Positions 1-34,043 of a stretch of DNA of 34,043 nt are shown here, piece by piece. The stretch is from Rhodospirillaceae bacterium. GTDB lineage: Bacteria; Pseudomonadota; Alphaproteobacteria; Rhodospirillales; JABHCV01. A program made the position numbers and the translations under genes. The stretch is from the NCBI GenBank assembly GCA_013204045.1, contig JABMOQ010000017.1, positions 1 through 34,043 of the forward strand, written 5' to 3'. Positions within the stretch are counted from its first letter, which is position 1; each line of letters opens with the position of its first letter. The notes beneath the pieces are model-generated. The model saw nothing but the letters and a program-made list of their open reading frames with translations, did not search any database and was not told the origin of the DNA.

Positions 1-424
1 AACTCTTAGAAGAGAGACTAGTAAGAAATTTCTTGCGCACTGAATAGCAACGTGCAGTCTTGATAAGTAGGACCGAGTAAAACAACGTGAAATGACTTCC
101 TTGCGACGCTAAATGCCGTCTAGACCACTTCTGAGGCGAAGCGTCCGATGCAAAGAAAATTTAGGCAATTTCATGCATCCCCCAACAGGCGAGTTTTGCA
201 ACACAATCAGGGACTAAAGCGGACCTCATTTTGGGTTGGCGCAGCACGGCCAACGAGGCCACCGACGGCGCCATAAAGCACCTTAATTCTTGCAAGAAGC
301 TCCCCTTCTTTTGAAGGGCTATCCCTTCGACTCGGCCCGCAGCGCCATCAATCTTGACCCAACCCGCAATAGGGCATACTGCTCAAGCCCGCATGTATTG
401 GGGGTGTCAGGTTGAGGATCGGCG
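1..424 (-). pseudogene. No intact gene; possible degraded reading frame
   Basis: This stretch has no intact gene and looks less GC-rich than the coding DNA around it. On the minus strand one frame is open from about 382 down to 164, meets a single TAA at 163-161, and is open again to the window edge, about 126 codons with one stop. ATG codons in that frame include one at 274-272. I cannot assign it to a family, and the frame may be chance. It could be a decayed gene, the end of a gene lying outside the window, or non-coding sequence. The right end, about 383-424, is the leader of the EamA gene. Confidence 0.25.
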
Positions 425-1438
425 TTGGTGGATAAAGACAAAGACAAAAATATAGAACACCCTCCCGGCTACGGTCCCGATGTGGCCGGGCAGGCGGTCA
501 GTGCCGCCTTTGTGTCGGCCGAGGAAACCATCGAGCCTGACTTACGCAAAAGCACCCTGGGCCGGGTCACGGCGTGGGTGTTGTTGCTGGTTATGGGGGT
601 GATGTGGGGGTTGACGTTTTCCCTGGCCAAGATCGCCGCCGACGGCGGCGGCCATCCGCTCGGCATTAATTACTGGGAGTCGTTGATCGGAGCGGTGTTC
701 CTGATCGTGCTGATCGTGGCGAGCGGCAACAAACTTCCCCTCAGGCGTGAAAATATTGTGCTTTATCTGGCCTGCGGCATGCTTGGCTCGGTGATCCCGG
801 GCACTCTTTATTTCTATGCCATTGCCCACGTTTCGCCCGGCGTTTTGTCGATCACCGTGGCCACGGTGCCGTTGTTGACGTTTGTCGCCGCGGTCTTTTT
901 CGGCATTGAAAAAATACAGGTCGGCCGGGTCCTCGGGGTTGTGTTTGGCGTGCTGTCTATCATCCTGCTGGTCGGTCCGGAATCAAGCCTGCCCGATCGG
1001 TCTGCCGTGCCGTGGGTGCTTGCCGCTCTTGTCGCCGCCTTCTGTTATGCGGGCGAGAATATGGTGGTGGCGATTCAGGCGCCAAGCGGCGCCAACGCCC
1101 TTACGGTAACCTGCGGCATCTTCATCGCCGCATCGCTGATCATGACCCCGGCGGTGTTCGCCACGGATACCTTCGTTCCCCTGATCTGGCCGTGGGGGCC
1201 TGTGGAATGGGCCATTGTCGGCATGGCAATTACCAGCGTTATTGCCTACTGCCTGTTCATATATCTGATCGTTCATGCGGGTCCGGTGTTCGCCAGCCAG
1301 ACCGCCTACGTGGTGACCATTTCCGGTGTGTTCTGGGGGGTGATTATTTTTGACGAGCAGCATTCCGCGTGGATCTGGGCATCCCTGGTGGTGATGATGG
1401 TGGCCCTGACCCTGGTGACTCCGCGCAAGAGCGAGTAG
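425..1438 (+). CDS. EamA/DMT-family transporter
   Basis: Predicted inner-membrane transporter of the drug/metabolite (EamA) superfamily. The substrate cannot be told from sequence; relatives export amino acids or other metabolites. The 337-aa product has a hydrophilic N-terminal tail of about 45 residues and then about ten hydrophobic segments in two repeats of five, the usual EamA layout. The end of the first repeat carries the typical PGVLSITVATVPL stretch. Start: TTG at 425 with GAGG at 414-417, seven bases upstream; GTG at 428 is an alternative. It stands alone and converges on the ABC-F gene, ten bases away. The long N-terminal tail is slightly unusual for the family. Confidence 0.85.
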   Translation: MVDKDKDKNIEHPPGYGPDVAGQAVSAAFVSAEETIEPDLRKSTLGRVTAWVLLLVMGVMWGLTFSLAKIAADGGGHPLGINYWESLIGAVFLIVLIVASGNKLPLRRENIVLYLACGMLGSVIPGTLYFYAIAHVSPGVLSITVATVPLLTFVAAVFFGIEKIQVGRVLGVVFGVLSIILLVGPESSLPDRSAVPWVLAALVAAFCYAGENMVVAIQAPSGANALTVTCGIFIAASLIMTPAVFATDTFVPLIWPWGPVEWAIVGMAITSVIAYCLFIYLIVHAGPVFASQTAYVVTISGVFWGVIIFDEQHSAWIWASLVVMMVALTLVTPRKSE

Positions 1439-1447
1439 CCGGCGGTT

Positions 1448-3256
1448 TTATTTACCCTCTAATTCATCCCTGAGCATTTCAAGGCTCAGCCAGTGTTCTT
1501 CCGCCGCGGCCATGTCGTCGTCGGCCTTTTGCAGCTTGGCCACCGTGGTATGGAACAGGTCCGCATCGCGGGTAAAAAAGTCCGGGTCTGCGAGCAGCAT
1601 CCGCAATTCGGCGATCTTGGCCTGCAAGGCATCCATGCGGTCGGGCAGGGTTTCCAGGGCGTGTTTATCCTTGAAGCTCATTTTCTGTTTTGCCGTCCGC
1701 CCGCCACCGGACTTGGTTGATTTGCCGGACTTGCTTTTCTTTGCGGCCTTTTGCGGCCCGCCGGCGCCATGATGGCGCTGCGACATCATGTCCGAATAGC
1801 CCCCCGCATATTCGATCCACAGGCCGTCGCCCTCGAAGCCCAACGTGGAAACCGCGACCCGGTCGATGAAATCTCGGTCGTGGCTGACCAGCAGAACGGT
1901 GCCAACATAGTCAGCCAGCATTTCCTGCAACAGGTCGAGGGTTTCCAGGTCCAGATCGTTGGTCGGCTCGTCGAGCACCAGCAGGTTGGAAGTTTGGGCC
2001 AGCGCCCGGGCCAGCATCAAGCGCCCCCGTTCACCGCCTGATAATTTGCCGATGGGGGTGCGCGCCTGTTCGGGCAAGAACAGAAAGTCCTTCATATAAC
2101 CGATGACGTGCTTTTGCTGGCCGCCGACGGTGACGCTGTCGCCATGGCCGCCGGTTAAGGCATCGGCCAGGGTCCAGGTATTATCCAGGCTGTCGCGTTG
2201 TTGATCCAGGGTCACCATTTCCAGCTTTGTGCCGAGTTTGATGGTGCCTGAATCCGGTTTCAGCGCCCCGGTAAGAAGCTTTAGCAAGGTCGTCTTGCCG
2301 GCCCCGTTGGGGCCGACGATGGCCAGCCGGTCGCCGCGTAAAATGCGCACGTCGAGATTTTCGACGATTTGCGGTCCACCATAGGATTTTCCCACCCCCT
2401 TGGCCTCGACCACCAGTTTTCCCGATGTGCGGGTTTCGCCCACGGTCATCTGTACCGAGCCTGCCAGGGCGCGCTGTTCGCCCCGTTGCTGGCGCAAATC
2501 GCCGAGGGCCCGCAAGCGGCCCTGATTGCGTTTGCGCCGGGCCGGCACGCCTTGGCGCAGCCACTCCATTTCACGAACGATTTTTCGGTCCAGTTTATGG
2601 CGCTCGACCACCTGTTGTTCCAGCATGCCGTCGCGCCACGCCTCGAACCCGGCAAAACCCTCATCGAGCCTGTGGGTCTCGCCCTGGTAGATCCACACCG
2701 TGGTGCGGGTGATGTTTTCCAGAAAGCGCCGGTCGTGGCTGATCAGCACCATGGCCGAGCGAATGGATTTGAGTTCCTTCTCCAGCCATTCGATGGCGGT
2801 CAGGTCAAGATGGTTGGTCGGCTCGTCGAGCAGCAGGATATCCGGCTCCGGCGCCAGCACCCGGGCCAGGGCGGCGCGCCGGGCCTCGCCACCGGAAAGC
2901 TGTTTGGGGTCTTCCGTGCCGTTCAACCCCAACTCGCTCAGAAGATATTGCGGACGGTAGGGATCGGACCCCGCATCCAGCCCGGCTTCCACATAGTCCA
3001 GGGTGCTGGCGTAGGCGCTAAGGTCGGGCTCCTGCGGCAAATAGCGGATCGATGTTCCGGGCTGCACGAAGCGTTCGCCGTCATCCATTTCAATCAGGCC
3101 GGCGGCGATTTTCAGCAGGGTCGATTTCCCCGATCCATTGCGCCCGACCAGGCACAGCCGTTCGCCGGCGGTCACGGAAAACGCCGTGCCTTCCAGCAGC
3201 GGGGTGCCGCCAAAGGTCAGTTCGATATCGCGCAGCATAAGTAAGGGAGGAGCCAT
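1448..3256 (-). CDS. uup: ABC-F family ATPase, Uup type
   Basis: Soluble twin-ATPase ABC-F protein of 602 aa. The family acts on ribosomes or, for Uup, has been linked to DNA-structure and transposon-excision phenotypes; it is not a membrane transporter. The first ATP domain has Walker A GRNGSGKST near residue 40, signature LSGGEARR and Walker B LLLDEPTNHLD. The second has GPNGAGKTT near 315, LSGGERGR and LVLDEPTNDLD. The linker is rich in Arg and Lys. A Lys-rich stretch precedes a C-terminal coiled-coil (about 520-600), which argues for Uup over EttA, as EttA lacks this tail. Start ATG at 3256, with an in-frame ATG at 3238 as alternative. Monocistronic by layout. Confidence 0.88.
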   Translation of the reverse strand: MAPPLLMLRDIELTFGGTPLLEGTAFSVTAGERLCLVGRNGSGKSTLLKIAAGLIEMDDGERFVQPGTSIRYLPQEPDLSAYASTLDYVEAGLDAGSDPYRPQYLLSELGLNGTEDPKQLSGGEARRAALARVLAPEPDILLLDEPTNHLDLTAIEWLEKELKSIRSAMVLISHDRRFLENITRTTVWIYQGETHRLDEGFAGFEAWRDGMLEQQVVERHKLDRKIVREMEWLRQGVPARRKRNQGRLRALGDLRQQRGEQRALAGSVQMTVGETRTSGKLVVEAKGVGKSYGGPQIVENLDVRILRGDRLAIVGPNGAGKTTLLKLLTGALKPDSGTIKLGTKLEMVTLDQQRDSLDNTWTLADALTGGHGDSVTVGGQQKHVIGYMKDFLFLPEQARTPIGKLSGGERGRLMLARALAQTSNLLVLDEPTNDLDLETLDLLQEMLADYVGTVLLVSHDRDFIDRVAVSTLGFEGDGLWIEYAGGYSDMMSQRHHGAGGPQKAAKKSKSGKSTKSGGGRTAKQKMSFKDKHALETLPDRMDALQAKIAELRMLLADPDFFTRDADLFHTTVAKLQKADDDMAAAEEHWLSLEMLRDELEGK

Positions 3257-3310
3257 GGCCCCCGTATGTATAGACGCCCGGGCACCAGAGCAAGGGCGAA
3301 GCCCGACCGT

Positions 3311-3898
3311 CTAGGCCGACTTGCGCACAAACTCGGTCAGGATGACAATTTGCTGGCCGTTGATGCGGCCTTCGATTTGTTTCGGGTTGTCGGCGACCAG
3401 CGAGATTCCGCGCACCGCTGTGCCGCGCTTGGCGGTGAAGCCGGCGCCCTTGACGTTTAAATCCTTGATCAGGGTCACCGTATCGCCGGCCGCCAGCAAG
3501 GCGCCGTTGCTGTCCAGGTGGCGGACCGTGTCGCCATCGCCGGGTTGTTCGTCAATCGCCCCGGCCTCGGCCCAGGCCAAGGTGGGGTCATCCAGATACA
3601 GGGTATCGAGCAGCTCCGCCGCCCAGGATTCGTTGCTCAGGCGTTTGAGCAAGCGCCACGCCATGACCTGCACCGCCGCTACCGGGGTCCACATGCTGTC
3701 ACCCAGACAGCGCCAGTGATGGGGGTCGAGAGGGGCGGGGGGGTCGATCTGGGCGCGGCAGGTGGCACACACCAGCACGCAGGTATCGGGGCCGCCATCG
3801 GAATCGGGGGCAACCTCCATGACGGCAAGGCCATCGGGCGCGGCGCACAATTCACATTTGGACTCGCTACGGGCGCGCAGGGCGGCTTCGGTGCTCAT
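3311..3898 (-). CDS. PhnA-like zinc-ribbon protein
   Basis: Member of the PhnA/YjdM family, 195 aa from the chosen start. Despite the name (alkylphosphonate uptake) the function of the family is unclear. Near the N-terminus are two CxxC pairs (CELC and CATC) likely to bind zinc. The C-terminal part has the characteristic KDLNVKG stretch and a small beta barrel ending in LTEFVRKSA. The frame is open upstream to 3955, but ATG 3898 is preferred because AAGGAA lies at normal distance and homology starts there (MSTEAALRARS). It is longer than the compact E. coli form because of a middle helical region. No operon partner is obvious. Confidence 0.85.
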   Translation of the reverse strand: MSTEAALRARSESKCELCAAPDGLAVMEVAPDSDGGPDTCVLVCATCRAQIDPPAPLDPHHWRCLGDSMWTPVAAVQVMAWRLLKRLSNESWAAELLDTLYLDDPTLAWAEAGAIDEQPGDGDTVRHLDSNGALLAAGDTVTLIKDLNVKGAGFTAKRGTAVRGISLVADNPKQIEGRINGQQIVILTEFVRKSA

Positions 3899-3998
3899 GA
3901 CAGGTTCCTTTTGCCTAATGGTCGCTATGAACTCTATATCGCCGCTTTGAGTCAATGGGAGGATTGGCGGCCCTTGAGACTTGGGCTATACCTCGCGG

Positions 3999-5171
3999 AT
4001 GGCCGATTTCCATATCATCATCATCGGTGGCGGCGCGGCCGGACTCATGTGCGCCGGGGTGGCCAGCAAGCGCGGCCGCCGGGTGCTGGTCATCGATCAC
4101 GCCGCCAAGGTTGGTGAAAAGATCCGTATTTCCGGCGGCGGCCGCGCCAACTTCACCAACCTGCATGCGACCCCCGCCGATTACCTGTCGGATAACCCCC
4201 GCTTTTGCGTTTCGGCCCTGAAGCGGTATGGCCCCGGCGATTTTATCGCCCTGGTAGAAAAGCACGGCATCGCCTATCACGAAAAGCACCTCGGCCAGTT
4301 GTTCTGTGACGGATCGGCCGGGCAGATCACCGACATGTTGCTCAAGGAAGCCGAGGGCGCCACCATCCTGACGGCGACCAAGGTGACCGGCGTCTCAAAG
4401 GGCGGTGAGCTGTTCACCGTGGAAACCGATGGCGACACCTTCACGGCGGAGTCCCTGGTCATCGCCAGCGGCGGGCCGTCGATCCCGAAAATGGGATCCA
4501 GCGGCTTCGGTTACCATATAGCCAAACAATTCGGCCTCAAGGTTGTGCCGCCGCGGCCCGGCCTGGTGCCGCTGACGTTTGATCCGGAAATGCTGGCCAG
4601 GCTGGATGGCCTGTCCGGGGTTTCCCTGAACGCCACGGTCGGGCTGGCCAAGGTGCATTTCACCGAGGCCTTGCTGTTTACCCACCGGGGCCTGAGTGGG
4701 CCGGTGATTTTGCAAATCTCGTCCTATTGGCAGAAGGGCGATACCCTGACCGTCGATCTGCTGCCCGGCACGGATGTGTTTGAGCATTTGAAACAGGCCC
4801 GGGCCACGGCGCCGAAGAAACAGGTAGCGACGGTGCTGGCTGAGGTTTTGCCGAAACGGCTGGCCCAAAAAATCGCCGTGTGGACCGATTGCACCGGGCG
4901 TCTGGCCGAGATGCCGGACACGGCGCTGCGCCGCTTAAGCGATCACATCAATGGCTGGGCGGTCACCCCCCAGGGCACGGAAGGCAATCGCACCGCCGAG
5001 GTCACCGTCGGCGGCGTCGATACCCGCGGGCTATCATCGAAAACCCTGCAAGCCAATGGGCTGGCCGGGCTTTATTTCATCGGCGAATGCGTCGATGTGA
5101 CCGGTCACCTGGGCGGTTTTAATTTTCAATGGGCGTGGGCCTCGGGCCATGCCTGCGGGCAGGTCGCCTAA
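3999..5171 (+). CDS. HI0933/YhiN-family FAD-binding oxidoreductase
   Basis: Predicted cytoplasmic flavoprotein of 390 aa; members are called NAD(P)/FAD-dependent or aminoacetone oxidase-like, and the true substrate is not known. The N-terminus has the dinucleotide-binding motif IIIIGGGAAGL followed by the family hallmark KIRISGGGRANFTN. The C-terminus has GLYFIGECVDVTGHLGGFNFQWAWASG, typical of the FAD-binding end. The middle carries the inserted beta-rich domain found in this family. Start ATG 3999; an in-frame TTG at 3981 is possible but adds residues not expected in the family. The stop overlaps the end of the convergent YaiI gene by four bases. Confidence 0.87.
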   Translation: MADFHIIIIGGGAAGLMCAGVASKRGRRVLVIDHAAKVGEKIRISGGGRANFTNLHATPADYLSDNPRFCVSALKRYGPGDFIALVEKHGIAYHEKHLGQLFCDGSAGQITDMLLKEAEGATILTATKVTGVSKGGELFTVETDGDTFTAESLVIASGGPSIPKMGSSGFGYHIAKQFGLKVVPPRPGLVPLTFDPEMLARLDGLSGVSLNATVGLAKVHFTEALLFTHRGLSGPVILQISSYWQKGDTLTVDLLPGTDVFEHLKQARATAPKKQVATVLAEVLPKRLAQKIAVWTDCTGRLAEMPDTALRRLSDHINGWAVTPQGTEGNRTAEVTVGGVDTRGLSSKTLQANGLAGLYFIGECVDVTGHLGGFNFQWAWASGHACGQVA

Positions 5172-5617
5172 AGACGCTTCGCCGCCTGCACGGTGGTTTC
5201 CAGGGCGTTGAGAAAATCCGAACGGTCGGACCTGGAATAGGGTTTTGGCCCGCCGGTGATCTCGCCGCTTTCGCGCAAGGTCTGCATCAACTCGCGGTTG
5301 GCCAGGGCCATGCCGATGCTGTTTTCCGTAAATGCCACGCCATTGGGTTTGATGGCCAGGGCGCCGCGCTCCAGGCAGCGGGCGGCCAGCGGGATGTCGT
5401 TGGTGATGCAGATGTCGGCCTTTTGAATGTGGTCGGCGATCCAGTCGTCGGCGGCATCCGGCCCTTGCGCGACGATGACCATTTCGACCATGGGGTCCGG
5501 GCTCGGGCGGATGCCGCCATCGCTGACCATCAGGGTTTTCAATTGGTGGCGGGCGGCGACACCGATGGTTTCGTCCTTGACCGGACAGGCGTCCGCATCG
5601 ATGTAAATTTCTACCAT
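5168..5617 (-). CDS. YaiI/YqxD family protein (DUF188)
   Basis: Small soluble 149-aa protein of the DUF188 (YaiI/YqxD) family, PIN-like in fold by family knowledge, with no assigned biochemical role. The N-terminal IYIDADACPVK motif holds acidic residues expected at the putative active site. ICITNDIPLAARCLERGA and the C-terminal GGPKPYSRSDRSDF stretch are also family hallmarks. Length matches the family. ATG 5617 is the first start in the frame. It lies 13 bases downstream of the ClpP-like gene on the same strand, so the two may share a transcript. Confidence 0.88.
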   Translation of the reverse strand: MVEIYIDADACPVKDETIGVAARHQLKTLMVSDGGIRPSPDPMVEMVIVAQGPDAADDWIADHIQKADICITNDIPLAARCLERGALAIKPNGVAFTENSIGMALANRELMQTLRESGEITGGPKPYSRSDRSDFLNALETTVQAAKRL

Positions 5618-5630
5618 GATCGCCTAACCG

Positions 5631-6539
5631 TTATTCAACCAAAACCTTGTGAACGACTCCGGACTTGAGAAGTTCGCCGGAACCGGGGAACCATATATCG
5701 GAATGAGGGGTTTGAAAAACCTTGCCTAAGAACACGGCGTCGATTTTCTGTCTGGCGTAGAAAGCCAGGTCGATCTTCTGTTCTTCCTCCGGGTCGATGT
5801 AGGGAGTCTTGAGGTCGCCCTTGAAACTCATTTGATGGAAGCCCAGCTTGCCTTTGGCGCCCAGTATTCTTGCCGCGCCGGCGATAAACGCGGTCGTGCA
5901 AGCCGATTTGCAGACATCAAAAACGTAACTATCCAGGCCGTATTTTTCGATCAGCCGGGCGATGCCCCGGCCCTCGGTGATGCGTCCGCCATTGCTGCTG
6001 AAAATGATGCCTGTGACGGCCGGGTGCTGGTCCAACAGGGCGCCCAATTCCTTGGTCACGCCAATGTTGAAATCACCTTTCAGGTGTATTCGGGTGCCGC
6101 CTTCGGTCAGGGTCAGGGTGTGATCATCCAGCAGGGGCGGGGTTTTAAGTCTCTGGTTCAGGATCATGGCACCGGGGTTGGCAAACAGCGATTGAAAGGC
6201 GCCGGCAACGTAAATGACCGTCACCAACAAGCTCAGCACGATCCCCAGCTGGGCCGCCAACACCGTGATGTTGGTGCCAAGTTGTGACAGGTAGCGATCA
6301 CAGGCCCTGATTACCCCTAACACCTGCCACGGGTAGACGACCCCCTGGAAGATCGTGAAGTAGGCGACGGTCATGGCAATGGCAACGCTGGTTTTCTCGG
6401 TAAAGGGCGGATGGGTGAAACGCTCGACAAACAGGATAGCGATCCGCAGCACAACCAGATTGATCCAGAATGACCAGAAAAGGGATTGATTGCCGCGCCA
6501 GTGATTGCGGATGTACTGCATGGTCCGGTTTACGCTCAT
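5631..6539 (-). CDS. Membrane-anchored ClpP/crotonase-like protein (COG3904-like)
   Basis: 302-aa protein with about three N-terminal membrane segments (near residues 22-38, 52-70 and 92-115) followed by a soluble domain of about 180 residues. That domain resembles the predicted periplasmic ClpP-like family COG3904. GIIFSSNGGRITEG resembles the oxyanion-region glycines, CKSACTTAF supplies a candidate nucleophile Ser212, and GFHQMSF a candidate His235. Ser and His are placed as in ClpP-like serine peptidases, but proteolytic activity is inference. Start ATG 6539 lacks a strong ribosome-binding site; MQYIRNHW, six codons in, is an alternative. It is divergent from the small membrane gene at 6674. 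Confidence 0.7.
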   Translation of the reverse strand: MSVNRTMQYIRNHWRGNQSLFWSFWINLVVLRIAILFVERFTHPPFTEKTSVAIAMTVAYFTIFQGVVYPWQVLGVIRACDRYLSQLGTNITVLAAQLGIVLSLLVTVIYVAGAFQSLFANPGAMILNQRLKTPPLLDDHTLTLTEGGTRIHLKGDFNIGVTKELGALLDQHPAVTGIIFSSNGGRITEGRGIARLIEKYGLDSYVFDVCKSACTTAFIAGAARILGAKGKLGFHQMSFKGDLKTPYIDPEEEQKIDLAFYARQKIDAVFLGKVFQTPHSDIWFPGSGELLKSGVVHKVLVE

Positions 6540-6673
6540 TTGGTTGCGGGTTGCAACCGGCCTGATTGGGACGCCGTTTGTACGTCCCAGAGTAGTAAAA
6601 ATGTCGAAAAAATGTTAGCATGTTGCCACTCAATAAATGGTGCCTGCTTCACATTCAGTTGGAGGGTGCTGCC

Positions 6674-6940
6674 ATGATGTCTGAAATGGACTTTTCAGTC
6701 GATCCGGACACTTTGATAAATGTGCTGATCGTTGTAGTCGGCTTCCTGATCCTCTACTTCTTTCTTTTGATCCGCGCATTGGTGGAGATGATTCGTCTCG
6801 ACGCACCCGGTGTGGTGATCGTCTTTACCTATATATCCCTGATTCCGTTTCCTTTGCTGCTGATCCTCGGGATTCTAAATCTGATTATCTGGTATTTTGT
6901 CCGCCAGGATTTGATGGCGCGGCGGGCGTCCGGCACCTGA
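6674..6940 (+). CDS. Small membrane protein, function unknown
   Basis: Predicted 88-aa inner-membrane protein that I do not recognise. After a short acidic N-terminus it has two long hydrophobic segments, roughly residues 14-38 and 48-75, and ends in a basic tail (RQDLMARR) that should lie in the cytoplasm. The frame is open upstream from 6620, but ATG 6674 is chosen because TTGGAGGG sits just upstream at good spacing. The DUF302 gene begins 25 bases after its stop, so the two are probably co-transcribed. Confidence 0.65.
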   Translation: MMSEMDFSVDPDTLINVLIVVVGFLILYFFLLIRALVEMIRLDAPGVVIVFTYISLIPFPLLLILGILNLIIWYFVRQDLMARRASGT

Positions 6941-6964
6941 GGGAATTTGACTGGGAGGTGAGCC

Positions 6965-7378
6965 ATGGGTCTGATGACCAGCATGATGTTCGAGTCGCAC
7001 CCGAGCCGGTTCGACTTCGCCGAAACCGTCACCAGGGTTCAAGAGGCGGCGAAAGACAACGGCTATTCGGTGCCCCAGGTGCTCGATTTAAAGAGTCACT
7101 ATAACGATGAGGGCAAACCCGAGATGGGCCGGGCGACCATCGTCTATTATTGCAGCGCCGAGTCCGGGGTCGATATTACCCGGGATGATGCCGATAAACC
7201 GATGTTGGTGATGATGCCGACCGGGGTCGCCGTTTACCAGACGTCATCGGGAGAGGTGCGCGTCGCCCATATGAATTTCGGCCTGATGCGTCACATGTTT
7301 AGCGGGGTGGTCAAAAAGGCGCTTTCGCGCTCGGCCCGCAACATGGACAAGGCGATGGCGAACGTCATCGCTGGCTAA
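6965..7378 (+). CDS. DUF302 family protein
   Basis: Soluble 137-aa protein resembling DUF302, a small alpha/beta domain found in many bacteria and often near sulfur or redox genes; its biochemical role is unknown. The sequence shows the family pattern: an N-terminal FDFAETVTRVQEAAKDNGY helix, a central strand with Cys in IVYYCSAESG, and PMLVMMPTGVAVYQTSSGEVRVAHMNF, which matches the domain core. The start ATG 6965 has GGGAGGTGA a few bases upstream, a strong ribosome-binding site. It probably forms a two-gene unit with the preceding small membrane protein. Confidence 0.72.
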   Translation: MGLMTSMMFESHPSRFDFAETVTRVQEAAKDNGYSVPQVLDLKSHYNDEGKPEMGRATIVYYCSAESGVDITRDDADKPMLVMMPTGVAVYQTSSGEVRVAHMNFGLMRHMFSGVVKKALSRSARNMDKAMANVIAG

Positions 7379-7389
7379 TTATCCGGCGG

Positions 7390-7581
7390 CTATTCCTTTT
7401 CCTTCAATTCCGCCATCAACTTGTCGCGGGCTTCCTGAAGCATGAGAACGGCGTCGTTGCATTTCTCGCCGACGAAATCGTGGGGACGTTTGGGATGTTT
7501 GGGATCGTACTCGCAGGTGGTTGAAACGAAATGCTCAAGCTCGTTGATGATTCGTTGCAGTTCGGGTTTACGGTGCGGCAT
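7390..7581 (-). CDS. Small hypothetical protein, 63 aa
   Basis: A 63-aa hydrophilic protein with no family I can name. It looks helical: an N-terminal helix (PELQRIINELEHFV), a short loop holding two Cys and several Pro and His residues, and a C-terminal charged helix ending AELKEKE. The start ATG 7581 has AAGGGGATGAG upstream, a good ribosome-binding site, which supports a real gene. It converges on the DUF302 gene with an 11-base gap. Confidence 0.6.
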   Translation of the reverse strand: MPHRKPELQRIINELEHFVSTTCEYDPKHPKRPHDFVGEKCNDAVLMLQEARDKLMAELKEKE

Positions 7582-7680
7582 GGCTCATCCCCTTCGCTCG
7601 GCGCTATTCAGAGGCTTGCGATTTTGTGGATTATATCATTATTCCCCCGGCTTTAGCGATCAATTCGCCGTATTTGGGGC

Positions 7681-7790
7681 GTTTCGCTGCGGGGAAACCC
7701 GAATACCCATGCTTTCGGCGATCTGTTAGTTTTTCCAGCATGGAACCGGGGGCAGGGGGCTTCGCAGCCCGATAATTTTTTTAAGGAGAT
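7681..7790 (+). promoter_or_regulatory. Structured leader with terminator-like hairpin before the DsrE-like gene
   Basis: The 215-base region upstream of the DsrE-like gene holds three inverted repeats. GTTTC/GAAAC arms lie at 7681-7685 and 7694-7698, perfect 7-base arms CCATGCT and AGCATGG at 7707-7713 and 7737-7743, and a GGGCT-TCGC-AGCCC hairpin at 7757-7770 is followed by seven T at 7776-7782. That last unit resembles an intrinsic terminator set directly before the ribosome-binding site AAGGAG (7784-7789). It could be an attenuator or the end of an upstream transcript. Confidence 0.35.
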
Positions 7791-7796
7791 ATACCG

Positions 7797-8255
7797 ATGC
7801 TGAAACGTCTTTTTGCGCCGTTGGGGATGATTTTTACCCTTGCTGTCTTCGTCTTGCCGGTCGCCGATGCCAATGCCAGCGACGGGTCAAATCACCATCT
7901 GATTATTCATGTTGATGATAACGACGCCCTGAAAATGAACATCGCCATGAACAATGCCAAGAATGTGACGTCCTATTACAAGAACAAGGGCGAGACCGTG
8001 CAGATCGAAATTGTCGCCTATGGCCCCGGCCTGATGATGCTGCGTCCCGGCAAGTCGCCGGTCGAAGGCCGGATTTCTGATTTCGCCGGCAGCTTCGATA
8101 ATATTACCTTCGCTGCCTGTGGCAACACCATGAAGGGCATGTCGAAAAAGGAAGGCGCACCGGTCACCGTTTACGACTTCGCCAAAGTGGTTCCGTCCGG
8201 GGTAACCCAGATCATGATGCGTCAGGATCAGGGCTGGCATTACCTGAAGCCGTAA
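7797..8255 (+). CDS. Exported DsrE/DsrF-like protein
   Basis: 152-aa protein with an N-terminal signal peptide (hydrophobic residues 8-22, likely cleavage near ANA-SDG around residue 27) and a DsrE/F-like fold. Family members handle sulfur intermediates as small multimers. The pattern HLIIHVDDNDALKMNIAMNNAKN, then VQIEIVAYGPGLMML, then ITFAACGNTM is typical; Cys108 sits where sulfur-relay members keep their cysteine. The export signal suggests a periplasmic role. Start ATG 7797 has a very strong ribosome-binding site, AAGGAGATATACC. The TAA stop runs into the A-tract of the hsp20 terminator. Confidence 0.75.
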   Translation: MLKRLFAPLGMIFTLAVFVLPVADANASDGSNHHLIIHVDDNDALKMNIAMNNAKNVTSYYKNKGETVQIEIVAYGPGLMMLRPGKSPVEGRISDFAGSFDNITFAACGNTMKGMSKKEGAPVTVYDFAKVVPSGVTQIMMRQDQGWHYLKP

Positions 8256-8285
8256 AAAAAGCCCGGCCCCTGCAAGGGGGCCGGG
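8254..8285 (-). terminator. Intrinsic terminator of hsp20
   Basis: CCCGGCCCC at 8262-8270 pairs perfectly with GGGGCCGGG at 8277-8285 around a six-base loop. Read on the minus strand the hairpin is followed by seven U (A-tract at 8254-8260), so it terminates the leftward hsp20 transcript. It overlaps the stop codon of the convergent DsrE-like gene. Confidence 0.85.
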
Positions 8286-8314
8286 GGCCTGTGGCAGACA
8301 CCGGCTGCCGGGGG

Positions 8315-8857
8315 TTAGCTCTTGATCTCCACCTTCATGGCCGATTTCTCGGGCATATCGGTCTTGGGCAGGATAATTGTCAGGATTCCGTTGATGAACG
8401 TGGCATCAATGTTCGCTTCATCAACAACTTCGGGGACATGCATCGAGCGATAGACGGAGCCGTAGTGGCGCTCCGTCAACAGGGCATTTTCATCTTCCTT
8501 TTTGGTTTCCTCTTTTTTCTCGCCCTTGATGACAAGGATGCCGTCGCTCAACGTGACCTCGATGTCTTTCTTGTCCATGCCGGGCAACTCGGCGGAGATC
8601 CGGATTTCGGTGTCGGTTTCCCGCACATCCATGGTCGGAATCATCTCGTGCCTCGCCGTTAACGTGGCGCCGAGCCTCCGGAAAGGATCAAGCTCGAAGC
8701 CCGACCGACCAAACGGCCCCAGCGAGAAGTTGGAGAAGAAGTTGTCGAACAGGGTATCGACCTCATGGCGCAGGCCCATCAATGGATGATGAATTTCCTG
8801 CTTTGCGGGAACCCCGGTCTCGGGTGTTGCGGTCATTTTCTTTACTGTTTCTGTCAT
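8315..8857 (-). CDS. Hsp20 small heat-shock protein
   Basis: Alpha-crystallin-type small heat-shock protein, 180 aa. It holds unfolding proteins in a refoldable state as large oligomers. The N-terminal arm (about 1-75) contains a Phe-rich FDNFFSNFSLGPFGR segment. The alpha-crystallin domain follows, with PTMDVRETDTEIRISAELPGMDKKDIEVTLSDGILVIKGEKK and VYRSMHVPEVVDEANIDATFINGILTIILPK. The C-terminal Ile/Leu-x-Ile pattern is approximate. Start ATG 8857 has AAAGGAGGT seven bases upstream; an in-frame ATG at 8884 lacks one. Expression may be controlled through structure over that site (see the leader feature). Confidence 0.9.
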   Translation of the reverse strand: MTETVKKMTATPETGVPAKQEIHHPLMGLRHEVDTLFDNFFSNFSLGPFGRSGFELDPFRRLGATLTARHEMIPTMDVRETDTEIRISAELPGMDKKDIEVTLSDGILVIKGEKKEETKKEDENALLTERHYGSVYRSMHVPEVVDEANIDATFINGILTIILPKTDMPEKSAMKVEIKS

Positions 8858-8906
8858 GGCGACCTCCTTTGCGCATCCGCGCAAACAGTACTGGCAAGAT
8901 GGTCAC
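8858..8906 (-). promoter_or_regulatory. Candidate RNA thermometer over the hsp20 ribosome-binding site
   Basis: In the hsp20 transcript, GUGACCAUCUU (8906-8896) can pair with AAGGAGGUCGC (8869-8859). That gives ten pairs out of eleven, two of them G-U, with one A-A mismatch, and covers the whole AGGAGG ribosome-binding site. A competing hairpin lies between them: TTTGCGC and GCGCAAA arms (8868-8874 and 8879-8885) with a four-base loop. A mismatch-weakened helix over the site is how ROSE and fourU thermometers of hsp20 genes work; function here is inference. Confidence 0.45.
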
Positions 8907-8992
8907 TCATCTCACCAATGGCGTATTGTACCATAATAAAATGTAAAATAGGTATGCAAAAACTGGATAGCTGCATTGTCCGGATCGAGACT

Positions 8993-9763
8993 CTAGCCGC
9001 CGCCGAAGCTGCGGATCAGGCTGCCGACGATCATGTACCAGCCATCAACCAGCACGAAGAAGACGATCTTGAACGGCAGCGCGATGATGATAGGCGGCAG
9101 CATCATCATGCCCATGCTCATCAGCACCGAGGCGACGACCATGTCGATGATCAGGAACGGGATAAACACCAGGAAACCGATTTCGAAGGCGCGCTTGAGT
9201 TCTGAAATCATGAACGCAGGAACCAGAATCCGGACCGGCATGGTGTCTCTTACTTCCTGGTCCGTCAATTTGGCGATATCCGTGAACAGCGCCAGGTCCT
9301 GCTCGCGGACATGGACCAACATAAAATTCTTGACCGGCAACAGGGTGCGGTCGAAGGCCTCGAACTCGTCGATTTCACCATTGATCAGCGGCTGGATGCC
9401 GGTGTCGTAGGCTTCTTCAAAAACCGGCATCATGATGAACGCGGTCAGGAACAGGGCAAGACTGATAATCACCTGGTTGGGCGGCGTCTGCTGGGTACCG
9501 AGCGCAGTGCGCAGGAACGACAACACGACAACGATGCGGGTGAATGACGTCACCATGACCAACAGCGACGGTGCCAGCGACAGAACCGTGATAACGGCGA
9601 TCAACTGAACAATGCGGGCCGTCGCCGAGCCATTCCCGGTTCCGTCCCCGCCGCCGCCTAAATCCAGCGACAGGCTTTGTGCCTGGGCAACGTCGGGCCA
9701 TAGCATAAGCAGCGAAGAGATAGCGACGGCAACCGCCGCTATGGATATGAAGCGGCGGCTCAT
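8993..9763 (-). CDS. fliP: Flagellar export gate protein FliP
   Basis: Core channel subunit of the flagellar type III export gate, forming with FliQ and FliR the pore inside the MS ring. The 256-aa product starts with a cleavable signal peptide (hydrophobic 8-22, cut near AQAQS), typical of FliP. It then has four membrane segments and the conserved blocks FTRIVVVLSFLRTALGTQQTPPNQV, LIPAF-like ILVPAFMISELKRAFEIGF and FLVFIPFLIIDMVVASVLMSMGMMMLPP. Length is normal. Start ATG 9763 overlaps the fliO stop by four bases (ATGA), indicating translational coupling. Last gene of the leftward flagellar operon. Confidence 0.96.
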   Translation of the reverse strand: MSRRFISIAAVAVAISSLLMLWPDVAQAQSLSLDLGGGGDGTGNGSATARIVQLIAVITVLSLAPSLLVMVTSFTRIVVVLSFLRTALGTQQTPPNQVIISLALFLTAFIMMPVFEEAYDTGIQPLINGEIDEFEAFDRTLLPVKNFMLVHVREQDLALFTDIAKLTDQEVRDTMPVRILVPAFMISELKRAFEIGFLVFIPFLIIDMVVASVLMSMGMMMLPPIIIALPFKIVFFVLVDGWYMIVGSLIRSFGGG

Positions 9764-10080
9764 GTGTTTCCCTTTTGCATAGATGTTTTATTTTCCCTCG
9801 GCGCCGCAGCAATAGCGCTTTCGACCAGCAATTCCGTCGATGTGCCGAGCACCAGCAGGTGCTCCGTATCGTCCCGGCGGATCAGCACCAGGCGGCGTTT
9901 TCCGTCGATGTTCAGGGCCTCGACAATGCCGAGTCGGCGAGCCGTTCCCCTGGGGGTCGGCTGGATTCCAAAGCCAAACTTTCGGGCAATCACGGTCAAC
10001 ATGCCGATCAGGGCCAGCACGAATACCAGGGCCAGTACAAATTTCATGTAGTCGTAATAATTCAGATCAACGGCGTCCAT
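9760..10080 (-). CDS. fliO: Flagellar biosynthesis protein FliO
   Basis: 106-aa single-pass membrane protein that helps FliP assemble into the export gate. One membrane segment lies near residues 12-30 (FVLALVFVLALIGMLTVIARKF). The cytoplasmic part has the FliO pattern RLGIVEALNIDGKRRLVLIRRDDTEHLLVLG. FliO is poorly conserved, but position directly before fliP with coupled translation supports the call. Its start ATG shares a base with the stop of the preceding gene (TGATG). Confidence 0.88.
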   Translation of the reverse strand: MDAVDLNYYDYMKFVLALVFVLALIGMLTVIARKFGFGIQPTPRGTARRLGIVEALNIDGKRRLVLIRRDDTEHLLVLGTSTELLVESAIAAAPRENKTSMQKGNT

Positions 10081-10391
10081 CAGTTACCCTTGGCTTTGTC
10101 ATCATCGCCCTCGATATCACCCGAGATGCTTTCATTCTGGGCGGTCAGTTCATTTTCCAGCAGATCGAGATTGTGCCGGGTGGCGACAACAGCAGCGTCG
10201 ATAACGCTAATGTCGCCAGGAGCCATACTTTCAATCTTCTTGCACAGGCCCTTGACCTTGCCTTCCAGGGCCGAGAGATCGACCATTTTCCCTTCTGCCA
10301 ACAGGCGCCGGGCGGTGGCAATGACCGAGTCGACTTTGTCGATTTCATCAAGAATCTCGGCCAGGTCAGTCTTGGCAGTCTGTTGGTTCAT
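10080..10391 (-). CDS. Hypothetical helical protein in the fliOP operon
   Basis: 103-aa soluble protein I do not recognise. It looks mostly helical: an N-terminal helix (AEILDEIDKVDSVIATARRLLAEGK), a second (ALEGKVKGLCKKIESM), a third (VIDAAVVATRHNLDLLENELTAQ) and an acidic tail. Size and pattern resemble an export chaperone or an adaptor. Its neighbours are tightly coupled: its start overlaps the FlhB-C stop by four bases, and its stop overlaps the fliO start by one. This argues for a job in flagellar export, but no function can be assigned from sequence. Confidence 0.75.
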   Translation of the reverse strand: MNQQTAKTDLAEILDEIDKVDSVIATARRLLAEGKMVDLSALEGKVKGLCKKIESMAPGDISVIDAAVVATRHNLDLLENELTAQNESISGDIEGDDDKAKGN

Positions 10392-10795
10392 GTATCTTGC
10401 TCCTCAGGTCCAGTGCCGGTGGTCTCGCCTGGTGGCCCCTCGGGGCGCATGAAATCCGGCATGTCGCCGTTGGCCCGGTAAACGTAGGTCAGTATTTCGG
10501 CGACGGCGGCAAAGGCCTCGATTGGAATTTCGCTGTCGACGTTGATAGCGCTCAGCATTTCAGCCAGATCGCTATCTTCACGGACCTTGACGCCTTGGGC
10601 GAAGGCGATGGCGAGAATTTGTTCGGCGACCGATCCGCGCCCGCCGGCGACGATTTTCGGCGCAAAATCGCTTTCCGGCAGATATTTCAACGCGACAGCA
10701 ACGGCTTCCGCCCGTCGCTGGCTTTCCGCCTGATCATTGGCCGCGATTCCATCCTGGAAACCGTCGCCGATAGGGGTGTCGTCGGTGTCTGACAA
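10388..10795 (-). CDS. Stand-alone FlhB cytoplasmic-domain protein
   Basis: 135-aa soluble protein whose residues about 28-112 match the C-terminal cytoplasmic part of FlhB after the NPTH cleavage site: AVAVALKYLP, IVAGGRGSVAEQILAIAFAQGVKV, and IPIEAFAAVAEILTYVYRANG. It has no membrane part and no NPTH. Such FhlB/YlqH-type paralogues are known beside flagellar genes, and in some species can stand in for the cleaved FlhB C-fragment. The start appears to be TTG 10795 with AAAAGG close upstream. Full-length flhB is present at 13297, so this is an addition and not a split gene. First gene of the leftward operon. Confidence 0.8.
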   Translation of the reverse strand: MSDTDDTPIGDGFQDGIAANDQAESQRRAEAVAVALKYLPESDFAPKIVAGGRGSVAEQILAIAFAQGVKVREDSDLAEMLSAINVDSEIPIEAFAAVAEILTYVYRANGDMPDFMRPEGPPGETTGTGPEEQDT

Positions 10796-11048
10796 TGCCT
10801 TTTACCCGGCCTTTGTTCTGGCCTATTACCGCAAGCTTTAGCCCATAAATCCCAACGCGATCCTGGGCCTACATGCTTAATATTTGTTTAAGTAAAAGCG
10901 GTGGTGGCAGCCAATTCATTGAGTCTTTCCAGCCGTTTACTCAATGTTAAGCGTTGCCCCCGGATACTCAGGGCTAGGCAAAAGAACCCTTCACCGATTT
11001 GGGACCGGCGGGGTGCTTTTATAGGAAACATAGGGCGAGTGGGTGCTC
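10796..11048. promoter_or_regulatory. Divergent flagellar promoter region with CtrA-type site
   Basis: This intergenic region separates the leftward FlhB-C/fliO/fliP operon from the rightward flgB operon. It holds TTAATATTTGTTTAA at 10877-10891, a perfect TTAA-N7-TTAA match to the CtrA full site. It also holds a perfect 8-base dyad CATTGAGT / ACTCAATG (10917-10924 and 10939-10946). No confident sigma-54 or sigma-28 promoter was found by eye. Direct control by CtrA is inference from the motif and the nearby cckA. Confidence 0.6.
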
Positions 11049-11453
11049 ATGGAACTCGATAAAATTACGCTGTTAAGCGTCGTCAAGAAGCGTCTCAACT
11101 GGCTTAGCCAGCGCCAGGAGGTGCTGGCCCAGAACATCGCCAATGCAGATACCCCCAATTACAAGCCCAGCGATCTGAGGCCGTATAATTTTGCCGAGAT
11201 GGTTCGGGCCGAAAGAACACAGCTCAACCTGAATGTCAGCGAACCGGGGCATATATCCGGCGACCGCAAGCGCCTCCGCGATTTTTCGATGGTAACAGAA
11301 CGTCGCCCCTTTGAAACGGCACCGAACGGAAATGCCGTGATCCTCGAAGAGCAGATGGCCAAGATCGGCGAGACACAGTTCAACCACAGCTTTATGACGG
11401 AAATATACAAGAAGCATCTGAGGATGCTGAAGATGGCCATAGGTAACAGGTAG
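11049..11453 (+). CDS. flgB: Flagellar proximal rod protein FlgB
   Basis: Rod subunit exported by the flagellar apparatus and placed at the base of the rod on the FliE adaptor. The 134-aa product has the N-terminal RQEVLAQNIANADTPNYKPSDL block, the hallmark of rod and hook proteins, and a C-terminal helix (SFMTEIYKKHLRMLKMAIGNR) that packs in the rod core. Start ATG 11049 is preferred; an in-frame GTG at 11043 is possible. The last codons and stop are part of a 12-base tandem repeat. First gene of the rightward operon. Confidence 0.95.
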   Translation: MELDKITLLSVVKKRLNWLSQRQEVLAQNIANADTPNYKPSDLRPYNFAEMVRAERTQLNLNVSEPGHISGDRKRLRDFSMVTERRPFETAPNGNAVILEEQMAKIGETQFNHSFMTEIYKKHLRMLKMAIGNR

Positions 11454-11477
11454 GGTAACAGGTAGGGCAACAGGTAA
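11442..11477 (+). repeat. Three tandem 12-base repeats over the flgB stop
   Basis: Units at 11442-11453, 11454-11465 and 11466-11477. The first two are identical (GGTAACAGGTAG); the third is GGCAACAGGTAA. Each unit reads Gly-Asn-Arg-stop in the flgB frame, so the gene's last four codons including the stop were copied twice into the flgB-flgC spacer. Confidence 0.95.
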
Positions 11478-11485
11478 AAACGAAA

Positions 11486-11896
11486 ATGGATGACCTTTTA
11501 AAAACAATGCAGATATCTGCGGCCGGCATGCGGGCGCAAGGCACACGCCTGAGGACGATTTCCGAAAATATCGCCAATGCCGCATCGTTGCCAAACAGCC
11601 CCGGAGAAGATCCCTATCGGCGCAAGGTGATAACGTTCAAAAACGTGCTCGACCGGGCCACCGGCCTTGAAGTTGTTCGCGCCGACAAGATCATTCATGA
11701 CAAGTCGAAATTTTCAAAGCAGTTCGATCCGTCGCACCCGGCCGCCGATGCCGATGGATATGTGCAGACGCCGAACGTCAACACGCTGATCGAGATGATG
11801 GACATGCGCGAAGCGCAGCGGTCATACGAGGCAAACCTAAACGTTATCAAGTCATCAAAGGCGATGCTTAACAGCACTCTTGACGTCCTCAGGTAG
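11486..11896 (+). CDS. flgC: Flagellar proximal rod protein FlgC
   Basis: 136-aa rod subunit. N-terminal block MQISAAGMRAQGTRLRTISENIANA and C-terminal block TPNVNTLIEMMDMREAQRSYEANLNVIKSSKAMLNSTLDVL are diagnostic for FlgC; both pack as coiled helices in the rod. A short beta region between them is typical. Start ATG 11486. The gene follows flgB after a 32-base spacer largely made of the tandem repeat. Confidence 0.96.
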   Translation: MDDLLKTMQISAAGMRAQGTRLRTISENIANAASLPNSPGEDPYRRKVITFKNVLDRATGLEVVRADKIIHDKSKFSKQFDPSHPAADADGYVQTPNVNTLIEMMDMREAQRSYEANLNVIKSSKAMLNSTLDVLR

Positions 11897-11932
11897 GGCG
11901 TTGGAACAGACCCGGGGAAACAGGAGCATTTA

Positions 11933-12250
11933 ATGGTATCGCAAGTACAGAACATAGCAAACGCGGCGGCGGCATACGCCAAGGCACCCGGCAGTCAGGC
12001 CGCCAGCATGGACATCAGTGGCGCGTCCAAAGGCCCCACCTTCGCCGACATGGTCAAGGGAACGATCCATCAGGCCATCAATACACAACAGCAAAGCGAG
12101 GCCGTGTCCCTTGCCGCAATCAATGACCGCGCCGATATCACCCAGGTCGTCACCGCCGTGGCCGAGGCCGAGGTGACGTTGCAGGCCGTCGTCGCCATAC
12201 GTGACAAGGTTATAGATGCGTACAGGGAAATTCTCAGAATGCCGGTCTAG
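11933..12250 (+). CDS. fliE: Flagellar hook-basal body protein FliE
   Basis: 105-aa adaptor that joins the MS ring and export gate to the rod. The N-terminal half is Ala-rich. The conserved core FADMVKGTIHQAINTQQQSEAVSLAAINDRADITQVVTAVAEAEVTLQAVVAIRDKVIDAYREILRMPV fits FliE throughout. Start ATG 11933 has CAGGAG at 11921-11926. It lies between flgC and fliQ in the common alphaproteobacterial order flgB-flgC-fliE-fliQ-fliR-flhB. Confidence 0.95.
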   Translation: MVSQVQNIANAAAAYAKAPGSQAASMDISGASKGPTFADMVKGTIHQAINTQQQSEAVSLAAINDRADITQVVTAVAEAEVTLQAVVAIRDKVIDAYREILRMPV

Positions 12251-12253
12251 TCC

Positions 12254-12520
12254 ATGAATGAAGCCATGGTCCTCGAGATCGGGCGGGAAGCCCTTGTCGT
12301 CATATTAAAGACGGCCGGTCCGATTATGCTGGCGGGACTTATCATCGGCCTGATCATCGCACTTTTCCAGGCGCTGACGACAATTCAGGAACTGACTCTG
12401 ACGTTCGTTCCGAAAATCATCGTCATTTTTATCGCCGTCGTCGTGTTTCTGCCGTTTATGATGACGACGGTTATCGAGTTCAGCAATCGATTGTTCGAAC
12501 GCATGACCACACTGGGGTAG
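12254..12520 (+). CDS. fliQ: Flagellar export gate protein FliQ
   Basis: 88-aa two-pass membrane protein forming part of the export pore around FliP. Hydrophobic helices at about residues 18-40 and 52-72 enclose the conserved LFQALTTIQELTLTFVPKI motif, which is diagnostic. Length is normal. ATG 12254 lies three bases after the fliE stop, so translation is probably coupled. Confidence 0.96.
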   Translation: MNEAMVLEIGREALVVILKTAGPIMLAGLIIGLIIALFQALTTIQELTLTFVPKIIVIFIAVVVFLPFMMTTVIEFSNRLFERMTTLG

Positions 12521-12525
12521 AAATT

Positions 12526-13287
12526 ATGTTGGGCGATATCCTGGAACTCAACATTTTTGCTTTTTTCCTTGTTTTCGCGCGCATCGGTTCGGCAATCATG
12601 ATGATGCCGGGATTCAGCACCTCCTATGTCACACCAAGGGCCCGGCTGGGCATTGCGCTTGGCCTGAGTTTCCTGATGACGCCGTTCCTGATCGCCGGCC
12701 TTCCCGGCCTGCCGTCGACGCCGATCGCCTTGTTTTTGTTGTTGCTGGGTGAAATCATTATTGGCCTGTTTTTTGGCGTTACCCTTCGAGTTCTGGTCAG
12801 CGCCATGCAGACGGCGGGCTCGTTGATCGCGCTGTTTTCGTCCTTGGCCAACGCCCTGATTCGTGACCCGATTGCTGAACAGCAAAGCTCGTTGATATCA
12901 TCGTTCCTGACGACGTTGGCCATTACCCTGATTTTTGTCAGCGGCATGCATCACCTGATGATCCGCGGCATCGTTGAAAGCTACACCTTGTTCGTGCCAG
13001 GCCAGCCGCTACCCTTCGGTGACTTCACTGAACTGCTGGCGCACCGGGTCAGCGATAGCTTCAACCTTGGTGTGCAGTTATCGGCACCGTTTATCGTGTC
13101 GGCCCTGGTTTACTATATCGGACTGGGCATTCTTGGTCGGCTGATGCCGGTGCTGCCGGTATTCTTTGTCGCCATGCCGATTCAGATAGCTGGCCAGATC
13201 ACGTTGATGGCTATGGGTCTGTCCCTGTCGATGATGTATTTTCTGTCGCGGTTTGAAGCCGGCATAATTCCATTTTTAGAACCCTAG
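12526..13287 (+). CDS. fliR: Flagellar export gate protein FliR
   Basis: 253-aa integral membrane protein, a single copy of which completes the FliP5-FliQ4-FliR1 gate. It has about six hydrophobic segments and the family blocks FARIGSAIMMMPGFSTSYVTPRARLGIALGL, LLLGEIIIGLFFGVTLRVLVSAMQTAGSLIA and a PVFFVAMPIQIAGQI stretch near the C-terminus. Start ATG 12526 is five bases after the fliQ stop, and the stop lies nine bases before flhB. Confidence 0.95.
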   Translation: MLGDILELNIFAFFLVFARIGSAIMMMPGFSTSYVTPRARLGIALGLSFLMTPFLIAGLPGLPSTPIALFLLLLGEIIIGLFFGVTLRVLVSAMQTAGSLIALFSSLANALIRDPIAEQQSSLISSFLTTLAITLIFVSGMHHLMIRGIVESYTLFVPGQPLPFGDFTELLAHRVSDSFNLGVQLSAPFIVSALVYYIGLGILGRLMPVLPVFFVAMPIQIAGQITLMAMGLSLSMMYFLSRFEAGIIPFLEP

Positions 13288-13296
13288 GAGCCCGTC

Positions 13297-14388
13297 TTGG
13301 CTGAAGAAGAAGACGACGCACAAAAAACAGAAGACCCAACAGATAAAAAGTTGGCAAAGGCCAAAGAAAAAGGCCAGATGGCAACATCGCAGGAAGTTAA
13401 GAGCTTCGCTGTTCTGCTCGGCGCCGCTTTCGGGTTGCTGATTCTGGCGCCGGGACTTGCCACCAATATCCGCCTTCTGGGTTTCACGTTTATTCAAAGC
13501 CCGCATGCTTTTTTGTTTGATTTTGAAAGCCTGCGTCAGGTGTTCGCCGACGTTCTGATCGAGCTCGGCATCATTCTTTCGCCCTTATTCGGCGGCATGG
13601 TGGTGTTGGCCATCGTCTCGAACGTGGCGCAGACAGGCCTGATCTGGTCAACAAAAAAAATCCAACCGGAACTCAGCAAGATAAGTATCCTTAAGGGCTT
13701 TAAAAGGATGTTCGGGGTGCGCTCATCGGTCGAATTCGTGAAAGGAATACTGAAGATTTGCCTGGTGACGATCGTGGGTGTCATATTGGCGGCTCCGTTT
13801 CTGAGCGATATCACGATGTTCGCCGTGCGCGATATTTCCGAGACCCTGGACCGGATATTGATCATCTCGATCTGGTTTTTCACCGGTTCCACGATCGTCA
13901 TGGCGGTCATCGCCGCCCTCGACTTTGCTTTCCAGAAGCAGCAGATGACCAAGCAGTTGAAGATGAGCAAGCAGGAGGTCAAGGAAGAACACAAGCAATC
14001 TGAAGGTGACCCGCACGTTAAGGCGCGAATTCGCCAGATCCGTATGGAGCGCGCCCAGCAACGGATGATGGCCTCGGTCCCCGAAGCCGACGTGGTGATC
14101 ACCAACCCGACCCACTATGCGGTGGCGCTCAAATACAAGATGGACTCGATGCAGGTGCCGATGCTGATCGCCAAGGGCATGGATACCCTGGCCTTCAAAA
14201 TCAGAGAGGTGGCCGAGGAAAACGACATCCCGATCGTCGAAAATCCGCCCCTTGCCCGCGCCCTTCACGCCGCCGTCGAGCTCGACGAGGAAATCCCGGC
14301 CGAACATTACATGGCCGTCGCCGAGGTTATCGGCTATGTCATGCGTTTGCGGGGCGAGCTGCCACCACTCAGTCAGCAGGGCCCCTGA
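13297..14388 (+). CDS. flhB: Flagellar export switch protein FlhB
   Basis: 363-aa export apparatus protein that sets substrate order from rod/hook to filament after self-cleavage. The N-terminus is the typical EDDAQKTEDPTDKKLAKAKEKGQMATSQEV. Four membrane segments follow to about residue 210, then a charged linker, then the cytoplasmic domain. The self-cleavage motif N270-P-T-H is intact, followed by YAVALKYKMD and VPIVENPPLARALHAAVELDEEIP. Start is TTG 13297 with TAGGAG at 13285-13290. It is the full-length partner of the stand-alone FlhB-C protein at 10388. Confidence 0.96.
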   Translation: MAEEEDDAQKTEDPTDKKLAKAKEKGQMATSQEVKSFAVLLGAAFGLLILAPGLATNIRLLGFTFIQSPHAFLFDFESLRQVFADVLIELGIILSPLFGGMVVLAIVSNVAQTGLIWSTKKIQPELSKISILKGFKRMFGVRSSVEFVKGILKICLVTIVGVILAAPFLSDITMFAVRDISETLDRILIISIWFFTGSTIVMAVIAALDFAFQKQQMTKQLKMSKQEVKEEHKQSEGDPHVKARIRQIRMERAQQRMMASVPEADVVITNPTHYAVALKYKMDSMQVPMLIAKGMDTLAFKIREVAEENDIPIVENPPLARALHAAVELDEEIPAEHYMAVAEVIGYVMRLRGELPPLSQQGP

Positions 14389-14415
14389 GCCGCCAACGTC
14401 TATGTAGGGGAAAAT

Positions 14416-16959
14416 GTGCCTGACGATTTGACCACCGCCCGGAACCCGGCACCCGCCGACCGCCGCCTGATGTGGGCAACCATGCTGGCCGTTCTCAGTC
14501 TTTTGGCAGGGTTTATCGGCTGGCGATTGTCCGGCCCTGGGCAGTTGCTGGCCATGGCCACAGCCGGTGCGTTGGCCGCCGGCGCCGGGCTGGCGCTGAT
14601 CAAAAGCGGGGCCAGGCGGCATCTCGATGGCATTGTCGCCAGCGCCGTGGCCAACAGTTCCGAGGCGGCCTTCATTACCCGGTTGCCGAACGATCCGGCG
14701 ACGCCTTTCGTTTTTGCAAACCCGGCCTTTCACAAATTGTTTGGCGGCAGCGGTCACCCGGCGGGCAGCCTTGCGGGTATCGCCGGGTTGTTCGCCGGAA
14801 ATGACGAATCCGGCGATGAACTGGCCCGCTTGACCATGGCGGTCGATGCCGGCGGCTCGGACCATGCGGAAATCCAGGTTTTTGGCGCGTCCGGCGCGAT
14901 TGAATGGCGGCGCATCTCGGTGGTGCCGTTTACGCCAAAAAACAGCGCCCAAAGATATGCCCTGTGGCAGGCCAATGACATTACCGCGAACCGCGAGATG
15001 GAAGCCACCCGCCACCGGGAAGAAGAGCTGCTCGCCGATTTTCTGGATAACCTGCCGGCCGGTTTCTTCTCTGCCGATTCAAGGGGGGTGATCCGCTATG
15101 CCAACAGCGTGTTTAATGATTGGCTCGGTGTTACGGCCGACGAAATTCGCAGCGGCAATATCCGCTTTTCCGATTTTGTCGTCGCCGGAAGCGCCGATGC
15201 CGCGGTGTTGACGTCGGTCGCCGGCATCAATGGCGACGTCACCCTGCGCGGCCCCGGCGGCAGCTTGTTCAAGGCATGTTTGTTGCAATCGGAGCATGTG
15301 GATAGCGGCGGCGACATGGATTACAGCCGTTCGGTGCTGCTCCGCGAGTTGACCTGGCGCGGCGAGGCCGGGTTCTCGGCGGCCATCGGCAATGCCATGG
15401 GTATGCAGACGGGGACGGCAACGCCGCGCCTGCGCTGGTTGTTCGAAGAAGCCCCGGTCGGCATCGTGCTGCTGGACCTGCATGGCGACGTCACCGATGC
15501 CAACCGGGCTTTCCTGAAGCTGCTGGGGGTCCACAACGAGGCCGTCATCGGCAGGCCGTTTTCCGAACAGATCAGTAAGGAAGACCGGGGCGATGTGGCG
15601 GCCCAATTGTCTAAGGTGGTAATGGGCATCATGCCGGCATCCCATCTTGAGGTCCGCATGCCGGCCATGGGCGAACGGGAACTGGTGGCGTCGCTTTACG
15701 CGAGCCGCCTGGAAGACGACTTCGGCGAGGTTTCGGGTCTGGCCCTACATTTCATCGACACCACTGAACACAAGAACCTGGAGGTGCAGTTCGCCCAGTC
15801 CCAGAAGATGCAGGCCATCGGCCAGCTGGCCGGCGGCGTCGCCCACGACTTCAACAACCTGCTGACCGCCATGATCGGCTTTTCCGACCTGCTGCTGACC
15901 CGCCACGGGCCGGAAGATCCATCTTTTTCCGACATCATGCAGATCAAGCAGAACGCCAACCGGGCGACCAACCTGGTGCGCCAGTTGCTGGCGTTCTCGC
16001 GCCAGCAGACGTTGGAGCCGGTGGTGCTCGAGGTCTCGGGGGTGATTTCCGACCTGTCCCACCTGCTCGGCCGGCTGATCGGCGAGAATATAGAGCTCAC
16101 CATCGATCACCAACGCGACCTGTGGCTGTTGCGCGTCGATCGCGGCCAGTTCGACCAGGTGGTTATCAACCTGGCCGTCAATGCCCGTGATGCCATGCCC
16201 GGCGGCGGCACCCTGTCGATCCGCAGCGCCAACATCAGCATCAATCAGCCGGTGCAGCGCAGCCACGACGTTATGGCGGCCGGTGATTATGTTCTGATCG
16301 AGGTCGGCGACACCGGAACCGGCATCGCCAAAGAAGACCTGAGCCGCATATTCGAGCCGTTCTTTTCAACCAAAGAGGTCGGCGAGGGCACCGGGCTCGG
16401 GCTGTCCACGGTTTACGGCATTATTCACCAGACCAACGGCTATATCTTTGTCGACAGTGCGCCCGGCGAGGGCACCACGTTTTCCATCTACCTGCCGCGC
16501 CATGAGGGCGCGCCCGGCGAAATGGTCGCCACCGTGGACGGGCCTCCACGGCTCAAGGAAACGGCGGCCAAGAGCACCGGCGACCTGACCGGCGAGGGCA
16601 CGGTGTTGCTGGTCGAGGACGAAGACGCGGTCCGCATGTTCGGCGCCCGGGCGCTCCGCAACAAGGGCTATAAGGTGCTCGAGGCCCGCGACGGCGAACA
16701 GGCGCTGGATGTGATCAACTCATCGGACGACCACATCGACCTGATTATTTCCGATGTGGTGATGCCCGGCATGAACGGCCATACCCTGGTCAACCTGGTG
16801 CGCCATGAACTGCCGCACCTGAAGATCATTTTAATGTCCGGTTATTCGGAAGACGTGTTCGCCGACCAGGTCGAAGGCGATACCGGCATCGAGTTCCTGG
16901 CCAAGCCGTTCAGCCTCAAAGACCTGGCCAGTAAGGTCAAGGACGTGCTGGCCGGGTAG
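14416..16959 (+). CDS. cckA: Hybrid sensor kinase CckA
   Basis: 847-aa membrane histidine kinase that, through ChpT, phosphorylates CtrA and CpdR to control cell cycle and motility in alphaproteobacteria. Two N-terminal membrane segments (about 14-32 and 37-55) precede PAS-like domains (about 85-205, 205-310 and 340-445). The kinase core has GQLAGGVAHDFNNLLTAMIGF with His477, then NLAVNARDAMPGG, GDTGTGI and GEGTGLGLSTVYGI. The C-terminal receiver has VLLVEDEDAVRMFG and phosphoacceptor Asp780 in SDVVMPGMNG, with Lys at FLAKPFSL. The start is GTG 14416, 28 bases after flhB, so it probably belongs to the same transcript. Confidence 0.93.
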   Translation: MPDDLTTARNPAPADRRLMWATMLAVLSLLAGFIGWRLSGPGQLLAMATAGALAAGAGLALIKSGARRHLDGIVASAVANSSEAAFITRLPNDPATPFVFANPAFHKLFGGSGHPAGSLAGIAGLFAGNDESGDELARLTMAVDAGGSDHAEIQVFGASGAIEWRRISVVPFTPKNSAQRYALWQANDITANREMEATRHREEELLADFLDNLPAGFFSADSRGVIRYANSVFNDWLGVTADEIRSGNIRFSDFVVAGSADAAVLTSVAGINGDVTLRGPGGSLFKACLLQSEHVDSGGDMDYSRSVLLRELTWRGEAGFSAAIGNAMGMQTGTATPRLRWLFEEAPVGIVLLDLHGDVTDANRAFLKLLGVHNEAVIGRPFSEQISKEDRGDVAAQLSKVVMGIMPASHLEVRMPAMGERELVASLYASRLEDDFGEVSGLALHFIDTTEHKNLEVQFAQSQKMQAIGQLAGGVAHDFNNLLTAMIGFSDLLLTRHGPEDPSFSDIMQIKQNANRATNLVRQLLAFSRQQTLEPVVLEVSGVISDLSHLLGRLIGENIELTIDHQRDLWLLRVDRGQFDQVVINLAVNARDAMPGGGTLSIRSANISINQPVQRSHDVMAAGDYVLIEVGDTGTGIAKEDLSRIFEPFFSTKEVGEGTGLGLSTVYGIIHQTNGYIFVDSAPGEGTTFSIYLPRHEGAPGEMVATVDGPPRLKETAAKSTGDLTGEGTVLLVEDEDAVRMFGARALRNKGYKVLEARDGEQALDVINSSDDHIDLIISDVVMPGMNGHTLVNLVRHELPHLKIILMSGYSEDVFADQVEGDTGIEFLAKPFSLKDLASKVKDVLAG

Positions 16960-16978
16960 GGGGGATTCGAGCCCCCCT
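16958..16978 (+). terminator. GC hairpin after cckA (weak terminator candidate)
   Basis: AGGGGGG at 16958-16964 pairs with CCCCCCT at 16972-16978 around a seven-base loop, overlapping the cckA stop. No T-tract follows, so it may stabilise the 3' end or need another factor. Confidence 0.4.
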
Positions 16979-17024
16979 CAGGCGCCGGGTACTTGGCTGG
17001 GCCACGGGAAGTCCACTTCAAAAT

Positions 17025-17032
17025 CTCACCAA
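17025..17032. repeat. Target-site duplication, left copy
   Basis: CTCACCAA, identical to 18911-18918 on the other side of the element. Eight bases is the usual duplication size of the IS1595 family. Confidence 0.9.
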
Positions 17033-17060
17033 CGCATGTATACCCTAGACGTACGTAACC
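17033..17060. repeat. Left terminal inverted repeat
   Basis: 28 bases, pairing with 18883-18910 reverse-complemented; the longest identical block is GACGTACGTA at 17048-17057. The mismatches lie mainly at the outer end. Confidence 0.88.
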
Positions 17061-17112
17061 ATTTCCGGCTACCCTATCGACTCTTTGACGAGTCGGGGGC
17101 AGAGTCGCGGGT

Positions 17113-17868
17113 ATGGCAGATAATTATTGGTCCTATTTCAAGGAATGCGTTGCAGCAGCCCATAACTTGTGGCGACTCCATGAGGAGGCCACAGTGATAG
17201 GCGGGGCTATATTGGCGCTTATAGCCGCCTTAATCGCAATTTTTTTCTTTCCCATAAGTTTTAAGGACGATACCGGACAATGGCTTATGGCCTTATTGGG
17301 GGCTTGGTTCATTTTCCTTTTTATTTTTGTATCTCCATACCTGTTATGGAAAAGGCTAAGGGGGGAAAACGCAAAATTAAAAGGTGCCATGTCTGCGAGC
17401 CAACAAAAACACATAAATATTGATTGGCGGAGTACGGCTCAGGGAGAGGCCCAACTGATTATAACGAACGACGGCCCGGATAATCAGACAATCCAGGATG
17501 TTGAGGTGATGGTCCGGAACTGGCGACACGCTAGTGGTGAACATGTTGAGGACATCCTAACAATATTAAAGCCGATTAGCGGCAGGCAACCGCCTATTAA
17601 ACTGCACCCCGGGGACCCAAATTATTTTGTGTTTGCTTCAGTTAAGAGGGGTTCAAACGGTAATGCAAAGATTGCAATAGTGCCGGGCTACCCAAATGAA
17701 AGGCAACCAACACAAAAGGAAATAGGTATAAAACTCAGTGTTTCTGGTGAGAATTTTCGGGGCGGCCCGATTGTTTTCCGTCTAAAATTGGATGACAACA
17801 ATGCGCTAATTATTGAGCCTTGGGAAGCGGGGGAAAAAGCGGTGCCAAACGAGGAGATAGGGGTGTGA
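17113..17868 (+). CDS. Two-TM cargo protein, function unknown
   Basis: 251-aa protein inside the IS1595-type element; I do not recognise its family. Two strong membrane segments lie at about residues 27-48 and 56-78, with a short connecting loop, so both termini are probably cytoplasmic. A short charged helix (KRLRGENAKLKG) follows. The remaining 150 residues look beta-rich (HINIDWRSTAQGEAQLIITNDGPDNQTIQDVEVMVRNW and GGPIVFRLKLDDNNALIIEPWE), suggesting an immunoglobulin-like or C2-like sandwich. DNA is more AT-rich than its surroundings and codons differ from host genes, indicating separate origin. ATG 17113 has a weak ribosome-binding site. It overlaps the next gene by four bases. Confidence 0.7.
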   Translation: MADNYWSYFKECVAAAHNLWRLHEEATVIGGAILALIAALIAIFFFPISFKDDTGQWLMALLGAWFIFLFIFVSPYLLWKRLRGENAKLKGAMSASQQKHINIDWRSTAQGEAQLIITNDGPDNQTIQDVEVMVRNWRHASGEHVEDILTILKPISGRQPPIKLHPGDPNYFVFASVKRGSNGNAKIAIVPGYPNERQPTQKEIGIKLSVSGENFRGGPIVFRLKLDDNNALIIEPWEAGEKAVPNEEIGV

Positions 17869-18047
17869 GCCACGGGAAATATTTAAGCCTCGAAGAAGCC
17901 CGTAAGGCGGGGCTTTTAGAGCGCTACGCCAAGGAACACCCTTCCGAAGGTGACGAGGCGGCGTTTGACCACCTCTTGGACGCTATGGCTTCGGGAAAGC
18001 CTGCAACAGAAGTTCAAACATCAACTCGGGGCGCTTCCGAAGATTAA
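17865..18047 (+). CDS. Small IS1595-associated cargo protein, 60 aa
   Basis: 60-aa hydrophilic protein starting at GTG 17865, overlapping the preceding stop (GTGA), with GAGGAGAT upstream. The sequence SLEEARKAGLLERYAKEHPSEGDEAAFDHLLDAMASG predicts two or three helices, and the tail is rich in Ser and Thr. I recall similar short proteins next to IS1595 transposases in other proteobacteria, but cannot verify this here. Its last 65 bases overlap the 3' end of the transposase on the other strand, so the two must evolve together. Function unknown. Confidence 0.65.
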   Translation: MSHGKYLSLEEARKAGLLERYAKEHPSEGDEAAFDHLLDAMASGKPATEVQTSTRGASED

Positions 18048-18849
18048 AGCGGTATTCCATTTCGGCCAGATACTTGGGCAGGTGTTTTTTCGATGCCCAA
18101 ACATGCGTTCCGCTGATCTGGCGCTTCATCCACGACCAGAAGCCTTCAATGGTGTTCGTATGAACCGGGCCGCGCACATATTCTTTTCGGGAGTGGTTGA
18201 CCGTGCCGTGCAGATAGCCTTCCTCTGGCAATTTGCTGTAGGAGCGAAGTTCGTCCGTGGCGATCCGGGTGCCGGGGTACACGTTTTCTAAAATGTGCGG
18301 GACAAGAACAAACTCATGGCGACCGGGAACCACGCGGGTAATGATTTCACCCTCACGTTCGACCATGCCGAAGACAACGGTCTTACCCTTGCCGCCGAAC
18401 CCGCGTTTCTTGTGACCGCCAACAAAGGCTTCGTCGACCTCAACGATGGGCTTTCCGCCTAACGGGGCATCGCCATCAACGAAGCCCATGTACTTGCGGA
18501 TTTCGTGTCCGATCCGCCACGCGCACTTGTAGGTGACGCCTAACTGGCGTTGCAGTTCCTTGGCCGATACGCCGTTGCGGGTCGTCGTAAACAGGTACAT
18601 GGCGTAGAACCACTTTTGCAGGGGCGTACGCGAACGCTCGAAGGGCGTCCCCGCCATCGGGTGAATATGATGGCCGCACGAAGGACAGGAATACGCAGGC
18701 AGCTTCTTGAGCCGCGCAAAGCGTCCATGCTTGTCGCACTTGGGGCAATCCAAGGATTCGCCGTATCTGGTAGCCATAAGATGCTCCAGGCACGAATCAT
18801 CGGTCGGGAATCGCTTGAAAAAGTCTTGGATATTGAACGTCTTAGCCAT
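17983..18849 (-). CDS. IS1595-family transposase
   Basis: 288-aa DDE-type transposase (ISXO2-like). The N-terminal zinc ribbon has C35-x2-C38 and C55-x2-C58. A helix-turn-helix-like region follows (SAKELQRQLGVTYKCAWRIGHEIRK). The catalytic core shows D139 in VEVDEAFVGG, D199 in IATDELRSY, and N232/E235 in HTNTIEGFWSWMKR, the family pattern. No frameshift or stop is seen, so the enzyme looks complete. ATG 18849 has AGGAGGAC just upstream. Its promoter would lie between here and the right element end, pointing away from recA. Confidence 0.93.
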   Translation of the reverse strand: MAKTFNIQDFFKRFPTDDSCLEHLMATRYGESLDCPKCDKHGRFARLKKLPAYSCPSCGHHIHPMAGTPFERSRTPLQKWFYAMYLFTTTRNGVSAKELQRQLGVTYKCAWRIGHEIRKYMGFVDGDAPLGGKPIVEVDEAFVGGHKKRGFGGKGKTVVFGMVEREGEIITRVVPGRHEFVLVPHILENVYPGTRIATDELRSYSKLPEEGYLHGTVNHSRKEYVRGPVHTNTIEGFWSWMKRQISGTHVWASKKHLPKYLAEMEYRFNLRKRPELMFELLLQAFPKP

Positions 18850-18882
18850 GTCGTCCTCCTATGGTCTAAATATACCAAAGAA

Positions 18883-18910
18883 GGCTACGTACGTCAAGGG
18901 GATATACGCC
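18883..18910. repeat. Right terminal inverted repeat
   Basis: 28 bases matching the left end in reverse complement (22 of 28). It begins six bases upstream of a perfect SOS box, with the target duplication between. Confidence 0.88.
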
Positions 18911-18918
18911 CTCACCAA
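18911..18918. repeat. Target-site duplication, right copy
   Basis: CTCACCAA, identical to 17025-17032. Removing the element and one copy would restore an uninterrupted cckA-recA spacer of about 215 bases. Confidence 0.9.
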
Positions 18919-18924
18919 ACACCA

Positions 18925-18939
18925 GAACATCAGCGGAAC
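18925..18939. promoter_or_regulatory. SOS box upstream of recA (perfect)
   Basis: GAACATCAGCGGAAC is a perfect GAAC-N7-GAAC, the reverse complement of the alphaproteobacterial LexA site GTTC-N7-GTTC. It lies 122 bases before recA and six bases outside the element's right target duplication. Confidence 0.7.
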
Positions 18940-18983
18940 ATATAGCTAATTTATGTTGTATTTCAACGGTTTATAAAAAGCCC

Positions 18984-19011
18984 TTGCCAATGAGAACAAA
19001 AAGGGTACATT
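18984..19011 (+). promoter_or_regulatory. Probable recA promoter with second SOS-like box
   Basis: TTGCCA (18984-18989) and TACATT (19006-19011), 16 bases apart, resemble -35 and -10 elements. Between them lies GAACAAAAAGGGTAC (18994-19008), a GAAC-N7-GAAC site with one mismatch. LexA bound there would block the promoter. Confidence 0.5.
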
Positions 19012-19060
19012 CGGATCAATTGCAACGAATCGAACCCTGTGGAATAAGAGAGGAAATCCC

Positions 19061-20191
19061 ATGGCCAACGCCAACCTGAAGCTCGTGGAAAAAGAAAACA
19101 TGGATAAGAACAAGGCACTTGAAGCCGCGGTGTCGCAAATTGAGCGCGCCTTCGGCAAGGGCTCGGTCATGCGCCTCGGCCAACGCGACTCGGTGGCGAC
19201 GGAAGTCATTTCGTCCGGTTCCATCAGCCTGGATATCGCCCTCGGTATCGGCGGCCTGCCTCGCGGCCGGGTGATCGAGGTTTACGGACCTGAAAGTTCC
19301 GGCAAAACGACCCTCGCCCTGCACGCCATCGCCGAGGCCCAGAAGATCGGCGGCACCTGCGCCTTTATCGACGCCGAACATGCCCTTGACCCCATTTACG
19401 CCGGCAAGCTCGGCGTCAACATCGACGAAATGCTGATTTCCCAGCCCGACGGCGGTGAACAGGCACTTGAAATTGCCGACACCCTGGTGCGTTCCGGCGC
19501 CGTCGACGTGCTGGTCATCGATTCCGTCGCCGCCCTGGTACCCCGGGCCGAGCTGGAAGGCGAGATGGGCGACCACCATGTCGGCCTGCAGGCCCGCCTG
19601 ATGAGCCAGGCGCTGCGTAAACTGACCGGCTCGGTGTCCAAGTCCAACACCATGATCATCTTCATCAACCAGATCCGCATGAAAATCGGCGTTATGTTCG
19701 GCAACCCGGAAACCACCTCCGGCGGCAACGCGCTCAAGTTCTATTCGTCGGTGCGCCTGGAAATTCGCCGTATCGGCGCCATCAAGGACCGGGACGAAAT
19801 TGTCGGCAACCAGACCCGGGTCAAGGTCGTCAAGAACAAGCTGGCACCCCCGTTCAAGATGGTCGAATTCGATATCATGTATGGCGAAGGCTTCTCGAAA
19901 CGCGGCGAACTGGTCGATCTTGGCGTTACCGCGGGTATCGTCGAAAAATCCGGCTCGTGGTATTCCTACGGCTCGGAACGCATCGGCCAGGGCCGCGAGA
20001 ACGCCAAAACATACCTCAAAGAACACCCCGACGTCGCCGACGCCATCGAGGCCGCCATCCGTCAGAACGCCGGCCTGGTTGCCGATACCATGCTCAAGGA
20101 ACCGGGCGCCGGCAAAGACGATGACCCGGCCACCGATATTGATGGCCTCGGCGACGCCCAGGACGACGTTTTGCCCGAAGCCGGGGAATAA
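19061..20191 (+). CDS. recA: Recombinase RecA
   Basis: 376-aa DNA strand-exchange ATPase and activator of LexA self-cleavage. Walker A is GPESSGKTT (residues 76-84, Lys82). Walker B is [24 protein letters not shown]. Loop L2 is [28 protein letters not shown]. The C-terminus is acidic ([19 protein letters not shown]), normal for RecA. Start ATG 19061 has AGAGAGGAA upstream. Two SOS-type sites precede it, and a strong terminator follows. The following alaS is a common neighbour. Confidence 0.98.
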
Positions 20192-20234
20192 CCGACACCC
20201 TCTCTCTCTCTGCAATGCCCTCAACTTCGCCTGA

Positions 20235-20265
20235 GGGGCCGGTCCCCCGAAAGTCCGGCCCCTTT
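20235..20265 (+). terminator. First hairpin after recA
   Basis: GGGGCCGG (20235-20242) pairs perfectly with CCGGCCCC (20255-20262), followed by only three T. It may aid the stronger terminator just downstream. Confidence 0.5.
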
Positions 20266-20269
20266 GGTT

Positions 20270-20312
20270 AAACGCGGTTTTCGTCCCCTGTGGACGGAGC
20301 CGCGTTTTTTTT
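20270..20312 (+). terminator. Intrinsic terminator of recA
   Basis: AAACGCGG (20270-20277) pairs with CCGCGTTT (20300-20307), with an inner CGTCC/GGACG stem (20282-20286 and 20292-20296). An eight-T run at 20305-20312 follows. A textbook terminator separating recA from alaS. Confidence 0.88.
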
Positions 20313-20366
20313 CCGAGGTTCGCCGCAAGGCTTTCAAAAAGCAACGATTCCTGTAGATTAGACCTC

Positions 20367-23009
<2,643 letters not shown>

Positions 23010-23036
23010 GGCGTGGCCCCCATTTAAGAGAACAAT

Positions 23037-24263
23037 ATGGCGCTATTGAAAAAAATTTTCGGCGAATGGCGAGGCGACTGGCGCCGGCCGGAAGTGTTGC
23101 TGGTTCTGATGACACTGGCCATGCCGCTGTCGTTCTCGACCTGGATGGCGCTGCTCAACAACTTTGCTATCGAACGGGCCGCCTTCACCGGTGTCGAGAT
23201 CGGCATCTTGCAAAGCCTGCGGGAAATTCCCGGCTTTCTGGCATTTGCCGTGGTGTTCCTGCTGTTTTTGGTGCGCGAACAGACCCTGGGCCTGATCTCG
23301 TTGCTGATTTTAGGGGTAGGGACGGCGGTAACTGGTCTGTTCCCGTCGGTGCTCGGCCTTTACATCACCACCGTCATCATGTCCCTGGGGTTTCATTATT
23401 ACGAAACCGTGCGCCAGTCGCTGGTCCTGCAATGGGTCGATAAGAAAGATGCGCCGCAATTCATGGGCCAGTTGATCGCCGTTGGCTCGTTTTCCAGTCT
23501 TATTGCCTTTGCCCTGATCTGGTCGGCCCTTGATGTGGGCAAATTCGACATGACCTGGGTTTACATGCTTGGCGGCGGTTTGACCGTTGTCATCGTATTG
23601 TTCTGCAAGCTGGCGTTTCCAACTTTTCCGGAAAAGGTCGAGCAGAACCGCAAGTTGTTCCTAAGGCCCCGTTACTGGCTGTTTTACTTGCTGACATTCA
23701 TGGCCGGGGCGAGGCGGCAGATCTTTGTCGTCTTCGCCGGGTTCCTGATGGTCGAGAAATTCGGCTTCGATGCTGCCGCCATTACCCTGATGTTCCTGGC
23801 CAACGGGGCGCTCAATATATTTTTCGCACCATTGATTGGTAAACTTATCGGCCACTGGGGCGAACGCAAGGCGCTGACATTTGAATACATCGGTCTTATA
23901 TGCGTGTTCTCCGCTTATGCCTTCGTCGATACGGCATGGGTGGCGGTGTTGCTTTACATTGCCGATCACTTGTTCTTCGCCATGGCCATCGCCATCAAGA
24001 CCTATTTTCAGAAAATTGCCGATCCGGCCGATTTTGCCTCGACCGCCGGTGTCAGCTTTACCATCAATCACATCGCCGCCGTCATTATCCCGGTTCTATT
24101 CGGCCTGTTGTGGGTGATCTCACCGTCGTATGTGTTCCTGGCTGGGGCCGGAATGTCCGTGTTGTCGCTGGTGCTGGCGTTGCTGATCCCGGCCGCCCCA
24201 AGCCCCGAAAATGTCGCGCTTGTCGGGCCATATCGCACCGCCGTCAGCGAAGCTGCCGAGTAA
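23037..24263 (+). CDS. MFS transporter
   Basis: 408-aa membrane protein with about eleven or twelve hydrophobic segments, of the major facilitator superfamily. Substrate unknown. Visible features include FLVREQTLGLISLLILG near a first-half loop, a conserved FHYYETVRQSLVLQW segment, and a second-half KLIGHWGERKALTFEYIG loop resembling the MFS loop 2-3 motif. Start ATG 23037, 27 bases after alaS, so it may be read through from that gene. No regulator lies nearby to hint at a substrate. Confidence 0.8.
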   Translation: MALLKKIFGEWRGDWRRPEVLLVLMTLAMPLSFSTWMALLNNFAIERAAFTGVEIGILQSLREIPGFLAFAVVFLLFLVREQTLGLISLLILGVGTAVTGLFPSVLGLYITTVIMSLGFHYYETVRQSLVLQWVDKKDAPQFMGQLIAVGSFSSLIAFALIWSALDVGKFDMTWVYMLGGGLTVVIVLFCKLAFPTFPEKVEQNRKLFLRPRYWLFYLLTFMAGARRQIFVVFAGFLMVEKFGFDAAAITLMFLANGALNIFFAPLIGKLIGHWGERKALTFEYIGLICVFSAYAFVDTAWVAVLLYIADHLFFAMAIAIKTYFQKIADPADFASTAGVSFTINHIAAVIIPVLFGLLWVISPSYVFLAGAGMSVLSLVLALLIPAAPSPENVALVGPYRTAVSEAAE

Positions 24264-24318
24264 TCCCCTTGCCGCCAGCCGCTGGCCCGCTTAGGCTGGG
24301 ACTACCGATGGGGGGGAT

Positions 24319-25635
24319 ATGGACGTCATTTTTGAACAGTTTCCGCAACTCAAGCAGCTTCAGGGCGTGCTCGAACACCTGCTCCAATGGCTGACCGCCA
24401 ACGTCTTTGTCCTTGGGTCTCTGGTGCAAATTGTCGGCGTCGGCCTTGCCTTTCTTATCGCCCGCCAGCTTGAGCCACGCATTGAAAACCTGATTGATGC
24501 AACCAGCCCGCCGAAGGGTTACGAACGCGCTTTTTATAATGTGACCCGGTTCTTCAAGCCGCAAATAATACCGGTGATCTGGATTATCTTGCTGTGGTTC
24601 ACGGAACTGGCGGCGGCCAAAGGCGGCTGGTCGTCCCGTGTGATTGAAAGTGCGGTCAGCTTGCTGACGGCATGGATCATCATTCGTCTGGCGTCGTCCT
24701 TCGTCGCCGAGCCGGGCTGGTCCAGGGCTATCGCCGCCGCCGCGTGGACAATCGCCGCCCTCAATATCGTCGGCCTGCTTGATCCGACCGTGCAGATACT
24801 CGACGGCATGGCAATAACCTTCGGCGAGGTGCGCGTTTCGGTTCTCGGCATTGGCAAAACACTGATTACCCTTGGTGCGCTGTTATGGCTGGCCTCCATC
24901 AGCGCAAAACTTTTTGAACGGCGGATAGCAAGGGTATCAGGGATTACGCCCTCGGTGCAGGTGCTGTTTGGCAAGTTGATGAAAATTCTGCTGTTCACCA
25001 TCGCCTTTGTGATGGCCATGAACAGCGTCGGCATCGACCTAACCGCCTTTGCCGTGTTCTCCGGTGCGGTTGGCCTGGGTATCGGCTTCGGCCTGCAAAA
25101 AGTTGTTTCCAACTTGATCAGTGGCGTCATCTTGCTGCTCGACAAATCCGTCAAGCCGGGTGACGTCATCGCTATCGGCGAAACATACGGCTGGATCAAT
25201 TCCCTGGGCGCGCGTTACGTGTCGGTGATTACCCGCGACGGCACCGAACACCTGATTCCCAACGAGGAGCTTATTTCGCAACGGGTCGAAAACTGGTCCT
25301 ATAGCAATCAGTTGGTGCGCCAGCGGTTGCCCATCGGAATTTCCTATGAGTCCGATGTCCGCAAAGCGATTGCCCTGTCTATCGAGGCGGCGAAGAAAGA
25401 GGAAAGGGTGCTTGATGAACCGGCGCCGGTCTGCCTGCTAAAGGGGTTCGGCGATAATGCCGTCGATCTGGAACTCAGGTTCTGGATCAAGGACCCGCAG
25501 AAAGGCTTGGCCAATATCAAAAATAACGTGCTGCTGGAAATTTGGGATCTTTATCGGGACAACGGCATCCAGTTCCCGTTCCCGCAACGTGACCTGCATA
25601 TCAGGGACACGGTTTCTGTTCGAATGGAAGAATAA
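24319..25635 (+). CDS. MscS-family mechanosensitive ion channel
   Basis: 438-aa channel opening under membrane tension or acting in small-solute release. About five or six N-terminal membrane segments precede the MscS core. The pore helix is FAVFSGAVGLGIGFGLQKVVSNLISGVILLLDKSVKPGDVI, which matches the family closely. A beta domain follows (INSLGARYVSVITRDGTEHLIPNEELIS), then an alpha/beta C-terminal part. Longer than E. coli MscS because of extra N-terminal segments. ATG 24319 has a GGGGGG run upstream. The stop converges on the cyclophilin gene with a three-base gap. Confidence 0.9.
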   Translation: MDVIFEQFPQLKQLQGVLEHLLQWLTANVFVLGSLVQIVGVGLAFLIARQLEPRIENLIDATSPPKGYERAFYNVTRFFKPQIIPVIWIILLWFTELAAAKGGWSSRVIESAVSLLTAWIIIRLASSFVAEPGWSRAIAAAAWTIAALNIVGLLDPTVQILDGMAITFGEVRVSVLGIGKTLITLGALLWLASISAKLFERRIARVSGITPSVQVLFGKLMKILLFTIAFVMAMNSVGIDLTAFAVFSGAVGLGIGFGLQKVVSNLISGVILLLDKSVKPGDVIAIGETYGWINSLGARYVSVITRDGTEHLIPNEELISQRVENWSYSNQLVRQRLPIGISYESDVRKAIALSIEAAKKEERVLDEPAPVCLLKGFGDNAVDLELRFWIKDPQKGLANIKNNVLLEIWDLYRDNGIQFPFPQRDLHIRDTVSVRMEE

Positions 25636-25638
25636 GGC

Positions 25639-26190
25639 TCAGTCGGTGGCGTCGGCGGCCACTTGCATGCGGATTATCTTGTCCGGATCGTCGACAAGGC
25701 CGTTGGCGGATTGATCCCCGCGCTTGATCTTGGAGACGAAATTCATACCGCTGGTGACCTGGCCCCAGACGGTGTATTTGCCGTCAAGATGGCGGGCCCG
25801 GGCGAACACGATAAAGAACTGGGAATCTGCGCTGTCCGGGTGGTTGGCCCGGGCCATGGACAGGGTGCCGCGAACGTGCGGTTCGTCGGAAAATTCGGCA
25901 TCCAGGCCAACCCCAGAGCCGCCACTGCCGGTACCGGTGGGATCGCCGGTCTGGGCCATGAAACCAGCGATGACCCGATGGAAAACGATGCCGTCATAAA
26001 ACTTCTCGCGCACCAGTTCCTTGATGCGCGCCACATGCTTCGGGGCCAGGTCGGGGCGTAGCTGGATGACCACGCGGCCGTCTTTCAGGTCCAGAAAAAG
26101 GGTGTTTTCAGGATCGGCGGGTGTTTCGGCGCTGGCTATGGACATAAGGGCGGCGGTCAGGATCGCTATCAGGTTAAAAATACGGGGCAT
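25639..26190 (-). CDS. Exported cyclophilin-type peptidyl-prolyl isomerase
   Basis: 183-aa cyclophilin with an N-terminal signal peptide (hydrophobic residues 4-17, cleavage near ASAE), so probably periplasmic. It speeds cis-trans isomerisation at prolines. Core motifs are FYDGIVFHRVIAGFMAQTGDPTGTGSGG (catalytic Arg and Gln), RGTLSMARANHPDSADSQFFI and LDGKYTVWGQV. ATG 26190 is preferred; the frame continues to TTG 26202, which overlaps the CheZ-like stop. The two genes are adjacent and likely co-transcribed. Confidence 0.9.
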   Translation of the reverse strand: MPRIFNLIAILTAALMSIASAETPADPENTLFLDLKDGRVVIQLRPDLAPKHVARIKELVREKFYDGIVFHRVIAGFMAQTGDPTGTGSGGSGVGLDAEFSDEPHVRGTLSMARANHPDSADSQFFIVFARARHLDGKYTVWGQVTSGMNFVSKIKRGDQSANGLVDDPDKIIRMQVAADATD

Positions 26191-26198
26191 GGATATAA

Positions 26199-26729
26199 TC
26201 AATCAAACAGGGCGTCAATGGCGGATTGGTCAAGGCCTGCGCCATCAAGCTGCGGCCCGACGAGAAGTTTTTCGTCATCGGTTTTTTCTTCGCCTTCGAC
26301 AAGCACCTGATCAACCTCTGACTTGCCCCAAACGTCGATCAGGGCGTTGACCCGCTCTTCAATATAGGTCACCGACTTGACCACCTTGTTGACCCGCTGG
26401 CCGGTGATGTCCTGGAATGAGCAGGCCTCGAGGATGGTGTTGCCGCCGTTATCGATCTTATCGAGGAGGGCAATCTGGCCCGCATCGGTCAGCGACTTGC
26501 GAAGTGTAGAAACCGCCGAGATGGAACCTTCCGTCGCTTCCATGATGGTATTGGTGGCCTTTTCCGTGGCCTTGACGATGGCATCAAGCTGTTCGCCCAT
26601 GCTTTCGAACTGGTGTTCTTCATCGGCGGGGCGGCTGATGGCGGCGATTTCCTGGCGGACACGCTGGAGGTACTGGAAAAGACCAGCCAGTTCTTTTTTA
26701 AGTTTTTGGGCTTCTAATTCAGGAGACAT
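26199..26729 (-). CDS. CheZ-like phosphatase with FliM-like C-terminal peptide
   Basis: 176-aa helical protein similar to CheZ, which removes phosphate from CheY to reset the flagellar motor. Long helices cover most of the chain. SFQD107ITGQ111R matches the CheZ active-site pattern FQDLTGQ, where Asp143 and Gln147 act in E. coli. A flexible acidic stretch (about 137-165) leads to a C-terminal LDQSAIDALFD, resembling the FliM N-terminal CheY-binding peptide and playing the part of the CheZ C-terminal CheY-binding helix. Start ATG 26729. Alphaproteobacterial CheZ members are divergent and shorter; function is likely but untested. Confidence 0.72.
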   Translation of the reverse strand: MSPELEAQKLKKELAGLFQYLQRVRQEIAAISRPADEEHQFESMGEQLDAIVKATEKATNTIMEATEGSISAVSTLRKSLTDAGQIALLDKIDNGGNTILEACSFQDITGQRVNKVVKSVTYIEERVNALIDVWGKSEVDQVLVEGEEKTDDEKLLVGPQLDGAGLDQSAIDALFD

Positions 26730-26930
26730 GACGTTGTTAACCGTTCCTTTTGCTGCCCACCTATGCCCAAGGGGAGCGTTGAAATTCTTAAGCTAGAGCC
26801 TTCAATCCTGAGACAATAGGCCAGCATCCAAACAATTCTAGCCAAAATACCATGAATCGCCAGTAATTTAGACTTTTATGGCTCCGTTAATAACTTGTAT
26901 TTAAGGGAAAATCCACCCTTGCCCGTGATT
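26730..26930. other. Intergenic region upstream of the CheZ-like gene
   Basis: About 200 AT-richer bases between the CheZ-like start and the 3' end of the next leftward gene. A short AAGGG/CCCTT inverted repeat lies near 26896-26915 and could weakly end transcription of the small basic gene; otherwise no clear promoter, RNA or repeat is visible. Confidence 0.3.
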
Positions 26931-27248
26931 TTAACCTTTTTGGGACCGGTCACTGCCCGGCATCAAGGCCTTCATGGCGATGGCTTCGATCTTTTTTTTG
27001 TCATTGGCCGACATATTGTCGAAAATTTTTGACTGGGCGCGCTGTACTTCTATGGCATTTCGGATCAATTCGGCGCGTTCCGATGAAGCCTCCTTGGCCT
27101 CTGGAACGCCAACCGGCTCTGCCTTGTTCTTGGCCTCATCTTTGGCGGTTTTCTTGATCTCACGGATGGTCTGAAGCTTTTCCTTGGCCTGTTTGTCCAT
27201 AACGATGGACAGCATGGCGTTTGAGAAAAGTTTCTTGATTTTCTTCAT
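26931..27248 (-). CDS. Small basic helical protein, function unknown
   Basis: 105-aa highly charged protein of no family I can name. It starts MKKIKKLFSN and is rich in Lys, Glu and Ala, with predicted long helices (DKQAKEKLQTIREIKKTAKDEAKNK and SERAELIRNAIEVQRAQSKIFDNM) and a basic tail. The frame extends to 27290, but ATG 27248 gives the natural-looking start; the ribosome-binding site is weak (AGGGCC). It may be a coiled-coil or nucleic-acid-binding protein; that is a guess. Confidence 0.6.
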   Translation of the reverse strand: MKKIKKLFSNAMLSIVMDKQAKEKLQTIREIKKTAKDEAKNKAEPVGVPEAKEASSERAELIRNAIEVQRAQSKIFDNMSANDKKKIEAIAMKALMPGSDRSQKG

Positions 27249-27416
27249 GATGTTTGGCCCTGTAGTCGTGTTCCCGGCTTCAATGCCCACCCTTCAAGTA
27301 AACGGCAAGCGGGGCTGACGTCGGGGACGCAATAATGCTATAGGGGGCATAATGACGGGGAAAAAGTTTCCAAATTATTTCCACAGACACAAAAACGGCT
27401 GAAAATTGAGATTTTA

Positions 27417-28670
27417 ATGGACAATGATCTTCTCAGGCGCCTGTTCGATGGTGCCGTCGCCGCCGCCGACCCGGCCCTGACGTTACCTGGGCACCTGCCG
27501 CCCCGGCCATCCGGGCGCACCATCGTCATTGGCGCCGGCAAGGGGGCGGCGAGCATGGCCCGCGCCGTCGAGGATAACTGGTCGGGGGACCTCGAGGGGC
27601 TGGTCATTACCCGCTACGGCCATGCCGTGCCTTGCCGCCGCATCGAGGTGGTCGAGGCCGCCCACCCGGTTCCCGATGCCGCCGGTGAAAACGCCGCCGG
27701 CCGGATACTGGAGATGGTTTCAGGCCTCGGCGAAGATGATCTGGTGTTGTGCCTTATATCCGGTGGCGGCTCGGCCCTGTTGAGCCGGCCGGCCGCCGGG
27801 CTGACTCTGGCGGACAAACAGGCCCTGAATGGCGCGTTGCTCAAATCCGGGGCGACAATTTCGGAAATGAACTGTGTGCGCAAGCATCTGTCGGCGATCA
27901 AGGGGGGGCGGCTGGCCGTCGCCGCGGCGCCGGCAAGGGTGGTAACGCTGGCGATTTCCGATGTGCCCGGCGACGATCCGGCGGTGATTGCATCGGGGCC
28001 GACGGTCGCCGACCCGACGAGCCTTGGCGATGCCCGGGCGGTTCTTGAAAAATATCGCATAGAGCCGGGCCGGGCGATCGCCGCTGTGCTCGCCGATGGT
28101 GGCTCGGAAACACCAAAACCGGGCGACGGGCGCCTTGCCAATACGCAAACAATTTTGATCGCGACACCGCAAATGGCGCTTGAGGCGGCGGCCCGGATCG
28201 CCCGAACGGCCGCAATCGAGCCGTTGATCCTGGGTGACAGCATCGAGGGCGAGGCCCGCGTGGTTGCCGCCGAACACGCCGAACTGGCGCTGGGTTATCA
28301 GGCTGTCGGGGCAGCGGTGAAACCGCCGTTGGTGCTGCTCTCCGGTGGCGAGACGACGGTAACCGTTGCCGGCAATGGCCGTGGTGGCCGCAATGCGGAA
28401 TACATGCTGGCCATGGCGATTGCCCTGGACGGGCGGGCGGGTATTTCGGCCATCGCCTGCGATACGGACGGCATCGACGGCAGCGAGGATAACGCCGGTT
28501 GTGTGATCGGCCCCGATACCCTGGCCCGGGCCAGGGCCTTGGGTCTGGACGCGGCCGCCATGCTGGCCAATAATGATGCTTACGGGTTCTTTTCGGCCTT
28601 GGGCGATCTTGTCATGACCGGGCCGACGCTGACCAACGTCAACGATTTCCGCGCCATTTTGGTGCAATAA
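27417..28670 (+). CDS. ttuD: Glycerate 2-kinase (MOFRL family)
   Basis: 417-aa cytoplasmic enzyme of the GckA/TtuD family that phosphorylates D-glycerate to 2-phosphoglycerate; old annotations say hydroxypyruvate reductase. The N-terminus has the Lys of GAGKGAASMARAVE and the phosphate loop LCLISGGGSALL. NCVRKHLSAIKGGRLAVAA and ISDVPGDDPAVIASGPTVADPT are diagnostic. The C-terminal MOFRL part has LLSGGETTVTV, GRGGRNAEYMLAMA and CDTDGIDGSEDNAG. Start ATG 27417. A pyruvate kinase gene follows, so product can flow through enolase to pyruvate. Confidence 0.92.
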   Translation: MDNDLLRRLFDGAVAAADPALTLPGHLPPRPSGRTIVIGAGKGAASMARAVEDNWSGDLEGLVITRYGHAVPCRRIEVVEAAHPVPDAAGENAAGRILEMVSGLGEDDLVLCLISGGGSALLSRPAAGLTLADKQALNGALLKSGATISEMNCVRKHLSAIKGGRLAVAAAPARVVTLAISDVPGDDPAVIASGPTVADPTSLGDARAVLEKYRIEPGRAIAAVLADGGSETPKPGDGRLANTQTILIATPQMALEAAARIARTAAIEPLILGDSIEGEARVVAAEHAELALGYQAVGAAVKPPLVLLSGGETTVTVAGNGRGGRNAEYMLAMAIALDGRAGISAIACDTDGIDGSEDNAGCVIGPDTLARARALGLDAAAMLANNDAYGFFSALGDLVMTGPTLTNVNDFRAILVQ

Positions 28671-28680
28671 AAAGTTAATA

Positions 28681-28716
28681 GTATTCGTTTAATAACAGGG
28701 TGTTATTCACGAATAC
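28681..28716. promoter_or_regulatory. Long inverted repeat before pyruvate kinase gene
   Basis: GTATTCGTTTAATAACA (28681-28697) pairs with TGTTATTCACGAATAC (28701-28716): 8 bp and 7 bp stems around a small internal mismatch, with a GGG loop. It is AT-rich and has no T-tract, so an operator or RNA structure is more likely than a terminator. It lies 18 bases before the start codon. Confidence 0.6.
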
Positions 28717-28733
28717 ATTGAAAGCATACAGTC

Positions 28734-30149
28734 ATGAGACGCAGACGCAGGGCAAAGATCATCGCCACCCTCGGCCCGAAAACGTCGAGTGAGGAACAAA
28801 TATCCGCCCTGTTCAGGGCCGGCGCAGACGTATTCCGGCTGAATTTCAGCCACGGCGCCCATGAAGGCCACAAAGAACGCTACGATATCATCCGTTCGCT
28901 GGAACAGCAGTTCAACCGACCGATCGCCATTCTGCTTGATCTGCAGGGGCCGAAGCTGCGACTTGGCGAGTTTGAAAATGGCAGCGCCAAAGTACTTGCC
29001 GGCAATCCATTTCGCCTTGAGCTGAACAATACAAAAGGCAACGACGTCAGCGCTTCGCTACCCCACCCTGAAATTTTTGCCGCCCTGAAGCCGGAAATGA
29101 ATTTGTTGCTGGATGACGGCAAGGTGGCACTGAAAGTCGTTCGCTGCGGCGCGGATTTTGCCGAAACCATGGTCATCAACGGCGGTGTGTTATCCGATCA
29201 CAAGGGTGTCAACGTGCCGAGTGCCATTCTGGACCTGTCGCCGATTACCGAAAAGGATCGCATCGACCTGAAATATGGCCTCGATCTTGGCGTCGATTGG
29301 GTGGCGCTGTCATTTGTGCAGCGCCCGGAAGACATTATCGAGGCTAAAAAACTGATCGAAGGCCGGGCCGGGATCATGGCGAAACTGGAAAAGCCGTCGG
29401 CCATCGAACACCTGGACGAAATTGTCGAACTGTCTGATGCGCTGATGGTGGCGCGTGGCGATCTGGGTGTTGAATTGCCGCCGGAAGATGTGCCGGCCGT
29501 GCAAAAGCAGATCATTTACGCCTGCCGGGGGGCCGGCAAGCCGGTCGTTGTCGCTACACAGATGCTCGAGTCCATGATTCATGCACCGACCCCGACACGG
29601 GCCGAGGCGTCCGACGTCGCCACCGCCATTTATGATGGCGCCGATGCGGTGATGCTGTCAGCGGAAACTGCCGTTGGCGACTATCCGATGGAAAGCGTGG
29701 CGATGATGGACCGCATTATCAACCGGGTTGAGGTCGATCCGATTTATCGCAAGATCACCAACGCCGAGCGCCGGGAGCCGGAAAATACGGCCGCCGACGC
29801 CATTTCGGCGGCGGCCCGGCAGACAGCGCAAACCGTGTCGGCGACCGTCATCGTCACCTTCAGTTCATCCGGTTCGACGACCATGCGCGCCGCCCGTGAG
29901 CGTCCGAATGTTCCCATCCTGGGGCTGACACCGAATCCCTCTACGGCGCGCAAACTGGCCCTGGCGTGGGGCGTTCATTCTGTTTTGACGCCGGACCTGA
30001 CCAGCTTTACGGAAATGGTCAATATCGCCCTCGAGGTGGCGAAGATGGAAGAATTCGCCGTCAAGGGCGATGCGATCGTGGTCACGGCCGGGGTTCCTTT
30101 TGGCACTCCGGGCGCCACCAACATTCTCAGAATAGCCTGGGCTGAATGA
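28734..30149 (+). CDS. pyk: Pyruvate kinase
   Basis: 471-aa glycolytic enzyme converting phosphoenolpyruvate and ADP to pyruvate and ATP. It has the N-terminal RRRRAKIIATLGPKTSS, DVFRLNFSHGAHEGH, the active-site MAKLEKPSAIEHLDEI and MVARGDLGVELPPEDVPAVQKQII, and TQMLESMIHAPTPTRAEASDVATAIYDGADAVMLSAETAVGDYP. The C-terminal domain is of normal length. Start ATG 28734 lacks a clear ribosome-binding site but fits the family start. The 36-base inverted repeat just upstream may control it. Partnered with the glycerate kinase gene. Confidence 0.97.
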   Translation: MRRRRRAKIIATLGPKTSSEEQISALFRAGADVFRLNFSHGAHEGHKERYDIIRSLEQQFNRPIAILLDLQGPKLRLGEFENGSAKVLAGNPFRLELNNTKGNDVSASLPHPEIFAALKPEMNLLLDDGKVALKVVRCGADFAETMVINGGVLSDHKGVNVPSAILDLSPITEKDRIDLKYGLDLGVDWVALSFVQRPEDIIEAKKLIEGRAGIMAKLEKPSAIEHLDEIVELSDALMVARGDLGVELPPEDVPAVQKQIIYACRGAGKPVVVATQMLESMIHAPTPTRAEASDVATAIYDGADAVMLSAETAVGDYPMESVAMMDRIINRVEVDPIYRKITNAERREPENTAADAISAAARQTAQTVSATVIVTFSSSGSTTMRAARERPNVPILGLTPNPSTARKLALAWGVHSVLTPDLTSFTEMVNIALEVAKMEEFAVKGDAIVVTAGVPFGTPGATNILRIAWAE

Positions 30150-30171
30150 GGTCTTTGGGCGGAATCATTTT

Positions 30172-31047
30172 ATGATCGGTGATCTGTTTTCCATCATTGC
30201 GCCGGTATTCATCTGCGCCGGCATTGGCTTTATCTGGGCCAGGCAAGATCACCCCTATGACACAAACCTGGTCACCACCCTGGTGACCAATATCGGTGCG
30301 CCGTGCCTGGTGTTTTATACGCTGGTTGACGTCAAGATCGACATCGAAGCGTTCTCGACCATGGCGATGGCTTCGATCGCGGCGACCGCTCTCTTTGGTA
30401 TCATCAGTGCCGTTATCATCAAGGCCCTTGGCGCCAATTTGCGCACCTTTGTGCCGTCCATGATGTTCACCAACTGTGGCAATATGGGCTTGCCACTTTC
30501 GCTGCTGGCCTTTGGCGATCCCGGGCTGGCGCTAGCGATCGTGTTTTTTATGGTTTCCGCCGTCGGCCAGTTCACCATCGGCATGGCTATGGCGTCGGGG
30601 CATATGTCGCCGGAAAAGTTGGCCCGGATGCCGCTTTTGTACGCCGTCGCTGCCGGACTGGCGGTCATCGTTACCGGTTACAGGCCACCCGATGTGTTTA
30701 TTAACACGACCAACCTTCTGGGCGGCATGACCATTCCGCTGATGCTGATCACGCTAGGCATTTCACTGGCAAAGCTGAAGGTCGCAAGCTTTGGCCGCAG
30801 TATCGGATTTTCCGTTTTGCGGCTGGTGATGGGGGTTGCCGTCGGTGTTGTGCTGGCCGATCTGTTCGGGTTCACGGGCGTTGAGCGTGGGGTGCTGATT
30901 TTGCAATCGGCCATGCCGGTCGCCGTTTTCAACTATCTGTTCGCCGTGCGTTATGACCGGGCCCCGGAAGAAGTCGCCGGCATGGTCGTCATTTCAACGG
31001 CCCTGTCATTCGCAACCCTGCCGGCGTTGCTGTGGTTTGTTCTTTAG
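30172..31047 (+). CDS. AEC-family transporter (auxin efflux carrier type)
   Basis: 291-aa membrane protein of the AEC family, which exports or imports organic acids such as malonate or malate in bacteria. About ten hydrophobic segments in two repeats are seen. SMMFTNCGNMGLPLSLLAFG is the signature with the conserved Asn, and MTIPLMLITLGISLAKLK is typical of the second half. Substrate unknown; the neighbouring glycerate kinase and pyruvate kinase make a carboxylate plausible. Start ATG 30172, 22 bases after pyk. Confidence 0.85.
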   Translation: MIGDLFSIIAPVFICAGIGFIWARQDHPYDTNLVTTLVTNIGAPCLVFYTLVDVKIDIEAFSTMAMASIAATALFGIISAVIIKALGANLRTFVPSMMFTNCGNMGLPLSLLAFGDPGLALAIVFFMVSAVGQFTIGMAMASGHMSPEKLARMPLLYAVAAGLAVIVTGYRPPDVFINTTNLLGGMTIPLMLITLGISLAKLKVASFGRSIGFSVLRLVMGVAVGVVLADLFGFTGVERGVLILQSAMPVAVFNYLFAVRYDRAPEEVAGMVVISTALSFATLPALLWFVL

Positions 31048-31051
31048 TCGA

Positions 31052-31669
31052 TTAATCGAAATACTTGTCGAATTCGAACCAGAAAATGGTGAACACCATC
31101 AGGAACATGATGAATTCGATCAGGGTGATGACCATCAGCAAATTGGAAATGCGCCGGGCCATCGGTCGCATGGATTGCCAGACCGTACACATATACCAGC
31201 GCCAGCCGGGAACCCACGACCACTTCTGCCACAGGTAGATATAACGGTGCAGGTCGCGGCCCCACTGGACCAGGCTTTTATCGACTTCGTCGATACGGGC
31301 CTCACGCTCCTGTTTGGTGGTGCCAGAGTATTCATCGGTCACGACCAGATGGGCGGTGCCGTCCGTTTGTGGTTGGATGGCAAACCGGGTCGCCGTTTTC
31401 AGGCCCGTATCGTAAGTAATCCGGATGCCGCCTTCCTCAGCGGTGACCGTTAAGACGGTCTCTATTTCGCGGCCGTTACTCAGGTTCTTGGCCTTCATGC
31501 GGTAAGTATGGGCACCGGTTTGTTCGAACTCTAGAAACTCCATCTGCGAGTTAATGCGCAGCAGACGCTGAGGATTTTCCATGAAACCGGTAAGCCAGCC
31601 GGCATCGAACGGCGTCGTGATGGTGACCCAGGCGGCGTCCTGGTCTTCCGGGGGTAATTCGTCGTTCAT
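31052..31669 (-). CDS. SRPBCC-like protein with C-terminal membrane anchor
   Basis: 205-aa protein that I cannot place firmly. Residues about 10-125 read like a START/SRPBCC (polyketide cyclase-type) lipid- or ligand-binding domain: WVTITTPFDAGWLTGFMENPQRLLRINSQMEFLEF, then beta strands with IRITYDTGL. An Arg/Trp-rich amphipathic linker (about 130-175) follows, then one strong membrane segment (about 179-200) and a short acidic tail. The start ATG overlaps the UspA-like stop (ATGA), so the two are translationally coupled. Confidence 0.65.
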   Translation of the reverse strand: MNDELPPEDQDAAWVTITTPFDAGWLTGFMENPQRLLRINSQMEFLEFEQTGAHTYRMKAKNLSNGREIETVLTVTAEEGGIRITYDTGLKTATRFAIQPQTDGTAHLVVTDEYSGTTKQEREARIDEVDKSLVQWGRDLHRYIYLWQKWSWVPGWRWYMCTVWQSMRPMARRISNLLMVITLIEFIMFLMVFTIFWFEFDKYFD

Positions 31670-32127
31670 GGGTGAGGCACGATCATCAGGCGGGCCTTAA
31701 GGCCGCGGGCAAGGGTATCGAGCACCATGCGCGAGCGATAGCCGGTCAAGCCTTTTGGCCTGGGGGCGCCAATTACCACCATGTCATAATTATCCAAGTT
31801 GCAGGCGTCGATCAGGCATTCGGCAGGTTTACCGACACGCACGTCACTTTCGCACGTCACGCCTTTTTCCTCGGCGGCTTCGTGAAGGCGCCTAACTTCC
31901 TCGGCGGCCTCGTTGGCCAGTTGGTTTTCCACATAGCTGCCGAAGCGGATTTGCGAAACCGCGTTATTGAGCCAGTCATCGCCCATCATGCCTTTCCAGA
32001 AATCTGGCACCACAAACAAATGGAACAGGGCGGCGCCACTTTCGGCGGCCAGCCCGACGGCGGCCTCTTCGGCGGCCCGGCCCCCCGGCGTACCGTGGCT
32101 GGCGATGATGATCTTTGACATTTTCAT
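31666..32127 (-). CDS. Universal stress protein, UspA family
   Basis: 153-aa soluble alpha/beta protein of the Usp family. It has the N-terminal IIIASHGTPGGRAAEEAAVGLA strand-helix, a middle helix-rich insert with KGMMGDDW, and near the C-terminus YDMVVIGAPRPKGLTGYRSRMVLDTLARGLKARLMIVPHP. The ATP-binding GxxG-x9-GS motif is changed (GAPRPKGLTGYRS), so nucleotide binding is uncertain. First start ATG 32127, with MSKI two codons on as alternative. Coupled to the SRPBCC-like gene. A terminator precedes it, so the pair has its own promoter. Confidence 0.85.
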   Translation of the reverse strand: MKMSKIIIASHGTPGGRAAEEAAVGLAAESGAALFHLFVVPDFWKGMMGDDWLNNAVSQIRFGSYVENQLANEAAEEVRRLHEAAEEKGVTCESDVRVGKPAECLIDACNLDNYDMVVIGAPRPKGLTGYRSRMVLDTLARGLKARLMIVPHP

Positions 32128-32144
32128 TGGCTCTTTTTTAGCAC

Positions 32145-32187
32145 AAACAGAAAAGGAAAACCCGGCGCTTTTCAGGGCGCCGGGTTT
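32145..32187 (-). terminator. Intrinsic terminator after the YeiH microprotein gene
   Basis: AAACCCGGCGC (32158-32168) pairs perfectly with GCGCCGGGTTT (32177-32187) around an eight-base loop. On the minus strand it is followed by a U-rich tract (T runs in 32147-32157). It ends the leftward yeiH operon before the UspA-like gene. Confidence 0.85.
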
Positions 32188-32210
32188 GCCGTTAGGTCAG
32201 ATCTTGACGA

Positions 32211-32366
32211 TCAGAACATTATATAGACGCCAAGGGCGATTGCCATTGCACAAAGAAGTGCGATGAAGTCCTCGCGGCGGTCGCTGGTAAAGAGTGACAG
32301 CGCCGAACCCCGATGGAACTTGGCACCGGCTTCTTCCTGAAGGTCGATGTCTTGAGAGTCAGTCAT
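32211..32366 (-). CDS. 51-aa membrane microprotein of the YeiH operon
   Basis: A short gene easily missed by length cut-offs. ATG 32366 follows AAGGGGAG at 11 bases and is 14 bases after the YeiH-type gene. The protein starts MTDSQDIDLQEEAGAKFHRG, has a short Arg-rich turn (TSDRREDF), then one membrane segment IALLCAMAIALGVYIMF ending right at the stop. A strong terminator follows, so it closes the operon. The start signal, the hydrophobic tail and the position support a real gene, perhaps a small subunit of the transporter. No family recognised. Confidence 0.7.
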   Translation of the reverse strand: MTDSQDIDLQEEAGAKFHRGSALSLFTSDRREDFIALLCAMAIALGVYIMF

Positions 32367-32380
32367 TTTTCATACTCCCC

Positions 32381-33943
32381 TTAAATGGTTTCATGAACAA
32401 ACAGGACGATCACGATCAGCGACAGCACGGCTTTGGCCGTGCCGACGATGCCGCCAATCACAAGGGGGGCACCGCCCGCCTGTTTCATAGACGCAATCGT
32501 GATCTGCATACCCAGTCCGGTCAGGCCAAAGGCGAAGAGAAGCGTGATCCACTGCCGGAACTTGGCTATCTTCTTGGCCGTATGGCGGACCGCCTTGGTC
32601 GCTTTGCTGACGATCTTGTTGGCGTCCTTGGACAGGACCTTGGCGTTGTGCATGCCGCGCAGGGCCGTCTCGATGTCGATGGACATGACCTTCCTGTTTT
32701 CCAACAGGCTGGCCAGGGCCGCCTTCTGGTCGTCACGCTGAACATTGCCGGCTTCTGCCGCCAGGGTTGCTACCTGCTCGTCCTTGAGCATTTTCTCAGC
32801 CTTGATGTTGTTGTCGAAGTATTTACCCTTGTAGTGGTGGGCCGGCGCGAACACGCCGGTCGATGACAGGGCAAACATCAGGATAAAGCCCAACACGAAG
32901 ACCGGGAACTTCTCGAAGATGACAGAGCCGACGTTGACCTTGGCGCCGCCTTGCTCGCCTTCATGCTTGACGTACCAAACGGCTAGCCACAACACGATGA
33001 TCGGCAGGAACAACACCCGGGTGATATTGAAAATTTCGGCCACCTTCAGGGTTTCGATGCCGTCCGGCTGATACGCCAGAGCCGCACCGGCGACCTGCGC
33101 CGAATTAAGGATACCCGTACCGGCCCAGGCACCGAACTGAATATGTCCGAGGCCAAGGATGTGCCCGACAACCGGGAAAATGAACATGCAGCCGACGCCC
33201 CAGATCAGGATGGTGCCGATGGTGTAAGCGATTTCCGCAGACTTGGCCTGCACCACCGGAGCCGCGGCCACGGTCGCCGAAACGCCGCACACGCCCATAC
33301 CGGCCGATAGCACCCCACCCATGGAATTAGGGATATTCTTCATGCGGCCCAGTGCCAGAGTCATACCGACGGAACCAAGGACGAAGAAGCCGACCATCAT
33401 CGCCGACAACTTACCCAGCGACTGCAATTCGGCCAGACTGTAAAGGGTGCCCAGCAGGATAACACCTGTCTTCAGGCCAAGGCGCGACAGACGTACACCG
33501 TTCTGGGCCCATTCGGGGATGCCGAAGGCGTTGACGATGATCATACCGGCGAGGATGCCGATAACCACATAGTTGAGGCCCAGCACATCATGCAGGTACT
33601 TGCCACCCATCACCGGACCCATCGCCTTACTGGCCACGGCGACCAGCGGCGCGCCGTACCAGCGTACCAGCATCGCCACAATCAGAATGAAAATAGCCCC
33701 GGCGACCGCAGACAGGTAGTAGTCGGCATTGCCTTCTTCGTGTGAGCCGAACAGGTGCCAGACGCCGATTAGGACACTAATGCCGCCGAAGGCGTAACCC
33801 ATGCCGACCATTTCGCCGACATACTTCTTGTTTTTAAAGAAGCCGATGATTCCGTCCATGGAACCTGAGTCAGCCATGAAGGCGATGACGCAGAAAATAA
33901 TACCCATGATCAGAAGAGCCGGATGTTTTTTGGTGTAAACCAT
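32381..33943 (-). CDS. YeiH-family putative sulfate/anion exporter, extended form
   Basis: 520-aa membrane protein of the YeiH (Cons_hypoth698) family, called putative sulfate exporter; substrate unproven. The core has AFGIPEWAQNGVRLSRLGLKTGVILLG, MGVCGVSATVAAAPVVQ and GAWAGTGILNSAQVAGAALAY, all typical. It is much longer than the usual roughly 340 aa: three extra N-terminal membrane segments (about 8-25, 47-65 and 77-95) and a charged soluble insert (about 365-462) before the last two segments. ATG 33943 has GGGGAAGGAAA upstream. The 51-aa microprotein follows in the same operon. Confidence 0.85.
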   Translation of the reverse strand: MVYTKKHPALLIMGIIFCVIAFMADSGSMDGIIGFFKNKKYVGEMVGMGYAFGGISVLIGVWHLFGSHEEGNADYYLSAVAGAIFILIVAMLVRWYGAPLVAVASKAMGPVMGGKYLHDVLGLNYVVIGILAGMIIVNAFGIPEWAQNGVRLSRLGLKTGVILLGTLYSLAELQSLGKLSAMMVGFFVLGSVGMTLALGRMKNIPNSMGGVLSAGMGVCGVSATVAAAPVVQAKSAEIAYTIGTILIWGVGCMFIFPVVGHILGLGHIQFGAWAGTGILNSAQVAGAALAYQPDGIETLKVAEIFNITRVLFLPIIVLWLAVWYVKHEGEQGGAKVNVGSVIFEKFPVFVLGFILMFALSSTGVFAPAHHYKGKYFDNNIKAEKMLKDEQVATLAAEAGNVQRDDQKAALASLLENRKVMSIDIETALRGMHNAKVLSKDANKIVSKATKAVRHTAKKIAKFRQWITLLFAFGLTGLGMQITIASMKQAGGAPLVIGGIVGTAKAVLSLIVIVLFVHETI

Positions 33944-34043
33944 CTTGTTTCCTTCCCCTCAATTAACCCTTAAGTGGGCGACCTTAAACACAGTGACACT
34001 TCACTGACCGCCCTTGAATGACTCGATGCACGTTGCGTTTCTA
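33944..34043 (-). promoter_or_regulatory. Leader of the YeiH operon
   Basis: The leftward gene at 33943 has AAGGAAA upstream. A CAGTG-N6-CACTG inverted repeat lies near 33990-34005 on the plus strand and may be an operator. No complete upstream gene is visible before the window ends. Confidence 0.3.

Follow-up and report, generated by a model that had tools for sequence, protein, structure and literature searches.

The window analysed here, a 34,043-nt stretch of DNA from a Rhodospirillaceae bacterium, harbors an intact 1878-bp IS1595 element (17033–18910), a non-composite, ISNwi1-like transposon of the IS1595 family that combines a fixed chassis with one exchangeable gene slot. The insertion site is the most informative part of this element, and LexA-guided insertion is the best explanation of its sequence context: at a probability of roughly 0.78, we read the element as a chassis-plus-slot IS1595 transposon whose transposase clade picks its targets by the host LexA operator.

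Overall organization of the element

The element is flanked on both sides by the 8-nt target site duplication (TSD) CTCACCAA (17025–17032 and 18911–18918; 8/8 match) and ends in 28-nt terminal inverted repeats, located at 17033–17060 (cargo end, + strand) and 18883–18910 (transposase end, − strand), which match at 22/28 positions. It is inserted between a cckA-like gene that ends at 16959 and recA (19061–20191, + strand), a host gene beside the target and outside the element. The 288-aa transposase (17983–18849, − strand) matches the NCBIfam IS1595 transposase model NF033547 (3.5e-59; score 200, cutoff 75) and the Pfam family DDE_Tnp_IS1595 (PF12762; 5.8e-40), contains a zinc ribbon (PF12760; 5e-7, 30.0 bits versus a cutoff of 25.4) with the CxxC pairs C35/C38 and C55/C58, and conserves D139/D199/E235. 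The direct repeats, the inverted ends, the intact transposase with its zinc ribbon and DDE residues, and the location between cckA and recA are all confirmed as described in the original prediction.

The DDE transposase type, the N-terminal zinc ribbon and the 8-nt TSD are those of the IS1595 family. Inverted repeats in this family typically start with GG(C); in the window, the transposase end begins with GGCG and the cargo end with CGCA, and many relatives start with CGC or CAC. An element from Nitrobacter winogradskyi (L139) falls in the same transposase clade, and the window element probably belongs to the ISNwi1 group. As a 251-aa gene lies inside the TSD-bounded ends, the element is also a tIS, i.e., an IS with a passenger gene (PMC7986276), in support of the earlier proposal that an IS1595 element carries a passenger here.

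The 251-aa slot (cargo) gene occupies 17113–17868 (+ strand). A co-oriented 60-aa ORF (17865–18047, + strand), marked by a YLSLEEARK...F-x2-LL-x-A motif, starts within its end with a 4-nt overlap and, as previously noted, meets the transposase end tail to tail, overlapping it by 65 nt. GC content is 46% for the 251-aa gene, 58% for the small gene, 55% for the transposase and 57% for the window, such that the earlier description of an AT-rich two-gene cassette applies to the 251-aa gene and not to the 60-aa gene.

The transposase has a promoter, TTGACG-17-TATATT (18869–18897, − strand), with its −35 element inside the inverted repeat. In 67 of 84 cleanly bounded elements, the transposase end has its best sigma-70-like site starting at inverted-repeat position 14, and resemblance to a −10 element is greatest at a spacing of exactly 17 nt. 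A weaker −10 peak is found at the same place at the slot end, which suggests that a mirror-image promoter serves the slot gene in part of the elements. Despite this enrichment across elements, the version in the window's own cargo-end repeat, TAGACG-18-TACCCT, is weak and was rejected as a promoter. An Rfam search returned no match.

A LexA box at a fixed distance from the insertion

An exact alphaproteobacterial LexA (SOS) box, GAACN7GAAC/GTTCN7GTTC (PMC3091678), lies beside the insertion; the original prediction did not include this box and took the insertion site to be incidental. This distal box of recA, GAACATCAGCGGAAC (18925–18939, + strand), is separated from the right TSD by the 6-nt spacer ACACCA (18919–18924) and is therefore 14 nt from the element end (TSD plus 6); we infer that it is the target determinant. 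A proximal recA box, GAACAAAAAGGGTAC (7/8; 18994–19008, + strand), resides inside the recA promoter spacer, and the recA operator and promoter are intact in the window.

Related elements were collected with a query alignment of 17 transposases, which yielded 80 loci each from species genomes and viral contigs, and the survey comprised about 170 related transposases; many of these loci are metagenome bins whose organism names may be wrong. A script paired ends with TSDs and retained elements with an 8/8 TSD and at least 19/28 matching end positions, giving the 84 distinct elements with clean ends. Exact outward-reading boxes occur 14 nt from the element end in 8 elements, at 15 nt in four and at 16 nt in one. 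No other distance is clearly recurrent for exact boxes, and none of inward polarity is found at 14–16 nt. Of random positions, 0.011% have an exact box at 14–16 nt and 0.23% have one matching at 7/8. In the aligned targets the box alone is conserved, and the TSD and spacer are not. Either the transposase end or the cargo end faces the box, which always reads outward. Palindromic targets as a general rule were considered and rejected.

Sixteen surveyed elements lie upstream of recA, a location noticed first through the Nitrobacter winogradskyi element. These sixteen, together with the intact recA promoter in the window, would also be expected if insertion were broadly random, copies upstream of recA persisted as the gap tolerates them, and the box were incidental. 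This explanation is very improbable in view of the fixed 14–16 nt spacing with a single polarity: within element–recA DNA, only 4% of positions would satisfy the spacing rule, whereas about 13 of the 16 recA insertions obey it (binomial about 3e-16). It also leaves unexplained the several cases at boxes away from recA and the absence of the pattern from other clades. The non-recA boxes include one at a gene identified from its N-terminus as a ribonucleotide reductase gene (L123) and one at a gene with a double box (L121), the gene names being read from the sequences. Against LexA targeting, several non-recA boxes are at genes not known as SOS genes, and some spacings are 15–16 rather than 14 nt.

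Three genomes of the window's family have no element between cckA and recA and keep the distal box (GAACCAAAATGGAAC, GAACTAAAAAAGAAC and one 7/8 box), which indicates that the box was there before the element arrived; the flanks in these genomes have diverged too far for a single-copy CTCACCAA to be recognized. In two of them (L265 and L266, from G001 and G003), a class III aminotransferase-like gene occupies the cckA–recA gap where the window has its element. At the same recA box in different genera, the TSD sequences differ, each matching its own partner, and both element orientations occur; these elements therefore look, from their sequences, like separate and independent insertions. A later search added L293 (inverted repeats 27/28, TSD 8/8), with a 7/8 box at 14 nt and recA next to it. 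In its slot-side flank, another IS1595-type inverted repeat directly adjoins the TSD, so insertion at this recA site seems to have occurred repeatedly. A solo IS1595-type end is also present 15 nt from the recA LexA box in G336 (L291, contig 9, 2150–2420); no transposase was found on that contig, and the end is a remnant or a non-autonomous copy.

Box-adjacent insertions fall largely in one transposase clade

A phylogeny of 167 transposases places 21 of the 22 box-adjacent elements in a single clade of 32 members (SH-aLRT 98). After unclear ends were inspected by eye, this clade comprises 22 elements with a box (only 6/8 in L124), 6 without and 4 with incomplete ends; accordingly, 22/28 clade elements with both ends known have a box at 14–16 nt, compared with one element outside the clade. 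Because the rule was already known when some ends were called by eye, the strict set with automatically called ends is the safer figure: 14/18 in the clade versus 1/66 outside (p=1.4e-11). Counting against the rule are the clade members with known ends and no box (L106, L127, L129, L131, L151 and L153) and the slot-side flank of L140, which has the only exact box at 14 nt outside the main clade and represents an independent case or chance. Other clades perhaps use other host protein sites.

Several further insertion sites were observed in the survey. The insertion of L081 (element ends near 1535 and 3616; TSD TCACGTGA) is exactly central in a perfect parS site, TGTTTCACGTGAAACA, the binding site of ParB. 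In a sister clade that includes L005, the second element in the window's genome, the targets of L051, L109, L111, L052 and L300 carry phased ACAAATGT / TGTNNACA repeats, some of which resemble BlaI/CopY boxes (TACAAATGTA). The element at L304 lies within a terminator-like inverted repeat, TTGCCCAACAAA-TTTATTTT-TTGTTGGGCAAG.

A model for target choice

In the proposed mechanism, insertion would place the 8-nt TSD and about 6 nt between the element end and GAACN7GAAC, with either end facing the box and the box always reading outward, and the upstream side of the recA operator would offer a safe landing place that is universally available. Targeting is most likely determined by the transposase. 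Several box-targeted elements, e.g., L125, L130 and L139, lack the N-terminal half of the small protein, and this half is therefore not needed for targeting. What the transposase reads could be either the operator itself or LexA bound on it, and direct reading of operator DNA is nearly as likely as contact with LexA.

Recognition of GAACN7GAAC by the transposase itself, with no part played by the LexA protein, is a tentative option that accords with the box being the only conserved target feature, the TSD and spacer being unconserved, and that needs no element-encoded adaptor. However, it is generally unusual for a single-transposase DDE element to read a 15-nt target at a distance, and the bases involved coincide exactly with the LexA consensus, whose 7-nt middle is free. 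As for contact with LexA, roughly 10 nt lie between the TSD center and the edge of the box, and the distance from that center to the first GAAC is close to one helical turn; with half-sites 11 nt apart, this puts the insertion point roughly on the LexA-binding face. The target complex would then touch LexA, as proposed for ISAjo2 and XerC (PMC10132070). A wider version of LexA-guided insertion, which we hold at somewhat below even odds, is that a single-transposase element recognizes the operator-bound SOS repressor and integrates about a helical turn from it. Where the element settles, and perhaps how it moves later, would thereby depend on the host DNA-damage response, and its slot would keep receiving new membrane effectors.

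A conserved chassis with one exchangeable slot

The chassis consists of the left inverted repeat, the transposase, the small convergent gene and the right inverted repeat. An ORF that matches the profile of the 60-aa protein lies on the strand opposite the transposase in 69/84 elements, and among the 32 closest it overlaps the transposase stop by 18–104 nt in 28. Outside the overlap, pN is 0.30 and pS 0.79 in these 32 (pN/pS about 0.38, with pS near saturation), arguing that the small protein is under purifying selection. A slot gene is missing from L090 (1142 bp) and L127 (1195 bp), although both elements are cleanly bounded and keep the transposase and the small gene. As the 60-aa gene is part of the conserved chassis and persists in these cargo-less elements, the two-gene cargo of the original prediction is not supported, and only the 251-aa gene is cargo. 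The 60-aa protein matched no Pfam or PDB family.

In pairwise comparisons, similarity between elements runs from the left end across the transposase to approximately the start of the small gene, after which only the right inverted repeat is shared; the slot is swapped as a unit between elements. Among transposase pairs at least 70% identical, only 3/49 share a slot protein, and none of the six pairs above 80% does, including the window element and its closest relative, from Magnetovibrio; slot proteins are thus unrelated even where the transposases are 80–90% identical. The genome of the window itself carries, on another contig, a second, diverged element of the same layout (L005, 3354–5002; TSD TCAAACAA), whose transposase is 62–63% identical to the window's and whose slot protein differs (184 aa).

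Nearly all slots hold one intact, co-oriented gene. At E 1e-4, 63 of the 86 slot proteins match none of the others, and the whole set contains 14 Pfam families versus 114 in an equal number of flanking proteins (86). The slot genes have a low GC content (mean 0.48 versus 0.56 in the flanks; below the flanks in 71/78) and encode N-terminal TM segments in 48/78 cases, compared with 26/144 flanking genes (p about 1e-10), an estimate from simple hydropathy in which AT-rich codons favor hydrophobic residues. Recognizable slot genes in some siblings encode MazF, trypsin-like PDC-S45, PDC-S42, an IrrE-type peptidase, a methyltransferase, DUF3800 and PAPS reductase. The slot proteins of L050, L082 and L118 have a common N-terminal membrane module (37–41% identity) and differing C-terminal parts, i.e., domain shuffling within the slot.

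The 251-aa slot protein

The window's slot protein contains two hydrophobic segments (residues 28–46 and 60–78) that make up a TM hairpin, followed by a coil and a probable beta domain. This two-TM plus beta layout is weakly predicted: AlphaFold gave a mean pLDDT of 48, both without and with five possible slot relatives, eight strands are predicted at low confidence in the C-terminal part, and a profile comparison of beta regions gave a probability of 2%. On these predictions, the protein may be membrane-anchored with a cytoplasmic beta domain. The hairpin and following coil weakly match the slot protein of L056 (E 0.002, small database). Weak matches to a type VI effector model and DUF4199 are confined to the hydrophobic region and were rejected.

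In 199 order-level and 398 phylum-level genomes, no relative was found except partial matches at E 0.001–0.007, and genome contigs, viral contigs and plasmids yielded nothing apart from one meaningless phage match. The protein has neither a family match nor a relative in the collections searched; homologues outside IS1595 ends, which would speak against the cargo reading, were likewise not found there. Among PADLOC defence models, no family matched at E 0.01.

A membrane effector, defensive or abortive, that is kept for some host benefit is the likeliest role of the 251-aa protein, an assignment we make tentatively. The defence, toxin or sensor module suggested in the original prediction may apply, but a defensive function for the slot should be taken as hypothetical, because PADLOC matches in slot proteins show no enrichment over the flanking-gene control. 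Alternatively, the slot gene may be dispensable AT-rich orphan baggage, captured via an alternative right end and without a selected role, which we regard as unlikely. Its orphan status, its 46% GC, the low GC of slot genes generally and the existence of cargo-less elements agree with this idea, yet a single intact co-oriented gene fills nearly all slots, N-terminal TM segments are far more frequent than in flanking genes, and slot proteins show recurrent themes and have N-terminal modules in common. It is most improbable that the 251-aa and 60-aa proteins form a toxin–antitoxin or two-part defence pair carried as cargo. Although their genes are co-oriented with a 4-nt overlap and MazF and peptidase genes occur in sibling slots, the same small protein stands beside dozens of unrelated slot proteins and is kept without a slot gene, and PADLOC enrichment is absent. 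Moreover, several trypsin-like slot proteins (L057, L060, L063, L165 and L170) end in the C-terminal half of the small protein (P...F-x2-LL-x-A). A toxin–antitoxin pair ties the small partner to its toxin; here the small gene is constant and its partner variable or absent.

Comparison with known transposon systems

The window-type elements share with IS1595 tIS, probably those of the ISNwi1 group, the DDE transposase with zinc ribbon, the 8-nt TSD, the inverted-repeat type and a passenger gene, and differ from them in the conserved small convergent gene with a swappable slot and in their probable LexA-box targeting. We found neither feature described in the open literature. To our knowledge, defined targets are rare among simple DDE insertion sequences, and in open papers we found none described at the operator of a transcriptional repressor; LexA-site insertion appears to be a novel mode of transposon targeting. 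Elements that settle next to LexA boxes would connect target choice to a host regulator in a concrete and testable way, and the exchangeable slot offers a compact natural collection of membrane-protein genes without assigned function.

The nearest parallel in targeting is ISAjo2 and other IS1202-family IS, which sit 5 bp from the XerC sites of dif, and for which contact with bound XerC has been proposed (PMC10132070). Like the window-type elements, ISAjo2 is a single-transposase IS that keeps a constant distance from a site bound by a host protein; it differs in transposase family, TSD and host protein (XerC versus LexA), and, unlike in ISAjo2, either end of the window-type elements faces the site rather than one fixed orientation. 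With Tn7 and Tn7-like elements (attTn7; cargo survey in PMC8649781), the window-type elements share a conserved, harmless site beside a universal gene and diverse cargo between fixed ends, and recA would be a universal safe site by a logic comparable to that of attTn7. Whereas Tn7 uses dedicated selector proteins and carries large cargo, the window element has one transposase in about 1.9 kb and may represent a minimal single-transposase system for directed insertion.
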